Below are positions 1-64,000 of a stretch of 64,000 nt of DNA, in pieces. Origin of the DNA: Mesonia aquimarina (GTDB taxonomy: Bacteria > Bacteroidota > Bacteroidia > Flavobacteriales > Flavobacteriaceae); the NCBI RefSeq assembly GCF_003667275.1, contig NZ_RCNV01000001.1:310001-374000 (forward strand). The letters are read 5' to 3'. How positions within the stretch are numbered: position 1 is the stretch's first letter; every line of letters starts with the position of its first letter. The translations under genes were made by a program, and so were the position numbers. A model generated the notes under the pieces. The model made no database searches, had not been told where the DNA came from, and saw nothing but the letters and a program-made list of their open reading frames with translations.

Positions 1-2
1 CT

Positions 3-590
3 GCGCTTCAGACCATAAAAGTAGATCTACTATTTTTAGATATAGAGATGCCTATTTTATCAGGATTTGATTTATTAGATAATTTAGATTACAAACCCGA
101 AATTATTTTTGTAACGGGAAAAACGCAATATGCGTTTGAAGCCTTTAATTATAAAGCTGTAGATTATTTACAGAAACCTGTTAGTAAAGATCGTTTTAAT
201 ATTGCGGTAGATAAAGCCTTAGAATTATATGGTCTAAAAAATGATCATAATGGAAATGATGAAAACTATATTTTCATAAAAAGTAACCTAAAAAAACATA
301 AGCTATATTTAGATACTGTAAAATATGTTGAAGCTTTAGGTGATTATATGAAGGTAATTACCGATAGTAAAAACTACACTGTTTTATCTACGATGAAGGC
401 TTTTGAGGAGCGCTTACCAAAAGAACAATTTTTACGAGTTCATAAATCTTATATTGTTAATTTGAATCGTGTTGAACATTATAACAGTAAAATTGTACAA
501 TTAGAACAGCAGGAAATTCCATTAAGTAGAAACAGAAAACGCAATTTAGAAAAAGCCTTAGAAGAAATTTCTACCTTAAAGAAAGAGTAA
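3..590 (+). CDS. LytTR-family response regulator, 5' end outside window
   Basis: The reading frame is open from base 3, so the true start lies upstream and only the C-terminal part is seen; the first in-window ATG at 48 is internal. The visible receiver part holds the phosphoacceptor Asp (codon 39-41, in LLFLDIEMP), the switch Thr in FVTGK and the conserved Lys-Pro in LQKPVS. A LytTR DNA-binding domain follows (YIFIKSN... to ...SRNRKRNLEKAL), including the usual FLRVHKSYIVNL motif. Proteins of this type bind direct-repeat promoter sites when phosphorylated by a LytS/YehU-like membrane kinase, which is probably encoded just upstream. It converges on priA with a 2-base gap. The family call is firm; the regulon is unknown. 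Confidence 0.93.
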   Translation, partial: ALQTIKVDLLFLDIEMPILSGFDLLDNLDYKPEIIFVTGKTQYAFEAFNYKAVDYLQKPVSKDRFNIAVDKALELYGLKNDHNGNDENYIFIKSNLKKHKLYLDTVKYVEALGDYMKVITDSKNYTVLSTMKAFEERLPKEQFLRVHKSYIVNLNRVEHYNSKIVQLEQQEIPLSRNRKRNLEKALEEISTLKKE

Positions 591-592
591 TT

Positions 593-3046
593 TTAATACG
601 GATCTACGTCAATTACTACTCTAATTTTTCGGTAAGCTCCGATTGATTCAAAGCTTTTTAAAACTTTCTGAAGATATTTTTTGGTTTTTGGTAGAGATTG
701 TTTCGCTGGAATTTTGAGCATTATATTTTTATAATACTCGTTTCTTATTCGAGCAACAGGAGGAAATTCTGGTCCTAAAACATGTTCTTTAAAAGCTTGA
801 CGCATTGCTTTGGCAAACCAAGCAGAAGATTCGTTTACTAAATTATAATCTTTTCCTCTTAAAGTTAATTTTATCAATCTATAAATTGGCGGGTATTTAA
901 AATTATAGCGATCTTCTAATTGTTCTTTAAACATGTCTTCATAATTATTAGTGGAAATCTGCTGAAGAATTTGATGATATGGATTGTAAGTTTGAATTAA
1001 GACTGTACCTTGTTCTTTTGTCCTTCCTGCCCTACCCGCTACTTGTAAAAGCAACTGAAAACTACGTTCATGCGCTCTAAAATCTGGAAAATTCAATAAG
1101 CTATCGGCATTTAAAACACCTACTAAGTCCACATTTCTAAAGTCTAAACCCTTAGTCAACATTTGTGTTCCAACCAAAATATCTATTGCGTGCTGTTCAA
1201 ATTTATTGATGATTTTTTCGTAACCATATTTTCCACGGGTGGTATCTAAATCCATCCGGCCGATATTTTTTTCCGGAAATAAAGCTTTTAATTCGGTTTC
1301 TATTTGCTCTGTTCCAAATCCTTTTGTTGAAATCTCTGCGCTTCCGCACGCCATACATTGTAATTGCATAGCCATATGATAACCGCAATAATGACAGCGC
1401 AAGCTATTGTTGTGTTTATGGTAGGTTAAACTAACATCGCAATTAGGGCATTGAGGCGAATGACCGCAAGTAAAACATTCTAAAAAGGGTGAAAAACCGC
1501 GTCTGTTTTGAAAAAGAATAACTTGTTTTCTTTCTTCTAAAGTTTCTTCAATAGCTTTTAACAACCGATCAGAAAAATGACCGGTCATTTTTTTCTTTTT
1601 ATACTTTTCCTTTAAATTGACAAGTTCAATTTTTGGCGGAAGCACATTTCCAAATCTACGAGATAATTCTACAAATCCGTATTTTTGGTGTCTTGCATTA
1701 AAAACACTTTCTAAACTTGGCGTTGCTGAACCCAATAAGGTTTTTGCTTTAAAAAAAGAAGCCAATACAATTCCACTATCACGAGCATTATAACGTGGCG
1801 CGGGATTATACTGTTTAAAACTACTCTCATGCGCTTCATCTATTACAACTAAGCCCAAATTTTGAAACGGTAAAAAAACAGAAGAACGTGCCCCAATTAT
1901 AATTTTCCCTTTGCTTTGTTGCAAAACATGCTGATAAACTTCTACACGTTCATTAACTGAATATTTACTATGAAAAACTAAAACTTCATCACCAAAATAA
2001 TGCTGTAAACGTTTAATAAGTTGTGTTGTTAATGCAATTTCTGGAAGCAAATAAAGCACCTGTTTCCCTTCTTGAATTACCTTTTCTATCAACTTAATAT
2101 ATAACTCTGTTTTTCCTGAAGAAGTTACCCCGTGTAATAAACAAACATCTTCCTTTTCAAAAGATTGATTTATTTCAGCCAGTGCTTTCTCTTGGTATTC
2201 ATTTAAACTAATTTCACTTTCTGCTGCTTGAGCATCAAAATTTATACGGTCTTTTTTTAAATGATATTCTTCTAAAATTCCTTTTTTCACCAATGCCTTT
2301 ATAACCGAAGCTGAAGCATTACTCTCTTTTGCTAACTGCTTTGCTTCAATTGGTTTTTGCTGTTTAGATTGAAGTGAAAAAAATGTCATTAAAATTTCTC
2401 GCTGCTTTGGTGCATTGTCCAATTCATCTAATAAAGCGGATAATTTTTCATCTCCCTGATAAGCTGATGAAAGTTTTATGTACCGAATTAATTTAGGCTT
2501 ATATTGTTTATAAATTTCTTGATTTACAATAATTACTTTTTTTGAAACCAATTTATTGATTACCGGTAAAACCGTTTTCTTAGATAAAAGCTGCATCACT
2601 TCTTGTATCTTTAAAAGTGACTGATTTTGTAAGGCTTCAAATATTAAAAATTCATCGTCGGTTAAGTCATCTTCATTTATCGTACTATTTTTATCGAGTT
2701 CTATAACCGTTTCACTTTCCAACAAAAAAGCACTTGGCAAAGCGGCGCGCAAAACTTCGCCTTCTGCACACATATAATAATCTGAAATCCATTTCCAGAA
2801 ATCTAATTGTTTTTGAGTTACAATTGGCTCATCGTCTAAAATTTGTTCTATAGGTTTTGCTTCATATAATTGTGGTTTTTCTTGATGAATTGCTGAAACA
2901 ATTCCTGTATAAACCTTTGTTTTCCCAAAAGGAACGGCCACGCGCATACCGATTTCTACACTCTCCTTTTCAGCTTCCGTTAGGAAATAAGTAAAATGTT
3001 TTGGTAATGGAAGCGGTAAAATTACGTTTACAAAAGTGTTTATCAT
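593..3046 (-). CDS. priA: Primosomal protein N' (PriA helicase)
   Basis: A 3'-5' superfamily 2 helicase that reloads the replisome at stalled forks. Visible features are an N-terminal 3'BD-like region, Walker A GVTSSGKTE near residue 305, DEAH (VIDEAHESS) near residue 400, and a zinc-binding block with paired cysteines (CFTCGH, CPNC, CHYCG, CMACGS) at about residues 520-575. Later helicase motifs include GTQMLTKGLDF and QVAGRAGR. I start at the ATG giving MINTFVNVILPLPLPK, the usual family N-terminus (817 aa). An in-frame ATG 18 codons further upstream would run through a terminator hairpin, so it is rejected. Confidence 0.97.
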   Translation of the reverse strand: MINTFVNVILPLPLPKHFTYFLTEAEKESVEIGMRVAVPFGKTKVYTGIVSAIHQEKPQLYEAKPIEQILDDEPIVTQKQLDFWKWISDYYMCAEGEVLRAALPSAFLLESETVIELDKNSTINEDDLTDDEFLIFEALQNQSLLKIQEVMQLLSKKTVLPVINKLVSKKVIIVNQEIYKQYKPKLIRYIKLSSAYQGDEKLSALLDELDNAPKQREILMTFFSLQSKQQKPIEAKQLAKESNASASVIKALVKKGILEEYHLKKDRINFDAQAAESEISLNEYQEKALAEINQSFEKEDVCLLHGVTSSGKTELYIKLIEKVIQEGKQVLYLLPEIALTTQLIKRLQHYFGDEVLVFHSKYSVNERVEVYQHVLQQSKGKIIIGARSSVFLPFQNLGLVVIDEAHESSFKQYNPAPRYNARDSGIVLASFFKAKTLLGSATPSLESVFNARHQKYGFVELSRRFGNVLPPKIELVNLKEKYKKKKMTGHFSDRLLKAIEETLEERKQVILFQNRRGFSPFLECFTCGHSPQCPNCDVSLTYHKHNNSLRCHYCGYHMAMQLQCMACGSAEISTKGFGTEQIETELKALFPEKNIGRMDLDTTRGKYGYEKIINKFEQHAIDILVGTQMLTKGLDFRNVDLVGVLNADSLLNFPDFRAHERSFQLLLQVAGRAGRTKEQGTVLIQTYNPYHQILQQISTNNYEDMFKEQLEDRYNFKYPPIYRLIKLTLRGKDYNLVNESSAWFAKAMRQAFKEHVLGPEFPPVARIRNEYYKNIMLKIPAKQSLPKTKKYLQKVLKSFESIGAYRKIRVVIDVDPY

Positions 3047-3085
3047 CAACAAAAAATTAAAGCAAAATTTTAATGGATAAAAATA

Positions 3086-3116
3086 GAAAACCCGAAACAA
3101 ATAGTTTCAGGTTTTC
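3086..3116 (-). terminator. Rho-independent-like terminator
   Basis: A 13-base inverted repeat (GAAAACCCGAAAC with GTTTCAGGTTTTC, one G.T wobble, 5-base loop) lies downstream of the chalcone-isomerase-like gene and just upstream of the chosen priA start. On the minus strand a short T-rich run follows. It probably ends the preceding transcript and separates it from priA. Confidence 0.6.
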
Positions 3117-3158
3117 AAGAAAATTTGGTTGATTATACTATTATTGAAATAAAAATAG

Positions 3159-3719
3159 TTACTCTCCTAGCATCGCTTCTTTTAAATCGTCATCGGCAGG
3201 TCTATTAGAAAGCCAAATTCCAAATAATGCTTTTTTAAATTTCATTCCTTTAATGGTTCCTTTTTCTTTACCATTTTTATAAGCTACCACTCCACGTTCT
3301 GGCTGATAGGTGATATCAAAAATATCTCCTTTTGTAATTTCTTCTTTAAAGAAGCCAATAAACTGATCTATTTCTGTTTGAATTGGCGCTGTATTATCAT
3401 CGGTAGAATTTTCAAAACCTTCTTCAACAGCACTAATCATTTTTTTACTGCTGATTAATGAAGAAACAATATGTAATTTTACAGCCATTGCGTTTTCTGA
3501 ATTAACAATGGCAGAGGCATCGCTAGATTTTTCGGCTAAATACAAACCGCCAACATATAAGTCGATCCATAATTTTTCTCGCACTCCTGCCCCATTTAAT
3601 TGAAGTGTGTGTTTACCAAAAGTTTCTGAATTAGGAATGGTTATTCCACTAATTTCGGTTTGTGCGGTAGATAAATGAACTGCACAAAACGTAGTTAAGA
3701 CTAGTAAAAATGTTTTCAT
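3159..3719 (-). CDS. Chalcone isomerase-like secreted protein
   Basis: A 186-aa protein with a clear signal peptide (MKTFLLVLTTFCAVHLSTAQ), so exported to the periplasm. The body matches the bacterial chalcone isomerase-like family: the pattern NGAGVREKLWIDLYVGGLYL, then VKLHIVSSLISSKKM and a C-terminal KGIWLS-like end (FGIWLSNRPADDDLKEAMLG). Bacterial members lack demonstrated flavonoid chemistry and probably bind fatty acids or other small ligands; that is family knowledge, not visible here. It is followed by a terminator. Upstream is a YihY-family gene on the same strand. Confidence 0.82.
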   Translation of the reverse strand: MKTFLLVLTTFCAVHLSTAQTEISGITIPNSETFGKHTLQLNGAGVREKLWIDLYVGGLYLAEKSSDASAIVNSENAMAVKLHIVSSLISSKKMISAVEEGFENSTDDNTAPIQTEIDQFIGFFKEEITKGDIFDITYQPERGVVAYKNGKEKGTIKGMKFKKALFGIWLSNRPADDDLKEAMLGE

Positions 3720-3745
3720 ACTGTTAAGTTTTGTGGTATAAGTTA

Positions 3746-4666
3746 TTAAAAATTTTTCTTTAATCGATTAATTGATGCATTTAATTCGAAGCCTAAAAGC
3801 AAAATATTTGAATTCAACCAAATGTAAAGCATCAAAATTAATAGTGCTCCAATAGAGCCATACAACTCGTTATACGAACTGAAATTTTCAATATAAATAG
3901 AGAATAAAAATGAAGTTAAAAAAATTAAAAGTGTTGTAAATAAAGCCCCAACAGAAAAATAACGGGAATGTTTTCCTTCTTTTGTTCCAAAATAATACAA
4001 GATAGCAATGGCGTTATAAATCATTAAAATAAAAACAACAAACCGCCCAATCTGCGCCCAAATTATGCTATCTGAAAAAACACCTAAAGCTTCTAAATCT
4101 TCTATTATATAAGTGAGATAAACAAGCACTATTACGGTAACTAACAATAAAAAAGCAATGATAGTAGCCACGATAACGGCTACCATATATTGCCTTAAAA
4201 TCGTTCTATTTATAGTAGTGTGATATGAATATTCAAAGCCTGTAAATATAGAGTTGATACCGTTTGCACTTAAAAATACAGATAATATAAATGCAAAAGA
4301 AAGTAAACCTCCACGCGGGGTTTGAGCAATATCTAAAAAAACTTCACTAAAAAAAGTGATTGTTTGCGGTGGTAAAAGTGTATCAATAAAGGTTAAAAGC
4401 TTTAATTGAAAATCGTCTATAAACCACACAAAGGGAATTAAATTCAAAATAAATAGTAAAAAAGGAAATAACGCCATAAAAAAGCTAAAAGCAATAGATC
4501 CTGCTCTTGTGGTAAAGGTTCCTTTAATGATACCAACGGAATAAATTTCCCATAAATCGTATAGTGATAATCCTTCAAGTCCGGGTAGAATTATTTTTTT
4601 GCACTTGCGTACAAGCCAACTAATAATAGGTATTTTTCTTAGTTCTTTTTCTACCTCTTCAGACAT
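3746..4666 (-). CDS. YihY/BrkB-family inner membrane protein
   Basis: A 306-aa polytopic membrane protein with about six hydrophobic segments. It carries the family hallmarks: TRAGSIAFSFFMALFPFLLF near the N-terminus, a central SANGINSIFTGFEYSY motif and a C-terminal YGSIGALLILMLYIWLNSNILLLGFELNA block. The family was once called ribonuclease BN by mistake; its function is unsettled. It lies 3 bases downstream of nadC, so the two are probably cotranscribed. Confidence 0.9.
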   Translation of the reverse strand: MSEEVEKELRKIPIISWLVRKCKKIILPGLEGLSLYDLWEIYSVGIIKGTFTTRAGSIAFSFFMALFPFLLFILNLIPFVWFIDDFQLKLLTFIDTLLPPQTITFFSEVFLDIAQTPRGGLLSFAFILSVFLSANGINSIFTGFEYSYHTTINRTILRQYMVAVIVATIIAFLLLVTVIVLVYLTYIIEDLEALGVFSDSIIWAQIGRFVVFILMIYNAIAILYYFGTKEGKHSRYFSVGALFTTLLIFLTSFLFSIYIENFSSYNELYGSIGALLILMLYIWLNSNILLLGFELNASINRLKKNF

Positions 4667-4669
4667 AAA

Positions 4670-5527
4670 TTAAACCGCTTTTAAGCTCAAGTCTAAGTTG
4701 TAAACAGAATGGGTTAATGCACCACTAGAAATATAATCTACGCCACAATCAGCATATTTTCTAGCCGTTTCTAAGGTTATTCCTCCGCTAGATTCTGTCT
4801 GGCATTTTTTACCGATTAACTCCACTGCTTTACGTGTATCTTCGTAATTAAAGTTATCAATTAAAATTCGATGCACACCATTATTTTCTAAAATTTCTTT
4901 GATTTCAGCTAAATTTCTAGCTTCCACAATAATTTTTAGATCAAGTTGATTTTCATTTAAATACTCCTGTGTTTTCTGAATTGCCTTAGAAATTCCACCT
5001 GCAAAATCTATATGATTGTCTTTTAACATAATCATATCATACAGGGCGAAACGATGATTTTCTCCTCCGCCAATTTTTACCGCCCATTTTTCTAGAGCTC
5101 TAATGCCGGGTGTTGTCTTTCTGGTGTCTAAAATTTTGGTTGAAGTTCCGTTTAATAAATCAGAAAAAGATTTTGTTTTAGTTGCAATCGCACTCATACG
5201 CTGCATCGCATTTAAAACTAGGCGCTCAGCTTTTAGAATAGATTGACTTTTTCCACTAACATAAAAAGCGACATCACCTTTTTTAACACGCTCGCCATCT
5301 TTCAGTTTTATATCTAAACGTAAATCAGCATCAACATACTTAAACACTTGTTCAGCAAAGGCTACTCCGGCCAAAATACCGTTATCCTTTACCAATAGTT
5401 TTGCCTTCCCTTCTGCATCTTTAGGAATGCATGCTAAAGAACTATGGTCGCCATCGCCAACATCTTCACGAATAGCATTTTCTATAATTAGTTTTATTTC
5501 TTTTTTAAATTGTGCTTGGCTAATCAT
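4670..5527 (-). CDS. nadC: Nicotinate-nucleotide pyrophosphorylase (quinolinate phosphoribosyltransferase)
   Basis: A 285-aa type II phosphoribosyltransferase that converts quinolinate and PRPP to nicotinate mononucleotide in de novo NAD synthesis. Conserved blocks visible are REDVGDGDHSS, ERLVLNAMQRMSAIAT, LDTRKTTPGIRALEKWAV, GGGENHRFALYDMIMLKDNH and ESSGGI with a C-terminal SSGALTHS. Length matches the family. It is divergent from rlmH across a 50-base spacer and heads a pair with the YihY-family gene. Confidence 0.96.
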   Translation of the reverse strand: MISQAQFKKEIKLIIENAIREDVGDGDHSSLACIPKDAEGKAKLLVKDNGILAGVAFAEQVFKYVDADLRLDIKLKDGERVKKGDVAFYVSGKSQSILKAERLVLNAMQRMSAIATKTKSFSDLLNGTSTKILDTRKTTPGIRALEKWAVKIGGGENHRFALYDMIMLKDNHIDFAGGISKAIQKTQEYLNENQLDLKIIVEARNLAEIKEILENNGVHRILIDNFNYEDTRKAVELIGKKCQTESSGGITLETARKYADCGVDYISSGALTHSVYNLDLSLKAV

Positions 5528-5537
5528 TTTATCAGGT

Positions 5538-5545
5538 TATTTTTG
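5538..5545 (+). promoter_or_regulatory. Bacteroidetes -7 box for rlmH
   Basis: TATTTTTG fits the TAnnTTTG -7 consensus of Bacteroidetes sigma factor promoters and lies about 33 bases upstream of the rlmH start codon. No convincing -33 TTTG is seen, so confidence is moderate. Confidence 0.4.
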
Positions 5546-5577
5546 CTAATGTAACAAAGTAATTGCTAACATTAAAG

Positions 5578-6051
5578 ATGACTATAAAATTACTCTGCGT
5601 AGGAAAAACAGACAATAAACAGCTACAAACACTTATTGATCAATACATCGAGCGTTTAAAGCACTACTGTAAATTTAAAGTTGAAATAATTCCTGACCTA
5701 AAAAAAAGTAAAAATCTAGATGAGAATCAGCAAAAAGTAAAAGAAGGTGAGTTAATTTTAAAAAAAATTACACCCGCAGATATTTTAGTTTTGTTAGATG
5801 AAAACGGAAAGAATTTTGATTCTGAAGGATTTTCGGAATGGATTCAGAAAAAATTAAATACCGGAATGAAACAATTAATTTTTGTAATTGGCGGTCCCTA
5901 CGGTTTTTCTGAAGAAGTTTACAAACGTGCAAACCAAAAAATTGCACTTTCTAAAATGACATTTTCGCATCAAATGGTACGCTTATTTTTTGTTGAACAA
6001 TTATATCGCGGATTTACCATTTTAAAAAATGAACCATATCATCATAAATAG
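5578..6051 (+). CDS. rlmH: 23S rRNA pseudouridine(1915) N3-methyltransferase
   Basis: A SPOUT-fold methyltransferase that methylates pseudouridine 1915 of 23S rRNA in helix 69. The start MTIKLLCVGKTD gives 157 aa, the normal family size; an ATG 15 bases earlier is less likely. Diagnostic motifs are FVIGGPYGFSEEV (SAM-binding knot) and the C-terminal MTFSHQMVRLFFVEQLYRG followed by NEPYHH. The 3' end lies about 30 bases before the rdgB start, so the two probably form a short operon. Confidence 0.97.
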   Translation: MTIKLLCVGKTDNKQLQTLIDQYIERLKHYCKFKVEIIPDLKKSKNLDENQQKVKEGELILKKITPADILVLLDENGKNFDSEGFSEWIQKKLNTGMKQLIFVIGGPYGFSEEVYKRANQKIALSKMTFSHQMVRLFFVEQLYRGFTILKNEPYHHK

Positions 6052-6082
6052 AAAGATTGCAAACAAAATTAAAAAAAACGCT

Positions 6083-6655
6083 ATGAAATTAGTTTTCGCT
6101 ACACACAATCAACATAAATTTAAAGAAATTAAAGCCTTGATGCCAGATTATATTGAGTTGCTTTCATTAGATGATATTGGCTGTAAAAATGAAATTGAAG
6201 AAACCGGCGAGACAATTGACCAAAATGCTGTGCTAAAAGTACAACACGTGAATGACAATTATAATTACAATTGTTTTGCAGACGATACCGGTTTAGAAAT
6301 AGATGAACTTGGTAATGAGCCCGGTGTTTACTCTGCTCGGTATGCGGGACAAGAAAAAAATGACGAGGCAAATATTCAAAAAGCATTAAAAAATTTAGAG
6401 GGCAAAACAAACCGAAATGCACGTTTTAAAACTGTAATCGCTTTAATTATAAATGATCAAGAAACTCTATTTACAGGGATTTGTTCAGGAAAAATAACTA
6501 CACAAAAAAAAGGCAAAAAAGGTTTTGGTTACGATCCTATTTTTCAACCCGATGATTTCAATAAAACTTTTGCAGAAATGACGCAAGCAGAAAAAAACAA
6601 AATAAGTCATCGTGGCAAAGCAATGAAACAATTGTTAGATTACCTTTCTAAATAA
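6083..6655 (+). CDS. rdgB: Non-canonical purine NTP pyrophosphatase (RdgB/HAM1 family)
   Basis: Hydrolyses XTP, ITP and dITP to monophosphates, keeping deaminated purines out of nucleic acid. I start at MKLVFATHNQHKFKEI, which carries the family's N-terminal T/SxNxxK motif and gives 190 aa. An earlier in-frame ATG would overlap rlmH. Other motifs are ETGETIDQNAVLKV, FADDTGLEIDELGNEPGVYSARY, GFGYDPIF and the C-terminal KNKISHRGKA. Confidence 0.96.
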   Translation: MKLVFATHNQHKFKEIKALMPDYIELLSLDDIGCKNEIEETGETIDQNAVLKVQHVNDNYNYNCFADDTGLEIDELGNEPGVYSARYAGQEKNDEANIQKALKNLEGKTNRNARFKTVIALIINDQETLFTGICSGKITTQKKGKKGFGYDPIFQPDDFNKTFAEMTQAEKNKISHRGKAMKQLLDYLSK

Positions 6656-6701
6656 AAAATTAATACTTAATCATTTGTAGTAGAAGCTGTAAAGGAATGC
6701 G

Positions 6702-6709
6702 TACCTTTG
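6702..6709 (+). promoter_or_regulatory. Bacteroidetes -7 box for the DEAD-box helicase
   Basis: TACCTTTG fits TAnnTTTG. A TTTG at 6674-6677 could be a -33 element, though its spacing (24 bases) is slightly long. The box sits downstream of an upstream in-frame ATG of the helicase frame, so that ATG would fall outside the transcript; this supports the start at 6727. Confidence 0.5.
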
Positions 6710-6726
6710 CAGCTTATTTTATTTAT

Positions 6727-8520
6727 ATGAACAAATTTGAAGAATTAGGGCTTAATGCCGAAATTGTTAACGCCGTTAGGGATATGGGCTTTGAAGCCCC
6801 AAGTGAAGTACAGGAAAAAGCAATACCTGTTTTACTGGAACAAGAAACCGATTTGGTCGCATTGGCACAAACCGGAACCGGAAAAACCGCTGCCTTTGGT
6901 TTTCCATTAATCCAAAAAATTAATCCAAAAAGTAAACAAACACAAGGACTTATCCTTTCACCTACGCGTGAACTTTGTTTACAAATTACAAACGAACTAA
7001 AAAATTACGCCAAATATATACCGCAACTTTCTACCGTTGCTGTATACGGTGGTGCAAGTATTTCAGATCAAGAACGCCAAGTAAAACGTGGAGCGCAAAT
7101 TATTGTTGCTACTCCAGGTCGTATGAAAGATATGGTTGGCCGTGGAATGATTGATATTTCAGCAATTGGATATTGTGTATTAGATGAGGCTGATGAAATG
7201 CTGAATATGGGCTTTTACGAGGATATAACTGAAATATTATCGCACACCCCAAAAGAGAAAAAAACCTGGTTATTTAGCGCAACAATGCCAAAAGAAGTGG
7301 CTAGAATCGCTAAAAAATTCATGAAAGATCCACAAGAAATTACTGTAGGATCAAAAAATGAAGGGTCAAAAAACGTATCACACGAATATTATATAACCTC
7401 AGGAAGAGATCGTTACCAAGCATTAAAACGCTTAGCTGATGCTAATCCTGATATTTTTTCAGTTATTTTCTGTAGAACAAAACGTGATACTCAAAAAGTA
7501 GCTGAAAAACTGATTGAAGATGGTTACAACGCAGGCGCTATTCACGGAGATTTAAGCCAAAATCAGCGTGATCTAGTGATGAAAAGTTTTAGAAATCGTC
7601 AAATTCAAATGCTTGTCGCTACCGATGTTGCTGCTCGTGGAATTGACGTTGATGATATTACACACGTAATTAATTACCAATTACCAGACGAAATTGAAAC
7701 GTATACTCACCGTAGCGGAAGAACCGGACGTGCAGGAAAAAGTGGAGTTTCTATGGTTATTGTTACTAAAAGCGAAGTGCGTAAGATTAAAAGTATAGAA
7801 CGCATTATCAATCAGTCTTTTGAGCATAAAGATATTCCTAGTGGAGATGAAATTTGTCAAGTGCAATTATTTCATTTAGCAAACGATATTAAAGACACTA
7901 AGATTAATCATGAAATCGATCAATTTCTTCCACAATTAGGAGAAATTTTACAAGATTTTGATAAAGAAGAATTAATTAAAAAATTCTTCTCTGTAGAATT
8001 TACACGATTTTATAATTACTATCAAAACGCTTCAGACCTTAATCAGAAAGCTTCAAGCCGAGATTATCGTGAAGGTGAAGATACCGGAGACAGCGTTCGT
8101 TACTTTATAAACGTTGGTGCTAAAGATGATTTTGATTGGATGTCGCTAAAAGATTTCCTTAAAGAAGAATTAGATTTAGGTCGCGATGGCGTTTCACGCG
8201 TAGATGTAAAAGATAGTTTCTCTTTCTTTAATACTGATGCTTCAGAAACAGAAAAAGTTTTAGCTAAATTTCAAGACTTCCAATTACAGGGACGTAATAT
8301 AAATGTTGAAATCACCAAAAACCGCGGAGGCGGTGGCGGAGGAAAAAAACGCAGAGGCGGAAATAAAAGCTTCGGTGGTGGAAGAAAAAAAGATAAAAAC
8401 TTTGGCGGTAGTGGCCGAAAAAAATCAGATCGTTCCCCTAGAAGAAGTAAATCTTCTGATGGTGGCGGAAGAAAAAGCAACATAAAAAGCTCTATCAGTC
8501 GTAGAAAGAAAAGAAAATAA
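6727..8520 (+). CDS. deaD: DEAD-box ATP-dependent RNA helicase (DeaD/CsdA type)
   Basis: A 597-aa RNA helicase. Motifs in order are the Q-motif region (FEELGLN), Walker A AQTGTGKT near residue 50, PTRELCLQI, DEAD (VLDEADEM) near residue 152, SAT (FSATMP), and the C-terminal RecA motifs ATDVAARGIDV and HRSGRTGRAG. A DbpA-like RNA-binding domain follows (about residues 450-530). The tail is a low-complexity Gly/Lys/Arg/Ser region of some 65 residues, typical of Bacteroidetes DeaD proteins. A role in ribosome assembly or mRNA decay in the cold is family inference. It is monocistronic by its own promoter and terminator. Confidence 0.95.
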   Translation: MNKFEELGLNAEIVNAVRDMGFEAPSEVQEKAIPVLLEQETDLVALAQTGTGKTAAFGFPLIQKINPKSKQTQGLILSPTRELCLQITNELKNYAKYIPQLSTVAVYGGASISDQERQVKRGAQIIVATPGRMKDMVGRGMIDISAIGYCVLDEADEMLNMGFYEDITEILSHTPKEKKTWLFSATMPKEVARIAKKFMKDPQEITVGSKNEGSKNVSHEYYITSGRDRYQALKRLADANPDIFSVIFCRTKRDTQKVAEKLIEDGYNAGAIHGDLSQNQRDLVMKSFRNRQIQMLVATDVAARGIDVDDITHVINYQLPDEIETYTHRSGRTGRAGKSGVSMVIVTKSEVRKIKSIERIINQSFEHKDIPSGDEICQVQLFHLANDIKDTKINHEIDQFLPQLGEILQDFDKEELIKKFFSVEFTRFYNYYQNASDLNQKASSRDYREGEDTGDSVRYFINVGAKDDFDWMSLKDFLKEELDLGRDGVSRVDVKDSFSFFNTDASETEKVLAKFQDFQLQGRNINVEITKNRGGGGGGKKRRGGNKSFGGGRKKDKNFGGSGRKKSDRSPRRSKSSDGGGRKSNIKSSISRRKKRK

Positions 8521-8526
8521 GCAGTA

Positions 8527-8577
8527 AAAACTGGATTTTTGTCAACTAAAGATAAAAATCCAGTTTAATTTTTTATT
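8527..8577 (+). terminator. Terminator after the DEAD-box helicase
   Basis: A 13-base perfect stem (AACTGGATTTTT-type arms at 8528-8540 and 8554-8566, 13-base loop) is followed by a T-rich run ending near 8577. It lies just after the helicase stop codon. Confidence 0.8.
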
Positions 8578-8605
8578 TTACGGCTTTATTTCGAGATTTA
8601 GATTT

Positions 8606-9403
8606 ATGAAAAATTACCTTATACTTATTTTTTTTAGCTTGTTAAGTATTACTTCTTTTTCGCAAAAGGAGAAAGAAAATAATCAAAAGGAAGTTGAAGA
8701 ATTGGAGTTTATAAAAGGTAAGGTTTTAGATGCCGCTAACGATTTACCACTAGAAAATGTAAATATTATTAACCTAAATCAGGTTAAAGGGACTGTTACC
8801 AATAAAGTTGGTGAGTTTAAAATTAAAGCTTCAGTTAACGATACAATTTACTTTTCATATCTAGGCTACAAGTCAATTGAAGTTCGCGTTACAAACGACT
8901 GGACAAAATACGGTGAGGTTAAAATCAAAATGACAGAAATGGGGATCGCTCTTCAAGAGGTAACCATTAAGCCTTTAAAATTAACTGGTTATTTAGAAAT
9001 TGACGCCAAAAATATCCCCATTTACGAAAATCATCGTTATAGTATTTCCGGTTTAGATTCCGGTTATGAAGCTGGCCAGGATCAACCTGGAGCTTTTTCA
9101 AAAACAATGGAATCTATTTTCAATCCCGCAGATTTACTCTACAACCTCTTTGGAAACAAACCCAAACAAATGCGCAAATTGCGGCAAATGAAAGAGGACG
9201 ATGAAATTAGAAGTTTACTTCAAGAAAAATTTAATAGAGAAACTTTAGCTGCACTTTTACAAGTTACAACAGTAGATATTGATGAAATTTTACGGAAATG
9301 TAATTATTCAGAAAGCTTTATTAAAAACGCAAACGATCTACAAATATTAGATGCCATTAGTGGCTGTTACGAAGAATATCGCGTTTTAAAACAAAAAGAC
9401 TAG
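8606..9403 (+). CDS. Secreted protein with carboxypeptidase-like regulatory domain
   Basis: A 265-aa exported protein with a signal peptide ending near SITSFSQ. Residues about 36-115 form a CarboxypepD_reg-like beta-sandwich (FIKGKVLDAANDLPLENVNI, then GTVTNKVGEFKIKA and YFSYLGYKS), the module that precedes many TonB-dependent receptors. Here it is followed not by a barrel but by a helical, charged region of about 120 residues with no recognised domain. Function is unknown; an envelope or stand-alone surface role is a guess. Confidence 0.75.
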   Translation: MKNYLILIFFSLLSITSFSQKEKENNQKEVEELEFIKGKVLDAANDLPLENVNIINLNQVKGTVTNKVGEFKIKASVNDTIYFSYLGYKSIEVRVTNDWTKYGEVKIKMTEMGIALQEVTIKPLKLTGYLEIDAKNIPIYENHRYSISGLDSGYEAGQDQPGAFSKTMESIFNPADLLYNLFGNKPKQMRKLRQMKEDDEIRSLLQEKFNRETLAALLQVTTVDIDEILRKCNYSESFIKNANDLQILDAISGCYEEYRVLKQKD

Positions 9404-9443
9404 ATCTAGGCATAAATTTTGATTCATTCAACTTAAAAATTTT

Positions 9444-10304
9444 ATGTCCCGTTTAATTCCCTTATTATTTTTAATATTTTCAATCCACACTTTCTCTCAG
9501 TCACTCTCAAGTCTTGCTAAACTCCCGAAGGACTTAGAGGAAATAAGCGGAATTGAAAGATTACATAATTCTAACCTTATCTGGGGAATTAATGATTCTG
9601 GAAACCAACCCATTGTATATGGTTTTTCTGAAAATGGAGAAATTGAAAAGGAAGTAGAGATTGAAAATGCTAAAAACATTGACTGGGAAGATTTAGCTAC
9701 AGATCATAATGGAACTCTTTTCATTGGGGATTTTGGTAATAACGCTAACGACAGAAAGAATTTGAGCATTTATATTGTTAATGGTTTTCTTCAACAAGGC
9801 GATACGGCAAAAGCAGAAAAAATAGAATTTACCTTTGAAGATCAAACTGAATTTCCTGCAAAAAAAGGCAACCGAAATTTTGGCTCAGAAGCTTTTATTT
9901 ATAAAGATGGTTATTTATATATTTTTACAAAAAATAGAACAAAACATTCTGATGGTACCGTAAATTTATACAAACTCCCTGCAAAAGCAGGAAATTATAA
10001 AGCTAAAAAAATTGACACTTATAAAACTTGCAATAACAATAGACACGGTTGTTGGATTACTGCTGCAACTATCAATCAAGAAAACAATCAAATTTTACTT
10101 TTAAGTGAAGAAAAAATTTGGCGAATAAAAGATTTTAAAGAAGATCATTTTTTTCAAGGAAAAATCGAATCCTACACATTAGAGGGTGATCAAACACAAA
10201 AAGAGAGTATTTGTTTTAAGAATAAAAATGCTGCTTATTTAGCAGATGAAGAGAATGGAGATGAAGGCCGAAATCTTTATGAATTTACATTTTCAGACAA
10301 ATAA
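9444..10304 (+). CDS. Secreted hypothetical protein, possible beta-propeller
   Basis: A 286-aa protein with an N-terminal signal peptide (cut near HTFSQS). Repeated short strand motifs such as LEEISGIERL, NLIWGINDSG, WEDLATDHNGTLFIGDFGNN and YLYIFTKNR look like propeller blades of the SdiA-regulated/phytase-like kind, often seen in periplasmic proteins. Two cysteines (CNNNRHGC) could form a disulfide. I do not recognise a specific activity. Its 3' end overlaps the convergent trmH-like gene by 28 bases. Confidence 0.7.
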   Translation: MSRLIPLLFLIFSIHTFSQSLSSLAKLPKDLEEISGIERLHNSNLIWGINDSGNQPIVYGFSENGEIEKEVEIENAKNIDWEDLATDHNGTLFIGDFGNNANDRKNLSIYIVNGFLQQGDTAKAEKIEFTFEDQTEFPAKKGNRNFGSEAFIYKDGYLYIFTKNRTKHSDGTVNLYKLPAKAGNYKAKKIDTYKTCNNNRHGCWITAATINQENNQILLLSEEKIWRIKDFKEDHFFQGKIESYTLEGDQTQKESICFKNKNAAYLADEENGDEGRNLYEFTFSDK

Positions 10305-10942
10305 CGTTCTATAATTTTTTCACTGCTTTTTATTGAATTTTTAGTCCATCTAAATCGAGTATCAAATAAATCTTCCTCATTTAATTTCCATTGAATATCA
10401 CTTGCTTTTAATTTAGAAGTTAAGCATTGAAGAATAATTGCAGCAGAAACTGAAATATTTAAACTTTCAGTAAAACCAAACATTGGTATTTTTAAAAATC
10501 CATCGGCTTTTTTTAGTAACTCATCACTTAAACCTTCTTTTTCGGTTCCAAAAAATAAAGCGGCGGGTTCTGATATATCAAAATCGTCTAACAAACACGC
10601 ATCATTATGTGGCGTGGTTGCGATAATTCTATACCCTTTATTTTTTAAAGCTTCTACGCTTTCATCAACAGTATGGTAACGATTAATATTCACCCATTTT
10701 TGTGCCCCCATTGCAATTTCTCTATCAATTCTTTTTCGGTTACGCTCTTCTGTAACGTGTAAGTTTTGGATACCAAAAACATCGCAACTTCTAATAACAG
10801 CGCTCGTATTATGCAATTGGTAAACATCTTCAATAGCTACGGTAAAATGATTAGTGCGCTCGGCTATATTTTTATCAAATAATTCCTTTCTGCGCGGCGT
10901 CAAATAAGACCCTAGATGTTCTAATAAAGCTTCATTTTTCAT
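10277..10942 (-). CDS. trmH: TrmH-family tRNA/rRNA 2'-O-ribose methyltransferase
   Basis: A 221-aa SpoU-class SPOUT methyltransferase. The three SpoU motifs are visible: NTSAVIRSCDVFGI near the N-terminus (motif 1), ALFFGTEKEGLSDE (motif 2) and IPMFGFTESLNISVSAAIIL (motif 3, the trefoil knot). Length and the lack of an N-terminal L30-like domain fit TrmH, which 2'-O-methylates G18 of tRNAs; the exact substrate is inference. The gene ends inside the 3' end of the convergent secreted-protein gene. Confidence 0.88.
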   Translation of the reverse strand: MKNEALLEHLGSYLTPRRKELFDKNIAERTNHFTVAIEDVYQLHNTSAVIRSCDVFGIQNLHVTEERNRKRIDREIAMGAQKWVNINRYHTVDESVEALKNKGYRIIATTPHNDACLLDDFDISEPAALFFGTEKEGLSDELLKKADGFLKIPMFGFTESLNISVSAAIILQCLTSKLKASDIQWKLNEEDLFDTRFRWTKNSIKSSEKIIERYLSENVNS

Positions 10943-10946
10943 ATTG

Positions 10947-10954
10947 CGAAAGTA
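10947..10954 (-). promoter_or_regulatory. -7 box for the trmH-like gene
   Basis: On the minus strand TACTTTCG lies 5 bases before the ATG, a common variant (TAnnTTyG) of the Bacteroidetes -7 element. If used, the mRNA would have almost no leader. Confidence 0.4.
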
Positions 10955-11005
10955 GAATTTTTCAATTAAAAAATTCCTATTAAATTTATAGTTTAAAATT
11001 TACTA

Positions 11006-11689
11006 ATGAAAAATATTGTAGTGTTAACCGGCGCTGGTGTAAGCGCAGAAAGTGGGATAAAAACTTTTAGAGATGATAATGGTCTATGGGAAGGTCACGA
11101 TGTTATGGAAGTTGCGTCGCCACAAGGCTGGGAAAATAATCAAGAATTGGTACTCGACTTTTACAATAAACGCCGCCGACAACTGAAAGAAGTTGAACCA
11201 AATTTAGCGCATAACGCCTTAGTGGAACTGGAAGAAAAATTTCATGTAGAAATAATTACCCAAAATGTAGACGATTTACACGAACGCGCCGGAAGTTCTA
11301 ACGTAACGCATCTTCACGGCGAATTATTTAAGGCACAAAGTACATTTGATCCAGATTTGGTTATGGATTGGAAAGATGATATTAATAAGGGAGATTTTTG
11401 CGAACATAATCATCAATTACGACCTCACGTGGTTTGGTTTGGCGAGCAAGTCCCGATGTTAGAAGTAGCGGTGGAATTGGTTGAAAAAGCAGATTTGGTG
11501 ATTATTATTGGCACGTCGATGCAAGTTTATCCTGCTGCAAGTTTAATGCATTATGCACCCGAAAATTCTCCTATTTATTTTATTGACCCAAAACCTACCG
11601 TTAATTCTTCTGAGCGATTAGAGATAATTGCAAAAAAAGCTTCTACAGGTGTTGCTGAGTTAGTCGAAAAATTATTAGCAAAATCATGA
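11006..11689 (+). CDS. cobB: NAD-dependent deacylase, sirtuin (CobB/SIRT5-like)
   Basis: A 227-aa sirtuin removing acyl groups from lysines with NAD+. Motifs are LTGAGVSAESGIKTFRD (NAD binding), ITQNVDDLHERAG, catalytic His in LHGEL, PHVVWFGEQVP, IIIGTSMQVYPA and IDPKP. The FYNKRRRQL segment contains the Tyr/Arg pair that marks SIRT5/CobB-type enzymes preferring succinyl or malonyl groups. The zinc-finger region keeps only one of the four usual cysteines (GDFCEHNH), so zinc is probably absent. Its stop overlaps the start of the next gene by 4 bases, suggesting translational coupling. Confidence 0.93.
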   Translation: MKNIVVLTGAGVSAESGIKTFRDDNGLWEGHDVMEVASPQGWENNQELVLDFYNKRRRQLKEVEPNLAHNALVELEEKFHVEIITQNVDDLHERAGSSNVTHLHGELFKAQSTFDPDLVMDWKDDINKGDFCEHNHQLRPHVVWFGEQVPMLEVAVELVEKADLVIIIGTSMQVYPAASLMHYAPENSPIYFIDPKPTVNSSERLEIIAKKASTGVAELVEKLLAKS

Positions 11690-12243
11690 ATGAAGAGCTA
11701 TTCATAAATCAGTTATCTGAACTGAATAGAAATCCTGAAAACCGGAAAAAATTTACCGAAAAATTATTAAATCATGAAAATTTTTTATCGGCTATTTTTT
11801 CAATTATTTCAGAAAATAAAAATACTTTAGGGTCAAAAGCAGCTCGAGCATTAGAATTAGTTTGCATAAAAGATAGTTCTAAAATTTTTAGGCATTTAAA
11901 TCATATTTTAATTTTAGCAGAAAATGCAAAAGAAGATGCAATTGTTAGACCTATGGCAAAAATATTAGAACGCTCAGCGATAGAACATGAATCTATAAAA
12001 AACACTTTTCGATTAACGCAAAATGAAATAGAAAAAATAATCGCAATTTGTTTCGATTGGATGATAACACCACAAAAAGTAGCGCCACAAGCCTATAGTA
12101 TGCAAACTCTTTATATTTTAGGGAAAGAACAAGATTGGGTACACGCAGAATTAGCGCTAATTTTAGAGCAAAATTATACATCCGGTTCTGCCGGATACAA
12201 AGCTAGAAGTAGAAAAATATTACAAAAAATTGCTAGTACTTAA
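11686..12243 (+). CDS. Helical-repeat hypothetical protein coupled to the sirtuin
   Basis: A 185-aa, almost wholly alpha-helical cytoplasmic protein that starts in an ATGA overlap with the sirtuin stop. Regular helix pairs with Ala/Leu periodicity (GSKAARALELVC, VRPMAKILERSAI, VAPQAYSMQTLYILG, AGYKARSRKILQKI) look like HEAT-type repeats. I recognise no catalytic motif and no named family. Similar proteins near purB have sometimes been labelled adenylosuccinate lyase by neighbourhood, but this one has none of that enzyme's signatures. The tight coupling suggests that it works with, or is a target of, the deacylase; that is inference. Confidence 0.72.
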   Translation: MNEELFINQLSELNRNPENRKKFTEKLLNHENFLSAIFSIISENKNTLGSKAARALELVCIKDSSKIFRHLNHILILAENAKEDAIVRPMAKILERSAIEHESIKNTFRLTQNEIEKIIAICFDWMITPQKVAPQAYSMQTLYILGKEQDWVHAELALILEQNYTSGSAGYKARSRKILQKIAST

Positions 12244-12418
12244 ACCAACGCTCAACTTCCTGATCAACTTCGGCTATCGGAATTTTACTTTTCTTATTCA
12301 ATTTCATACTTTTTCTTTTCATTTTCTCAATCAAAATAAGCCGTTCTAATAACTCATTAATTGTAAAATACTCAGGGAAATCCTTAAGCTCGTTAACCAG
12401 TGTTTCTTTAGTAATCAT
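12233..12418 (-). CDS. Small antitoxin-like protein (61 aa)
   Basis: Encodes a charged 61-residue protein starting MITKETLVNELKDFP. The pattern EYFTINELLERLILIEKMKRK and the acidic-aromatic end VDQEVERWFK resemble small type II antitoxins of the RelB/ParD kind common in Bacteroidetes. No toxin gene follows: the sequence downstream is the 3' end of a convergent gene, which it overlaps by 11 bases. It could be an orphan antitoxin. The reading is plausible but not proven. Confidence 0.5.
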   Translation of the reverse strand: MITKETLVNELKDFPEYFTINELLERLILIEKMKRKSMKLNKKSKIPIAEVDQEVERWFKY

Positions 12419-12558
12419 TGTTTCAAATAATTAGAGAAGAAAAATACAACTATTATTTTAATTTTCTATAAAATAACAACAACAAAAATACTGAACACCA
12501 GTTAACTATTCCTTAAAAATAAAGTGCATAGTTTTTTTAAAGAATCTTTTTGAAGCCT

Positions 12559-12566
12559 TATCTTTG
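12559..12566 (+). promoter_or_regulatory. -7 box for purB
   Basis: TATCTTTG matches TAnnTTTG exactly and lies 26 bases before the purB ATG. A -33 element is not obvious. Confidence 0.5.
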
Positions 12567-12592
12567 CGCTTTAAAATTTTAACCGAAAACAC

Positions 12593-13927
12593 ATGAATCC
12601 GCTTCAAGCAATTTCACCCATAGATGGCAGGTATGCTTCTAAAACTAACGAGCTTATTCAATTTTTTAGTGAAGAAGCCCTTATTAAATACCGCGTAAAA
12701 GTTGAAATAGAATATTTTATAGCGCTTTGCGAACTTCCTTTACCGCAACTCACCAAAGTAGAATCTTCTATTTTTCCTAAGTTGCGAAAAATTTATAAAG
12801 ACTTTAATGTAGAAGATGCACAGGCGGTTAAAGATATTGAAGCGGTAACTAATCATGATGTAAAAGCGGTTGAATATTTTATTAAAAAACGGATGGATGA
12901 GCTTGGTTTGAGTGAATCTAAAGAATTTATTCATTTTGGTTTAACTTCTCAAGATATCAATAATACTTCTGTTCCTTTAAGTTTAAAAGATGCGATTGAA
13001 GAAGTATATTTTTCTGAACTTGATACCGTTATCGAAAAATTAAAAAGTTTGGCAAACGATTGGAAAGAAATTCCATTACTTGCCAGAACGCACGGTCAAC
13101 CCGCCTCTCCTACTCGATTAGGAAAAGAAATTGAAGTATTTGTTGTCCGAATTCAAGAGCAATTAACTATATTAAAGGAAACCCCAACGGCAGCAAAATT
13201 TGGTGGTGCTACCGGTAACTTTAACGCACATAAGGTTGCTTATCCGGGAATTGACTGGAAAGCCTTTGGAACTCGTTTTGTAGAAAGTCTAGGGATGAAA
13301 CACTCCTTCCCTACTACCCAAATTGAACATTACGATTATATGGCAGCAACATTTGATGCACTTAAAAGAATCAATACGATTTTAATTGATTTAGATCGTG
13401 ATATTTGGACCTACGTTTCAATGGATTATTTTAAGCAAAAAATTAAAAAAGGTGAAGTTGGTTCTTCTGCTATGCCGCATAAAGTAAATCCGATTGATTT
13501 TGAGAATAGTGAAGGAAACTTAGGAATCGCCAACGCACTTTTCGAGCATTTATCGGCTAAACTTCCGGTGAGTCGTTTACAACGTGATTTAACAGATAGT
13601 ACGGTTTTACGAATTATCGGTATGCCATTAGGACATACAATAATTGCTTTAAAATCTACCTTAAAAGGATTGAATAAACTCTTATTGAACGAAGAAAAAC
13701 TAAATCAAGATCTAGAAAATAATTGGGCGGTTGTTGCTGAAGCAATTCAAACTATTCTACGTAGAGAAGCGTATCCAAATCCTTATGAGGCGTTGAAAGG
13801 TCTAACCCGAACTAACGAAAAAATAAACGCAAAAAGTATTGCTGAATTTATTGAAACGCTAGATGTTTCTGAAGAAATCAAAAACGAATTAAAAGCAATT
13901 ACCCCACAAAATTATACGGGGATTTAA
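12593..13927 (+). CDS. purB: Adenylosuccinate lyase
   Basis: A 444-aa fumarase/aspartase-superfamily enzyme acting twice in purine synthesis: SAICAR to AICAR, and adenylosuccinate to AMP. Features are the N-terminal SPIDGRYAS, the HFGLTSQDINNT segment, catalytic His in LARTHGQPASPT and the flexible signature loop GSSAMPHKVNPIDFEN near residue 295. Length and start are normal for the PurB type. It has its own promoter and a strong terminator. Confidence 0.98.
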   Translation: MNPLQAISPIDGRYASKTNELIQFFSEEALIKYRVKVEIEYFIALCELPLPQLTKVESSIFPKLRKIYKDFNVEDAQAVKDIEAVTNHDVKAVEYFIKKRMDELGLSESKEFIHFGLTSQDINNTSVPLSLKDAIEEVYFSELDTVIEKLKSLANDWKEIPLLARTHGQPASPTRLGKEIEVFVVRIQEQLTILKETPTAAKFGGATGNFNAHKVAYPGIDWKAFGTRFVESLGMKHSFPTTQIEHYDYMAATFDALKRINTILIDLDRDIWTYVSMDYFKQKIKKGEVGSSAMPHKVNPIDFENSEGNLGIANALFEHLSAKLPVSRLQRDLTDSTVLRIIGMPLGHTIIALKSTLKGLNKLLLNEEKLNQDLENNWAVVAEAIQTILRREAYPNPYEALKGLTRTNEKINAKSIAEFIETLDVSEEIKNELKAITPQNYTGI

Positions 13928-13951
13928 GTTATATTCTAATTCTTTAAATAT

Positions 13952-13985
13952 AAAAAAAGAGGTCTTAAATAAGACCTCTTTTTTA
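13952..13985 (+). terminator. purB terminator
   Basis: A-tract, then a stem AGAGGTCTTA / TAAGACCTCT with a very short loop, then six T residues. The symmetric A- and T-runs make it potentially bidirectional; it would also serve the opposing frameshifted gene. Confidence 0.85.
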
Positions 13986-14002
13986 TCTAAATATGTTACT
14001 TC

Positions 14003-14541
14003 TTAATCGGCGCGAAGTTTGTAAACTAAATTAGTAGCACAACTATGACATTCTCCGCTAGTAGTAGTTCTTGTACAGTCTCCTGGTCCATAAGTACATT
14101 TTGTACATTTATTTCCTTTAGGTTGACATTCTGTTTCACTATCTGAACAAGCTTTACTAGTACAAGTTGTATTTTGAAGACTTAGATATTGCTCTGTTCT
14201 TGATAGAGATGTTGTAGAAGTATAATCATTAGAATAAAATGTTTTTAAGAAAAACCTTGATCATTACTTACTAAAGTATAATCTATAACACGAGCTTCTG
14301 TAAAATTAATACTATCAGCAAGTTTTAAATGATTTAAAAGTTCTGCTTGAAATGTAGCAATCACTTGTTCATTAGGAACAAAAGTACTATTGGTCGAGTT
14401 GATTTCCTTATTATTGGTATTTACAATATTATTTATTTCATGATTAGGTATTTCTAAGCTGTTTATTCCTTCATTATTATTGTCCTCATTACAGGAAAAT
14501 AAAGTAAAAATAAAAAGAAATACTAAAAGATAATTTTTCAT
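14003..14541 (-). pseudogene. Frameshifted Cys-rich lipoprotein gene
   Basis: The 5' part encodes a lipoprotein signal (LLVFLFIFTLFSC) and about 98 residues before a stop at 14245. The reading frame then continues in the neighbouring frame without stops down to a TAA at 14003. Adding one T to the run of five at about 14246-14250 (GGTTTTTCTTA) joins the frames into one protein of about 179 aa, with residues ...DQGFFLKTFYSNDY... across the join. The restored C-terminal 50 residues hold eight cysteines, including CTKC and CHSC. Either this is a real homopolymer frameshift (decayed or phase-variable gene) or a sequencing error. I recognise no family. Confidence 0.65.
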
Positions 14542-14665
14542 AATATACTGATATTATGATTAATAGTATTTAATAATAACAATAATAATTGACAACAACA
14601 ATATACAACTGTTAAAAATATTACTTCAAATCATGTTTATAAGAGTCTTAAAATGCTTTTGCAAA

Positions 14666-14737
14666 AGGGATAGTCGCGGCATCCTTTAAAATTTGAAAAA
14701 ATTTAAAAGATATAGCAGATAGCTCGACCCGAAGGGA
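14666..14737 (+). repeat. Dispersed intergenic element, copy 1
   Basis: Begins AAGGGATAGTCGCGGCATCC and ends with AAAAGATATAGCAGATAGCTCGACCCG. The same two end motifs recur at about 43468 and, inverted, at 57354-57472 in this window. It lies between the Cys-rich gene and the 3' end of the GlmU-like gene. No coding potential is visible. Confidence 0.6.
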
Positions 14738-14749
14738 TTTGCCTAAAAA

Positions 14750-15922
14750 TTAACTTCTCCTAAACTTACTGGTTTGCTCAAAAACGTGTTCTAGAATTGT
14801 TTTATCTTCTTCTGAAAATTCAATGGAACGACGCTGCATAACTTTTTCGGCAACTTCAAAAGCTTTATTGGTTTTGTAGGTTGTGGTTCCGCTGCTTCCG
14901 CCCCAACTAAAACTTGGTATAAAATTTCTTGGAAAACCTGCCCCAAAAATATTTGCGCTTACGCCGACTACGGTTCCGGTATTAAACATCGTATTAATGC
15001 CGCATTTGGAATGATCCCCCATTAATAAACCACAAAATTGCAATCCGGTTCGAGCAAAACCTTCAGTTTCATAATCCCACAAACGGACTTCGGCATAATT
15101 ATTTTTAAGATTAGAATTATTACTATCGGCGCCAATATTGCACCATTCACCTAAAACAGAGTTTCCTAAAAACCCATCGTGACCTTTATTGGAATAGCCA
15201 AAAATAACCGAGTTATTCACTTCGCCACCAACTTTACTGTGTGGTCCAACTGTGGTTGGTCCGTAGATTTTAGCACCCATTTTTAACGTCGCATGGTCAC
15301 AAAGTGCAAAAGGACCGCGAACGCTGCAAGCTTCCATAATTTCTGCATCTTTCCCAATGTAAATTGGTCCGTTGCTGGCATTTAATGAAGCAATGGTTAA
15401 TTTTGCGCCTTCTTCTACAAAAATTTGCTCTTTATTGACGCAAAAAACGGATTCGGGAATTTCAGCTGAAGTTTTTCCTTCAGTTAAAATTTCAAAATCT
15501 GCCGCGATAGCTTCTCCGTTTTTAGCGAAAATATCCCAGGTATTTTCTATGAAAAGTGGCGTTTCTTTTAAATCTATTTCTTCAAAATGATCTAAATCAA
15601 TTTCTTGATCTTCAGCAGTTTTAAACGCTACAAATTTATCTTGAAATACTAAAACTTGATTCGATTTTAACTGGTGAACTTGATCTACTAAACTTTTCGA
15701 AGGAAAAAATGAAGCGTTTATCATTACATTTTCTTCCAGCTCTACCATTGGCCATTTATCTGCTAAATAATCTTCTGTAATAGTGGTAGTTGTTGATTCT
15801 AAGAATTTTTCCCACTTCTCGCGAATAGTTAAAATACCGACACGAATATCGGCAACTGGACGTGTGTAAGTGAAAGGCAATAATTGATTACGAACAGAAC
15901 CATCAAAAAGTATATAATTCAT
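14750..15922 (-). CDS. GlmU-like sugar nucleotidyltransferase/acetyltransferase (Bacteroidetes type)
   Basis: A 390-aa protein starting MNYILFDGSVRNQLLPFTYTRPVADIRVG, the hallmark of the alternative GlmU-like family in Bacteroidetes. The N-terminal part is a divergent nucleotidyltransferase-like domain. From about residue 185 a left-handed beta-helix of hexapeptide repeats follows (IYIGKDAEI, GAKIYGPTTVG, SVLGEWCNIGADSNNSNLK, FNTGTVVGVSANIFG), typical of acyltransferases. The likely job is making UDP-GlcNAc for peptidoglycan and LPS; the assignment is by family and not proven for this protein. Confidence 0.85.
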   Translation of the reverse strand: MNYILFDGSVRNQLLPFTYTRPVADIRVGILTIREKWEKFLESTTTTITEDYLADKWPMVELEENVMINASFFPSKSLVDQVHQLKSNQVLVFQDKFVAFKTAEDQEIDLDHFEEIDLKETPLFIENTWDIFAKNGEAIAADFEILTEGKTSAEIPESVFCVNKEQIFVEEGAKLTIASLNASNGPIYIGKDAEIMEACSVRGPFALCDHATLKMGAKIYGPTTVGPHSKVGGEVNNSVIFGYSNKGHDGFLGNSVLGEWCNIGADSNNSNLKNNYAEVRLWDYETEGFARTGLQFCGLLMGDHSKCGINTMFNTGTVVGVSANIFGAGFPRNFIPSFSWGGSSGTTTYKTNKAFEVAEKVMQRRSIEFSEEDKTILEHVFEQTSKFRRS

Positions 15923-16001
15923 TTTTATTTTTTTAGCTAATGTATTAAAATTTTACTCTTTTGTGTAGTATAAAATGTGCTTAACAATAGAATTACAAAA
16001 A

Positions 16002-16457
16002 TTATTCTTGACAATTCTCTTTGCTTCTAGTATCTACAATTGAAATTATCTTCCAGTCACTTTCGATTTTTACCAATTGAAAATTATTAACGCCACAATG
16101 ACTCAATTCTCCGTTGATATAAAATTCATAAGGGGTCCAGACATTGGCTAATTTACCATCGTTATTAAATTCGAAATTTAATAAGCGTTCTTCAAAAACC
16201 ACATTTGACGGAATTTCTTTAATAGATTTTAAAAATTCTGAATAATTTTTTACGGTAATTTTCAACGCTCCATTTTCATCTCTAGAAATAGATTTTAACT
16301 GAAATTCTTCAAAAGCCAACGATCTAAGTGTATTTGTATCTTGCTCATGAAAAGCTTCAAAAAAAACCTTTACAGTCTCTCGAGGATTTGCATAATCTTC
16401 TTGTGCTGAAAGGAATGAAAAATTTATAAATAGCAAAAGGAAAAGTATTTTCTTCAT
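16002..16457 (-). CDS. Secreted NTF2-like protein
   Basis: A 151-aa exported protein. I use the start MKKILFLLLFINFSFLSAQ, a clean signal peptide; the frame is open for 43 further codons upstream, but those run into the divergent panB start. The body has the cone-shaped NTF2/SnoaL pattern: PRETVKVFFEAFHEQD at the start, and FQLVKIESDWKIISIVDTR at the end, the strand typical of DUF4440-like proteins. No catalytic residues can be assigned. Divergent from panB with a 64-base spacer. Confidence 0.75.
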   Translation of the reverse strand: MKKILFLLLFINFSFLSAQEDYANPRETVKVFFEAFHEQDTNTLRSLAFEEFQLKSISRDENGALKITVKNYSEFLKSIKEIPSNVVFEERLLNFEFNNDGKLANVWTPYEFYINGELSHCGVNNFQLVKIESDWKIISIVDTRSKENCQE

Positions 16458-16521
16458 CGCGTTAATCTTTTGATGTTGGTCTACTAATTTAGTACTTTTA
16501 CAGCAATTAAATTTGAAAAAA

Positions 16522-17340
16522 ATGTCTGTTGCAAAAAAACAATATAAGCGCGTTACCGTAAAATCACTTGTTGATATGAAAGCCAATGGCGAAAAAATAT
16601 CGATGCTAACGGCCTACGATTACACGATGGCACAAATTGTAGATGGCGCTGGAATTGATGTGATTTTAGTAGGAGATTCTGCCTCTAACGTAATGGCGGG
16701 ACACGAAACTACTTTGCCAATTACTTTAGACCAAATGATTTATCACGCATCGTCGGTTGTTAGAGCAATTAACAGATCGTTAGTAGTGGTAGATTTACCA
16801 TTTGGAAGTTACCAAAGTGACCCGAAAGAAGCACTTAGATCTTCTATTAGAATTATGAAAGAAAGCGGCGGACATGCCGTAAAACTAGAAGGCGGAAAAG
16901 AAATAAAAGAATCGATTAAACGAATTTTAAAAGCCGGAATTCCTGTAATGGGACATTTAGGTTTAACCCCGCAATCTATTTATAAATTTGGAACGTACAC
17001 CGTTCGTGCTCGCGAAGAAGAAGAGGCAATCAAATTAAAAGAAGACGCCAAAATGCTAGAACGAATTGGGTGTTTTGCCGTTGTTTTAGAAAAAGTACCG
17101 GCGACTTTAGCAAAAGAAGTTGCCGAGAGTATTTCAATTCCCGTAATTGGGATTGGTGCTGGAAACGGAGTTGACGGACAAGTACTAGTTGTTCACGATA
17201 TGATTGGAATGACACACGAATTTAACCCACGTTTTTTACGTAGATATCTTGATTTGCATAAGGAAATGACCGGTGCTTTTCAGCGGTATAATGATGATGT
17301 AAAATCAGGAGATTTTCCTAATGAAGATGAGCAGTATTAA
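16522..17340 (+). CDS. panB: 3-methyl-2-oxobutanoate hydroxymethyltransferase
   Basis: The 272-aa enzyme adds a hydroxymethyl group from methylene-THF to alpha-ketoisovalerate, giving ketopantoate for pantothenate/CoA synthesis. Visible family blocks are [26 protein letters not shown] (Mg-binding Asp), [27 protein letters not shown] and [20 protein letters not shown] at 16522 is preferred to a TTG three codons earlier. A small SdpI-family gene follows after 10 bases. Confidence 0.97.
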
Positions 17341-17350
17341 ACTATAGAAA

Positions 17351-17695
17351 ATGGGGATTGATTTTTTTCTTAGTCCATTATTTTTGTCTGGTTTTGTTTT
17401 TGTCCTTTTAGGATTTATTATGTATAAATTTCCTCCTAAAGAAATTAATTCTTTATATGGTTATCGCACTAGCAAATCGATGGAGTCTCAAGAGAAATGG
17501 GATTTTTCCCAACGCCATTCTGCAGTTTTATTGATTAAAACAGGAATTATTTTTTGCCTTATATCATTACTAATATTTTTTATTAATGTATCAAATGAAG
17601 TTTTAATTATAGCGGAAACCTTGGTTATTTTAATTGGTGCAGTTCTCTTAATTATTATAACAGAAAGAGCGATTAAAAATAAATTTGAGAAATAA
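17351..17695 (+). CDS. SdpI-family membrane protein
   Basis: A 114-aa protein with three hydrophobic segments. The motif YKFPPKEINSLYGYRTSKSM between the first and second segments is typical of the SdpI/YhfL family (the Bacillus member gives immunity to the SdpC toxin). Single copies are common in Bacteroidetes with no toxin nearby, and none is seen here. It sits 10 bases after panB and 8 bases before the RluA-type gene, so it is probably part of that transcript. Confidence 0.82.
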   Translation: MGIDFFLSPLFLSGFVFVLLGFIMYKFPPKEINSLYGYRTSKSMESQEKWDFSQRHSAVLLIKTGIIFCLISLLIFFINVSNEVLIIAETLVILIGAVLLIIITERAIKNKFEK

Positions 17696-17703
17696 TTAAG
17701 TTC

Positions 17704-18408
17704 GTGTCAGAAAAAAAAATCTCACATAAAAATAATCTGCAAGTAATTTATGAAGACAATCACTTAATTGTGGTAAATAAACGTGCCGGTGATATTGTAC
17801 AAGGCGATAAAACCGGTGACAAACCCTTAAGTGAAGTTGTAAAAAGTTATTTAAAAGAAAAGTATAATAAACCCGGGAATGTTTATCTTGGCGTAGTTCA
17901 TCGATTAGATCGTCCAACTAGCGGAATTGTTTTATTTGCCAAAACCTCAAAAGCTTTAGCGCGATTAAATAAATTATTTGCCGAAAAGAAAACCGAAAAA
18001 ACCTATTGGGCGCTGGTAAAAAATGAACCTCCAAAAAAGCAAGACACTTTAATTCATTATTTAAAGCGAAATCAAAAGCAAAATAAATCGTATTCCCATA
18101 AAAATGAAGTTCCTGACAGTAAAAAGGGAATTCTTCACTACAAGATTATTAAGCAACTTGAGAATTATTTTTTGTTAGAAATTCAGCTGGAAACAGGTAG
18201 ACATCATCAAATTAGAAGTCAATTATCAGCTATTGGTTGTCCAATTAAAGGCGATTTAAAGTATGGGTTTGATCGTAGCAACAAAGATGCAAGCATACAT
18301 TTACACGCAAGAAAACTAAGCTTAATTCATCCGGTTAAAAAAGAAGAAATTTCATTTGTCTCCGATTTACCAAATGATCCGCTTTGGAATGCTTGCGCTA
18401 CAAATTAA
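17704..18408 (+). CDS. RluA-family pseudouridine synthase
   Basis: A 234-aa RNA pseudouridine synthase. The catalytic Asp lies in the motif GVVHRLDRPTSGIVLFAKTS; other blocks are VNKRAGDIVQGD, EKTYWALV and LETGRHHQIRSQLSAIG. It lacks an S4 domain and begins directly with the catalytic fold. A GTG start is used, as no ATG is available before the conserved region. Substrate (rRNA or tRNA uridine) cannot be told from sequence. The 3' end overlaps convergent pxpC by 11 bases. Confidence 0.92.
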   Translation: MSEKKISHKNNLQVIYEDNHLIVVNKRAGDIVQGDKTGDKPLSEVVKSYLKEKYNKPGNVYLGVVHRLDRPTSGIVLFAKTSKALARLNKLFAEKKTEKTYWALVKNEPPKKQDTLIHYLKRNQKQNKSYSHKNEVPDSKKGILHYKIIKQLENYFLLEIQLETGRHHQIRSQLSAIGCPIKGDLKYGFDRSNKDASIHLHARKLSLIHPVKKEEISFVSDLPNDPLWNACATN

Positions 18409-19249
18409 TCAATCTAAAGGTTAATTTATCTCCTTGTTTTTTTTGCGCTAATTTATTGATGCTCTCTTCTGTTAATTGAAAAATTCTTGGGTAACCACCC
18501 GTAGTTTGGCAATCGCGCATTAAAATGATTATATTTCCTGATGGTGTAAATTGAACCGTTCCCGGTAAAACCGGTTGCGTTAGAATGGCTTGTAAATTAT
18601 TTTCAAGTTTTTCTTCTAATTGATACGCCATTCGACTATTATTTTTTGAAATCGAAAATTCCTTGCGTAATAGATTTGCTTTCATAGTTTCAGAAAGTTG
18701 TTCAAACTCAGGTCCCGCAAAAACTTCTAATTCATCATTAAAATAATCATTATTGAATTTTATATGAGCGTGTTTTTTTTCTTCTGAAAAATTAAAAGGA
18801 TGATAGGAGATTTCGTCTCCCTTTTCAATTTTAGATGAATTTGTAATTGGCGCGTACATACTTTTACTACCTAACTTTTCTTCTATTTCAAAACCGCCTT
18901 TTACTGCCAAATAAATTCGCGCTCCTTGACTTATTTGTTTAATATGAAGTTGATCCCCTTTTTTTATTTCAAATACTTTGTTTAAACCTATTTCATCATT
19001 ATTTAACTTTGCTGAAGCCGATAAACCTGTAATAGAAATTTGCGTAGCTTCTGTAAATTCTAATTTCGGACCGATTAAGGTGATTTCCATCAAGGCTTCA
19101 TTTTCTGAATTTCCCAGTAAAAGATTGGCAATTTTAGCGGAATATAAATCCATCGCGCCACTTTTAGGAATGCCGAATTTAGCAAAACCTACTCTACCTC
19201 GATCTTGAATTGTACTAAATAATCCTGGTTGAAGAATTTTAATACTCAT
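18398..19249 (-). CDS. pxpC: 5-oxoprolinase subunit C (biotin-dependent carboxyltransferase-like)
   Basis: A 283-aa protein with the AHS2/PxpC fold: N-terminal LQPGLFSTIQDRGRVGFAKFGIPKSGAMD is the family signature, with a C-terminal MRDCQTTGGYPRI. With PxpA and PxpB it forms the ATP-dependent 5-oxoprolinase that opens pyroglutamate to glutamate. It overlaps pxpB by 11 bases in the same operon. Confidence 0.94.
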   Translation of the reverse strand: MSIKILQPGLFSTIQDRGRVGFAKFGIPKSGAMDLYSAKIANLLLGNSENEALMEITLIGPKLEFTEATQISITGLSASAKLNNDEIGLNKVFEIKKGDQLHIKQISQGARIYLAVKGGFEIEEKLGSKSMYAPITNSSKIEKGDEISYHPFNFSEEKKHAHIKFNNDYFNDELEVFAGPEFEQLSETMKANLLRKEFSISKNNSRMAYQLEEKLENNLQAILTQPVLPGTVQFTPSGNIIILMRDCQTTGGYPRIFQLTEESINKLAQKKQGDKLTFRLINL

Positions 19250-19973
19250 AAACTTCTTTTTGAAATTGAAAAGAATTATTTGTTACCTGCTTTTTTATTT
19301 CGTCATATTCTTTTAAAGAAATGGCTTCGAATTTTAATTTATCACCTGCCTGAAAAGGGCTCGGATTTTTAGCAGAAGTATCAAAAAAAGTCAAGGGAGA
19401 ATTCCCGATTAGTTGCCATCCACCGGCAGAATTTTGCGGGTAAATTCCGGTCTGTTTTTCACCAATTCCTACAGCACCTTTTTTAACGTTTAAACGCGGT
19501 GACTTTTTACGTGAAATATAAAGCTCTTTTTTAAGTCCGCCAAGGTATAAAAACCCGGGTAAAAATCCAGTGAAAAATACCGTATAATTCGGTTGCGTAT
19601 GAAGAGAAATTATTTCTGAAACTTCAAGTTTATTTTTGACGCTAATTTCTTCTAAATCGATTCCAAATTTTTCATCATAACATACAGGAATTGAAAATTG
19701 ATTTACTTCTACAGTGTCGGAAAATTGAACACCCTCTGATAGCTTTTTAATATCTGAAATTTCATTATAGATATTATCTATTACAAATTTATAATTAACT
19801 AATAATGAATTATATGTATTTATTACTTCAACTGATTCTTTAATTGTATTTTGTTGGATTATATTTTTGTATTGAAGGATAAATTTGAGTAGTTTTTCGT
19901 CAATAATTTCTTCCCAAGTTATTAAAATAGCTTGTTTTCCAAAAGCGCTAAATGTTGGATTTTTATAACTCAT
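19239..19973 (-). CDS. pxpB: 5-oxoprolinase subunit B (AHS1/KipI-like)
   Basis: A 244-aa AHS1-domain protein. The conserved segments HTQPNYTVFFTGFLPGFLYLGGL and VGIGEKQTGIYPQNSAGGWQLIGNSPLTFFD are diagnostic. The N-terminal third is more divergent than in E. coli PxpB. It lies between pxpC (overlapping) and pxpA (3-base gap), which fixes the assignment as an oxoprolinase subunit rather than a KipI-type kinase inhibitor. Confidence 0.94.
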   Translation of the reverse strand: MSYKNPTFSAFGKQAILITWEEIIDEKLLKFILQYKNIIQQNTIKESVEVINTYNSLLVNYKFVIDNIYNEISDIKKLSEGVQFSDTVEVNQFSIPVCYDEKFGIDLEEISVKNKLEVSEIISLHTQPNYTVFFTGFLPGFLYLGGLKKELYISRKKSPRLNVKKGAVGIGEKQTGIYPQNSAGGWQLIGNSPLTFFDTSAKNPSPFQAGDKLKFEAISLKEYDEIKKQVTNNSFQFQKEVYEY

Positions 19974-19976
19974 CCC

Positions 19977-20705
19977 CTATTGAATATGAACGTTATTTTC
20001 TTCTAATTTTTCACGTAAAAAAGTCAATATTTCAACTGAATTTTTCGTGTCACTATGAACACAAATCGTATCGAAGTTTGCCATTAAAATTTTATCATTT
20101 TTTAACTGAATTTTTCCTTCAGAAATCATGAAAAAAACGTGCTTAAAAATAACTCCTTTTTCGTGCAAAACAGCATCTTCTTTTTTTCTCGAAACCAGAC
20201 TAAAATCAGCTTCATAATTTCGGTCTGCAAAACCCTCTGTCCAAGTTTTTAATTTTCCTTTTGCTATTTTTTTTACAGCTGATTTTGGAGGGACAAAAAG
20301 AATTAAATTTTCATCTATTTCGTGCACAACATCAATTACCAATTGTGCTTTTTCCTCATCTTTTATAATATCATTGTATAAAGCTCCATGAGGTTTTATA
20401 TGATGTAACTTAACGCCAAATTCCTCTGCAGTACTTTTTACACGTAAAATTTGCGTTCTAAGCGTACTTTTTAATTCATCAGTATTTATATCTAATGAAA
20501 CTCTACCAAAGTTTTCTTGATCAGGATAAGAAGGATGCGCACCAATATTCGTTTGATGTGTTATCGCTAGCTTTATTGCTTCTTTTACAGTTTTATCATT
20601 ACCAAAATGTCCTCCACAAGCAATATTACAAGACGAAATAAGTGGCATTAATTGATTATCGAATTTTCCTCCTTCTGCTAAATCACAATTTAAATCGATA
20701 GTCAT
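19977..20705 (-). CDS. pxpA: 5-oxoprolinase subunit A (LamB/YcsF family)
   Basis: A 242-aa protein starting MTIDLNCDLAEGG, followed by ISSCNIACGGHFGN and IGAHPSYPDQENFGR, all conserved in PxpA. VKLHHIKPHGALYND and the late CVHSDT motif complete the family pattern. It is the first gene of the pxpABC operon and is 6 bases downstream of the DUF2891 gene. Confidence 0.95.
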   Translation of the reverse strand: MTIDLNCDLAEGGKFDNQLMPLISSCNIACGGHFGNDKTVKEAIKLAITHQTNIGAHPSYPDQENFGRVSLDINTDELKSTLRTQILRVKSTAEEFGVKLHHIKPHGALYNDIIKDEEKAQLVIDVVHEIDENLILFVPPKSAVKKIAKGKLKTWTEGFADRNYEADFSLVSRKKEDAVLHEKGVIFKHVFFMISEGKIQLKNDKILMANFDTICVHSDTKNSVEILTFLREKLEENNVHIQ

Positions 20706-20711
20706 AACACA

Positions 20712-21866
20712 TTAGTTTTGTCGCTGCTGAAGACTATAAATAGCAAAGGTTCCTAACCAATGTCCGCCTTCGTAAGAATCGCCCATTAAACTAGGAAAAG
20801 AATGCGCTACGTGTTTATCGGCAACGAACTGGAGATGTTTAAAATCTTCTTGATATTTATTTGCCAAATTGTAGAAAACCCAAGCTCTGCTATAATTTAA
20901 GCCATCTAAATGAACGAGTTTTCCATCCTCACGATCAGAAACTTCAGCAACTTCAATATCAAAATTCTTATCCATTAATTGAGGCATAAAATCTTTTAAC
21001 CAAATTTTAAAAGTAGTTTCAGATAAAACGCGTTGCATAATGGCAACTTCCTCTAAACAAGGCGATAAAAAATCAAAACCGCCAGGCTCCCAAGAAATCG
21101 GACAATTATCGTCTTCTAAATAAAAGTCTTTTGCACGCTTGGCAATTAAATTTATGAATTTTTCATTTGCTGTAGTCTGTGCATAATCATAGGCAAAAGC
21201 TAATCCAAAAGCAGTATTTTCGTGCTCTCCTACTCTAATAGGATAATTTAATTTTGGTAGAAAAGTCATATAATTTTCTACTATTTTATCGGTTAATGGT
21301 TGTAGGTTTTTCTCCAATTCTTTTGCTAGAGGAGTGTCCCAAGTATGAATTTCTTCTGCTAATTTTAACACCCAAGCCCATCCATAAGTACGTTCAAAAC
21401 TTTTATTTTGCTCCTGCTGAAAATAAGCAACTTCTTGCTGAATGTTTTCTGGTGACAAGCTTTCTTTTAACGCCTTTTTTATAGCTTCAGCTTTATTTAA
21501 ATTAGGAAATTGTTTTAGTAAACTTACTAAAGACCAATGTCCATGAACTGAAGAATGCCAATCAAAGCAGCCATAAAACGCAGGATGAAGTTCTTTTGGA
21601 GTTTTTAAGTCGGCTTCAGAGGTTAATGTTTGCCCGAGTTTATAAGGGTATTGATTATTGATGCACGCTAAAGGCAATTCCGCTAATTTATCGGCTTGTT
21701 CTTTGGTTAAAATAACCGGATCAACATTTTTTATTTTATTTGATACCTCTTCCACCAAGCTAGTATCTTCCTCAACTTTTTGAGGATTATTTTTCTCAAG
21801 ATCAGCATCCTTATTTTTACAACTAAACAAACTGATAATCGATAATGCAACTACTATTTTTCTCAT
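20712..21866 (-). CDS. DUF2891-family lipoprotein
   Basis: About 384 aa from the start MRKIVVALSIISLFSC, a lipoprotein signal (lipobox LFSC). An earlier in-frame ATG would overlap yifB. The mature part has the DUF2891 pattern: YPYKLGQ, LHPAFYGCFDWHSSVHGHW near residue 90, TYGWAWVLKLAEE and the C-terminal LVHLDGLNYSRAW and GGHWLGTFAIYSL. Repeated His/Trp-rich helices suggest an alpha/alpha-barrel glycosidase-like fold, but no reaction is known to me. It precedes pxpA in the same orientation. Confidence 0.85.
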   Translation of the reverse strand: MRKIVVALSIISLFSCKNKDADLEKNNPQKVEEDTSLVEEVSNKIKNVDPVILTKEQADKLAELPLACINNQYPYKLGQTLTSEADLKTPKELHPAFYGCFDWHSSVHGHWSLVSLLKQFPNLNKAEAIKKALKESLSPENIQQEVAYFQQEQNKSFERTYGWAWVLKLAEEIHTWDTPLAKELEKNLQPLTDKIVENYMTFLPKLNYPIRVGEHENTAFGLAFAYDYAQTTANEKFINLIAKRAKDFYLEDDNCPISWEPGGFDFLSPCLEEVAIMQRVLSETTFKIWLKDFMPQLMDKNFDIEVAEVSDREDGKLVHLDGLNYSRAWVFYNLANKYQEDFKHLQFVADKHVAHSFPSLMGDSYEGGHWLGTFAIYSLQQRQN

Positions 21867-21871
21867 AATTT

Positions 21872-23410
21872 CTATCCTAACCAACCATCACGGTCTAAAC
21901 TTCTATATTGAATTGCTTCACTAATATGTGTTCCAGAAATTTGTTCTACACCTTCTAAATCTGCAATTGTTCTTGAAACTTTCAAAATCCGATCATAAGC
22001 TCTCGCCGATAAATTTAAACGCTCCATTGCAGTTTTCAACAAATTTTTAGAATTTTCATCTAACTTACAAAATTCTCTGATTTGTTTAACATCCATTTGT
22101 GCATTATAATGAATATTTTCATAATTTTTAAATCTACTATGTTGCTGCTCTCTAGCTTCGGTGACACGTTTTCTGATTTCTGCACTCGTTTCTCCCTTTC
22201 GTTCTTCACTTAATTTATCAAAAGGCACTGGTGTTACTTCAATGTGAATATCGATCCTGTCTAATAAGGGACCGCTAATTTTGCTTAAATAACGTTGCAT
22301 TTCGGCGGGTGAAGAAGAAACCGGAGCATCAGGATCGTTAAAATAACCTCCCGGACTAGGATTCATGCTAGCTACTAACATAAAACTAGATGGATAAGTT
22401 ACTGTAAAACGCGCTCTCGAAATAGTTACTTCACGATCTTCTAGCGGTTGCCGCATAACCTCTAACACGGTTCGTTTAAATTCTGGCAATTCATCTAAAA
22501 ATAATACGCCATTATGCGACAAAGAAATTTCACCGGGCTGCGGATATGAACCGCCACCAACCAAAGCAACATCAGAAATTGTGTGGTGAGGACTTCTAAA
22601 TGGGCGTTGTGCTAAAAGACCGTTAACTTCATTTGTTCTTCCTACAACACTGTGAATTTTTGTGGTTTCTAGTGCTTCGTGTAAACTCATCGGTGGTAAA
22701 ATACTCGGCAAGCGTTTTGCTAACATTGTTTTTCCAGAGCCTGGAGGACCGATTAAAATAATATTATGACCACCTGCAGCGGCAATTTCCATACAACGCT
22801 TAATAGATTCTTGTCCTTTTACATCAGAAAAATCGTGTTCAGGATGCTGTAAACTTTCATAAAACTGTTTTCGCGTATCAATAATGGTGGGTTCTAATAT
22901 TTCATTTTTATCAAAAAAATTAATAACTTCTGTAATATTTTCGACTCCATACACATCTAAGCCACTAACAATGGCTGCTTCTGCAGCATTTTGTTTAGGA
23001 AGAATAAAGCCTTTAAAACCTTCTTCTTTAGCTTTTATGGCAATTGGGAGCGCGCCTTTTATGGGCTGTAAACTTCCGTCTAATGAAAGTTCTCCCATAA
23101 TTAAATAATCTTCTATTTTTTTAGCTTTAATTTGTGAAGAAGCGGTAAGAATACCTAATGCTAAAGTTAAATCATATGCAGAACCTTCTTTACGTAAATC
23201 TGCAGGTGCCATATTTAAGGTGATTTTTTTACCCGGTAATTTGTAACCGTTATTTTGTAAAGCTGCTGCTATGCGATAACTACTTTCTCGAATAGCGTTA
23301 TCGGGCAACCCTACCAAGTGGTAGCCAATTCCTTTATTAATATTCACTTCTACCGTAATTGTGGTTGCCTCTACCCCAAATACAGCACTTCCATAAACTT
23401 TTACTAGCAT
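21872..23410 (-). CDS. comM: YifB/ComM-family Mg-chelatase-like AAA ATPase
   Basis: A 512-aa protein with an N-terminal Lon-protease-like domain (GYHLVGLPDNAIRESSYRI), a Mg-chelatase AAA+ domain with Walker A GPPGSGKTMLAKRLPS near residue 220 and Walker B VLFLDELPEF, and the C-terminal helical Mg_chelatase_C domain (LSARAYDRILKVSRTIADL). Family members such as ComM are hexameric helicases promoting branch migration during natural transformation. Whether this organism is competent is not shown by the window. Confidence 0.93.
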   Translation of the reverse strand: MLVKVYGSAVFGVEATTITVEVNINKGIGYHLVGLPDNAIRESSYRIAAALQNNGYKLPGKKITLNMAPADLRKEGSAYDLTLALGILTASSQIKAKKIEDYLIMGELSLDGSLQPIKGALPIAIKAKEEGFKGFILPKQNAAEAAIVSGLDVYGVENITEVINFFDKNEILEPTIIDTRKQFYESLQHPEHDFSDVKGQESIKRCMEIAAAGGHNIILIGPPGSGKTMLAKRLPSILPPMSLHEALETTKIHSVVGRTNEVNGLLAQRPFRSPHHTISDVALVGGGSYPQPGEISLSHNGVLFLDELPEFKRTVLEVMRQPLEDREVTISRARFTVTYPSSFMLVASMNPSPGGYFNDPDAPVSSSPAEMQRYLSKISGPLLDRIDIHIEVTPVPFDKLSEERKGETSAEIRKRVTEAREQQHSRFKNYENIHYNAQMDVKQIREFCKLDENSKNLLKTAMERLNLSARAYDRILKVSRTIADLEGVEQISGTHISEAIQYRSLDRDGWLG

Positions 23411-23478
23411 GTAGTTATCCTTTTCTTAAATGTAAGGATAATTTTATAGAATAAAGCTTTGGTCTATAAAACAATAAA

Positions 23479-25080
23479 TTAAGAAAGGTATTTCTTTAAA
23501 AGGTTTCTTGTAGAAGAATCTTGATTTTCACCAATTTTTCTGGATTCAATCTGATCTAAAATACCTGATGCTAACTGTTTACCAAGCTCTACTCCCCACT
23601 GATCATAACTGAAAATATTCCAAATTATACCTTGTACAAATAACTTGTGTTCGTACATCGCAATTAAACTTCCTAAAGTTTTTGGATTAAGTTTTTCTAT
23701 TAAAATAGTATTGGTCGGTTTATTACCGGAAACTAATTTATAAGGTAATATTTTTTCTTGCTCCTCCTTAGATAATGTTTGTAACTCCTCTTCTACTTCT
23801 GCTTTACTTTTCCCCTTTAATAAAGCTTCAGTTTGAGCAAAAAAATTGGCCATTAATTGATTGTGGTGGAACTTATCTTGATGAAGCGATTTTTTAAAAC
23901 CGATAAAATCTGTCGGAATTATTTTTGTTCCCTGATGAAATAATTGAAAAAATGCGTGTTGCGAATTACTTCCCGGTTCTCCCCAAATAATGGTTCCGGT
24001 TTGGTAACTGATTTTTTCTCCACTTCTTGAAACACTTTTTCCGTTACTCTCCATAATCCCCTGCTGTAAATAAGGAACAAAATTTTGTAAATAATGCGAA
24101 TATGGAACGACGGCTTCGGTTTCTGTTTCAAAAAAATTATTATACCAAATACTTAGCAATGCTAAAATTACAGGAATATTTTTATCAAAATCTTCATTTC
24201 TGAAATGTTCATCCATTTGTTGAGCGCCTTCTAAAAGTTGCTCAAAATTTTTATAACCAATGCAGCACGCAATAGCCAACCCAACCGGGCTCCACAAAGA
24301 AAATCGACCGCCAACCCAATCCCACATCGGGAAAATTTGAGTCGATTTAATTCCGAATTCAATTGCTTTTTCTGTATTGGCAGATACCGCTACAAAATGT
24401 TTTTCTAAATCTGTACAGCCGTTTTCTTCAAAATATTTTTTAACCGTTTTAGCATTGGTAATCGTTTCTTTTGTTCCAAAACTTTTAGAAACAACAATAA
24501 CTAAAGTTGTTTCCATATCTATCTTTTGAAGAACCTCATGAACTAAATCACCATCCATATTAGAAACAAAATAACTTTCTAAATGATTTTGATAAAAAGC
24601 TAAAGAATTTGTGACCATTTTTGGTCCAAGATCACTTCCGCCAACACCAATATTAACAATAGTTTTAATTTGTTTTCCGGTGTAACCTTTCCATTTTCCT
24701 TCAATTATTTCCTCAGAAAATTGCTTTATTTTAGCTAAAGCTTGTGCTACTTCTTTCGGTTTCTCTTTGGCTCGCAAAGCAGTATGTAAAACAGCTCGAT
24801 TTTCGGTTTGATTGATATAATCTCCCTTAAATTGTTTTTCTATTGCATTTTTAAGGTCTATTTCTTCAGCTAAAGAAAGTAATAGATCAAGAGTTTTTTG
24901 TGTGATCCGATTTTTAGAAAAATCTACTATAAAATCTTCCCATTCTATCAAAAAATTTTCTGCCCGTTGTTGATCTTGCTCAAACCAATTTAGCATTTGT
25001 TCATCTTTGATTTCATGAAAGTGAACAGCCAATTCTCGCCAAGCTTTAGTAGCGGTAGGATTAATTGATTTTAAGGGCAT
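23479..25080 (-). CDS. pgi: Glucose-6-phosphate isomerase
   Basis: A 533-aa enzyme interconverting glucose-6-phosphate and fructose-6-phosphate. Family blocks: IVNIGVGGSDLGPKM, VSKSFGTKETITNA, the PGI signature MWDWVGGRFSLWSPVG, the catalytic Glu region WGEPGSNSQHAFFQL and the C-terminal QWGVELGKQLA. It follows the sugar-kinase-like gene after 6 bases and, with gap and pfkA upstream on the same strand, forms an upper-glycolysis cluster. Confidence 0.97.
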   Translation of the reverse strand: MPLKSINPTATKAWRELAVHFHEIKDEQMLNWFEQDQQRAENFLIEWEDFIVDFSKNRITQKTLDLLLSLAEEIDLKNAIEKQFKGDYINQTENRAVLHTALRAKEKPKEVAQALAKIKQFSEEIIEGKWKGYTGKQIKTIVNIGVGGSDLGPKMVTNSLAFYQNHLESYFVSNMDGDLVHEVLQKIDMETTLVIVVSKSFGTKETITNAKTVKKYFEENGCTDLEKHFVAVSANTEKAIEFGIKSTQIFPMWDWVGGRFSLWSPVGLAIACCIGYKNFEQLLEGAQQMDEHFRNEDFDKNIPVILALLSIWYNNFFETETEAVVPYSHYLQNFVPYLQQGIMESNGKSVSRSGEKISYQTGTIIWGEPGSNSQHAFFQLFHQGTKIIPTDFIGFKKSLHQDKFHHNQLMANFFAQTEALLKGKSKAEVEEELQTLSKEEQEKILPYKLVSGNKPTNTILIEKLNPKTLGSLIAMYEHKLFVQGIIWNIFSYDQWGVELGKQLASGILDQIESRKIGENQDSSTRNLLKKYLS

Positions 25081-25086
25081 TAAAAT

Positions 25087-25932
25087 TTATTTTTTTTGGT
25101 AATATTGGGTTAATTGATCTATGGGATGACGAATTATATTTCCAGCAGCTAAATTATAAGTTTTTAAGCTATTTTTAATGATTTTTTCTGAAAAATGAGC
25201 AATTGAGCCTACAAAATGAATAGGAACTTCAGCAGATTCTTGAATTGGTAAAATTCTATTTTCTATAAAAACCTGAATTCCTTCGGTAATTATTTTTTCA
25301 AAATAAGGATTTATTTCATTTTTACTGAAGATAAAAGCCGCAAAAGAAGCCAAGTAAGCATTTGGGTTTTCTTGTTGATATAAATTGAATTTGATTTCAT
25401 CCGGATCTAAATTAAATGCAGCTTCAAATTCTTTAGCAATTTTTGAAGGCATTTTTTTATAAAAATAATCTTGAATCAATTTTTTTCCGAAATAATTTCC
25501 GCTCGCTTCGTCCATCACAACAAAACCTAAAGAAGCTATTGGTGTATGTATTTTTTTACCATCAAAATAACAACTATTAGAACCCGTACCCAAAATACAA
25601 ACAATACCGGGCATTGATGTTGCTGCATAAACTGCCGCATAGGTATCTTCAAAAATATTAACTTGTGCTTTTTTAAAAAAAACCTCGAAAATTGACTTTA
25701 ATTTTTTTTGAGGTAAAGGCGTTCCGCAACCTGCTCCGTAAAAATCTACTTGTTGAATTTGACTTGAAAATTCTTGTAAAGCTGTATTCGCTTCAACACG
25801 TTCACGAATAATTTTTTCAGAAAAAACACTCGGATTTAATCCTTTAGTTTGTGTACGAAAAACCTCTTCTTTTGCTTCATTTAAAAGAATCCAATCGCAC
25901 TTTGTAGAACCACCGTCGGCGAGTAAAAGCAT
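25087..25932 (-). CDS. BadF/BadG-type ATPase, probable N-acetylglucosamine kinase
   Basis: A 281-aa ASKHA-fold protein. The phosphate-1 loop LLLADGGSTKCDWILL opens the protein, the second loop is GIVCILGTGSNSCYF, and VMDEASGNYFGKKLI is the connecting motif of Bacteroidetes glucosamine/GlcNAc kinases. It is immediately upstream of pgi, consistent with feeding amino sugar or hexose phosphate into glycolysis; the substrate is inference. The 274 bases between it and gap hold no gene I can support. Confidence 0.83.
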   Translation of the reverse strand: MLLLADGGSTKCDWILLNEAKEEVFRTQTKGLNPSVFSEKIIRERVEANTALQEFSSQIQQVDFYGAGCGTPLPQKKLKSIFEVFFKKAQVNIFEDTYAAVYAATSMPGIVCILGTGSNSCYFDGKKIHTPIASLGFVVMDEASGNYFGKKLIQDYFYKKMPSKIAKEFEAAFNLDPDEIKFNLYQQENPNAYLASFAAFIFSKNEINPYFEKIITEGIQVFIENRILPIQESAEVPIHFVGSIAHFSEKIIKNSLKTYNLAAGNIIRHPIDQLTQYYQKK

Positions 25933-26206
25933 AGTTTGTTTGATTATTTTTAATTTAAAATCAATTCTATCTTAAATAGTTAATGTATTCATTTTTTCCA
26001 TTGATGAAAAAACGAATCAAAAAAATATAGACTTACGAAACTTTATCTAATTTTTTTTGCTCCTTCTCTAAGATTTAGAAACTCGTTATTGAAATTTAAT
26101 AAAACTAGAAAATTCGTTCAACTCAAACAGTCTAAAATTTCACGAGAACTTCACTTCAAATATTACGATAAACTTTCGATAGGCCCAAAAAAAGCTTTTA
26201 TAAAAA

Positions 26207-27208
26207 CTAAAGTGATGCCACGTATAATGATAAATCTACTAATTTACTCGCGTATCCAAACTCATTATCATACCAGGCAACTAGCTTAAAAAAGTTGTTA
26301 TTCAATGCCATACTTGCATCAGCATCAAAAACGCTGGTTCTGGATTCTGATACAAAATCTTGCGAGACAACTCCTTCTTCAGTATAGCCTAGAATTCCTT
26401 TTAAATCGTTTTCAGCGGCACTTTTTATAGTTTTTTTAAGTTCTTCTAAACTGACTTCTTTTTTTAGTCGTACGGTTAAATCTACCACAGAAACATCTGG
26501 TGTAGGTACACGAAAAGCCATTCCGCTTAATTTTCCTTCTAAATCCGGAATAACTTTTCCAACTGCTTTTGCAGCTCCGGTGCTTGTCGGGATAATATTT
26601 ACATTAGCATTTCTTCCTAATCGGTAATTTTTTTTAGAAGCAGAATCTACCGTAAATTGTGAAGATGTTGTGGCATGAACAGTAGTCATTAAACCTTCAA
26701 TTATTTCAAAATTATCGTGTAAAACTTTTGCTAAAGGTGCTAAACAATTGGTAGTACAAGAGGCATTAGAAACCAACTGGTCGTCAGCCGAAATGCTTTG
26801 ATGATTTACGCCCATAACAACCATAGGAATATCTTCTGATGGTGCAGAAATAACTACTTTTTTGGCGCCGGCTTCTAAATGTTTTGATGCTTTTTCTTTG
26901 GTTTTAAAAATACCCGTGCATTCTAAAACAATAGCTACATTTAATTTTTTCCAAGGAAGGTTTTCGGGCTCCTTTTCTGAAGTCACTTTTATTTCTTTTC
27001 CGTCAATTAAAAGATTATCATTTTTTACAGCTATAGATTGATCAAATTTTCCATGAACAGAATCATATTTTAATAAATAGGCTAACTGTTCTACCGGCAT
27101 CAAATCATTTACTGCAACAATATTTACATTATCATTTTTACTGGCAATTCGAAAAACAATTCTTCCAATTCTACCTAATCCGTTTATCGCAATATTTATT
27201 TTTTTCAT
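26207..27208 (-). CDS. gap: Glyceraldehyde-3-phosphate dehydrogenase
   Basis: A 333-aa enzyme oxidising glyceraldehyde-3-phosphate to 1,3-bisphosphoglycerate. The NAD-binding start [15 protein letters not shown], the catalytic-Cys motif [15 protein letters not shown] near residue 150, [10 protein letters not shown], and WYDNEFGYA near the C-terminus are all present. It is 11 bases downstream of pfkA in the same operon. Confidence 0.97.
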
Positions 27209-27219
27209 AGCTCATTTTT

Positions 27220-28203
27220 TTAAATTGAAGTAATATCTGCCACGCGCAATAAATCTAAGTCAATTTCATTAGTTCCTGCAATTGCTTCAGCAAAAGGAAC
27301 ACTGACTAATTTTTTGTGCTGAATACCAATCATTACATTTTTTTCTCCCGCTAAAAGCATATCAACTGCACCAATTCCTAATCGACTTGCCAAAACACGA
27401 TCGTAACAACTAGGAGCACCGCCACGCTGAATATGTCCTAAGACCGTAACCCGGACTTCATAATTTTCAAAATTACCTTCAATATATTCGGCAAGTTCAA
27501 AAATATTTTTTCCTATTTTATCGCCTTCAGCAACTACGACAATACTGGAAGTTTTTCCAGATTTTCGGCTTCGCTTTAAAGATTCTACCAAGCGATTTAC
27601 GCCCATATCTTGTTCTGGGATTAATATTTCTTCCGCTCCTGCTCCAATTCCTGCATTTAAAGCAATGTCGCCCGCATTTCTCCCCATTACTTCAACCAAA
27701 AATAAACGATTATGAGAATTTGCTGTATCTCTAATTTTATCGATCGCTTCAATAACGGTATTTAAAGCGGTATCATAACCGATGGTGAAATCTGTTCCAC
27801 GAATATCATTATCTATTGTTCCGGGAACGCCAATAATCGGAAAATCGTGTTCCTCATAAAAAACAGAAGCTCCTGCAAATGTACCGTCACCACCGATAGC
27901 TACCAATGCATCAATATGATGCTCTTGTAACTTATTAAAGGCTTTTTTTCTTCCTTCTTCAGAAAAGAAATCTTTAGAGCGTGCCGATTTTAAAAAAGTT
28001 CCGCCACGATTAATAACATTTTTAACTGAACGTGCATCTAACGCAATACAATCTCCTTCAATTAAACCTTGATATCCTCTGTAAATTCCTATACAATCTA
28101 CATTATTAAATTTGCAAGCGCGTACCACTGCTCTAATGGCAGCATTCATTCCCGGAGAATCTCCCCCGGAAGTTAAAACACCTATGTTTTTGAGCGCTTT
28201 CAT
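27220..28203 (-). CDS. pfkA: 6-phosphofructokinase
   Basis: A 327-aa ATP-dependent phosphofructokinase. It has LTSGGDSPGMNAAIR and IGGDGTFAG (ATP site; Gly at the position typical of ATP-PFK), the catalytic TIDNDI followed by GTDFTIGYDTA, EVMGRNAGDIAL and LGHIQRGGAPSCYDR. The N-terminal 4 bases overlap the end of the DUF885 gene, so transcription probably runs DUF885, pfkA, gap. Confidence 0.97.
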   Translation of the reverse strand: MKALKNIGVLTSGGDSPGMNAAIRAVVRACKFNNVDCIGIYRGYQGLIEGDCIALDARSVKNVINRGGTFLKSARSKDFFSEEGRKKAFNKLQEHHIDALVAIGGDGTFAGASVFYEEHDFPIIGVPGTIDNDIRGTDFTIGYDTALNTVIEAIDKIRDTANSHNRLFLVEVMGRNAGDIALNAGIGAGAEEILIPEQDMGVNRLVESLKRSRKSGKTSSIVVVAEGDKIGKNIFELAEYIEGNFENYEVRVTVLGHIQRGGAPSCYDRVLASRLGIGAVDMLLAGEKNVMIGIQHKKLVSVPFAEAIAGTNEIDLDLLRVADITSI

Positions 28204-30026
28204 TCTGCTGAATTTATATAATTTTCTACCATTTCTTCTAAAATTGGTAATGGTACTGCTCCGTTAGAAAGCACCACATCATGAAATTTCTTGATATCAA
28301 ATTTTTCTCCAAGTTCGTTTTTAGCTTTTTTACGCAGAGATAAAATTTTATTCATACCAACTTTATAAGCAGTTGCTTGGCCCGGCATTACAATGTGTCG
28401 TTCAACCATTTTTACACAATCACTTTCTGCATTGGGTGTATTGTTTTTATAAAATTCTATTCCTTTTTCGCGTGTCCATTTTTTAGCGTGAATTCCCGTA
28501 TCTACAACCAATCTACAAGCTCTCCAAAGTTCCATTGCGAGCCGACCAAAATCTGAATAAGGATCTTTATAAAATCCGATTTCTTTTGGAATTTTTTCGC
28601 TGTATAATCCCCAACCTTCCACATAAGCTGTGAAAAAAATGTGCTTTCTAAATTCTGGTATACTATCTAATTCTTGAGCAATAGCTAATTGCATATGATG
28701 ACCGGGAATACCTTCGTGATAAGCTAAAGCTTCCATTTGATAGGTAGGCATGGCTTTCATATCATATAAATTAGCATAAAAAATTCCGGGACGCGAACCG
28801 TCTATCGCCGGACTTTGATAAAAGGCTTTTCCGGCACTTTTTTCCCGAAAAGCTTCTACCGCCTTAACTTTGATATCAGCTTTAGGTAGCGTTAAGAAAA
28901 GTTCATCTAAGTGATTTTTCATCTCATTGATAAAAGATTTACTTTCTGCTAAATAACGCTGCTTTCCGGCTTCTGTATTTTCATAATAAAATTGTTCATC
29001 ATTTTTCATGAAATTGAAAAAATCTTGTAAACTTCCTTTAAAGCCTACTTTTTTCATTATCCTTTTCATTTCTCCATGAATGCGCTCAATGTCTTTCAAG
29101 CCCATTTGATGAATTTCTTCAGGTGATAAACCTAAAGTCGTAATACGTTGTAATCTATTTTTATAGAACGCATCTCCTTTTGGAAATTTCCAAACCCCAT
29201 GGTCTAATGTAGCGCGTTGATCTTCGTCTTTTAAAACACTTATTAAATGCTGGTAAGCTGGCTTTACGTAAGTTACTAGCGCTTGTTTTGCTTTAACTTT
29301 TAATTCTTTTTTTTGCTTCGCCGAAATAGAAAGCTGATCAATTTTTGAAGAAAAATCTTCTAATAAAATACTTTCCCTTTTAGAATCATCAAAAGGTTTA
29401 CCGCTTATCACATTTTTTGAATCGTCTAACACTTTACTGAATACAAATTTTGGAGGTAAAATCCCATTTTTCTCTCTAATCTGCATGTTTTTTGTAATCT
29501 GCTCAAATGCCTTTTCTAACCCGATTAAGCGTTGAATGTAGGCTTCTGCATCTTCAACCGAATCGATTTGATGCTGATTTATTAAAAATGCAGGCAAACC
29601 AGATTGGTAACCGTGCATCTGATTTACCGGATAAGTATAAAAACGGTATTCGTAATCTGCAATTTTATTTTCTAAGCTTTGCTTCATCAACCGATAGCTT
29701 AACAACTTCTGATCTGACAAAGCATTTTTATTGATGCTATCGGTTAAATAGCTTAAACGCTCTTTATTTTTATTGAGATCTTCTGCATATTTTTGATGCG
29801 AAAAATCATCCCATTTGCCATAATCGTTTTTCTTGCCTAAACGCGTTTGAAACATCGGCGAATCGTTAAGGTCTTCTTGAAATGTACGTTCAAAAAAAGC
29901 TTGTAACTTTTTTGATTCTTGTTTGATATCGCTTTCGTTTAAATCAGTTTTTTTAGCTTGATTGTTTTTACAAGCGACAAGCGAAAAACTACAAAAAATG
30001 ACGATTAAAAATTTTTTCATACCCAT
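28200..30026 (-). CDS. DUF885-family metallopeptidase-like lipoprotein
   Basis: A 608-aa exported protein. The signal ends in a lipobox (FCSFSLVAC), so it is probably anchored in the envelope; the second Met, two codons in, may be the true start. The mature protein carries the family's zinc-peptidase motif ALAYHEGIPGHHMQLA near residue 430, with downstream YVEGWGLYSE. The family is related to the M32-like and gluzincin peptidases; activity is inferred. It lies 4 bases downstream of the CocE/NonD hydrolase. Confidence 0.87.
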   Translation of the reverse strand: MGMKKFLIVIFCSFSLVACKNNQAKKTDLNESDIKQESKKLQAFFERTFQEDLNDSPMFQTRLGKKNDYGKWDDFSHQKYAEDLNKNKERLSYLTDSINKNALSDQKLLSYRLMKQSLENKIADYEYRFYTYPVNQMHGYQSGLPAFLINQHQIDSVEDAEAYIQRLIGLEKAFEQITKNMQIREKNGILPPKFVFSKVLDDSKNVISGKPFDDSKRESILLEDFSSKIDQLSISAKQKKELKVKAKQALVTYVKPAYQHLISVLKDEDQRATLDHGVWKFPKGDAFYKNRLQRITTLGLSPEEIHQMGLKDIERIHGEMKRIMKKVGFKGSLQDFFNFMKNDEQFYYENTEAGKQRYLAESKSFINEMKNHLDELFLTLPKADIKVKAVEAFREKSAGKAFYQSPAIDGSRPGIFYANLYDMKAMPTYQMEALAYHEGIPGHHMQLAIAQELDSIPEFRKHIFFTAYVEGWGLYSEKIPKEIGFYKDPYSDFGRLAMELWRACRLVVDTGIHAKKWTREKGIEFYKNNTPNAESDCVKMVERHIVMPGQATAYKVGMNKILSLRKKAKNELGEKFDIKKFHDVVLSNGAVPLPILEEMVENYINSAE

Positions 30027-30030
30027 TAAT

Positions 30031-31890
30031 TTAATTTTTTAAAACTGAAAACTCAATAGAAGAATCGCCATACACGCTATGTGTTTGCGCTTTAAAATCT
30101 TCTTTCTCGGCTTCAAAAATATTAGGTACAAAAGTTTGGGGATTTAAATCTATTAAGGGAAACCACGTACTTTGCACCTGAATTTGAATTTTATGTCCTT
30201 TCTGAAAGGTGTGATGAATATCTTGCAACTGAATTTTTACACTCGTTTTTTTATTAGGAATAAAAGCTTCCGGTTTTTCAAAACTATTTCTAAATCGGCC
30301 ACGCATTACTTCACTTCTCACCATCATATGATAATTAGACATTTTTAAATAGTCTTGTGTTTCTTCATAATCTTTAGCATCCGGCGGATAAACATCAATC
30401 ACTTTTACCACCCAATCTGCTGCGGTTCCGGTTGTAGAAACTTGCAAATTTGCGAGAATTTCTCCGGTCATTGTGATATCTTTTTCTAACACATCAGTTT
30501 CAAAAACCAATACATCCGGACGTCTTGCCGCAAAACGCTGATCGTCTGTCATATATTTTCTTGGCGTAAAAACCAGTTTTATATCTTCTGAATAAGGCAC
30601 CGGTTTTTTAGGATCGCTTACAAATGTTGCTTTTTCATTTGGATTAGAAATTGAGGTCAACTTTTGATTTTCGCCTAAATAATAGGTTTTCTTTTTGGAT
30701 TTTTTTGGCGGCCAGTTTTGATACGATTCCCATTGATGCAAGCCGGTATCAAAAAACATCGCTTCCGGTAAACCTGAATTTTTATCACCGCTTTCTTTTA
30801 AAAAGTGATTGAAAAATTTTGCTTCAACTTGCTCTTGAAAATTTTTAGAAAGATCATCACCAAAATAAATATTACCAATGGCTTGTCTTTTTTTAGTCCT
30901 TGCCCAATCGCCATGGCTCCACGGACCAAAAACTAAGGTGTTATAATTATCATTATTTTTTTCTATGGTTTTATACGTATTAAACGGACCGTATAAATCT
31001 TCGGCATCAAAAAGACCGCCTACCGTCATAACGGCAGGTTTTATCTTTACATTTTCTAAATGCTGAATAACCCCACGTTTTTGCCAGAATTCATCATAAT
31101 TTGGATGATTCTGTAATTGCTGCCAGAAAAAATTATCTTCATAAAAATGATCTAATTTAGTTAAAGGCGTATGATCTAAATAAAATTGAAATTGATCTTT
31201 TGTTGGAACCTGAGGAAAACTATACCAGCTTTCTGATGTGGGGCCGTTGTGTTGCTCGCCAAAAAGAGCAGTTGCCATAAAATAACTTAATAAATAAGCG
31301 CCATTATGGTGAAAATCATCAAAAAAGAAATCGCTTATACAAGCTTGAGGCGAAGCAGCTTTAAGCGCCGGGTGTTCTGATAACAATGAATAAGTAGCAT
31401 AAAAACCGGGGTACGAAATTCCCCACGTTCCTACCCTTCCGTTGTTGTTTTCTACGTTATTTACCAACCAGTCTATAGTATCATATGTATCGCTTGCTTC
31501 ATCTATTTCATCTCCTTTTTTATTCGGAATATACGGACGCATATTATCATAGTTTCCTTCACTCATCCAGCGACCGCGGACATCTTGGTAAACAATAATA
31601 TTTCCTTGTTTCATTAAAAATTCATTGGGACCTATTTTAGATCTAAACTGATCCTTTCCGTAAGGTTTAGAGCTGTACGGCGTGCGTTGCATTAAAATAG
31701 GATAAGCTTGTGAGGTATCTTTTGGCGAATAAATGGTGGTATGTAATTTTACCCCATCGCGCATTTCTATATCAACTTCTTGTTTGGTATAATGTTGGGA
31801 AACATCATAATCTTTTTCTGTTTGTGAAAAACCAGAATTGGTAGAAAAAATAAGAAAACTTAAGAGAAAAAGCAGGTTTTTGAACTTCAT
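30031..31890 (-). CDS. CocE/NonD-family alpha/beta hydrolase
   Basis: A 619-aa exported hydrolase with signal peptide ending near NSGFSQ. It has the X-Pro dipeptidyl-peptidase S15 fold: the nucleophile elbow GTWGISYPGFYATYS near residue 150, oxyanion-region RTPYSS, acid residue in the GLFDAEDLYG segment and catalytic His in GPWSHGDWA. The C-terminal jelly-roll domain (from about residue 430) is typical of cocaine-esterase and glutaryl-7-ACA-acylase relatives. Likely role is peptide or ester breakdown in the periplasm. Confidence 0.9.
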   Translation of the reverse strand: MKFKNLLFLLSFLIFSTNSGFSQTEKDYDVSQHYTKQEVDIEMRDGVKLHTTIYSPKDTSQAYPILMQRTPYSSKPYGKDQFRSKIGPNEFLMKQGNIIVYQDVRGRWMSEGNYDNMRPYIPNKKGDEIDEASDTYDTIDWLVNNVENNNGRVGTWGISYPGFYATYSLLSEHPALKAASPQACISDFFFDDFHHNGAYLLSYFMATALFGEQHNGPTSESWYSFPQVPTKDQFQFYLDHTPLTKLDHFYEDNFFWQQLQNHPNYDEFWQKRGVIQHLENVKIKPAVMTVGGLFDAEDLYGPFNTYKTIEKNNDNYNTLVFGPWSHGDWARTKKRQAIGNIYFGDDLSKNFQEQVEAKFFNHFLKESGDKNSGLPEAMFFDTGLHQWESYQNWPPKKSKKKTYYLGENQKLTSISNPNEKATFVSDPKKPVPYSEDIKLVFTPRKYMTDDQRFAARRPDVLVFETDVLEKDITMTGEILANLQVSTTGTAADWVVKVIDVYPPDAKDYEETQDYLKMSNYHMMVRSEVMRGRFRNSFEKPEAFIPNKKTSVKIQLQDIHHTFQKGHKIQIQVQSTWFPLIDLNPQTFVPNIFEAEKEDFKAQTHSVYGDSSIEFSVLKN

Positions 31891-31943
31891 ATAAATATTA
31901 TTTTATCAGCTTTAAAGATACTAGTATATTTTTAAAACAAGTT

Positions 31944-31976
31944 AAAAAAACCCGACAGAAGAACTGCCGGGTTTTA
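31944..31976 (-). terminator. dsbD terminator
   Basis: A 12-base stem (AAAACCCGACAG with CTGCCGGGTTTT, one mismatch) lies just after the dsbD stop. On the minus strand it is followed by a T-run, so it ends the tilS-dsbD transcript. Confidence 0.8.
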
Positions 31977-31996
31977 GAATTTTTATGGATAGATTT

Positions 31997-34039
31997 TTAT
32001 TTTTCGAAATTTGATAAACCTTCGGTTAACCAATCTTCATATTCATCTACGTCTGGGGTATAACCAACTGGTTTATTCAACATCTCTTCTTCATTGTTCA
32101 ATAAAATATAATACGGCTGGGCGTTTGCTCCATAGTGTTTTATTTGAAAATCACTCCACTTATTTCCTATCGTTCTAATTCGTTTTCCGGTAGTTTTACT
32201 CGTGTATTGTTCGTCTTCCGGTAGTTTTTCTTTTGCATCTACATAAAGTGAAATCAATACTAGTTCTTTTTTAAGCTTTCCTAAAATTTGCGGTTCGCTC
32301 CATACGCGTTCTTCCATTTTACGACAATTAATACACGCATAACCTGTAAAATCTAATAAAATAGGTAGATTTTTTTCTTCAGCATAAGCCATCCCTTTTT
32401 CATAATCTGTAAAAGTTACAATGTCATGCGGACCTAATTTTGCGTGCTCCGGGAAATCACTTTTAGATGAAGCTGTTGCTGTTCCTGTTTTTCTGTTTCC
32501 AACTCCATAAGGTGCTTCACTGTAATTTAATGGCGGTGTAAAACCACTGATCATTTTTAATGGTGCTCCCCAAAGTCCAGGAATCAAATAAATTGTAAAA
32601 GCTAAAATTAACAAACCTAAACCTAATCTTCCTACAGAGATATGATTTAATGGTGAATCGTGTGGCAAAGATATTTTTCCGAGAAGATATAAAGCCAATA
32701 CACCAAAAATTGCAATCCAAATGGCTAAGAAAACTTCGCGTTCTAAAATATGAGCTTGCAATACTAAATCGGCATTAGATAAGAATTTGAAAGCTAAGGC
32801 TAATTCTAAAAATCCTAACACAACTTTTACGGTATTTAACCATCCGCCAGATTTTGGTAAGGTATTCATCCAACCCGGGAACATTGCGAATAAAGCGAAA
32901 GGAATTGCAATAGCAAGTGAGAAACCTAGCATCCCGATAATTGGCGCCAAACCTCCTTTTGAAGCAGCTTCAACTAATAAAGTCCCAACAATAGGCCCTG
33001 TACAAGAAAACGAAACTATTGCCAATGCTAAAGCCATAAAAAAGATACCAATAATCCCACCTCTGTTAGCTTGTTGATCTACTTTATTTGCCCAAGAATT
33101 TGGTAACATAATTTCAAAAGCTCCTAAAAATGAAGCTGCAAAAACAACCAATAAAATAAAAAACACAATATTAAAAGTAACATTGGTAGATAATGCATTA
33201 AGCGCATCGGCACCAAAAATAGCCGTTACAATGGTCCCTAATAACACATAAATTACTACAATAAAAAAACCGTATAACAATGCATTTTTAATTCCCTTAC
33301 TGCGGTTTTTACTTTGCTTGGTGAAAAAACCAACCGTCATGGGTATCATTGGGAAAACACAAGGTGTTAACAAAGCCGCAAAACCAGCTAAAAATGCTAA
33401 AAAGAAAATAGTAAATAAGCCTTTTTCTTCTTCGTTCTTTTCAATATTATCGGCAAGGTTATTTTTTTCTTCAGGTTTTTTAGTTTCGGTTTTTGGTTTT
33501 TCTTCTTCGTTTGCAGAAGCTCCATAAGCTGTAAATTCATCGTAATTTTGAATGATTTTCACAAGATCTTTTTTTATGTCAAAAATTACATAAAACTCTT
33601 CTCCAATACAGACTTCTTTACAAACTTGATATTTGAGTTCCATTTTAATTACCGATAGGTTTTTATCAGTAATATCTACATTTTGCTTGAAAGTAGCCTC
33701 TTTAGCAAAGTAAACTTCATCTACACCAAATATTTCGCTGTACTGTCTCTTTGATTCACTCTCTGTAGTTTCTCCTTTTAATTCATATCCACTCCCTATA
33801 TCTAAATAATTAAACCATAATGGTAGCGGACCACCTTCTGGAGTTTTTTGAGAATAGATGTGCCACTCATCTTTAATATCAGCTTCTAAAATGAATTGAT
33901 ACTTATTTTCAGACTGTTTTTCTATGCTTCCATTCCATTTTACTGGATTTTTAATTTCGCCTTCTTGCTGTGTTCTAAATTGTGCATTTGTGTTTACAAA
34001 ACATACTAAAACAAGTAGTAGTGAAAAGTAATATTTCAT
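31997..34039 (-). CDS. dsbD: Thiol:disulfide interchange protein DsbD
   Basis: A 680-aa three-part electron shuttle that moves reducing power from cytoplasmic thioredoxin to periplasmic proteins. The N-terminal periplasmic domain follows a signal peptide and has a Cys pair (VCKEVCIGEEF). The membrane core has about eight segments with the reactive LLTPCVFPMIPMTVGFF and SFSCTGPIVG cysteines. The C-terminal thioredoxin domain has CxxC as YACINCRKMEE near residue 570. A charged Glu/Lys linker precedes the membrane part. Its start overlaps the tilS stop by 4 bases. Confidence 0.93.
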   Translation of the reverse strand: MKYYFSLLLVLVCFVNTNAQFRTQQEGEIKNPVKWNGSIEKQSENKYQFILEADIKDEWHIYSQKTPEGGPLPLWFNYLDIGSGYELKGETTESESKRQYSEIFGVDEVYFAKEATFKQNVDITDKNLSVIKMELKYQVCKEVCIGEEFYVIFDIKKDLVKIIQNYDEFTAYGASANEEEKPKTETKKPEEKNNLADNIEKNEEEKGLFTIFFLAFLAGFAALLTPCVFPMIPMTVGFFTKQSKNRSKGIKNALLYGFFIVVIYVLLGTIVTAIFGADALNALSTNVTFNIVFFILLVVFAASFLGAFEIMLPNSWANKVDQQANRGGIIGIFFMALALAIVSFSCTGPIVGTLLVEAASKGGLAPIIGMLGFSLAIAIPFALFAMFPGWMNTLPKSGGWLNTVKVVLGFLELALAFKFLSNADLVLQAHILEREVFLAIWIAIFGVLALYLLGKISLPHDSPLNHISVGRLGLGLLILAFTIYLIPGLWGAPLKMISGFTPPLNYSEAPYGVGNRKTGTATASSKSDFPEHAKLGPHDIVTFTDYEKGMAYAEEKNLPILLDFTGYACINCRKMEERVWSEPQILGKLKKELVLISLYVDAKEKLPEDEQYTSKTTGKRIRTIGNKWSDFQIKHYGANAQPYYILLNNEEEMLNKPVGYTPDVDEYEDWLTEGLSNFEK

Positions 34040-35346
34040 TTTTTTAGGGTAATTTTTAAAGTTTGGGTTGTTGTTGGTGTTATTTTATAATCGTTATGAA
34101 TTCGGTGACCGATAACCCAGATAATATCTTCTGCTGAACATAAAACCCAAGTATTTTCCTTTTCTACTAACGAACATTTTTCATCTTTTAAAAAATCGCT
34201 GATCTTTTTTTTACCTTTCATTCCAAAAGGTTTAAAAACATCTCCTGTCTTCCATCTCCTTACTTTTAAGGGAAATTTTAATTTTTCGGCAGCAAGATAA
34301 GCTATTTGTTTTTCTTTTTTTTGAATTTTATCAACTTCTTCTACTTCTATTTTCCCTAACGGAAACGAAATTTCTGTTGAATTTTTCGGCAACAAAAATT
34401 CTTCATTTGCTATTTCTTGCTTTTCAGCTAAAATTAAAACAGCTCTATCTCTCACTAATCGATGTGTTTTTGAAAATACTTGTTTACCAGATTCTGCTGA
34501 TAACAAATGATAAACATCATCCCATTCTGTAAAACCAAACGGATGTAACAATTGATATAAAACAGCTTTTGTGTTAGGTGTCTCTTGTAGCTGCTGAATA
34601 TTTAGATAATAATCGCCCTTAATTTTTTCAACCAGTTTAGAGAATAAAAAAGTAGTATAATCTTCTAATAAAGCAGCACTTTGCTGCAAATGCGTTTGGG
34701 TTTGCTGAAAATTTTGAAGGTACTGCGGAGTTATCTCTTCTAAAACAGGAATTAGTTGATTTCTAATCTTGTTACGCACATATTTATCTGAAGCATTACT
34801 ACTATCTTCTCGCCAAGTGATATTATTTTTTTTAGCATACAGTTCGATTTCAGCTCTTGAAAAATTTAACAACGGACGCACAATTTTATGATTGATCTCA
34901 GGAATTCCCGTTAGACCATTAATTCCGGTACCGCGAATGGTATTTATAAAGTAAGTTTCTAAACTGTCGTTAGCGTGATGCGCCGTAAAAATAGCTTTAA
35001 AATTGTGTATTTTAACCAATTCATAAAACCAGTGATAGCGCAAATTTCTTGCAGCAATTTGGGTAGAAAGTTGGTGATCTTGAGCGTAAGCGCTGGTATT
35101 AAAATGTTGAACAAAAAAATTAACCTCTAATTTTTCTGCCAAGCTTTTTACAAATTTTTCATCTTCATTACTTTCATCATCGCGCAACATAAAATTGCAA
35201 TGTGCCAATGAAAAATTTAAGTTCATTTTTTTGCATAAATGCGCCAATACAACACTGTCAACTCCACCGCTAATAGCAATAAGGAATTTTTCATGTTGTA
35301 ATTCAGAAAAATTTTGTTGAAAATAATCTTGAAATCGATTGAACAT
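34036..35346 (-). CDS. tilS: tRNA(Ile)-lysidine synthetase
   Basis: A 436-aa PP-loop ATPase that converts the wobble cytidine of tRNA-Ile(CAU) to lysidine, an essential step for reading AUA. The PP-loop ISGGVDSVVLAH is at residues 25-35. AHHANDSLETYFINTIRGTGINGL, the family's second motif, follows. The C-terminal TilS domain ends with FKPFGMKGKKKISDFLKDEK and the WVIGHRI segment. It is followed by an overlapping dsbD. Confidence 0.95.
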   Translation of the reverse strand: MFNRFQDYFQQNFSELQHEKFLIAISGGVDSVVLAHLCKKMNLNFSLAHCNFMLRDDESNEDEKFVKSLAEKLEVNFFVQHFNTSAYAQDHQLSTQIAARNLRYHWFYELVKIHNFKAIFTAHHANDSLETYFINTIRGTGINGLTGIPEINHKIVRPLLNFSRAEIELYAKKNNITWREDSSNASDKYVRNKIRNQLIPVLEEITPQYLQNFQQTQTHLQQSAALLEDYTTFLFSKLVEKIKGDYYLNIQQLQETPNTKAVLYQLLHPFGFTEWDDVYHLLSAESGKQVFSKTHRLVRDRAVLILAEKQEIANEEFLLPKNSTEISFPLGKIEVEEVDKIQKKEKQIAYLAAEKLKFPLKVRRWKTGDVFKPFGMKGKKKISDFLKDEKCSLVEKENTWVLCSAEDIIWVIGHRIHNDYKITPTTTQTLKITLKK

Positions 35347-35404
35347 TTAGGGCATTTTTGCACCCAAATATAAGCTTTCTCTAAAAATTAGAAGGTAACT
35401 CAAG

Positions 35405-36700
35405 TTACAGATTCAAGGCTTTTTTCATGGCAGCCGCTTTTATTAAACACTCTTCGTATTCTTTTTTGGGATCGGATTTTGCCGTAATAGCGCTTCCTAC
35501 AGAAAAAGAGGCATACTTTTTTTCTTGATTGTATAAAATACTGCGAATAATTACACTAAAATCAAAGTCGCCTTCGGGAGTAAAATAACCAAGACTTCCG
35601 CTATATAAACCGCGTTTAGAAACTTCCAGATCTTCAATAATTTGCATTGCTGAAACTTTAGGAGCGCCGGTCATACTTCCCATTGGGAAAGTAGTGCGTA
35701 AAATTTCTATCGGCGATAAATTTAAATCGACTTTAGATGAAATGGTAGAAATTAATTGGTGAACTTGCTGAAAAGTGTACAAACCACACAGCTCCTCTAC
35801 TTCAACACTAGCTTTGGTGGCCGTTTTAGATAAATCATTGCGCACTAAATCTACAATCATGATATTTTCTGCTCGCTCTTTAGGATCATTTTGAAGTTGA
35901 TTTTTCAGCAAATCATCCTCTTCTTTGTTTTCTAAACGACGCGCAGTACCTTTTATAGGTTGCGAAATAATTTTGTTGCCTGTTTTTTTTATGTACCGCT
36001 CAGGACTTGCAGAAAGCAAATAATAATCCTCTAATTTGCAGTAAGCAGCAAAAGGTGGCGTAGAAAGTTGATTGAGTTGAAAATAAGTTTCTAAAGGATT
36101 TAAAAGCGCATTTTCTAAATAAAATTCTTGGCAAAAATTGGCTTCATAAATATCACCACGAAAAATATGTGCTAACATTTTTTCCACTTTCTCTACATAT
36201 TCATCCTCAGATAAACGAGATTTTACCGGTGATTGAACTATATTTTCTTCAACCTCATCAGTAATTTTATAAGCACAAATTTCTTCCCAATCGGTTTCTA
36301 GTTCATCATCAACCATGGCCAAATAGTGCAATTGAATTTCATCATCTTTGATGAGAAAAATTTTTTTTGGCTGAATGAAATAAAGTGCAGGAAAATGAAG
36401 TCCGTCTATATTTTTTGAGGTGAGATTTTCAACATCATTTTTTAGATCGTACGTTAAATATCCAAAAATCCAATCTTTTGTAGTTTCTTGATATTCTTTT
36501 AGTTGATCAAACGCATCTAAAGTATCCGTTTTAATAGAAGTAAATGCTTCAACTGCTAAAATAGCATCATATTTGGCTGAAGAAAATTGATACTCATTAG
36601 AATCTAACCAAACCACTTCTTCAAACTGATTTGCCCAAGAGAGAAGTTTTTCTTTGAACTTTTTTGAAGCAGTTAACGTATATTTTTTTGTAGTACGCAT
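35405..36700 (-). CDS. pabB: Aminodeoxychorismate/anthranilate synthase component I (PabB-like)
   Basis: A 431-aa chorismate-binding enzyme. The C-terminal domain shows GDIYEANFCQEFYL, LLSASPERYIKK, ISQPIKGTARR, NIMIVDLVRNDLSK, VHQLISTISSK and FPMGSMTGAPKVSAMQIIEDLE, all typical of PabB/TrpE. Moderate size, the lack of trp genes nearby and the QPIKGT motif favour PabB (p-aminobenzoate for folate) over TrpE. Its ATG directly abuts ten copies of a 7-base repeat, leaving no normal leader or ribosome site of its own. Confidence 0.88.
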   Translation of the reverse strand: MRTTKKYTLTASKKFKEKLLSWANQFEEVVWLDSNEYQFSSAKYDAILAVEAFTSIKTDTLDAFDQLKEYQETTKDWIFGYLTYDLKNDVENLTSKNIDGLHFPALYFIQPKKIFLIKDDEIQLHYLAMVDDELETDWEEICAYKITDEVEENIVQSPVKSRLSEDEYVEKVEKMLAHIFRGDIYEANFCQEFYLENALLNPLETYFQLNQLSTPPFAAYCKLEDYYLLSASPERYIKKTGNKIISQPIKGTARRLENKEEDDLLKNQLQNDPKERAENIMIVDLVRNDLSKTATKASVEVEELCGLYTFQQVHQLISTISSKVDLNLSPIEILRTTFPMGSMTGAPKVSAMQIIEDLEVSKRGLYSGSLGYFTPEGDFDFSVIIRSILYNQEKKYASFSVGSAITAKSDPKKEYEECLIKAAAMKKALNL

Positions 36701-36772
36701 CAGTTAGCAGTTAGCAGTTAGCAGTTAGCAGTTAGCAGTTAGCAGTTAGCAGTTAGCAGTTAGCAGTTAGCA
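36701..36772. repeat. Ten-copy heptanucleotide tandem repeat upstream of pabB
   Basis: Ten perfect tandem copies of CAGTTAG followed by a partial CA. On the minus strand the array reads CTAACTG repeated, and its last unit touches the pabB start codon. Because 7 is not a multiple of 3 and the unit contains TAA, every frame is closed, so it is not coding. Perfect identity suggests recent expansion and length instability. Confidence 0.97.
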
Positions 36773-36856
36773 AAATGAAAAATTGCAATGAAAGAAAACA
36801 GATAACTCAAAAAACTTATTAACTTTTTCTCTCTTTACCTTTTTAAATCAACAAAA

Positions 36857-37399
36857 CTATTCTTCTAAAGCTTGTTCAAAATTAGAAAGTACATCTATTA
36901 AACCAAGCAATAAAACCTCATCGGAAATTACATTTTTCTCTTGGTCAAAATTCTCTTCGAAAGATGGGAAACTAAAGCTATCAACTATTTCTGCTCCAAA
37001 ACGAGGTAACACATCTTTAAAATACGTTAAAGAAGATGCTGCTCCACGTTTCCCAGGAGAAGTACTCATTAATAATACTTTTTTACCTTCTAAAAATTTA
37101 TAATCTAATCTTGATAACCAATCGGTTATATTCTTGAAAAATACTGAAGGTCCGCCGTTATGCTCATTCACAGAAATAATTAAAGCTTCGTGTTCTTCAA
37201 TTATATTTTTTAGCACTTTTATATCAACCGGATAGCCGCGTTCCTCTTCTAAATCAATACCAAATAAAGGAATCTCATAATCGGTTAACTTGATTAATTT
37301 CACATCGTGTTGCTCAATTCGCGAAACAACCGAATTTACGAATCGATGATTAATAGAATTCTTGCTGTTAGATCCGGCAAAGGCTAAAATCTTTTTCAT
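36857..37399 (-). CDS. NAD(P)H-dependent FMN reductase
   Basis: A 180-aa flavodoxin-fold protein of the NADPH-dependent FMN reductase family (ArsH/ChrR/YieF-like). The FMN phosphate loop FAGSNSKNSINHRF opens the protein; VSVNEHNGGPSVFFKNITDWLSR and STSPGKRGAASSL are the other flavin-site motifs. Such enzymes reduce quinones, chromate or azo dyes; substrate unknown here. It is downstream of lpdA on the same strand but separated by a strong hairpin. Confidence 0.88.
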   Translation of the reverse strand: MKKILAFAGSNSKNSINHRFVNSVVSRIEQHDVKLIKLTDYEIPLFGIDLEEERGYPVDIKVLKNIIEEHEALIISVNEHNGGPSVFFKNITDWLSRLDYKFLEGKKVLLMSTSPGKRGAASSLTYFKDVLPRFGAEIVDSFSFPSFEENFDQEKNVISDEVLLLGLIDVLSNFEQALEE

Positions 37400-37414
37400 A
37401 TAATTATAGAATAG

Positions 37415-37490
37415 AAAAAAGTCTATTTAAGAATTTTTAACCGAAAAAAATCAGCTAAAAATTATTTATTTTTCTTAAATAGACTTCTTT
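37415..37490 (-). terminator. Long-stem terminator after lpdA
   Basis: A perfect 15-base inverted repeat (AAGTCTATTTAAGAA at 37419-37433 and its complement at 37472-37486) encloses a 38-base A/T-rich loop just after the lpdA stop. On the minus strand it is followed by TTTTTTC. The loop is long for a classical terminator, so confidence is moderate. Confidence 0.6.
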
Positions 37491-37495
37491 TTAGT

Positions 37496-38902
37496 TTATG
37501 TATGTAAAGGTCTGTTGTCTGTTGCAGCTAAAGCTGCTTCTTTTACAGCTTCAGCATAAGTTGGGTGTGCGTGACTCATTCTTGCAATATCTTCTGCGCT
37601 TGCTCTGTATTCCATCGCAACAACAGCTTCAGCAATTAAATCGGCTACACGAGCTCCAACCATATGAACGCCGAGAACCTCATCGGTTTTCTTATCTGAT
37701 AAGATTTTTACAAATCCGTCGGTATCGCCACTTGCACGAGAACGACCTAAAGCTCTCATTGGGAATTGACCACTTTTGTATTCAACTTTAGCCTCTTTTA
37801 ATTCTTCTTCAGTTTTACCAACAGAAGCAACTTCTGGCCAAGTATAAACTACACCCGGAATTAAATTATAATCGATATGCGGTTTTTGTCCTGCAATTGT
37901 TTCAGCTACAAAAACACCTTCTTCTTCGGCTTTATGCGCTAACATTGCTCCTTTTACAACATCGCCAATAGCATAGATATTATCGGCTGCTGTTTGTAAA
38001 TGCTCATTTACTTCAACCTGCCCTTTATCGTTAACTTTTATTCCGGCTTTATCAGCATTTAGTCCATCGGTATAAGGTCTTCTTCCTACAGAAACCAAAC
38101 AGTAATCACCTTTAAACTCAACTTCTTTATCTTTTTTATCGGTCGCTTTTACCACAACTTCATCTCCGGTATTTTCTACTGAAGTCACTTTATGAGAAAC
38201 AGCAAATTTTGTTTTTTGCTTTTTCATCACTTTAGTTAACTCTTTACTTTGCGCCTTATCCATTGTAGGAATAATACGATCCATATATTCAATTACCGTA
38301 ACATCTGCACCAAGTCTTTTGTATACTTGCCCAAGCTCTAAACCAATTACACCGCCACCAATAATTAGCATATGTTTTGGTACTTTTTTTAATTTTAATG
38401 CTTCGGTAGACGTGATAATTCTTTCTTTATCGATATCAATAAAAGGAAGTGAAGCCGGTTTACTTCCAGTTGCGATAATAGTATGCTTAGCCTCTATGGT
38501 TTTTGAATCCCCATCGGTTAAGTCAATTTTTATATGCGTTTTATCTTCAAAAGAACCTACACCTTCAAAGGTGTCGATTTTATTTTTATCCATTAAAAAA
38601 TCGATTCCTTTGGTAGTTTGTTCAACCACTGAAGCTTTGCGCTCCATCATTTTTTCAAGGTTCAATTTAACTTCTCCTGGAAGTTCAATACCATGTTCCT
38701 CAAAATGTTTTACAGCGTCTTCGTAGTGATGTGAAGAATCTAATAAAGCTTTAGATGGAATACAACCTACGTTTAAGCAAGTTCCTCCTTTGGTTGAATA
38801 TTTCTCTATAATTGCGGTTTTCATTCCCAATTGGGCGCAACGAATAGCGGCTACGTAACCTCCGGGACCTGAACCAATGACTGCAACGTCGTAAGTGCTC
38901 AT
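37496..38902 (-). CDS. lpdA: Dihydrolipoyl dehydrogenase
   Basis: A 468-aa FAD flavoenzyme (E3) that reoxidises dihydrolipoamide in 2-oxoacid dehydrogenase complexes. FAD-binding GSGPGGYVAAIRCAQ is at the N-terminus, the redox disulfide lies in GGTCLNVGCIPSKALL near residues 39-53, NAD-binding IGGGVIGLELGQVY follows, then YAIGDVV and the catalytic His-Glu dyad in HAHPTYAEAVKEA. Full length and normal. Confidence 0.97.
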   Translation of the reverse strand: MSTYDVAVIGSGPGGYVAAIRCAQLGMKTAIIEKYSTKGGTCLNVGCIPSKALLDSSHHYEDAVKHFEEHGIELPGEVKLNLEKMMERKASVVEQTTKGIDFLMDKNKIDTFEGVGSFEDKTHIKIDLTDGDSKTIEAKHTIIATGSKPASLPFIDIDKERIITSTEALKLKKVPKHMLIIGGGVIGLELGQVYKRLGADVTVIEYMDRIIPTMDKAQSKELTKVMKKQKTKFAVSHKVTSVENTGDEVVVKATDKKDKEVEFKGDYCLVSVGRRPYTDGLNADKAGIKVNDKGQVEVNEHLQTAADNIYAIGDVVKGAMLAHKAEEEGVFVAETIAGQKPHIDYNLIPGVVYTWPEVASVGKTEEELKEAKVEYKSGQFPMRALGRSRASGDTDGFVKILSDKKTDEVLGVHMVGARVADLIAEAVVAMEYRASAEDIARMSHAHPTYAEAVKEAALAATDNRPLHT

Positions 38903-39010
38903 AATTTAGTTTTGTTGATTTTTATAAACGCTTACAAAAATACGATAAGTAATTCAATGCGCAAGATTGAGAAAGAAAAGGATTGTTAAAAAATTATTCA
39001 TTAGAATTTT

Positions 39011-39469
39011 TTAGACGTTAATTTCGGTACTGTTCTTTACTTCACTAATCATAAACGTGCTTTGCGTACTCGAAATTCCTTGTAAAGTAGTGAGTTTATT
39101 TACTAAAAAATTTCGGTAAGCTTTCATATTTTTCACACAAACTTTTAAAATATAATCGTAATCACCACTCACGTGAAAGCATTCAGACACTTCTTCTAAT
39201 TTTAGAATTTCACGTTCAAATTTTGAAACATTATCTTTTGTATGTTGAATTAATTTGATGTGGCAAAAAACCAAAAAATTCTTATCTATTTTTTCCTTGT
39301 CTAAAATTGCTACATACCTATTTATAATTTTCTGACGCTCTAGCTTTTTTATGCGCTCATGAATTGCTGTCATCGATAATTTTAACCGATAAGAAATTTC
39401 TTTGGTAGTTATTTTAGAATCACGTTGCAAGAGTTGCAAAATGTTTTTATCAATTTCGTCTAAGTTCAT
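39011..39469 (-). CDS. Lrp/AsnC-family transcriptional regulator
   Basis: A 152-aa regulator: N-terminal winged helix (LDEIDKNILQLLQRDSKITTKEI, then LSMTAIHERIKKLERQKII) and a C-terminal ligand-binding RAM/ACT domain (VSECFHVSGDYDYILKV). Such proteins form octamers that sense amino acids. It is divergent from a Cys/Met-metabolism PLP enzyme across a 167-base A/T-rich spacer with a palindrome, so it probably controls that gene and itself; this is inference from arrangement. Confidence 0.93.
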   Translation of the reverse strand: MNLDEIDKNILQLLQRDSKITTKEISYRLKLSMTAIHERIKKLERQKIINRYVAILDKEKIDKNFLVFCHIKLIQHTKDNVSKFEREILKLEEVSECFHVSGDYDYILKVCVKNMKAYRNFLVNKLTTLQGISSTQSTFMISEVKNSTEINV

Positions 39470-39554
39470 TCCGAAAATTTTTCACTTATAGTTGAACTAA
39501 TAATTAAATTTACCGATAAATAATTTATATAAGTAATTTTTATTAGATTAATTT

Positions 39555-39578
39555 TCAATTATATCTATTATAGATTGA
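39555..39578. promoter_or_regulatory. Palindrome between the Lrp-type regulator and the PLP lyase
   Basis: The spacer contains the perfect palindrome ATCTAT-T-ATAGAT at 39563-39575, flanked outward by TCAAT and ATTGA. Size and A/T-richness suit an Lrp-type operator. No clear TAnnTTTG box is visible nearby. Confidence 0.4.
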
Positions 39579-39636
39579 CAATTATTCTTTTTAAGTAGAA
39601 TTTAGTAGTATAATTAATTAAAAAAAATATATTACG

Positions 39637-40851
39637 ATGAAATATAATCCTGCTGATAAGATTCAAGATCTTCAATATTTTAGGGAGTTTGGAGGTGTAA
39701 ACCCTTCTATTTCCGATTCTTCTACATATACATTTCTGTCTGCAAAAACTATGTTCGATACATTTGAAGGAAATGCAGAAGGTTGTTATTTGTATTCAAG
39801 ACATTCGAGTCCGAGTAATTTATATTTAGGTGAAGCCTTAGCTGCAATGGAAGCTACCGAAGCCGCAACCGTTACCGCTAGCGGAATGGGTGCTATTACA
39901 CCGGTAATTCTTCAATTATGTGATGCGGGAGATCATATTGTTTCCAGCCGAACTATTTACGGCGGAACTTACGCTTTTATGAAAAATTTTCTGCCAAAAT
40001 TAAACATTAATACTTCTTTTGTGAATATTACAAAGCTTGAAGAAGTTGAATCGGCTATCACTTCTAACACAAAAATTCTGTATTGCGAGTCGGTTAGCAA
40101 TCCGTTATTAGAAATTGCCAATATTCCTGCCTTAGCTGAACTCGTAAAAAAATATAATTTAAAATTAGTAGTTGATAATACCTTTTCACCTTTATCGATA
40201 ACGCCTTCCATTTTAGGAGCAGATATTGTTATTCATTCCCTCACAAAATTTATCAATGGAAGTAGCGATACGGTTGGCGGCGTTATTTGTGGTCCTTCAG
40301 ATTTTATAAATGAATTGCGAAATGTAAATGATGGCGCATGTATGTTATTAGGTTCAACTATGGATAGTTTCCGCTCTGCTTCTATTCTTAAAAATTTACG
40401 CACGCTTCACATCAGAATGCAAAAACACAGTGGAAATGCGATGTATCTAGCTGAAAAATTTCAAGCACTTGGCTTAAAAACAGTTTATCCAGGATTAAAT
40501 TCTCATCACGGTAATGAACTATTCACTTCAATGATGAATGATGAATATGGTTTTGGTGGAATGTTAACGATAGATGTCGGTTCTTTAGAAAAAGCAAACT
40601 CGCTAATGGAGTTAATGCAAGAAGAAAATTTAGGTTATCTAGCGGTTAGTTTAGGATTTTACAAAACCTTATTTAGTGCGCCGGGAACTTCAACTTCTTC
40701 TGAAATTCCGGAGGAAGAGCAATTAGAAATGGGATTAAGCGATGGATTAATTCGATTTTCAATTGGCTTAGACAATCATATAGATCGGACGTTTAAGCAG
40801 ATGAAAAAATGTATGGAACAGATTGGCGTGCTAGAAAAAGTAACCTTATAA
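39637..40851 (+). CDS. Cys/Met metabolism PLP enzyme, methionine gamma-lyase-like
   Basis: A 404-aa fold type I PLP enzyme. YLYSRHSSPSN near the N-terminus matches the phosphate-binding YxR region, VTASGMGAITPV follows, LVVDNTFSP holds the PLP-ring Asp, and the Schiff-base lysine is K204 in HSLTKFINGSSD. The C-terminal part has SLGFYKTLFSAPGTSTSSE. The family includes methionine gamma-lyase, cystathionine gamma-synthase and beta-lyases; the divergent Lrp regulator favours an amino-acid-degrading role such as methionine gamma-lyase. Substrate not proven. Confidence 0.87.
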   Translation: MKYNPADKIQDLQYFREFGGVNPSISDSSTYTFLSAKTMFDTFEGNAEGCYLYSRHSSPSNLYLGEALAAMEATEAATVTASGMGAITPVILQLCDAGDHIVSSRTIYGGTYAFMKNFLPKLNINTSFVNITKLEEVESAITSNTKILYCESVSNPLLEIANIPALAELVKKYNLKLVVDNTFSPLSITPSILGADIVIHSLTKFINGSSDTVGGVICGPSDFINELRNVNDGACMLLGSTMDSFRSASILKNLRTLHIRMQKHSGNAMYLAEKFQALGLKTVYPGLNSHHGNELFTSMMNDEYGFGGMLTIDVGSLEKANSLMELMQEENLGYLAVSLGFYKTLFSAPGTSTSSEIPEEEQLEMGLSDGLIRFSIGLDNHIDRTFKQMKKCMEQIGVLEKVTL

Positions 40852-40854
40852 AAT

Positions 40855-40910
40855 TAAAAGCAGCTGTTTAAAATTGTAAAGACAAAAAAAACAGCTGCTT
40901 TTTTTATTTT
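40855..40910 (+). terminator. Terminator after the PLP lyase
   Basis: AAAGCAGCTGTTT and its complement AAACAGCTGCTTT flank an 18-base loop, then a run of seven T residues. Strong and nearly symmetric. Confidence 0.85.
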
Positions 40911-41032
40911 ATTTATTTTTTGCTAATAATTTAACCATTTGCATCATTTAAAAACTTATATAGAGATTCCTTGCCATAAAAGCTAAAAAATTGTAACATT
41001 ACCCTTCATAAAATTTAACCTTTTCTTAGCCT

Positions 41033-42514
41033 ATGGAAAGTCAATCTACCCAGCCTGAAAATCAGAATATTGAAGAAAATAAAGAGTTAAGCATTTGGGA
41101 AGCTTTAATTCCAGTTTTTGCATTAGTTGGGATGCTAGCTTACAATGTATATGTATATGAAGGCGATGCCTTAGACGGTTCCAATCAATTTATTCTTTTA
41201 ATGGGTGGTGCAGTTGCGGCAATAGTTGGTATTTTCAATAAAGTCTCTTTTGACTCGATGGTAGATGAAGTAGCGCAAAATATAAAATCTACTACCGGCG
41301 CTATTTTAATCTTATTAATGGTGGGAGCATTAGCCGGAACTTGGTTAGTTAGTGGTATTATCCCCACTATGATTTATTATGGCTTACAAATTTTAAATCC
41401 AACTATATTCTTAGCAGCCTGTGTAGTTATTTGTGCGGTAATTTCGGTAGCCACGGGAAGTAGTTGGACAACCTCGGCAACAGTAGGAATTGCGTTAATA
41501 GGTATTGCCAATGCGTTGGGTATTTCAGTAGGAATGACTGCCGGTGCAATTTTATCGGGTGCTTATTTTGGTGATAAAATGTCACCCTTGAGTGATACCA
41601 CCAACCTTGCTCCTGCTATGGCAGGAACCGACTTATTTACACACATTCGCTATATGATGATTACAACAGTACCAACTATCATCCTCACACTCATTATTTT
41701 TATCATCATTGGGCTTAACATAGAACCTTCTGGATCTACCAATACAAAAGCAATTTTATCTTCTATTGAAGAATCGTTTACCATTTCACCTTGGTTATTT
41801 GTAGTTCCAATTCTGGTGATTTATTTAATCATTAGAAAAACTCCTCCATTAATTGCGCTTTTACTAGGAACTCTTTTAGCAGCTGCGGCGGCGCTTTTTT
41901 TTCAACCGGGAATTATAGCCTCAATTGGAGGAAGCGAAAACCTTACTTTTTATTCTGCTTATAAAGGAATTATGAATGCTATTACCATAGATACTTCAAT
42001 CGCTACGTCTAATGAATCTTTAAATGATTTATTTTCTTCTGGAGGAATGGCAGGAATGCTCAAAACAATTTGGTTAATTATTTGTGCGATGGTCTTTGGC
42101 GGAATTATGGATGCCATTGGCGCATTATCAAGAATTAGTAAAGCTTTGTTAAATTTATTTCACACAACATTTGGTTTATTTGCCAGTACGGTAGTAAGCT
42201 GTTTAGCATTAAATGCAACCGCATCTGACCAATATTTATCTATTGTAGTTCCCGGGAAAATGTTTGCAAAAGCTTACAGAGAGAAAGGTTTAGCACCAGA
42301 AAACTTAAGTAGAACGCTAGAAGATTCTGCAACAGTAACTTCTGTTTTAGTCCCTTGGAATACGTGTGGCGCATACCATAGTGGTGTTTTAGGTGTTCCC
42401 GTAGCTAGCTATTTTGGATATGCCTTTTTTAATTACTTAAGTCCGTTTACAACATTATTATTTGCCGCCTTGGGAATTAAGATAAAACAACTGACAACAA
42501 AAAAAACTGCATAA
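41033..42514 (+). CDS. nhaC: NhaC-family Na+/H+ antiporter
   Basis: A 493-aa polytopic protein of about 11-12 hydrophobic segments. NhaC features seen are SVATGSSWTTSATVGIALIG, GAYFGDKMSPLSDTTNLAPA (the conserved ion-path motif) and the C-terminal LEDSATVTSVLVPWNTCGAY. The first 25 residues are a hydrophilic, Gln/Glu/Asn-rich tail. It exchanges cytoplasmic Na+ for H+ in pH and salt control; fits a marine or saline habitat. It is 8 bases upstream of bshB1. Confidence 0.92.
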   Translation: MESQSTQPENQNIEENKELSIWEALIPVFALVGMLAYNVYVYEGDALDGSNQFILLMGGAVAAIVGIFNKVSFDSMVDEVAQNIKSTTGAILILLMVGALAGTWLVSGIIPTMIYYGLQILNPTIFLAACVVICAVISVATGSSWTTSATVGIALIGIANALGISVGMTAGAILSGAYFGDKMSPLSDTTNLAPAMAGTDLFTHIRYMMITTVPTIILTLIIFIIIGLNIEPSGSTNTKAILSSIEESFTISPWLFVVPILVIYLIIRKTPPLIALLLGTLLAAAAALFFQPGIIASIGGSENLTFYSAYKGIMNAITIDTSIATSNESLNDLFSSGGMAGMLKTIWLIICAMVFGGIMDAIGALSRISKALLNLFHTTFGLFASTVVSCLALNATASDQYLSIVVPGKMFAKAYREKGLAPENLSRTLEDSATVTSVLVPWNTCGAYHSGVLGVPVASYFGYAFFNYLSPFTTLLFAALGIKIKQLTTKKTA

Positions 42515-42521
42515 TTTTAGT

Positions 42522-43238
42522 ATGAAATTAGATATTCTTGCCATAGGAGCTCACCCCGATGATGTTGAGTTAAGTTGTTCAGGGACACTTGCTAAAGAAA
42601 TTGCCAATGGTAAAAAAGTAGGAATTTTAGATTTAACTCGAGGAGAATTAGGAACACGAGGTTCTGCTGAAATTCGTGATCAGGAGGCCAAGGATGCCGC
42701 TGAAATTCTTGGAGTAAGTGTTCGGAAAAATCTTGAATTTAGTGACGGATTTTTTATTAATAATACAGCGCATCAATTAGAGATTATTAAAATTTTACGA
42801 AAATACCGACCAGAAATTGTTTTTTGCAACGCTGTAGATGATCGTCACATAGACCACGGAAAAGGAAGCAAATTAGCCAGTGATGCTTGTTTTTTAAGCG
42901 GTTTACGAAAAATTGAAACTACTTTTGAAGGTAACAAACAAAAAGCTTGGCGACCTAAACAGGTATATCATTATATACAATGGAAAGAGTTACAGCCTGA
43001 TATTTTAGTTGATATTTCCGGTTTTATGGATCAAAAAATTGCTTCTGTAAAAGCTTACCGCTCTCAATTTTATGATGAAAACAACAATGAACCTTCTACC
43101 CCTATCTCTAGCAGTAACTTTTTAGATAGTGTAAGTTACCGTGCAAGAAATTTAGGCCGTTTAATGAATGTTGACTATGCGGAAGGCTTTACTGTAGAAC
43201 GCTGTCCTGCAGTTAATTCTATATTTGATTTAATTTAA
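42522..43238 (+). CDS. bshB1: Bacillithiol biosynthesis deacetylase BshB1
   Basis: A 238-aa zinc-dependent PIG-L/LmbE-family enzyme that removes the acetyl group from GlcNAc-malate in bacillithiol synthesis. Metal ligands are in AIGAHPDDVELSCSGT (H11, D13/D14) and in AVDDRHIDHGKGS. DLTRGELGTRGS and ACFLSGLRKI are BshB1-typical, as is YRSQFY near the C-terminus. Bacillithiol is the main low-molecular-weight thiol in many Flavobacteriia, so this also supports the taxonomic call. Confidence 0.95.
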   Translation: MKLDILAIGAHPDDVELSCSGTLAKEIANGKKVGILDLTRGELGTRGSAEIRDQEAKDAAEILGVSVRKNLEFSDGFFINNTAHQLEIIKILRKYRPEIVFCNAVDDRHIDHGKGSKLASDACFLSGLRKIETTFEGNKQKAWRPKQVYHYIQWKELQPDILVDISGFMDQKIASVKAYRSQFYDENNNEPSTPISSSNFLDSVSYRARNLGRLMNVDYAEGFTVERCPAVNSIFDLI

Positions 43239-43250
43239 TTGAAAAAAAGT

Positions 43251-43280
43251 TTTGTAGAACGCGGTAAATCATTAAATTTG
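43251..43280 (+). promoter_or_regulatory. Promoter of tRNA-His
   Basis: TTTG at 43251-43254 and TAAATTTG at 43273-43280, 18 bases apart, fit the Bacteroidetes -33/-7 promoter layout. Transcription would start about 40 bases before the tRNA. Confidence 0.65.
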
Positions 43281-43328
43281 CAACCGCATTTGTTAGGCAT
43301 CTGCCTTTCAAAAGTTCTTAATTTAAAT

Positions 43329-43403
43329 GGTGGTTGTAGCTCAGTTGGTTAGAGCATCGGTTTGTGGTACCGAGGGTCGTGGGTTCGAATCCCATCATCC
43401 ACC
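43329..43403 (+). tRNA. tRNA-His (GTG)
   Basis: Cloverleaf with anticodon GTG in the loop TTGTGGT, D-arm AGCTCAGTTGGTTAGAGC and T-loop TTCGAAT. The base before the acceptor stem is G (G-1), opposing C73, the identity element of histidine tRNA. The acceptor stem GTGGTTG/CATCCAC has one T-T mismatch at pair 5-68. The 3' CCA is not encoded. Confidence 0.95.
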
Positions 43404-43406
43404 CTT

Positions 43407-43442
43407 TTAAAAGTCCTTTCCTTTATTGGTTAGGACTTTTTT
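43407..43442 (+). terminator. tRNA-His terminator
   Basis: AAAAGTCC and GGACTTTT pair across a 16-18-base loop and are followed by a T-run immediately downstream of the tRNA. Confidence 0.75.
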
Positions 43443-43467
43443 TATTTGTAAGCATTTTTTTTCGGCC

Positions 43468-43535
43468 AGGGATAGTAGTGAAAATCCCGCAATGTAGCGT
43501 TAGCGAAATGAGGAATTGTAACGGATAGCCCGGTT
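43468..43535 (+). repeat. Dispersed intergenic element, copy 2
   Basis: Starts AGGGATAGTAGTGAAAATCC and ends ACGGATAGCCCGG, the same bracketing motifs as the elements at 14666 and 57354, with a different central part. It sits between the tRNA-His terminator and the terminator of the M28 peptidase gene. Confidence 0.6.
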
Positions 43536-43538
43536 TTA

Positions 43539-43576
43539 CAAAAAAGAGCAGCTTGAAGAAAAGCTGCTCTTTTTTG
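43539..43576. terminator. Symmetric terminator after the M28 peptidase
   Basis: AAAAAAGAGCAGCTT pairs with AAGCTGCTCTTTTTT around a 6-7-base loop. With an A-run on one side and a T-run on the other it can act in both directions; the main user is the minus-strand peptidase gene ending at 43600. Confidence 0.85.
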
Positions 43577-43599
43577 TAAAAGAACGCCAAATACTACTT

Positions 43600-44610
43600 C
43601 TATTTAGCTTTATCTACCGTTAGTCGGTTATCTCTGTTGGCAACCTCCCAAGCTGTGTAGAAAATTAATCGCGCTCTACGCGTCATTAAATCATATTCAA
43701 TTTTATCTGCCGTATCAGTCGGTTTGTGATAGTCTGCATGTGTACCATTAAAATAAAAAATAACGGGTATATTATGTTTTGCAAAATTATAATGATCGCT
43801 TCTATAATAGAAACGATTTGGGTCATTCTCATCGTTATATGTGTAATCTAAATCGAGTTGGGTATATTCTTCATTTACGCTTTCCGATAGATTATGAAGC
43901 TCTGTACTGAGTTTATCGCTTCCGATAAGGTAAATATAATTGGGGTCATCTTTGTGTTTAGGATCTATTCTCCCTATCATATCTGTATTTAAACCGGTTA
44001 CCGTATTTTCTAGTGGAAAAATTGGATTTTTTGTGTAATAATCTGACCCTAAAAGTCCCTTCTCTTCTCCGGTAACATGAAGAAATAAAATTGACCTTCT
44101 AGGTGAAAAACCGTCGTTTTGTGCTTCTTTAAATGCCTCTGCTATTTCTAACATAGATACGGTTCCAGACCCATCATCATCGGCTCCATTATAAATATTT
44201 CCTTGAGCATCTACTCCAACGTGATCATAGTGAGCAGAAATCACTACAATTTCATCTGGAAATTCACTACCTTTAATATAGGCTACCACATTTTCTGAAG
44301 CATTATATTTATCATCAAAGAAACTTGAAGGTATATCTTGAAAATAATCATCGCCTCCCAATGGTGAAGCAATATCTAAATTTTGATATTCGTTTTTTAA
44401 ATAATTTGCTGCTTTTTTTTGGCCGGGTTCTCCTGTATCTCTTCCTTGAAATTCATCTGAAGCAAAAGTGTAAAGATGATCTTTTAATTCTTGAGAAGTA
44501 ATTGTTTCTCCGTACTGAACAACATCTGCATCAGAAATAGGTTTGTTTTTTTGTACTTTACAAGCAAATACTACACTGAAAGCAGAAATAAATAAAATTT
44601 TTTTAATCAT
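43600..44610 (-). CDS. M28-family zinc aminopeptidase, lipoprotein
   Basis: A 336-aa exported peptidase with lipobox VVFAC, so envelope-anchored. The co-catalytic zinc ligands of family M28 are all visible: His in ISAHYDHVG, bridging Asp in GADDDGSG, catalytic Glu-Glu in VTGEEKGLLGS, Asp in NTDMIGRID and His in YRSDHYNF. Likely releases N-terminal residues from peptides outside the inner membrane. A bidirectional terminator follows. Confidence 0.93.
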   Translation of the reverse strand: MIKKILFISAFSVVFACKVQKNKPISDADVVQYGETITSQELKDHLYTFASDEFQGRDTGEPGQKKAANYLKNEYQNLDIASPLGGDDYFQDIPSSFFDDKYNASENVVAYIKGSEFPDEIVVISAHYDHVGVDAQGNIYNGADDDGSGTVSMLEIAEAFKEAQNDGFSPRRSILFLHVTGEEKGLLGSDYYTKNPIFPLENTVTGLNTDMIGRIDPKHKDDPNYIYLIGSDKLSTELHNLSESVNEEYTQLDLDYTYNDENDPNRFYYRSDHYNFAKHNIPVIFYFNGTHADYHKPTDTADKIEYDLMTRRARLIFYTAWEVANRDNRLTVDKAK

Positions 44611-44723
44611 TATAAAGGTGTTAATTATTTGGAAGCCAATATATCAAAAAATGTTTGAAGCCTCCTTAATGAAAAGGGATAAAAATTTCTTAAAAAATAT
44701 TTTTCATAAACCAAAAAAGCTTC

Positions 44724-44731
44724 TATATTTG
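44724..44731 (+). promoter_or_regulatory. -7 box for tRNA-Ser
   Basis: TATATTTG matches TAnnTTTG and lies 36 bases upstream of the tRNA. The -33 region is T-rich but has no clear TTTG. Confidence 0.55.
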
Positions 44732-44767
44732 CATCCGCATTCAGGGAATACCTGATGAGACACTCAA

Positions 44768-44852
44768 GGAGAAATGGCAGAGTGGTCGAATGCACCGGTC
44801 TTGAAAACCGGCGAGGGTCACACCTCCGGGGGTTCGAATCCCTCTTTCTCCG
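44768..44852 (+). tRNA. tRNA-Ser (TGA)
   Basis: An 85-base class II tRNA. Acceptor stem GGAGAAA/TTTCTCC with discriminator G73, D-arm TGGCAGAGTGGTCGAATGCA, anticodon stem CCGGT/ACCGG with anticodon TGA in CTTGAAA, a long variable arm and T-loop TTCGAAT. The 3' CCA is not encoded. Confidence 0.96.
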
Positions 44853-44875
44853 CTGAAATTTATTCAATTTCACCC

Positions 44876-44910
44876 AAAGTCCTGTAAACACTACGTTTAC
44901 GGGACTTTTT
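44876..44910 (+). terminator. tRNA-Ser terminator
   Basis: A 14-base stem AAAGTCCTGTAAAC / GTTTACGGGACTTT (one G.T) with a short loop, followed by T residues. Confidence 0.85.
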
Positions 44911-45224
44911 AGTTTATACAAAATAGCAAAATTGCTATTAATTTAAAACAGAAATGATTCGAGCTAAATAGCCGCTCTGCCAACGCTTACTTAGTACTTC
45001 AGACAAAATGAAGTTATCTCATTCCCCTGCACAAAACCATCGTTAAAGCCTGTATTGAGCAAAGTCGAAATATCCAAGTGTTTATTACCTCAAGTCTTTG
45101 TTTGTTTAATGTTTAATGTGTAAATGCTTATTGTTTTTAAAAGTTCACATTGAACATTAATAGCATCATTTTGTTATGCGATTGAGTTTAGTTAGCTGAT
45201 GTTTCATTTCGTTAACCAAGTAAA
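44911..45224. other. Non-coding stretch between tRNA-Ser terminator and Fic gene
   Basis: About 310 A/T-rich bases with no gene I can support on either strand. It holds a degenerate GAGCAAAGTCGAAAT segment near 45056, recalling the palindromic element in cusA. It also contains an imperfect 17-base inverted repeat (TTAATGTTTAATGTG at 45106-45120 against 45144-45160, 15 of 17 pairs) that could form a hairpin. This looks like remnant sequence at the edge of the accessory patch. Confidence 0.5.
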
Positions 45225-46316
45225 TTAGGATGCTTCTAACACAGCCATTAATCTATGGTTGAGGTATAGCTTTTCTTTACCAACCTTTTCAGAAATTAAA
45301 AAACCAGTTTCTTCTAATTCCATTAAATAATTACCAACGGTTTTTGGTGTTCCTAATTTGGCATCAACTAAAAATTGTCGTTTGGTATAAGGTAATCTAA
45401 AGAGTATTTCAACCAATTCTTTCGTGTAGACTCTTGGCAGTTTTTCTTTAATTTCCTGTGACATTTGTTCCATTAAGTTAGTAACGTCTTTTAACCGCTG
45501 CAAAGCTTTTGTTGCCGTATATTCAACCATTTCGAGCATATAGCGTATCCAAACTTCCCAATCGCTATTTTCTGTTACTTCACGTAATTTAGTATAGTAA
45601 TCTGTTTTGTTTTTGATAATATATTCACTTAAATAAATGGCAGGGGTATCTAAAAGATGAGTTAATTTTAAATATAGTAATAATAAAATACGTCCTGTTC
45701 TACCATTACCATCACTAAAAGGGTGTATCGCTTCAAATTGATAATGCATAACAGCCATTTTAACTAAGGGATCCATATCATCTTCTGCATTAATAAACTT
45801 TTCTAGGTTAGCCAATTTTTCTCTTATAACGTCTTCTCCGGTGGGTGGTGTATAAATAGTTTCTCCGGTAGTACTTTTTAAGGCTGTTCCCGGAGTAGTT
45901 CTAATACCTGCGGTATTCTTTTTTATACTTTGTACTATTTCAACACATAAATTAGTGCTTATAAATGGTCGTTTTTCTATTTCTTGTAAGCCGTTCCAAA
46001 GTGCTTCTTTATAACTTATCACCTCCTTTGTAGCAGGGTTATCAAATTTTTTATCGGCTACTAAAGATTTATACAAATCATCATTAGTAGTTATTATATT
46101 CTCAATTTCAGAACTTGCTTTGGCTTCTTGTAAATGTATGCTATCTAAAAATAAAGTAGGATTGGGTAAATTAGTAAGCATCCCATTTAATTGTGCCAAC
46201 GCCCTACTTGCTTCAATGGTTTTACGAAGCACTTTAGTCGTTTCTAACACCTTATTTGGTGGTAGTAGTGGTAATTCGTTATAAGGGTTATTCCTGCTAA
46301 ATTCTGCCATAATCAA
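45225..46316 (-). CDS. Fic-domain protein (AMPylator) with C-terminal winged helix
   Basis: A 363-aa Fic protein. The N-terminal Fic_N-like domain includes the auto-inhibitory motif SSEIEN (S/TxxxE[G/N]) near residue 70. The Fic core holds HPFSDGNGRTGR near residue 200, complete with catalytic His and the Asp/Gly/Asn/Arg residues. The last 70 residues form a winged-helix domain (TKRQFLVDAKLGTPKTVGNYLMELEETG). Such proteins attach AMP to target hydroxyls; intact motifs predict activity held in check by the inhibitory helix. ATG at 46310 is an equally good start. Repeated boxes upstream suggest autoregulation. Confidence 0.93.
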   Translation of the reverse strand: MIMAEFSRNNPYNELPLLPPNKVLETTKVLRKTIEASRALAQLNGMLTNLPNPTLFLDSIHLQEAKASSEIENIITTNDDLYKSLVADKKFDNPATKEVISYKEALWNGLQEIEKRPFISTNLCVEIVQSIKKNTAGIRTTPGTALKSTTGETIYTPPTGEDVIREKLANLEKFINAEDDMDPLVKMAVMHYQFEAIHPFSDGNGRTGRILLLLYLKLTHLLDTPAIYLSEYIIKNKTDYYTKLREVTENSDWEVWIRYMLEMVEYTATKALQRLKDVTNLMEQMSQEIKEKLPRVYTKELVEILFRLPYTKRQFLVDAKLGTPKTVGNYLMELEETGFLISEKVGKEKLYLNHRLMAVLEAS

Positions 46317-46410
46317 TAAGGGTAAAGTTTACTCACGTTTCACAAACGAGTGTAAATATACACAAAAAATACCTCCGTTAAAAATATAAGGGTAAAGCTT
46401 ACACTCGTAG
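46316..46410. promoter_or_regulatory. Repeated operator-like boxes upstream of the Fic gene
   Basis: ATAAGGGTAAAGTTTAC at 46316-46332 and ATAAGGGTAAAGCTTAC at 46386-46402 are direct repeats 70 bases apart. Between them TTTACACTCGTTT occurs inverted (46344-46356), and CTTACACTCGTAG follows at 46398-46410. The perfect 10-base pair ACGAGTGTAA/TTACACTCGT links the last two. The first box touches the start codon, so binding there would block expression. Confidence 0.65.
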
Positions 46411-46628
46411 AAAAAACAATAAAGAACAAAAGATAACAAAGTTAGAAGCTTTCCTACAGCCATTGCCCTATCGCTGTAAAGTTCAAGCCTTACGGTTTTT
46501 AAAAAATAAGTAAGCTACTATAAAATAACATTTGAATTATGAAGTCTTATTTTTGAAAAAAACTTGACAGCTTGCCACAGCTTCAATTAGTAGGCTATCT
46601 TTTTTATTTATTTGCCAAAAAAATATAG

Positions 46629-46665
46629 ATAAAAAAAGCCCTGAAATTATAGACTTCAGGACTTT
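46629..46665 (-). terminator. Terminator of the 249-aa gene
   Basis: On the minus strand AGTCCTGAA and TTCAGGGCT pair around a 9-base loop and are followed by seven T residues, 29 bases after the stop codon. The 180 bases between this hairpin and the Fic operator region show no gene. Confidence 0.8.
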
Positions 46666-46693
46666 CTGGTTAATAAAGGTCAGAATGAAAACC

Positions 46694-47443
46694 TTAACTC
46701 ACTTCAACAATATTTAAAACATTGTAAGCGCCATTTTTTAAAGGGTATTGCTCCCCATTAATTTCTTGGAAAAACTCAATAAGCAATAAAAAAATATTAT
46801 TTCCAGAACCTGATGGTACAGCTGCCGGAGTTAATGTTTGAGTTGCTGAGGTAGTATCGATGGGTAAATTTACCTTCGGACTAGTTTCTACAGCATATTC
46901 TTCCGTATCAAAATCTAGATTTAAAAAAGCAGACGATAAACTAATATGAGTTGCTCCACTTGGATAAGCAATATCATTGGTAGGAATTAGATTTGCAATC
47001 TCGATCTCTCCCGTAGTTTCATCAACACTATAATTACTATATAAAACGGCACTTAAAAGTGATCGTTTATTAAAATTAAAGCCTTTTAAAGCAGCTTTAC
47101 CTTCGGGTGTAGCTAAACCTACAGCAACTTTACGTTCACCTCTCGCAGAGGTCGTATCTGCATTTTTAATTTTTGTCATTGTTTGCGTTAACCTACTGGT
47201 AACTCTATTGTCTTTGGCTTGGATCATTAAATTTCTTACCGATTTACGTAAAAGCTTTCCGGCAGTAGCCGAATGTCCAAATTCAAAACCATTTTCTCGC
47301 GTTCTTACAAAAGCAGGATCGTTCATAATACGGTCTTTAGAAACCCCACCTTTTGTTCTTACCAAATATCCATCTTCACCTTTGTAAAAGGTGAGGTTAT
47401 CTAAAGTACCTTCCAACTTAATTATTCCTTTTAAACGTGCCAT
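46694..47443 (-). CDS. Unassigned 249-aa protein of a Flavobacteriia-wide type
   Basis: No signal peptide or membrane segment. The N-terminal 60 residues are highly patterned (MARLKGIIKLEGTLDNLTFY, then GYLVRTKGGVSKDRI, NDPAFVRTRENGFEFG) and basic. The middle has MTKIKNADTTSARGERKV. The C-terminal half is beta-rich with a repeated hydrophobic pattern (ISLSSAFLNLDFDTEEY, then FLLLIEFFQEINGEQYPL). I recall similar proteins as common, unassigned flavobacterial genes, but cannot check. The arrangement of a basic head and beta-rich tail could suit a phage-structural-like or self-assembling protein; that is speculation. It has its own terminator and is divergent from a 62-aa putative DNA-binding protein. 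Confidence 0.7.
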   Translation of the reverse strand: MARLKGIIKLEGTLDNLTFYKGEDGYLVRTKGGVSKDRIMNDPAFVRTRENGFEFGHSATAGKLLRKSVRNLMIQAKDNRVTSRLTQTMTKIKNADTTSARGERKVAVGLATPEGKAALKGFNFNKRSLLSAVLYSNYSVDETTGEIEIANLIPTNDIAYPSGATHISLSSAFLNLDFDTEEYAVETSPKVNLPIDTTSATQTLTPAAVPSGSGNNIFLLLIEFFQEINGEQYPLKNGAYNVLNIVEVS

Positions 47444-47584
47444 AACTATTCATTTTTAAATTGATAATCAAACATATAGAAGATTAAAAGCGATTAATAA
47501 AAAGTACTTTCAATAGCTTTAAGAACTGCCGATTTTTCCATTAATTATAGATAATTCCAGCGGTAAAATTCGTAAATTGTAAGA

Positions 47585-47598
47585 GTTAATTGCTTAAC
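47585..47598. promoter_or_regulatory. Palindrome in the divergent spacer
   Basis: GTTAA-TTGC-TTAAC, a perfect 5-base inverted repeat, lies in the 199-base spacer between the 249-aa and 62-aa genes. It could be a binding site for the 62-aa protein. No -7 consensus box is obvious in the spacer. Confidence 0.35.
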
Positions 47599-47642
47599 TA
47601 TCAAGTATAGTAACAGTATAAGAAAAGTGATTTTAAGCCATT

Positions 47643-47831
47643 ATGAGTAGACTTTGTATTTATCCGAAAGACATTATGCAAATCACTGGTAAAAGTGAAC
47701 GATACGGAAGACATATCATTAAAACCATTAAGGAAGAGCTTAACAAAGAGAAGCATCAATTAATAACGATTGATGAATTTTGTGACTTTATGGGGTTAAA
47801 ATCTCAGGAGGTTGCTGAGTTTATCAAATAA
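47643..47831 (+). CDS. Small putative DNA-binding protein (62 aa)
   Basis: A 62-residue basic protein starting MSRLCIYPKDIMQITGKS. The pattern YPKDIMQITGKSERYGRHIIKTIKEEL looks like a helix-turn-helix of the excisionase/MerR-like kind, followed by ITIDEFCDFMGLKSQEVAEF, a second helical unit. I recall near-identical small proteins in many flavobacteria, without an assigned job. It is divergent from the 249-aa gene, which it may regulate or accompany. Its stop is only about 20 bases from a truncated dehydrogenase. Confidence 0.7.
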   Translation: MSRLCIYPKDIMQITGKSERYGRHIIKTIKEELNKEKHQLITIDEFCDFMGLKSQEVAEFIK

Positions 47832-47852
47832 AAATCGTATATTTATAATGGT

Positions 47853-47978
47853 TTTTAAAGCATTCAATTTATCTTCGCTTCTCGCAATAATGACTAAATC
47901 TCCACTTGCGGCGTGAATCTTTGCCAAGGCTTTTCCTATTCCGCTACTTGCACCAGTTATTAAAGCTACATTATTCAT
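47853..47978 (-). pseudogene. Truncated short-chain dehydrogenase/reductase
   Basis: The first 42 codons read as a normal SDR N-terminus: MNNVALITGASSGIGKALAK holds the TGxxxGxG cofactor motif, then VIIARSEDKLNAL. After Lys42 homology stops and the frame runs into unrelated sequence at the end of the 62-aa gene. The catalytic Tyr-xxx-Lys part is missing, so no enzyme can be made. The break at about 47850 marks the right edge of the accessory patch. Confidence 0.8.
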
Positions 47979-48172
47979 AATTTATTTTATCAAAAATTTT
48001 TAATCCTCTTTCATCAAAGAAATTTAATTTTATTCTATTAATTAAAACTCATACATTCAATAGTATAACTCTAAATTTGAAAAACTAGATAAAATGTGTT
48101 ATTATTACTAGCATTTGTGATAATTAATGCAAACTAATTTTTAGTATTTTTACGTTTTTTCTTGAAAATAAT

Positions 48173-51100
48173 ATGACCAAAATAAACCAAAAAGAAATAC
48201 ATAAGCCTAAAATTAAAACCGAAACTTCTAGAATAATTGCTGTTGGCGCAAGTGCTGGTGGTCTAGAAGCTTTAAAGGCTTTTTTTGATAATATTCCTGA
48301 GTCTGACCGTAATTCTTATATTGTAATTCAGCACCTTTCACCTGATTATAAAAGTATGATGGGTGAATTATTGGCGAAATCTACGCATTTGCCTATTGAG
48401 CAAATTAAAGACAAGACAGAAATTTTACCGGGTAGAATTTATCTTATTCCGCCGGTTAGTAATTTGGTCATTGAAAATGAAATGCTTCATTTGATAGATA
48501 AGCCAAAAAATCAAAAATTAAACCTACCTATTGATTTATTTTTAGAATCATTGGCTAACTTCAAAAAAGAGAAAGCTATTGCTATTATTTTGAGCGGAAC
48601 TGGAAGCGATGGCACACGCGGAATTAGAGCCATAAAAGAGCATGGCGGTATGGTCATGGTTCAAGATCCTGAGCAAGCAAAATTTGATGGAATGCCTCAA
48701 AGTGCTTTACATACAGGTTTAGTAGATTATACGTTGTCTGTTGAAGAAATGGGATCAGAACTACAAGAATTTATAAATGCTCCACTTGTTCTTCAATTAG
48801 ATGAAAAAAATATTGAATACGACGAAAAAACCCTTACTAAAATTCTACACCTAGTTGATGAAAAAACAGGTTTAGATTTCAAAGAATATAAATATTCTAC
48901 CCTAGCACGCAGGATTGCTCGTAGAATTAATGTTTGTAAATGCAATTCTTTAGAAGAATATTATAACGTTCTACTTTCTACCCCAAAAGAAATTCCTATT
49001 CTCTATCGGGAATTTTTAATTGGTGTAACCAAATTTTTCAGAGATTCTCAAGTATGGGATATTTTACGAAAAGAGGTTATTCCTGATATGATAGAAGAAC
49101 ACAAAGAAGGAGAAACCTTAAAAGTCTGGGATGTAGCTTGTAGCACAGGAGAAGAAGCGTACTCTTTAGCTATGTGCTTTATGGAAGAAATGGAGCGGCA
49201 AAATAAAAAGCTCGAAATTAAAATTTTTGCTACCGATATCGCACAAAAACATTTAGATATTGGTAGTCAAGGTTTATATGCGGAAAGCATTGTTGCTGAT
49301 ATTGAAACCGATTTATTACATAAATATTTTATCCCAAAAGGAAGCGGTTATCAAGTGATTGAAAAAATTCGGCGAATGGTGATTTTCTCAAAACACAATA
49401 TCATAAAAAATCCACCTTTCAGTAGAATGGACATGGTCTTTTGCCGAAATTTATTAATCTATTTCCAATCTTCTATTCAAAAGAAAGCTTTAAATGTATT
49501 GCATTACGGCTTAAAAGAAAACGGAATTTTAGTTCTGGGAACCAGCGAAAGCGTGCATACACACAGAGAACATTTTGAAGATGTTAGCCGAAAATGGAAA
49601 ATATTTAGAAATACTTTTCCTCGTAAACGTCTTAAAGCAGAAACTTTACGTTCTTCTGCACATCAGCAAATTTCAGAAAATAAAACAACAGACAATTTTA
49701 AAAGAACACGTTCTACAAGTCGTTCTACTAACACCCAGAAATTTGTTAATGAGCTCAATGAAGCTATTTTAGAACAATTTGGAGGCGCGTGTGTTTTTAT
49801 AGATTCAGATTATCATATTTTGGAAGCTATAGGTGAATTTAGAAAGTATGCAAGCCTTCCTGTTAGTGGCTTTTCTACTAACTTATTAGATATGATGGGT
49901 GCCGATTTAAAACACGTCGTTCAATCTACCGTAAAAAAAGCGCTTAAAAAAAATAAAAAAACCCGATACGAAAATGCTATTTACAAGCATAATGGTAAAG
50001 AAAAAGCTTTAGACTTAATTGCAAAACCTTTCAGGCAGAGCAATTTAGAGAATGAGACAAATTTTGTCTTAACATTCATCGAAAAAGAAATTAATTTAGC
50101 TGATATAAAACCGGTTGAAAAAGTAAGCTTAAATACGCAAACCGAAGAATATATTGACGAACTTGAAGATGAACTAAAGAAAACAAAAGAAGAACTTCAG
50201 CAATCCTTAGAAGAAATTGAAACTAGTAATGAAGAATTACAGGCGGCAAATGAAGAATTATTAGCTTCTAATGAAGAATTGCAAAGTACCAATGAAGAAT
50301 TACAAAGTGTAAATGAAGAAATTAATACGGTAAATGCTGAAAACGTTCAAAAAATGGACGATCTCGCGCAGCTAAATGCCGATATGAACAACTTATTAGA
50401 AAGTACCGATATTGGTACCATTTTCTTAGACAGTTCGCTTAGAATTAGAAAATTTACGCCTGCGATTAGACGTCATTTTAGTTTAATAAATTCTGATGTT
50501 GGTCGACCAATTGATAATTTTACCACTAGTTTTGGTGTAAGTCCGGGTAAAGATTTAGTTTCCCGATGTAAAAAAGTTTTGAAAACCGGAAAAATCCTAG
50601 AAAGGAATATTCTTTCTAAAGAAGGAAAAAATTATTTACAGCGTATTTCTCCGTTTGTTAACTCTAACGACGAGCGTGAAGGCGTAGTAATAACATTTGT
50701 AGATATTGAGTCACTTCAAAAAGCAAAAAACAAACTTGTTGCGAGTGAAAAACGTTTTAAATCGTTTTATGAAGAAGATCCGGTAATGCATTTTAGTGTA
50801 GATCCAAATAATTCGCTTATCGTTCAATGCAATGAAGAATCTGTAGAGAAATTAGGCTACAAATCGAAAGATGAAATTATAGGAAAACCTATCTACGATC
50901 TTTATGAAGATGAGTCACAATTGCGAGCTTTAAGACTAAATAAAATCTTTCAAAAAGAAGGTGAACTCAAAAATATTGAGCAAGAAATGCTTACCAAAGA
51001 CGGAGCCATCATTCCGGTAATTATGCATTCTACGGCAGAATTTGATGAACTTGGTAATATTGTTACTAACAGATTTACTTGCGTCGATATATCAGAATTA

Positions 51101-51820
51101 AAAAATACACAAGACGAACTAAGAAAACAAAAAGCAGATCTAGAACGTATTAATCGCGATCTAGAGCAATTTGTTTCCATTTGTTCGCACGATTTACAAG
51201 AACCGCTTTCTACAATTAAATTTGGTAGCGATGTGCTCGGTAAAATGTATGCCGATAAACTAGATGAAAAAGGTCAAAATTACATTTCTTATATAGATGA
51301 AGCTTCTGATCGATTATCAAATCAGATTAAAGCTTTACTAGATCACTCTAGAATTGGTAGAAATACAGAAAAAAAACTAGTCAATACCAAAGAATTGGTA
51401 GAGGTTGTAAAATACGATTTAGGAAAAAGAATTAGAGATACAAATGCAAAAGTTCACTCCGGTTCATTACCAAAAATAAAAGCCTATGAAGTAGAACTTC
51501 GTCTTTTATTTCAAAATTTATTGAGCAACGCATTAAAGTATATTTCAAAAGAACGCAAACCTGAAATTAGAATTTCAGCGTTTCAAGAAGGTGAATATTG
51601 GGTTTTTTCTATAATGGATAATGGTATCGGAATTTCAGAAGAAGATCAAAAAAATATTTTCACCATTTTTAATCGCGTTCCTACGGAAGATAAATATGAA
51701 GGAACCGGCGTTGGTTTGGCACACGTAGAAAAAATTGTATTATTACATGAAGGCACCATTTGGGTAGATTCACAATTAGGCGTAGGAAGCACATTTTATT
51801 TCAAAATTAAAGCGAAATAA
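48173..51820 (+). CDS. CheB-CheR-PAS-histidine kinase fusion
   Basis: A 1215-aa cytoplasmic signalling protein. Order: CheB methylesterase (residues about 20-195; triad S27 in GASAGG, H54 in QHL, D146 in GTGSDG), CheR methyltransferase (about 215-475; SAM loop [12 protein letters not shown] near 320, then FCRNLLIYF), a linker, and a coiled coil of repeated SNEELQ/ANEEL units (about 665-745). Two PAS domains follow, then HisKA with phospho-acceptor H1006 in SHDLQEPL and a HATPase (NALKYI, DNGIGI, GTGVGLA). CheB has no receiver domain. No chemotaxis or flagellar genes are nearby. It begins a four-gene operon, 2 bases before the phytochrome. Confidence 0.93.
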
Positions 51821-51822
51821 TA

Positions 51823-54051
51823 ATGAGTCAAGAAAATTATGCGGAAAATGTAACAATTATAAATTGCGACAAAGAACCTATTCATATTATTCCGCAAATT
51901 CAAACGCATGGTTTTTTATTGGTTTGCGATCCTTCTTCGTTAAAAATTACGCAGGGAAGCGATAACACTATTACGCATATAAATGTTGAACTGAAAAAAC
52001 TTTTAAATCAACCGATAGAAAAGCTTTTACCTTCAACGTTAGTAAAAGAATTACAAGAAATTATAAGCAATGAAAAAACTTTTCTTCCGAAGCAAATTAC
52101 ATTAGCAGAAAAAGAATGGTTGATGATTCCGCATTTGGAAAACAACCATCTTATTCTCGATTTCGAACCCACCGGAAAAATTTTAGATCCGCTATTTTTT
52201 CAAGAGCAACTCACTAAAATTTTAAATGAGTTAGATGCTGCCAATTCTATTTCAGAAATGTGTCAACAAGCAGCATCTTTAGTAAAATATTTATTCGATT
52301 ACGATCGTGTAATGCTTTACAAATTCGATGAAGAATGGAACGGAAAAGTAATTGCTGAAGAAAAAGAAGACGAAATGCAATCGTGGTTAGGCTTGCATTA
52401 TCCTGCAACAGATATTCCAAAACCGGCTCGTGATATTTTCTTAAAACAAGGCGTAAGAATGATTAGTGATGTATATTACGAATCCGCAGCAATTTCACCC
52501 GTAAATTCGCCCATAAATAATGCGCCGCTAAATTTATCGAAATCTGAAATTCGTGGGGTCTCTCCTATTCATATTGAATATTTAAAAAATATGAAGGTTA
52601 GCGCATCTTTAACAGCTGCAGTTGTTTTAAACGGAAAACTTTGGGGATTATTAGCGTGTCATCACAACACGCCAAAATTTGTAAGTTATCACCAACGCCA
52701 ATCCTGTAAATTTTTAACGCAAGTTTTTTCTAATAAATTAGCATTAAAAACAACCAATACTTTTTTAGAAAAAATTGCTTATTCTGAAAATATCAGAAAA
52801 AAATTAATGATTCAAATGCGCTCGATGGATCAAATTTCAAGAGCGTTATGCAAATTTAAACCCAAATTTACAGATTTAATTGAATGCGGCGGCGGAGCGG
52901 TTTACCTTGATGGTAAACTGTCTTTATGCGGAAAAACACCCGATAAAAATGAAGTTTTAGAACTCATTGAAGAAATACTAAATAAAGAAAAAAATCAGCT
53001 TTTTCATACGCAAAGTTTAATGAAAAACTTCCCTTCCGCAGAAAAATATAAACACAAAGCATCTGGAATTTTAAGCGTTCGAGTAGGAAGCGAAGAAAAA
53101 GAAAATTACCTAATTTGGTTTCGACCAGAAGAATCACAAGTAGTAGATTGGGGTGGAAATCCTGAAAAAAACGGCGTTGTAAAAGATGGTGTAGAATATT
53201 TAAGTCCTCGAAAATCTTTCGAGCGTTGGTCAGAAAAAGTTTCGGGTGTTTCCAGTTCGTGGCAAGCTTATGATTTTGAAGCTGCAAATTCACTTCAAGA
53301 CAGTATTACCTATGTAATTGTTCAGCAACAAAAAGATAAAATTAGCACGCTAAACGAGCAATTGGTAGAAGCTAATCAAGAATTAGAAACCTTTAGCTAC
53401 AGTGTTTCGCACGATTTACGTGCGCCACTTCGTGGAATTGACGGCTATGCTCATATTTTAAAAGAAGAATACAGCGACCAATTAGAAGAATATGGTCAAG
53501 AAGCTATTCAAACGATTATTGAATCTGCTGAAGAAATGGATATTTTAATTGAAGATATTCTTACCTACGCCAAAGCAGGAAAAGGAAAGCTTCAACTTGA
53601 AACTTTCTCATTAAAAAGGCTAGTCGAAAATATTTTAGTAAAACACAACGTAAAAAAATCGTACCCTTCAACTGAAATAATTATAAACGAAAATTTACCG
53701 AAAATTGAAGGCGATCGCCGAATGATTTCGCAGTTAATCAATAATTTATTGGGAAATGCGCTAAAATATTCTACGCAAGTAAAAAATCCTAAAGTTGAAA
53801 TTGGTTATAAAACAGAAAACGAAAAAAATATCTTTTTTGTAAAAGATAACGGAATTGGATTTGACCCAAGTTTAAAAGATAAAATTTTTGATGTATTTTC
53901 GCGTTTAGCCGGCGATGACTATGCCGGTTCAGGAATTGGGCTGGCTATTGCAAAAAAAGTAGTTGACAAGCACGATGGAGAGATTTGGGTAGAAACCAAG
54001 CCTGATAAAGGATCTACCTTTTATTTTACGCTTCTTGAAGAAGAGCGCTAA
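51823..54051 (+). CDS. Bacteriophytochrome histidine kinase
   Basis: A 742-aa red/far-red light receptor. PAS domain with the biliverdin-attaching Cys at residue 15 (IINCDKEPIHI, then QTHG). The GAF domain has the chromophore-pocket motifs DYDRVMLYKFD, HYPATDIPKPAR and SPIHIEYLKNM with the conserved His, and ACHH. The PHY domain has the tongue motifs WFRPE and PRKSFERW. The C-terminal kinase has H530 in SHDLRAPL, NALKYS, DNGIGFD and GSGIGLA. All features needed for covalent biliverdin binding and kinase activity are intact. The heme oxygenase that makes biliverdin is two genes downstream. Confidence 0.96.
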   Translation: MSQENYAENVTIINCDKEPIHIIPQIQTHGFLLVCDPSSLKITQGSDNTITHINVELKKLLNQPIEKLLPSTLVKELQEIISNEKTFLPKQITLAEKEWLMIPHLENNHLILDFEPTGKILDPLFFQEQLTKILNELDAANSISEMCQQAASLVKYLFDYDRVMLYKFDEEWNGKVIAEEKEDEMQSWLGLHYPATDIPKPARDIFLKQGVRMISDVYYESAAISPVNSPINNAPLNLSKSEIRGVSPIHIEYLKNMKVSASLTAAVVLNGKLWGLLACHHNTPKFVSYHQRQSCKFLTQVFSNKLALKTTNTFLEKIAYSENIRKKLMIQMRSMDQISRALCKFKPKFTDLIECGGGAVYLDGKLSLCGKTPDKNEVLELIEEILNKEKNQLFHTQSLMKNFPSAEKYKHKASGILSVRVGSEEKENYLIWFRPEESQVVDWGGNPEKNGVVKDGVEYLSPRKSFERWSEKVSGVSSSWQAYDFEAANSLQDSITYVIVQQQKDKISTLNEQLVEANQELETFSYSVSHDLRAPLRGIDGYAHILKEEYSDQLEEYGQEAIQTIIESAEEMDILIEDILTYAKAGKGKLQLETFSLKRLVENILVKHNVKKSYPSTEIIINENLPKIEGDRRMISQLINNLLGNALKYSTQVKNPKVEIGYKTENEKNIFFVKDNGIGFDPSLKDKIFDVFSRLAGDDYAGSGIGLAIAKKVVDKHDGEIWVETKPDKGSTFYFTLLEEER

Positions 54052-54064
54052 TAGCTGAGAATGT

Positions 54065-54619
54065 ATGATTACAATACCTTTACGAATTTTATTGGTAGAA
54101 GATTTTAAAGTTGATGCCGATCTTACCAAAAGGCAAATTGCAAAAATTGTAGAGAAGCCTGAAGTAGAAGTGGTTGATAATTTAGCAGATTGTAAACAAA
54201 AATTACAAAATTTTGTTCCCGATGTAATTATTTCAGATTACAACCTTCCTACTTGTAACGGATTGGATGTCTTACAATTATCTAAAAGTATTGATGAAAC
54301 TATTCCGTTTATTTTTTTAACCGGAACTATTGATGATGACGAATTAGCCGCTAATACTATTCTTGCTGGCGCTAGCGGATTTATTCTGAAAAAACATATG
54401 AAACATCTTGACGAAAAACTTCGCCCATTGCTGAAGAAAGTTGTTTTTAATATGATTGAAAAAGAAGAATTGCGCGAAAAAATCAGAAAAAATAAAATCG
54501 CCGTGAATCAAATTTATCAATATTTAGATAATATGAATGCTGATAACGAAGAGCAACGCAGCAATATAGATCAGATTAGAAAAAATATTGAACAAATAGA
54601 ATACAAGCAAGAAGACTAA
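54065..54619 (+). CDS. Single-domain response regulator with helical tail
   Basis: A 184-aa receiver protein. Phosphoacceptor D58 in ISDYNLP, acid pocket ED at 12-13, switch Thr86 in FLTGT and Lys109 in ILKK are present. The receiver is followed not by a DNA-binding domain but by about 55 residues of charged helix (NQIYQYLDNMNADNEEQRS...), probably a coiled coil. The Rcp1-like type commonly pairs with phytochromes. It lies 13 bases after the phytochrome gene and overlaps the heme oxygenase start by one base. Confidence 0.93.
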   Translation: MITIPLRILLVEDFKVDADLTKRQIAKIVEKPEVEVVDNLADCKQKLQNFVPDVIISDYNLPTCNGLDVLQLSKSIDETIPFIFLTGTIDDDELAANTILAGASGFILKKHMKHLDEKLRPLLKKVVFNMIEKEELREKIRKNKIAVNQIYQYLDNMNADNEEQRSNIDQIRKNIEQIEYKQED

Positions 54620-55197
54620 TGATACTTGATAAGTTAAGAGAAGCAACCAAACAATTGCACGAAGAAATTGAACAAGATAATCTTGCTGAACATATTATTT
54701 CGCATAAAATAAGCTTAGCAGATTATAAATTATTATTGCTTCAAAATTATATTGCTTATCACGTTACCGAAACAGAAATTGCAAAGCAACTTTCAAGTTT
54801 TGCGCCTTCAAAAGCTAAACGATTAGAAAAAGATTTAGCCCAATTACATATTTCTAGAGAACTTGTAAAAGATTTTAAAAACGTTTTTTCCTGCCAAACT
54901 GAAGCCGAAGCTTGGGGCGCGCTTTACGTAGTTGAAGGTTCTGCCTTAGGCGGAATGCTTATCGCTAAAAATCTTTCAGAATGTAAAAATTTATCTGAAA
55001 TTGAAGTTCATCATTTCTTCGATGGCAATCATAAAAATATCGCGGGCTGGAAAGATTTTTGCAAAGCTTTAAAAAAGAAAGATTTTTCTGAAAAAGAAAC
55101 GAAAGAAGCGATTGAAAAAGCAAAAGAAACCTTTGTATTTTTCGGGGAAGTATTCAACAAAACAAAAGTTTCTTCGTTACAAACACAGCAAAATTAA
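54619..55197 (+). CDS. bphO: Biliverdin-producing heme oxygenase
   Basis: A 192-aa alpha-helical heme oxygenase that opens heme to biliverdin, CO and iron. Proximal heme ligand is H14 in ATKQLHEEIE. The distal-helix motif ALYVVEGSALGGMLIAK with its Gly-rich kink is diagnostic. Position as the last gene of the phytochrome operon shows its role as chromophore supplier rather than iron scavenger. Starts in a TAATG overlap with the response regulator. Confidence 0.93.
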   Translation: MILDKLREATKQLHEEIEQDNLAEHIISHKISLADYKLLLLQNYIAYHVTETEIAKQLSSFAPSKAKRLEKDLAQLHISRELVKDFKNVFSCQTEAEAWGALYVVEGSALGGMLIAKNLSECKNLSEIEVHHFFDGNHKNIAGWKDFCKALKKKDFSEKETKEAIEKAKETFVFFGEVFNKTKVSSLQTQQN

Positions 55198-55198
55198 A

Positions 55199-56461
55199 TT
55201 AAGAAATTTCTAATAATTCTTTCCATTGCGTGGTATAACGCGGACTCCGTTCTTCTTTAATTAATTCCCATTCTCCAATTCTTCGCGAATCCATAAGCGC
55301 AGGAGCTAAGGCGGTTTTTCCGAATTTTTGATTTATACGATCAAAGGCTTCCATAAGACCGGCTTTTTCATCTGTCTGCTGAAATAAATTGGTTTGCACA
55401 TATTCTTTCGGAATAATTCCGCTTAAACAAACGCCTACTTTTTTATAGCGATAACCCGGTTTAAAAATTCGGTGTAAAGCTTTTTTTCCTTCAGCATTCA
55501 AAATAAACGTATTATCGGTAGGAACCTCTAAAGTTACCGTAATGCTATTTTGGTATTGTTTATCGCGCTCGCTATGATAATTGGTTTGCAGAAAAACGTT
55601 TAAATATTTTGCGCAACAATTTTGGCTTCTCAAAACTTCACTTACTTCATTTATATAATATGAACAAGCTTCTTCGATAAATGCTAATTTCTCCAGTTTT
55701 TTCCCGAACGATTTTGCAGTTCCTATTGCTTTTTTAGGTTTTGGTAAACGTTCGATCGTTAGACAATTTTCTCCTTGAAGTTCGCGCCAAGTTCGTTCAC
55801 CTACGACAGTCATCTGTTTTCGCACCCAACTCAGTGGTATCTGTGTAAAATCAAATGCAGAATAGTGTCCGGTATCTTGAATGCGTTTTGCATGTTTTCG
55901 CCCGATGCCCCAAACATCTTTTATTTTTGCCCATTTCAAGGTATCAATTCTTTTTTCTTCAGAATCAATTACAAAAACATCTTCATTTTCTGCTTCTTTT
56001 TTCGCTCTTCGGTTGGCAAGTTTTGCTAATACTTTAGTGGGTGCAATTCCTACACCTACAGGAAGTCCGGTATAGCGTTTAATTCGATCTCGAATTGCCA
56101 TTCCATATGCTCGTAAATCTTGATGTTGCATTCCTGAAAGATCAATAAAAGATTCGTCGATGCTATAAATTTCTACTAAAGGCGAAAATTCTTCTAAAAT
56201 ACGCATTACACGATCAGACATTTCGCCGTAAAGTGTATAATTGGAAGAAAAAAAAGTCACCCCGTTTTCAATTAATTGCTTTTTAATTTTAAATACCGGT
56301 TCGAACATCGGAATATGCGCCAAAGCTTTCGCTTCTTTGTTTGCAGCAATTACACAACCATCGTTATTACTCAATACAACAACAGGTTTTCCTATTAAAT
56401 CTGGTCGGAAAACCTGCTCGCAAGAAGCGTAAAAACTATTACAATCAACTAAAGCAATCAT
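55199..56461 (-). CDS. umuC: Y-family DNA polymerase, UmuC
   Basis: About 420 aa. Starts [18 protein letters not shown] with the first catalytic Asp. [17 protein letters not shown] is replaced here by [16 protein letters not shown]. The catalytic Asp-Glu are in [11 protein letters not shown]. The helix-hairpin-helix region includes [12 protein letters not shown], and the little-finger domain follows with the DUF4113 C-terminal end ([14 protein letters not shown]). Catalytic subunit of the error-prone polymerase V; overlaps umuD by 4 bases. It converges on the heme oxygenase with 1 base between. Confidence 0.96.
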
Positions 56462-56838
56462 AGCGAATGAATTACATACGTGACAACTCCCCACAACTCG
56501 AAAGTTTCCTTCTTCTCTTTTTTATTTTCTTCCGCGAAAGGATATTTAATCACATCAAAATCACCTTCTTTTATAACCAACGCAATTTTTCCTTGCTTAA
56601 AATTCAGCGAACGATCGATAATGAGAACATCATTTTTAAAAATTCCTAAATTTTCCCAAGCGCTTCCGCCAATACGAACAAAAAATGTAGCTTCTTTGTT
56701 TTTCACCAAGACTTCCGATAAATCGATGCTGCGTTCTAAATAATGCGTCGCCGGACTCGGAAATCCGGTTTGCATGGAAACTTCAGCACGATGTTTGGGT
56801 TTTGCTCGCTTTATAGGTCCAAAATCTATTACATCCAT
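56458..56838 (-). CDS. umuD: UmuD-type polymerase V autoproteolytic subunit
   Basis: A 126-aa LexA/S24-family protein. The cleavage site is between Thr24 and Gly25 (MQTGFPSP), the position of Cys24-Gly25 in E. coli. The catalytic dyad is Ser59 ([11 protein letters not shown]) and Lys98 (DFDVIKYPF). The nucleophile motif is GGSAW instead of the common GDSM. Cleavage would be stimulated by RecA filaments after DNA damage. It starts the umuDC operon and is divergent from the metal-efflux locus. Confidence 0.93.
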
Positions 56839-56850
56839 AGTTCAAAATTA

Positions 56851-56863
56851 AGGAATATTTCCT
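56851..56863. promoter_or_regulatory. Palindrome upstream of umuD
   Basis: AGGAA-TAT-TTCCT lies 13 bases upstream of the umuD ATG, and a second TTTCC half follows at 56877-56881. Placement suits a damage-responsive operator (LexA-type or Bacteroidetes equivalent); the motif itself is not one I can name. Confidence 0.4.
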
Positions 56864-56907
56864 AATTATTGTAATATTTCCATTAATAGTATTTAGATTT
56901 TATTTCT

Positions 56908-56915
56908 TAACTTTG
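56908..56915 (+). promoter_or_regulatory. -7 box for the HYC_CC_PP gene
   Basis: TAACTTTG matches TAnnTTTG and lies 6 bases before the ATG at 56922, so the transcript would be almost leaderless. It also shows that a TTG further upstream in the same frame is not the start. Confidence 0.5.
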
Positions 56916-56921
56916 CAGTTA

Positions 56922-57332
56922 ATGAAACCGTTTCACAAAATAATTGCACTTACAATGGCATTTTTGGTGCTGTTCTCAACTTCTGCTTTTGCAGTAAGCA
57001 TGCATTATTGTGGTAACACCTTGGTAAATTATTCTTTTGCCGCTAAAGCGAAAACCTGTGGAATGGAAAAAATGGATGAGCAAAAAACTCCTTCTACGTG
57101 TAATATTGCAAAGAAAAATTGCTGTAGCGATAAAAAAATCGTGAAAAATCAAGATGAAATAAAAGCCTCGCCAGAACTCCACGTTCCTCAACAATTATTT
57201 GTGGCTAGCTTTTTCTACACGTATATTAATTTATTTGAAGGAATAGATCAACAAATTATTCCGTTTAAGTATTATTCCCCTCCTTTACTCGTCAGCGATA
57301 TTCAGTTGTTAGACGAAACTTTTTTGATTTAG
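56922..57332 (+). CDS. HYC_CC_PP family protein
   Basis: A 136-aa exported protein with signal peptide ending in STSAFA. It has the three landmarks that name the family: HYC (SMHYCGNTL), CC (KKNCCSDKK) and PP (YYSPPLLV), plus two further cysteines (KTCGM, STCNI). The Cys/His/Met-rich centre suggests binding of soft metals such as copper. It sits 200 bases before the CusA-type pump, in the same orientation, and probably belongs to its metal-efflux locus. Confidence 0.88.
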   Translation: MKPFHKIIALTMAFLVLFSTSAFAVSMHYCGNTLVNYSFAAKAKTCGMEKMDEQKTPSTCNIAKKNCCSDKKIVKNQDEIKASPELHVPQQLFVASFFYTYINLFEGIDQQIIPFKYYSPPLLVSDIQLLDETFLI

Positions 57333-57353
57333 TATAATCCTTGTTAGAGCGCA

Positions 57354-57472
57354 ACCCTATCGGGTCGGGCTATCCGCTATATCTTTTATATTTCTCATTT
57401 TTCGACTTCGTTAAAAATAAAATATAAAAGAATAAGTTTACCCTGAGCGATAGTCGAAGGGCTTCTATCCCT
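57354..57472 (-). repeat. Dispersed intergenic element, copy 3 (composite)
   Basis: Read on the minus strand it begins AAGGGATAGAAG and ends AAAAGATATAGCGGATAGCCCGACCCG, like the copies at 14666 and 43468. Its middle contains CCTTCGACTATCGCTCAGGG and a CGAAGTCGAAAA segment related to the palindrome found inside cusA. It fills most of the spacer between the HYC_CC_PP gene and cusA; the rest holds no gene. Confidence 0.65.
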
Positions 57473-57530
57473 TGCGCAAAATCACATTGCATTTTTCAAA
57501 AAATAACGTCTAATTTCATAGTGAAAAGCT

Positions 57531-60500
57531 ATGCTGAATAAGAGCATTAAATTTTTAATTTACAATAAACTAGTTGCGTTTTTACTGCTGGTATTGCTAG
57601 TCGGTTGGGGATTTACCAATTCCCCATTCAATTGGGATTTAGGATTTTTACCCAATAATCCCGTAGCAGTAGATGCGATCCCAAATATTGGTGAAAATCA
57701 ACAAATCGTTTTTACAAAATGGCAAGGAAGATCTCCGCAAGATATTGAAGATCAAATCACTTATCCATTAACAACTTCGTTATTAGGAATTCCCGGAGTA
57801 AAAACCATTCGGAGTTCTTCTATGTTTGGTTTTTCCAGCATTTACATCATTTTTGAAGAAGATGTAGAGTTTTATTGGAGCCGGAGTCGGATTTTAGAAA
57901 AACTCAATTCGTTACCTGCAAATTTACTTCCGCAGAACGTAAACCCAAGTTTAGGTCCCGACGCGACCGGACTCGGTCAAATATTTTGGTACACGCTCGA
58001 AGGAAGAGATAAAAACGGAAATGTAACCGGTGGTTGGGATTTACAAGAACTGCGAAGCATTCAAGATTATTACGTAAAATACGGTTTATCTGGTGCAAGC
58101 GGTGTTTCAGAAGTTGCTTCTATTGGCGGTTATGTTCAAGAATATCAAATTGACGTTCAGCCTGAAAAAATGCGGCAATATAATATTGGCTTACAGCAAA
58201 TCGTAAAAGCCGTAAAACAAAGTAATCGAGATATTGGCGCACAAACCTTGGAAATTAATAAAGCTGAATATTTGGTACGTGGTTTAGGCTACATAAAATC
58301 GATTGAAGATATTGAAAATGCCGTGATTGCTTCAGAAAATTATACTTCACTACGAATTAAAGATATCGCCAAAGTTCATTTGGGACCGGAAACACGTCGT
58401 GGAATTCTCGATAAAGAAGGAGCTGAAGTTGTAGGTGGCGTGGTGACCGCTCGCTATGGAGCAAATCCAATGGAAGTTATTACTAACGTAAAAGCTAAAA
58501 TTGATAAAATCAGCGGCGGTTTACCTTTAAAAACTTTAAAAGACGGTCGTACTTCACAACTGACCATTGTTCCGTTTTATGATAGAACCGAACTTATTCA
58601 AGAAACGCTCGGCACTTTAAATGAAGCCTTAACGCTGGAAATTTTAATTACCATTCTCGTCATTGTAATTATGGTTTATAATTTACGTGCTTCATTGCTT
58701 ATTTCAGGTTTATTGCCGGTAGCGGTTTTAATGGTTTTTATTGCGATGAAGTTTTTTGATGTTACCGCAAACATTGTCGCACTTTCAGGAATTGCCATCG
58801 CTATCGGAACAATGGTCGATATGGGAATTATTCTCACGGAAAATATAATCAGGCATCTTGAAGAATCGAGAACCGACACAGATCGGAATAAAATTGTTTA
58901 TCAAGCGACTTCAGAAGTTTCGGGAGCAATTGTAACCGCTGTTTTAACCACGATCATTAGTTTTATTCCTGTTTTTACAATGACAGGAGCTGAAGGAAAA
59001 CTTTTTCATCCGCTGGCATTTACCAAAACAATGGCACTTTTAGCTTCCCTAATTGTTGCTTTATTTTTCATTCCGCCGTTCGCAGCTTTATTATTCAAAA
59101 AAGGTAAAAAACAAAAAAGGACGATATTTCTACTCAATATTTTATTAATCATTGTTGGCATTTCATCAACTATCTACGGTTTTTATATCGGAATTTTTAT
59201 ACTCGTTTTTACAATAATTAATATCCTTCAACAGCAAAATTATCTCTCAAAGAAAAATAGCAATAAACTTCAGATTTTACTTTCTGTAGTAGTTATTATT
59301 TACTTTTTAGCTGAATATTGGCGACCGCTTGGCATTTCGCAAAATATTTTTTGGAACCTTATTTTTGTCGCTATTTTGGTCTTCGGAATATTAGGAATTT
59401 TCACGCTCTTCAGAAAAAAATACACGAAAATTTTACGATGGACGCTCGATCATAAACTCTTGTTTCTTTCCATTCCCACTACTTTAGTTATCTGCGGAAT
59501 TTTAATTATGCGAAACACCGGAAAAGAGTTTATGCCTTCTTTAAATGAAGGATCTTTTTTACTTATGCCAACGTCGCTTCCGCACGCCGGTGTTGAAGAA
59601 AACAAGCGTATTCTTCAGCAACTCGATATGGCGGTAGCTAATATTCCGGAGATTAAAACCGTAGTTGGGAAAGCCGGAAGAACCGAATCTGCTTTAGATC
59701 CTGCTCCGCTTTCGATGTATGAAAATATTATTCAATATAAGCCGGAATTTGCACTAAATAAAAACGGCAAAAAACAGCGCTATAAAATCAATGATGAAGG
59801 ATATTTTGTGCTGAAAAATGGCAATCTCGTTAAGAATCCTAATAATGTCAGTTCGAGCGGAGTCGAGAACTCTTCCCAATCTTCCAAAAACATCTCGACT
59901 TCGTTCGATGTGACAACATCTCAGCTAATCCCTGATGAAGATGGCGAATATTATCGAAATTGGCGTCCGAAAATTCAATCTCCAGATGATATTTGGAATG
60001 AAATTTCCAAAGCAACCAAATTACCGGGAATTACCTCAGCGCCAAAATTACAACCCATCGAAACGCGCTTAATTATGCTGCAAACCGGAATGCGCGCACC
60101 AATGGGGATAAAAATTCAAGGTCAAAATTTAAAGCAAATCGAAAGTTTCGGGATGCAATTAGAAGAAATTTTAAAAAAGGCTGAAGGTGTTAAAGACGAA
60201 GCTGTTTTTGCTGATAGAATTGTAGGAAAACCGTATTTATTAATCGATATAAAACGTGAGAAATTAGTACGCTACGGCATTACAATTGACGATGTTCAGC
60301 AAGTTTTAGAAGTCGCCGTTGGCGGAATGCAACTTTCACAAACCGTTGAAGGTCGCGAACGTTATGGAATTAGAGTACGATATCCACGAGAATTACGCGA
60401 TAGTCCTGAAGATTTAAACCAAATTTATATTCCGGTAGCCGATGGAAAACCGATTCCGTTAAGTGAAGTCGCCGAAATTAAATATGAAAAAGGTCCGCAG

Positions 60501-61268
60501 GTTATTAAAAGTGAAGATACTTTTTTAGTGGGTTATGTACTTTTTGATAAACAAGATGGTTTTGCTGAAGTAAATGTAGTTGAAAATGCACAACAACTTA
60601 TTCAGCAAAAAATTGAGCAAGGAAGTTTAAAAGTTCCTAGTGGAATTAATTTTCAATTTACCGGGAATTACGAAAATCAACTTCGAGCTGAAAAAACCTT
60701 ATCGGTTGTTGTTCCGCTTTCGCTGTTCATTATTTTTATGATTTTATATTTTCAGTTTAAATCGGTTGCAACTTCTTTTATGGTTTTCAGTGGAATTGCC
60801 GTTGCTTTTGCCGGCGGATTTATGATGATCTGGTTATACGGGCAAGATTGGTTTCTAAATTTTAATTTATTCGGTGAAAATTTTCGAGATTTATTCAACA
60901 TAAAAACTATTAATTTAAGTGTTGCAGTTTGGGTCGGTTTTATTGCACTTTTTGGAATTGCTACCGATGATGGCGTAGTAATGGCAACCTATCTAACGCA
61001 AGCCTTTAAAAAAAACAGTCCGCAAACAAAAAAAGAAATTAGAAAATCGGTTATTGAAGCTGGCGAAAAAAGAATACGACCTTGTTTAATGACCACAGCA
61101 ACTACGCTTTTAGCATTATTGCCTATTTTAACCTCTTCTGGTAGAGGAAGTGATATTATGATTCCGATGGCGATTCCTAGTTTTGGCGGAATGTTAGTGG
61201 CTTTGGTTACACTTTTTGTCGTTCCGGTATTATTTTCCTGGTGGAAAGAAATGAAAGTTGGAAGTTAG
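57531..61268 (+). CDS. cusA: CusA/CzcA-family heavy-metal efflux RND pump
   Basis: A 1245-aa inner-membrane proton-driven pump, longer than the E. coli CusA (about 1050). N-terminal membrane segment, large porter loop with GIPGVKTIRSSS, then the transmembrane block containing ALSGIAIAIGTMVDMGIILTENI with the proton-relay Asp, a second porter loop (FMPSLNEGSFLLMPTSLPHAGV) and the C-terminal membrane block with VGFIALFGIATDDGVVMATYL. Extra length comes from a hydrophobic insertion (about 525-630) and an inserted repeat around residues 773-795. Its last residues (MKVGS) and stop lie inside an inverted repeat. Likely exports Cu+/Ag+ (or divalent metals) with the TolC-type channel downstream; no membrane-fusion gene is in view. 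Confidence 0.93.
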   Translation: MLNKSIKFLIYNKLVAFLLLVLLVGWGFTNSPFNWDLGFLPNNPVAVDAIPNIGENQQIVFTKWQGRSPQDIEDQITYPLTTSLLGIPGVKTIRSSSMFGFSSIYIIFEEDVEFYWSRSRILEKLNSLPANLLPQNVNPSLGPDATGLGQIFWYTLEGRDKNGNVTGGWDLQELRSIQDYYVKYGLSGASGVSEVASIGGYVQEYQIDVQPEKMRQYNIGLQQIVKAVKQSNRDIGAQTLEINKAEYLVRGLGYIKSIEDIENAVIASENYTSLRIKDIAKVHLGPETRRGILDKEGAEVVGGVVTARYGANPMEVITNVKAKIDKISGGLPLKTLKDGRTSQLTIVPFYDRTELIQETLGTLNEALTLEILITILVIVIMVYNLRASLLISGLLPVAVLMVFIAMKFFDVTANIVALSGIAIAIGTMVDMGIILTENIIRHLEESRTDTDRNKIVYQATSEVSGAIVTAVLTTIISFIPVFTMTGAEGKLFHPLAFTKTMALLASLIVALFFIPPFAALLFKKGKKQKRTIFLLNILLIIVGISSTIYGFYIGIFILVFTIINILQQQNYLSKKNSNKLQILLSVVVIIYFLAEYWRPLGISQNIFWNLIFVAILVFGILGIFTLFRKKYTKILRWTLDHKLLFLSIPTTLVICGILIMRNTGKEFMPSLNEGSFLLMPTSLPHAGVEENKRILQQLDMAVANIPEIKTVVGKAGRTESALDPAPLSMYENIIQYKPEFALNKNGKKQRYKINDEGYFVLKNGNLVKNPNNVSSSGVENSSQSSKNISTSFDVTTSQLIPDEDGEYYRNWRPKIQSPDDIWNEISKATKLPGITSAPKLQPIETRLIMLQTGMRAPMGIKIQGQNLKQIESFGMQLEEILKKAEGVKDEAVFADRIVGKPYLLIDIKREKLVRYGITIDDVQQVLEVAVGGMQLSQTVEGRERYGIRVRYPRELRDSPEDLNQIYIPVADGKPIPLSEVAEIKYEKGPQVIKSEDTFLVGYVLFDKQDGFAEVNVVENAQQLIQQKIEQGSLKVPSGINFQFTGNYENQLRAEKTLSVVVPLSLFIIFMILYFQFKSVATSFMVFSGIAVAFAGGFMMIWLYGQDWFLNFNLFGENFRDLFNIKTINLSVAVWVGFIALFGIATDDGVVMATYLTQAFKKNSPQTKKEIRKSVIEAGEKRIRPCLMTTATTLLALLPILTSSGRGSDIMIPMAIPSFGGMLVALVTLFVVPVLFSWWKEMKVGS
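59846..59915. repeat. Palindromic repeat inserted in frame in cusA
   Basis: Arms TGTCAGTTCGAGCGGAGTCG (59846 on) and CGACTTCGTTCGATGTGACA (to 59915) pair at 19 of 23 positions around a 24-base loop. Sequence of this kind (GTTCGAGCGnAGTCGAGA) is a common intergenic repeat in flavobacterial genomes. Here it is translated as an Ser/Thr/Asn-rich stretch (NVSSSGVENSS...SFDVTT) without breaking the pump frame. Confidence 0.75.
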
Positions 61269-61729
61269 AAACTGGAAACTTAATTTGTTTAAAATATTGT
61301 AAATATGATTAAATCTTATAAAAATTTAGAAGTCTATCAAGAGTGCTATAATTTGGCAATGGATATTTTTTGGGTCACTAAAAATTTTCCAAAAGAAGAA
61401 ATTTACTCATTAACTTCTCAATTAGTTAGAGCTTCAAGATCTGTTTCTGCAAACATAGCGGAAGGTTGGTCTAAGCGAAATTATGAGTCTATTTTTAAAC
61501 AACATCTTATTCATTCACTTGGTTCAAATGGAGAAACAGAAAATTGGTTGAATATTGCGTTAGATTGTAATTATATTGAAAAAGAGAGTTATGATGAATT
61601 GATGAAAAGAAATTCAATTATAGGAAAGAAACTTACTAAACTTCATCAAAACTGGAAAAGCTATGAAAAATAATTCTTCAAATTTATTACCAAATGGCTT
61701 CAAACTTCAAGTTTCAAGCTTCCAATTTC
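61253..61729 (+). mobile_element. IVS-like element: four-helix-bundle gene between inverted repeats
   Basis: Left end GAAAGTTGGAAGTTAGAAAC (61253 on) and right end (61702-61729) are imperfect inverted repeats: 23 of 28 aligned positions pair, with one extra base on the left. They enclose only the four-helix-bundle gene. This is the plan of the intervening sequences (stem plus S23-type ORF) known in bacterial 23S rRNA genes, but located between two protein genes. The mobile nature is inference. Confidence 0.5.
61305..61673 (+). CDS. Four helix bundle protein (S23/IVS-encoded family)
   Basis: A 122-aa helical protein with the family pattern: YKNLEVYQECYNLAMDIFW, FPKEEIYSLTSQLVRASRSVSANIAEGW (the most conserved segment), then HSLGSNGETENWLNIA. 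The family (S23 ribosomal protein-like) is named from ORFs inside 23S rRNA intervening sequences; the accessory protein Avd of diversity-generating retroelements has the same fold. Function in operons is unknown. Its end overlaps the start of the TolC-type gene by 11 bases. Confidence 0.93.
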   Translation: MIKSYKNLEVYQECYNLAMDIFWVTKNFPKEEIYSLTSQLVRASRSVSANIAEGWSKRNYESIFKQHLIHSLGSNGETENWLNIALDCNYIEKESYDELMKRNSIIGKKLTKLHQNWKSYEK

Positions 61730-62973
61730 AGAATAAAACTCAAACCTGCCTAAATGGAAATTTGACATTAAGTTTGATAATAATCTTAATTTTCGGATTC
61801 AAGACAAACGCGCAAGTTTTAGAGAATTATGTTGAAAAAGCGCAAACTAACAATCCACAAATTGAAGCGTTGGAATTAAAGCACGAAATTGCTTCAGAAA
61901 AAGTAAATGAAGCCAATACGTTACCGAATACTGAAGTTGGCGCCGGCTATTTTGTAAGTGAACCCGAAACACGAACCGGAGCGCAAAAAGCAAAATTATC
62001 GGTTAAACAAATGATGCCTTGGTTTGGAACCATAACTGCACGCGAAAATTACAGCACTTCCCTAGCCGATGCCGCTTATGTTGATATTGCCATCGCGAAA
62101 CGCAAATTAGCACTTTCAGTTACGCAAACCTATTACCAACTTTATGCACTGAAAGCGAAACAACAAATCTTACAAGAAAATATCGATTTATTAAATACGT
62201 ATGAAGAATTAGCGCTAAACGCGGTAGAAGTAAATAAAGCTTCTTCAGTAGATGTCTTGCGCTTGCAAATTCGGCAAAATGAATTGGTAGAAAAAAGAGA
62301 CTTATTAATGGGCGACGAACTTGCGATGGAAAGCAGATTTAATAATTTACTAAATAATGAAGTTGAAAACAGTATTCTAGTAGAAGACTCACTTAACATT
62401 CCCCAAGAAGAACCCATTTTAGCGATAGAAGATTTAAAAGTCCATCCTGAATTAGAAAAATACGATAAACTCTACGCTTCGGTAAAAGAAGCAGAAGAAT
62501 TAAATCAAACTCAGAATTCTCCTGCGATTGGTTTTGGACTCGATTATATTGCTGTAGAAAAACGTCCCGATATGAATTTTACCGATAACGGAAAAGATAT
62601 TGTTATGCCAATGGTTTCGGTTTCAATTCCTATTTTTAACGAGAAAAATAAATCGGTTTCGCGACAACATGAAATTCAGCAACAAGAAATAGAAGCACAA
62701 AAAAATGAGGTGAAAAATAATTTGGAAACCACTTTAAAAGAAGCTATTCAACAACGAATTTCAGCTAGAATAAGTTACCAAACCCAACTAAAAAATATTG
62801 AACAGACAAAACAAGCCGAAGAAATTTTGTTGAAACAATATGAAACTGCCAGTTTAGATTTTAAAGATGTGCTTGACATTCAAGAATTACAGCTCAAGTT
62901 TCAACTTCAGCTAATTGAAGCTATTAAAAATTATTATTTACAAACCGCAATTATAAACTATATCAGTAACTAA
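61663..62973 (+). CDS. TolC/CusC-type outer membrane efflux protein
   Basis: A 436-aa outer-membrane channel of the OEP family. The mature part shows two long-helix repeats (residues about 50-235 and 250-430), with VTQTYYQLYALKAKQQIL and a matching ISYQTQLKNIEQTKQAEE in the second repeat. The signal peptide hydrophobic core (LTLSLIIILIFGF) is preceded by an abnormally long leader of about 32 residues, nine of which (14-22) come from the right inverted repeat of the element upstream. Only one ATG is available; TTG codons just before the core could be the original start. Partner of the CusA pump. Confidence 0.88.
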   Translation: MKNNSSNLLPNGFKLQVSSFQFQNKTQTCLNGNLTLSLIIILIFGFKTNAQVLENYVEKAQTNNPQIEALELKHEIASEKVNEANTLPNTEVGAGYFVSEPETRTGAQKAKLSVKQMMPWFGTITARENYSTSLADAAYVDIAIAKRKLALSVTQTYYQLYALKAKQQILQENIDLLNTYEELALNAVEVNKASSVDVLRLQIRQNELVEKRDLLMGDELAMESRFNNLLNNEVENSILVEDSLNIPQEEPILAIEDLKVHPELEKYDKLYASVKEAEELNQTQNSPAIGFGLDYIAVEKRPDMNFTDNGKDIVMPMVSVSIPIFNEKNKSVSRQHEIQQQEIEAQKNEVKNNLETTLKEAIQQRISARISYQTQLKNIEQTKQAEEILLKQYETASLDFKDVLDIQELQLKFQLQLIEAIKNYYLQTAIINYISN

Positions 62974-62984
62974 ATTTTACACTT

Positions 62985-63527
62985 ATGAAACGACAATTAT
63001 TAATCACAGGATGCCTTTTAGCAGTTTTAAGTTTTACTTCTTGCAAAAACGAAGAGAAAAAAAATGAAAATTCTAATGTAGAACAAACTGAAAAAGAAAG
63101 AAAGGAAGAAAAGGAAAACACAGAAGATAAACCGCTCGCTTTTAAAACTGAAAATCAATATGAAACAATTCGTTTATACCTCGATTTAAAAGACGCGTTG
63201 GTAAAAAGTGATAGTTATTCTGCTAAAAAAATAGCAGAAATTATCATCTTAAAAAATGAAAATTCTGAAGCCGCAACATTTGCAAAACAAATTGTTGAAA
63301 ATGAAAATAATATAGAAGCGCAACGCGAAGCCTTTTTTAGTTTGAGTGAACATATGGAAAAACTTGTTACTGAAAATATTACCGGCGGAAAATTGTATAA
63401 GCAATATTGCCCAATGGCTTTTGATGGAAAAGGTGGTTTTTGGCTGTCTGAAAATAAAGAAATTATGAACCCCTATTTTGGTGATAAAATGCTGCATTGC
63501 GGTTCTATAAAAGAGACCATAAAATAA
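62985..63527 (+). CDS. DUF3347 lipoprotein
   Basis: A 180-aa lipoprotein: signal with lipobox LSFTSC, then about 45 residues of Glu/Lys/Asn-rich linker, then the DUF3347 domain with its hallmark YCPMAFDGKGGFWLSENKEI and DKMLHCG. The conserved Cys-Pro-Met and second Cys suggest Cu(I) binding, and DUF3347 domains are often fused to CusB-type membrane-fusion proteins. It lies 11 bases after the TolC-type gene. Confidence 0.88.
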   Translation: MKRQLLITGCLLAVLSFTSCKNEEKKNENSNVEQTEKERKEEKENTEDKPLAFKTENQYETIRLYLDLKDALVKSDSYSAKKIAEIIILKNENSEAATFAKQIVENENNIEAQREAFFSLSEHMEKLVTENITGGKLYKQYCPMAFDGKGGFWLSENKEIMNPYFGDKMLHCGSIKETIK

Positions 63528-63535
63528 AGTAATTT

Positions 63536-64000
63536 ATGAATTCTTTTTTTAAACAATGGGCAGAAGCCGCGCATACGAGTTTAGGCTTTTTCTGGATGGC
63601 ACTTTGGGCATTTGGATTAGGTTATTTAATCAGCAGCATGATTCAGGTTTTTGTAACTGAAAAAAAGATGCAACAAACGATGGGAAAAAATGAAAGCAAA
63701 AGCGTTTTATTAGGTACGTTTTTTGGTTTCATTAGCAGTTCGTGCAGTTTTGCCGCATTAGCTTCTACAAAATCGCTCTTTAAAAAAGGTGCTAGTTTTG
63801 TGGCTTCGATCGCTTTTTTACTGGCATCGACCAATTTGGTGATCGAGCTTGGGATCATCATTTCCATCTTTTTAGGTTGGCAATTTGTGGTGGGCGAATA
63901 TGTTGGCGGAATTTTACTCATTCTTATTTGTTGGTTGCTTATTCGATTGATTAATCCTAAAAAATTAATCAAAAAAGCACGCCAAAACCTCGACAAACAA
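63536..64000 (+). CDS. ArsP/DUF318-type permease, 3' end outside window
   Basis: An open frame of 155 codons runs off the right edge. It starts MNSFFKQWAEAAHTSLGFF. At least three hydrophobic segments are visible. The FFGFISSSCSFAALASTKSLFKKGASFVASIAF stretch with its reactive Cys-Ser is typical of the permease family that includes ArsP and the flavobacterial SO_0444-type Cu/Zn efflux permeases. Membership in the metal-efflux operon (9 bases after the DUF3347 gene) supports a metal substrate. Confidence 0.85.
   Translation, partial: MNSFFKQWAEAAHTSLGFFWMALWAFGLGYLISSMIQVFVTEKKMQQTMGKNESKSVLLGTFFGFISSSCSFAALASTKSLFKKGASFVASIAFLLASTNLVIELGIIISIFLGWQFVVGEYVGGILLILICWLLIRLINPKKLIKKARQNLDKQ

Follow-up and report, generated by a model that had tools for sequence, protein, structure and literature searches.

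The S23 gene between the cusA-like and cusC-like efflux genes, together with the repeats that enclose it, is probably one copy of a mobile gene-plus-repeat system in the style of REP-RAYT, with a protein that has no transposase domain. At its ends are inverted arrays of a 7-nt word, which is specific to the lineage of the S23 protein. Two old puzzles are perhaps one: what S23/IVP proteins do, and how bacterial heptanucleotide tandem repeats arose. The proposed link predicts that related S23 proteins read related words. If true, mobile elements would include a further type, with a protein that lacks a transposase domain and with degenerate arrays as ends.

Results

An S23 gene between inverted heptamer arrays

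The element (Table 1) was identified in a 64-kb stretch of DNA, hereafter the window. Both arms are period-7 tandem arrays (GGAAGTT/AGAAACT type), inverted around the S23 gene. According to the sequence, the open reading frames and a repeat search, the original prediction was correct on the inverted repeat, on the lone gene and on its setting between cusA and cusC. Coordinates of the open reading frames also confirmed its claim on the borders: the stop codon of cusA (TAG, ending at 61268) and its last residues are encoded within the left arm, and the right arm is translated near the start of the cusC-like reading frame (start at 61663).

Table 1. Coordinates in the window of the S23 element and of its two host genes.
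Feature	Position	Strand	Basis
Left arm, degenerate heptamer array GAAAGTT GGAAGTT AGAAACT GGAAACT T	61253..61281	+	Sequence, inverted repeat
S23 / 23S rRNA-intervening-sequence protein gene, 122 aa, four-helix bundle	61305..61673	+	PF05635, TIGR02436, AlphaFold
Right arm, same word inverted: TTCAAAC TTCAAGT TTCAAGC TTCCAAT	61698..61730	+	TRF period 7, 4.7 copies; inverted repeat
Upstream host gene, cusA-like RND transporter	57531..61268	+	PF00873, ORF
Downstream host gene, cusC-like outer membrane efflux protein	61663..62973	+	PF02321, ORF

Taken alone, the inverted repeat is a 1–2% event and only moderately unusual: its score of 30 was matched by 1.2% of 2,834 cross-pairings and was also reached by one of 55 flanks of open reading frames in the window. 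The element goes beyond chance because its arms are period-7 arrays and because the same plan is common to about three quarters of the tested family members. These results confirmed the feature as an IVS-like element in an operon, with a lineage-specific heptamer array as its defining trait. The original prediction of an IVS-type element thus stood as regards inverted arms and an S23 gene in protein operons; it failed as regards folding or excision at the RNA level, and it had missed the heptamers and their link to protein lineage. No rRNA was detected in the 64-kb window at gathering scores. A match to Flavo-1 RNA (RF01705) was found at window positions 14656–14733.

The encoded protein matched PF05635 (E = 1e-32; 113 bits, cut-off 33.8) and TIGR02436 (102.9, cut-off 24), and its predicted structure (AlphaFold, pLDDT 96) consists of four helices. 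By these scores and this fold, the product of 61305–61673 belongs to the S23/IVP family. The best PDB matches of the model were 2gsc, with a TM-score of 0.84–0.87, and 2rld. The former is the S23 structure of Xanthomonas campestris, a species with dispersed GGGAATC heptamers, and a homopentameric ring is stated for the Xanthomonas S23 protein (PMC4990558). Among the fold neighbours (E 0.06–0.6) was DGR Avd, which is found in solved DGR ribonucleoproteins; its entries 4dwl and 8ube were weaker matches (E 0.06–0.08, TM-score about 0.75). No transposase domain was found in the S23 protein by Pfam, which returned 23S_rRNA_IVP and a bAvd match below threshold (21.9 bits, cut-off 40) only. GxxExxY (PF13366), considered as a partner of S23, was rejected, with none in the genome.

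Heptamer arms in three phyla

Eleven S23 genes were present in the genome that carries the element. The gene also occurred in 42 of 60 relatives, in 62 of 398 Pseudomonadota, and in 74 of 146 genomes of the phylum that contains a Gastranaerophilales genome; phage records gave one weak match. The upstream flank of each copy was compared with the reverse complement of its downstream flank, with cross-pairings between copies as null and a self score of at least 26 as threshold for arms. Arms were found in 186 of 249 copies, against a null of 2–11%, and 63 copies missed the threshold. The copies come mainly from Bacteroidota, Cyanobacteria and Pseudomonadota; as many are orthologues or duplicates, the counts overstate independence and should be read as a measure of prevalence rather than as separate trials. 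Arms were found in 59 of 99 copies of the first set (null 4.3%), 9/9 of the plasmid set (2.2%), 65/79 of the named-genome set (7.3%), 27/32 of the cyanobacterial genomes (6.9%) and 26/30 of the Pseudomonadota (10.8%).

The period of the arms was taken as the strongest lag between 4 and 13. Lag 7 ranked highest in 175 of the 249 copies (68/99, 6/9, 61/79, 16/32 and 24/30, in the same order of sets), as compared with 10 of 199 outer flanks, 9 of 102 flanks of window reading frames, and 3 of 31 and 0 of 30 outer pairs. Identity at lag 7 amounted to 0.37–0.39 in S23 flanks, 0.26 further out and 0.30 in the flanks of window reading frames. The original prediction had named repeats that run on as far-extending low-complexity sequence as the case against it; this case did not apply, as the period-7 signal was on average absent further out.

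The first set (99 of 100) comprised the 11 own copies, 29 loci of relatives and 60 further picked places, from which L099 fell out. Nine of 34 records made up the plasmid set, and the best 80 of 572 relatives the named-genome set, in which L154 was too short (79 left). The cyanobacterial genome set (32) consisted of 28 of the 29 loci L322–L350 (without L332) plus L367–L370, and the Pseudomonadota set (30 of 31) of 29 loci plus L371 and L372, with L390 too short. Loci L012/L110, L015/L111 and L041/L124 were counted twice. Outside the count are the S23 loci of L284–L313 that are absent from the sets, L351–L366 (one of which is L324), L402–L408 and L415–L421.

A location in 23S rRNA was ruled out for the other S23 copies scanned, with rRNA at none of 40 loci, chosen mostly outside Bacteroidota. 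In genome G301, the S23 gene of L403 lies between direct, not inverted, copies of a heptamer-bearing stretch of about 55 nt. CRISPR loci on two cyanobacterial plasmids (L107, L109) contain S23 elements that separate cas6 from cas4.

The word follows the protein lineage

The relation between word and protein was analysed in 13,590 strict pairs among 176 copies, in which both neighbours were present and unrelated; a word score of at least 30 counted as a shared word. At such unrelated sites, the word was shared by 87.5% of the 24 pairs with protein scores of at least 170 bits (21/24, drawn from few clades), by 37% of 91 pairs at 140–170 bits, by 15% of 1,204 pairs at 120–140 bits and by 2–3% of pairs below 120 bits. 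Among the 115 pairs with at least 140 bits, 48% shared the word, a value reached in none of 2,000 permutations. On protein trees, three samples of 70–72 copies at unrelated sites (54–59 in word clusters; 147 of 252 copies qualified) required 40, 37 and 38 word changes, as compared with shuffled means of 49.5, 44.9 and 47.3, and none of 200 label shuffles per sample was as low. The link fades below about 50% protein identity, which is why binned and tree-based tests were used; over all pairs, protein and word similarity were weakly rank-correlated (r 0.038, with 31 of 500 permutations as high).

HNFKELKVW proteins were accompanied by AGTATCA-type words at several unrelated junctions, which, from their flanking peptides, presumably include metH/metF and nuoC/nuoD. 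Related proteins shared a word even across phyla (pairs L027–L109 and L026–L105): a flavobacterial copy (L027) and one from a Pseudanabaena plasmid (L109) encode related S23 proteins and have TTAGC-type words. The words of some close protein pairs, among them L134–L168, differed. The AT-rich background blurred the position-frequency matrices, of which that of the KFQDLLAY clade was the clearest in Bacteroidota, with a 4-nt core CAGT and three looser positions.

Occupied, empty and array-only junctions

Three junctions were compared between genomes, two of which are presumably cysD/cysN and hemF/hemB, as read from their flanking peptides. At cysD/cysN, the element was present at three of 24 loci (of 27 cysN loci), at one of which (L200) the S23 protein was of a different clade and the word another one; L192 carried bare heptamers. 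At hemF/hemB, five of 22 loci were occupied (L270 with a stop in the S23 gene) and four were internally deleted or array-only, one being shortened (L266) and three carrying arrays or array remains (L250, L253, L269); no element or array was noticed at the other 13. These 22 were taken from 29 hemB loci; at L255 and L262–L264, all among the latter 13, a gene other than the hemF-like one, or none that was recognised, lies upstream.

At cusA/cusC, the element was found at two of 28 loci, the window and L232 of another genus. Loci L218 and L220 held 6 and 10 perfect TTAGAAG-type units without an S23 gene, L236 a long array in which no intact S23 reading frame was found, and L237 a short repeat of 6-nt period. 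The remaining 22 loci had gaps of −11 to 23 nt; the empty orthologous sites sought under the original prediction are found in close relatives. The 28 loci were drawn from 30 (32 matches) and include second cusA copies from the same genome. In L236 (genome G017), the C-terminus of the cusA homologue appears to be a translated AAGTGAT-type heptamer array.

Both neighbours were co-directional with the S23 gene in 155 of 167 Bacteroidota-rich copies, as compared with 28 of 50 window genes; the corresponding counts were 22/29 for cyanobacterial chromosomal, 5/9 for cyanobacterial plasmid and 16/30 for proteobacterial copies. The S23 ATG followed closely on the upstream stop codon (median distance 53 nt, n = 164). 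Some S23 sites, such as those of the RRHNFKKLQIW set, were retained across species.

Multiplied copies and arrays without a gene

A triple GGGAATC pattern occurred in four of 398 Pseudomonadota genomes, at several places in G221 and G351. Each of these two genomes contains exactly one S23 gene, against a base rate of 62 in 398; G189 and G322 have GGGAATC matches and no S23 gene. The arms of the S23 gene are built of GGGAATC/GGGAATG-type units in G221, and of GGGATTC/GGGATTG, one base off the dispersed GGGAATC, in G351. Of two inverted pairs without a gene that were read in G221, one (L409) has GTTCAAGC and GCGCTCCGC (8–9 nt) in common with the inner edges of the S23 element, beyond the heptamers, as would an internal-deletion derivative of that element. 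The inner edges of the other pair (L410) are not shared with it. In G351, L411 and L412 are very long perfect GGGAATC arrays of at least dozens of units.

A cyanobacterial genome (G583) contains 12 near-identical S23 elements (L351–L362), a family that shows spread within one genome. Ten of the 12 have a common outer end, TAACTGACGTTACGCA (16 nt), with different sequence outside it, and the full-length copy L362 has a near-inverse of this sequence at its other end. Copies L353 and L359 have a common left flank that differs from the other ten. Given the shared outer end, another transposon may carry the unit in this genome. Most G583 copies show a truncation near residue 87 as well as a second heptamer array, of GGCAAAA type.

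Twin copies in G286 and G518 were rejected as proof of transposition: their identity extends over about 1.7 kb, which gives them the appearance of segmental duplications. INSYKDLIVW copies L375, L378, L382 and L389, considered as separate sites, proved to be one site.

Flanked by two minus-strand genes, a perfect lone array, (CAGTTAG) x10.3, occupies 36701–36772 of the window. Three of its units were matched within 3 mismatches nowhere else in the genome. Its TTAGC core resembles the arms of S23 copy L004.

Discussion

Proposed mechanism

The S23 protein most likely binds its own word at the ends of the element, either in DNA or in nucleic acid made from it. Upon binding, the unit, as well as array-only derivatives without the gene, would be copied or inserted into gaps between genes. 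Because the S23 protein has no recognisable catalytic domain, the chemistry is proposed to come from outside, supplied by the host or by other enzymes. Copies lie mainly between co-directional genes of operons, presumably because insertion does least harm there. Some of the inserted copies would subsequently decay to lone arrays. Arms may start out identical, as they are in L136, L146 and L160, and then drift under a constraint on the word.

More tentatively, and as a possibility that is not put forward as probable, S23 proteins might read the words of a class of mobile elements that spans phyla. Each lineage would recognise its own 7-nt word and seed inverted arrays around the gene and elsewhere, and the class would thereby have produced both the intervening sequences of 23S rRNA and the orphan heptamers found in cyanobacteria, xanthomonads and Bacteroidota, without a transposase of its own.

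Alternative explanations

Folding or excision at the RNA level, as put forward in the original prediction, would have the arms pair in the operon transcript and RNase III remove the S23 segment, with selection for the stem. Cleavage by RNase III is described for the Coxiella 23S rRNA IVS (PMC4990558), and both the prevalence of co-directional copies in the Bacteroidota-rich set and a predicted fold that closes on the arms are consistent with such an excision; in proteobacteria and on cyanobacterial plasmids, however, only about half of the copies (16/30 and 5/9) were co-directional. If the stem were kept as RNA, arms should pair better with their own partner than with other arms of the same word, and G.U-type mismatches should prevail over A.C-type mismatches. 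Own-arm pairing was slightly better among all 209 diverged orthologous pairs (119 against 81; means 29.2 and 28.7), which are non-independent. Among independent pairs, it was better in 18 and worse in 11 of 31 orthologous pairs (p = 0.11), and better in 5 and worse in 7 of 12 non-orthologous pairs. An excess of G.U was absent from 217 stems (265 G.U-type against 321 A.C-type mismatches; same-word cross control, 811 against 1,119), and the fold of the element as RNA reached a z of only −1.53, being matched or bettered by 7 of 100 shuffles. On the pairing test, the mismatch test and the fold, selection on an RNA stem was rejected as the main force, and excision of this kind is unlikely. The pattern of the arms is more likely to reflect recognition of the word, in DNA rather than in RNA. 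Binding of RNA by S23 proteins may nevertheless occur, by analogy with Avd-like relatives that act in RNA-protein complexes.

It is similarly improbable, if slightly more so, that the element is a regulatory cassette, in which S23 binds the word to regulate its own gene and the neighbouring genes, and which spreads by horizontal transfer and recombination instead of mobility of its own. Location in operons, co-direction and the retention of some sites across species, as in the RRHNFKKLQIW set, would fit a cassette; sister species whose junctions are empty or differently occupied, the same clade at unrelated operons and the gene-less derivative argue against it. Transport of S23 and its arrays as a passenger, by insertion-sequence transposases acting on other ends, is suggested by the shared outer end in G583 and its near-inverse in L362. 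No such ends were noticed by eye in the other flanks read, and upstream stop codon and S23 ATG lie close together; this explanation is very improbable. Slippage alone, with heptamers that have no tie to S23, could account for perfect lone arrays (window 36701–36772; L218 and L220), and a survey cited in PMC4679880 is said to rank heptamers as the most abundant repeats of 5–11 nt in most of its genomes. This reading is already contradicted by the association with S23 flanks in three phyla, the inverted arrangement and the correlation of protein and word, and is scarcely tenable.

Comparison with known systems

Insertion sequences and MITEs have fixed terminal repeats and a target-site duplication. 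The arms of S23 elements vary by copy, and neither a target-site duplication nor a fixed boundary of the element was established. The DGR protein Avd has the same overall fold as the S23 protein, but the neighbours of the S23 gene are efflux genes and not a reverse transcriptase, and the bAvd score of 21.9 lies below the 40 bits of the cut-off.

Published heptamer repeats resemble the arms in being 7-nt tandem words, mostly intergenic and in some cases in inverted pairs. Rehm et al. described dispersed GGGAATC heptamers in Xanthomonas campestris, with 70 convergent pairs, and GGGGAYT heptamers are reported for Nostoc (PMC4692102). For Beggiatoaceae, Cyanobacteria and Bacteroidetes, MacGregor reported TAACTGA arrays; horizontal spread is suspected, and the article states that a transfer mechanism is not evident (PMC4679880). 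Repeats in the P6b element of the Nostoc tRNA-Leu intron are described as base-pairing heptanucleotides (PMC3488679). The term S23 is absent from the text of PMC4692102 and PMC4679880, and "helix bundle" from that of PMC4679880. A general tie of S23 genes to heptamer arrays was not found among the literature matches listed, a scope outside which most subscription papers fall.

The 23S rRNA IVS of Coxiella consists of an S23-family reading frame between terminal inverted repeats that form a 28-bp stem, and its 5' arm contains tandem GACAGAT heptamers, apparently treated there as a local feature (PMC4990558). Terminal inverted repeats around an S23 reading frame are common to this IVS and the cusA/cusC element; the IVS lies in 23S rRNA and is cut by RNase III, whereas the cusA/cusC element lies between protein genes. 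The Coxiella IVS heptamers, the cyanobacterial heptamers and the GGGAATC repeats of Xanthomonas fit a mobile system of S23 plus word; among the literature matches listed, none links the three.

In REP-RAYT systems, a gene is flanked by inverted lineage-specific repeats, with dispersed repeats elsewhere, some of them inverted doublets (PMC2817692). The S23 gene is likewise flanked by inverted cognate repeats. Differences lie in the parts: short palindromes (REPs) and a tyrosine (Y1/HUH) transposase (RAYT) make up the former, whereas the S23 element consists of heptamer arrays and a four-helix bundle. Cognate repeats dispersed without the gene were seen in G221; for words of the window type, gene-less arrays were seen in sister species among the cusA/cusC loci compared. 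REP-RAYT is the nearest functional analogue of the S23 element.
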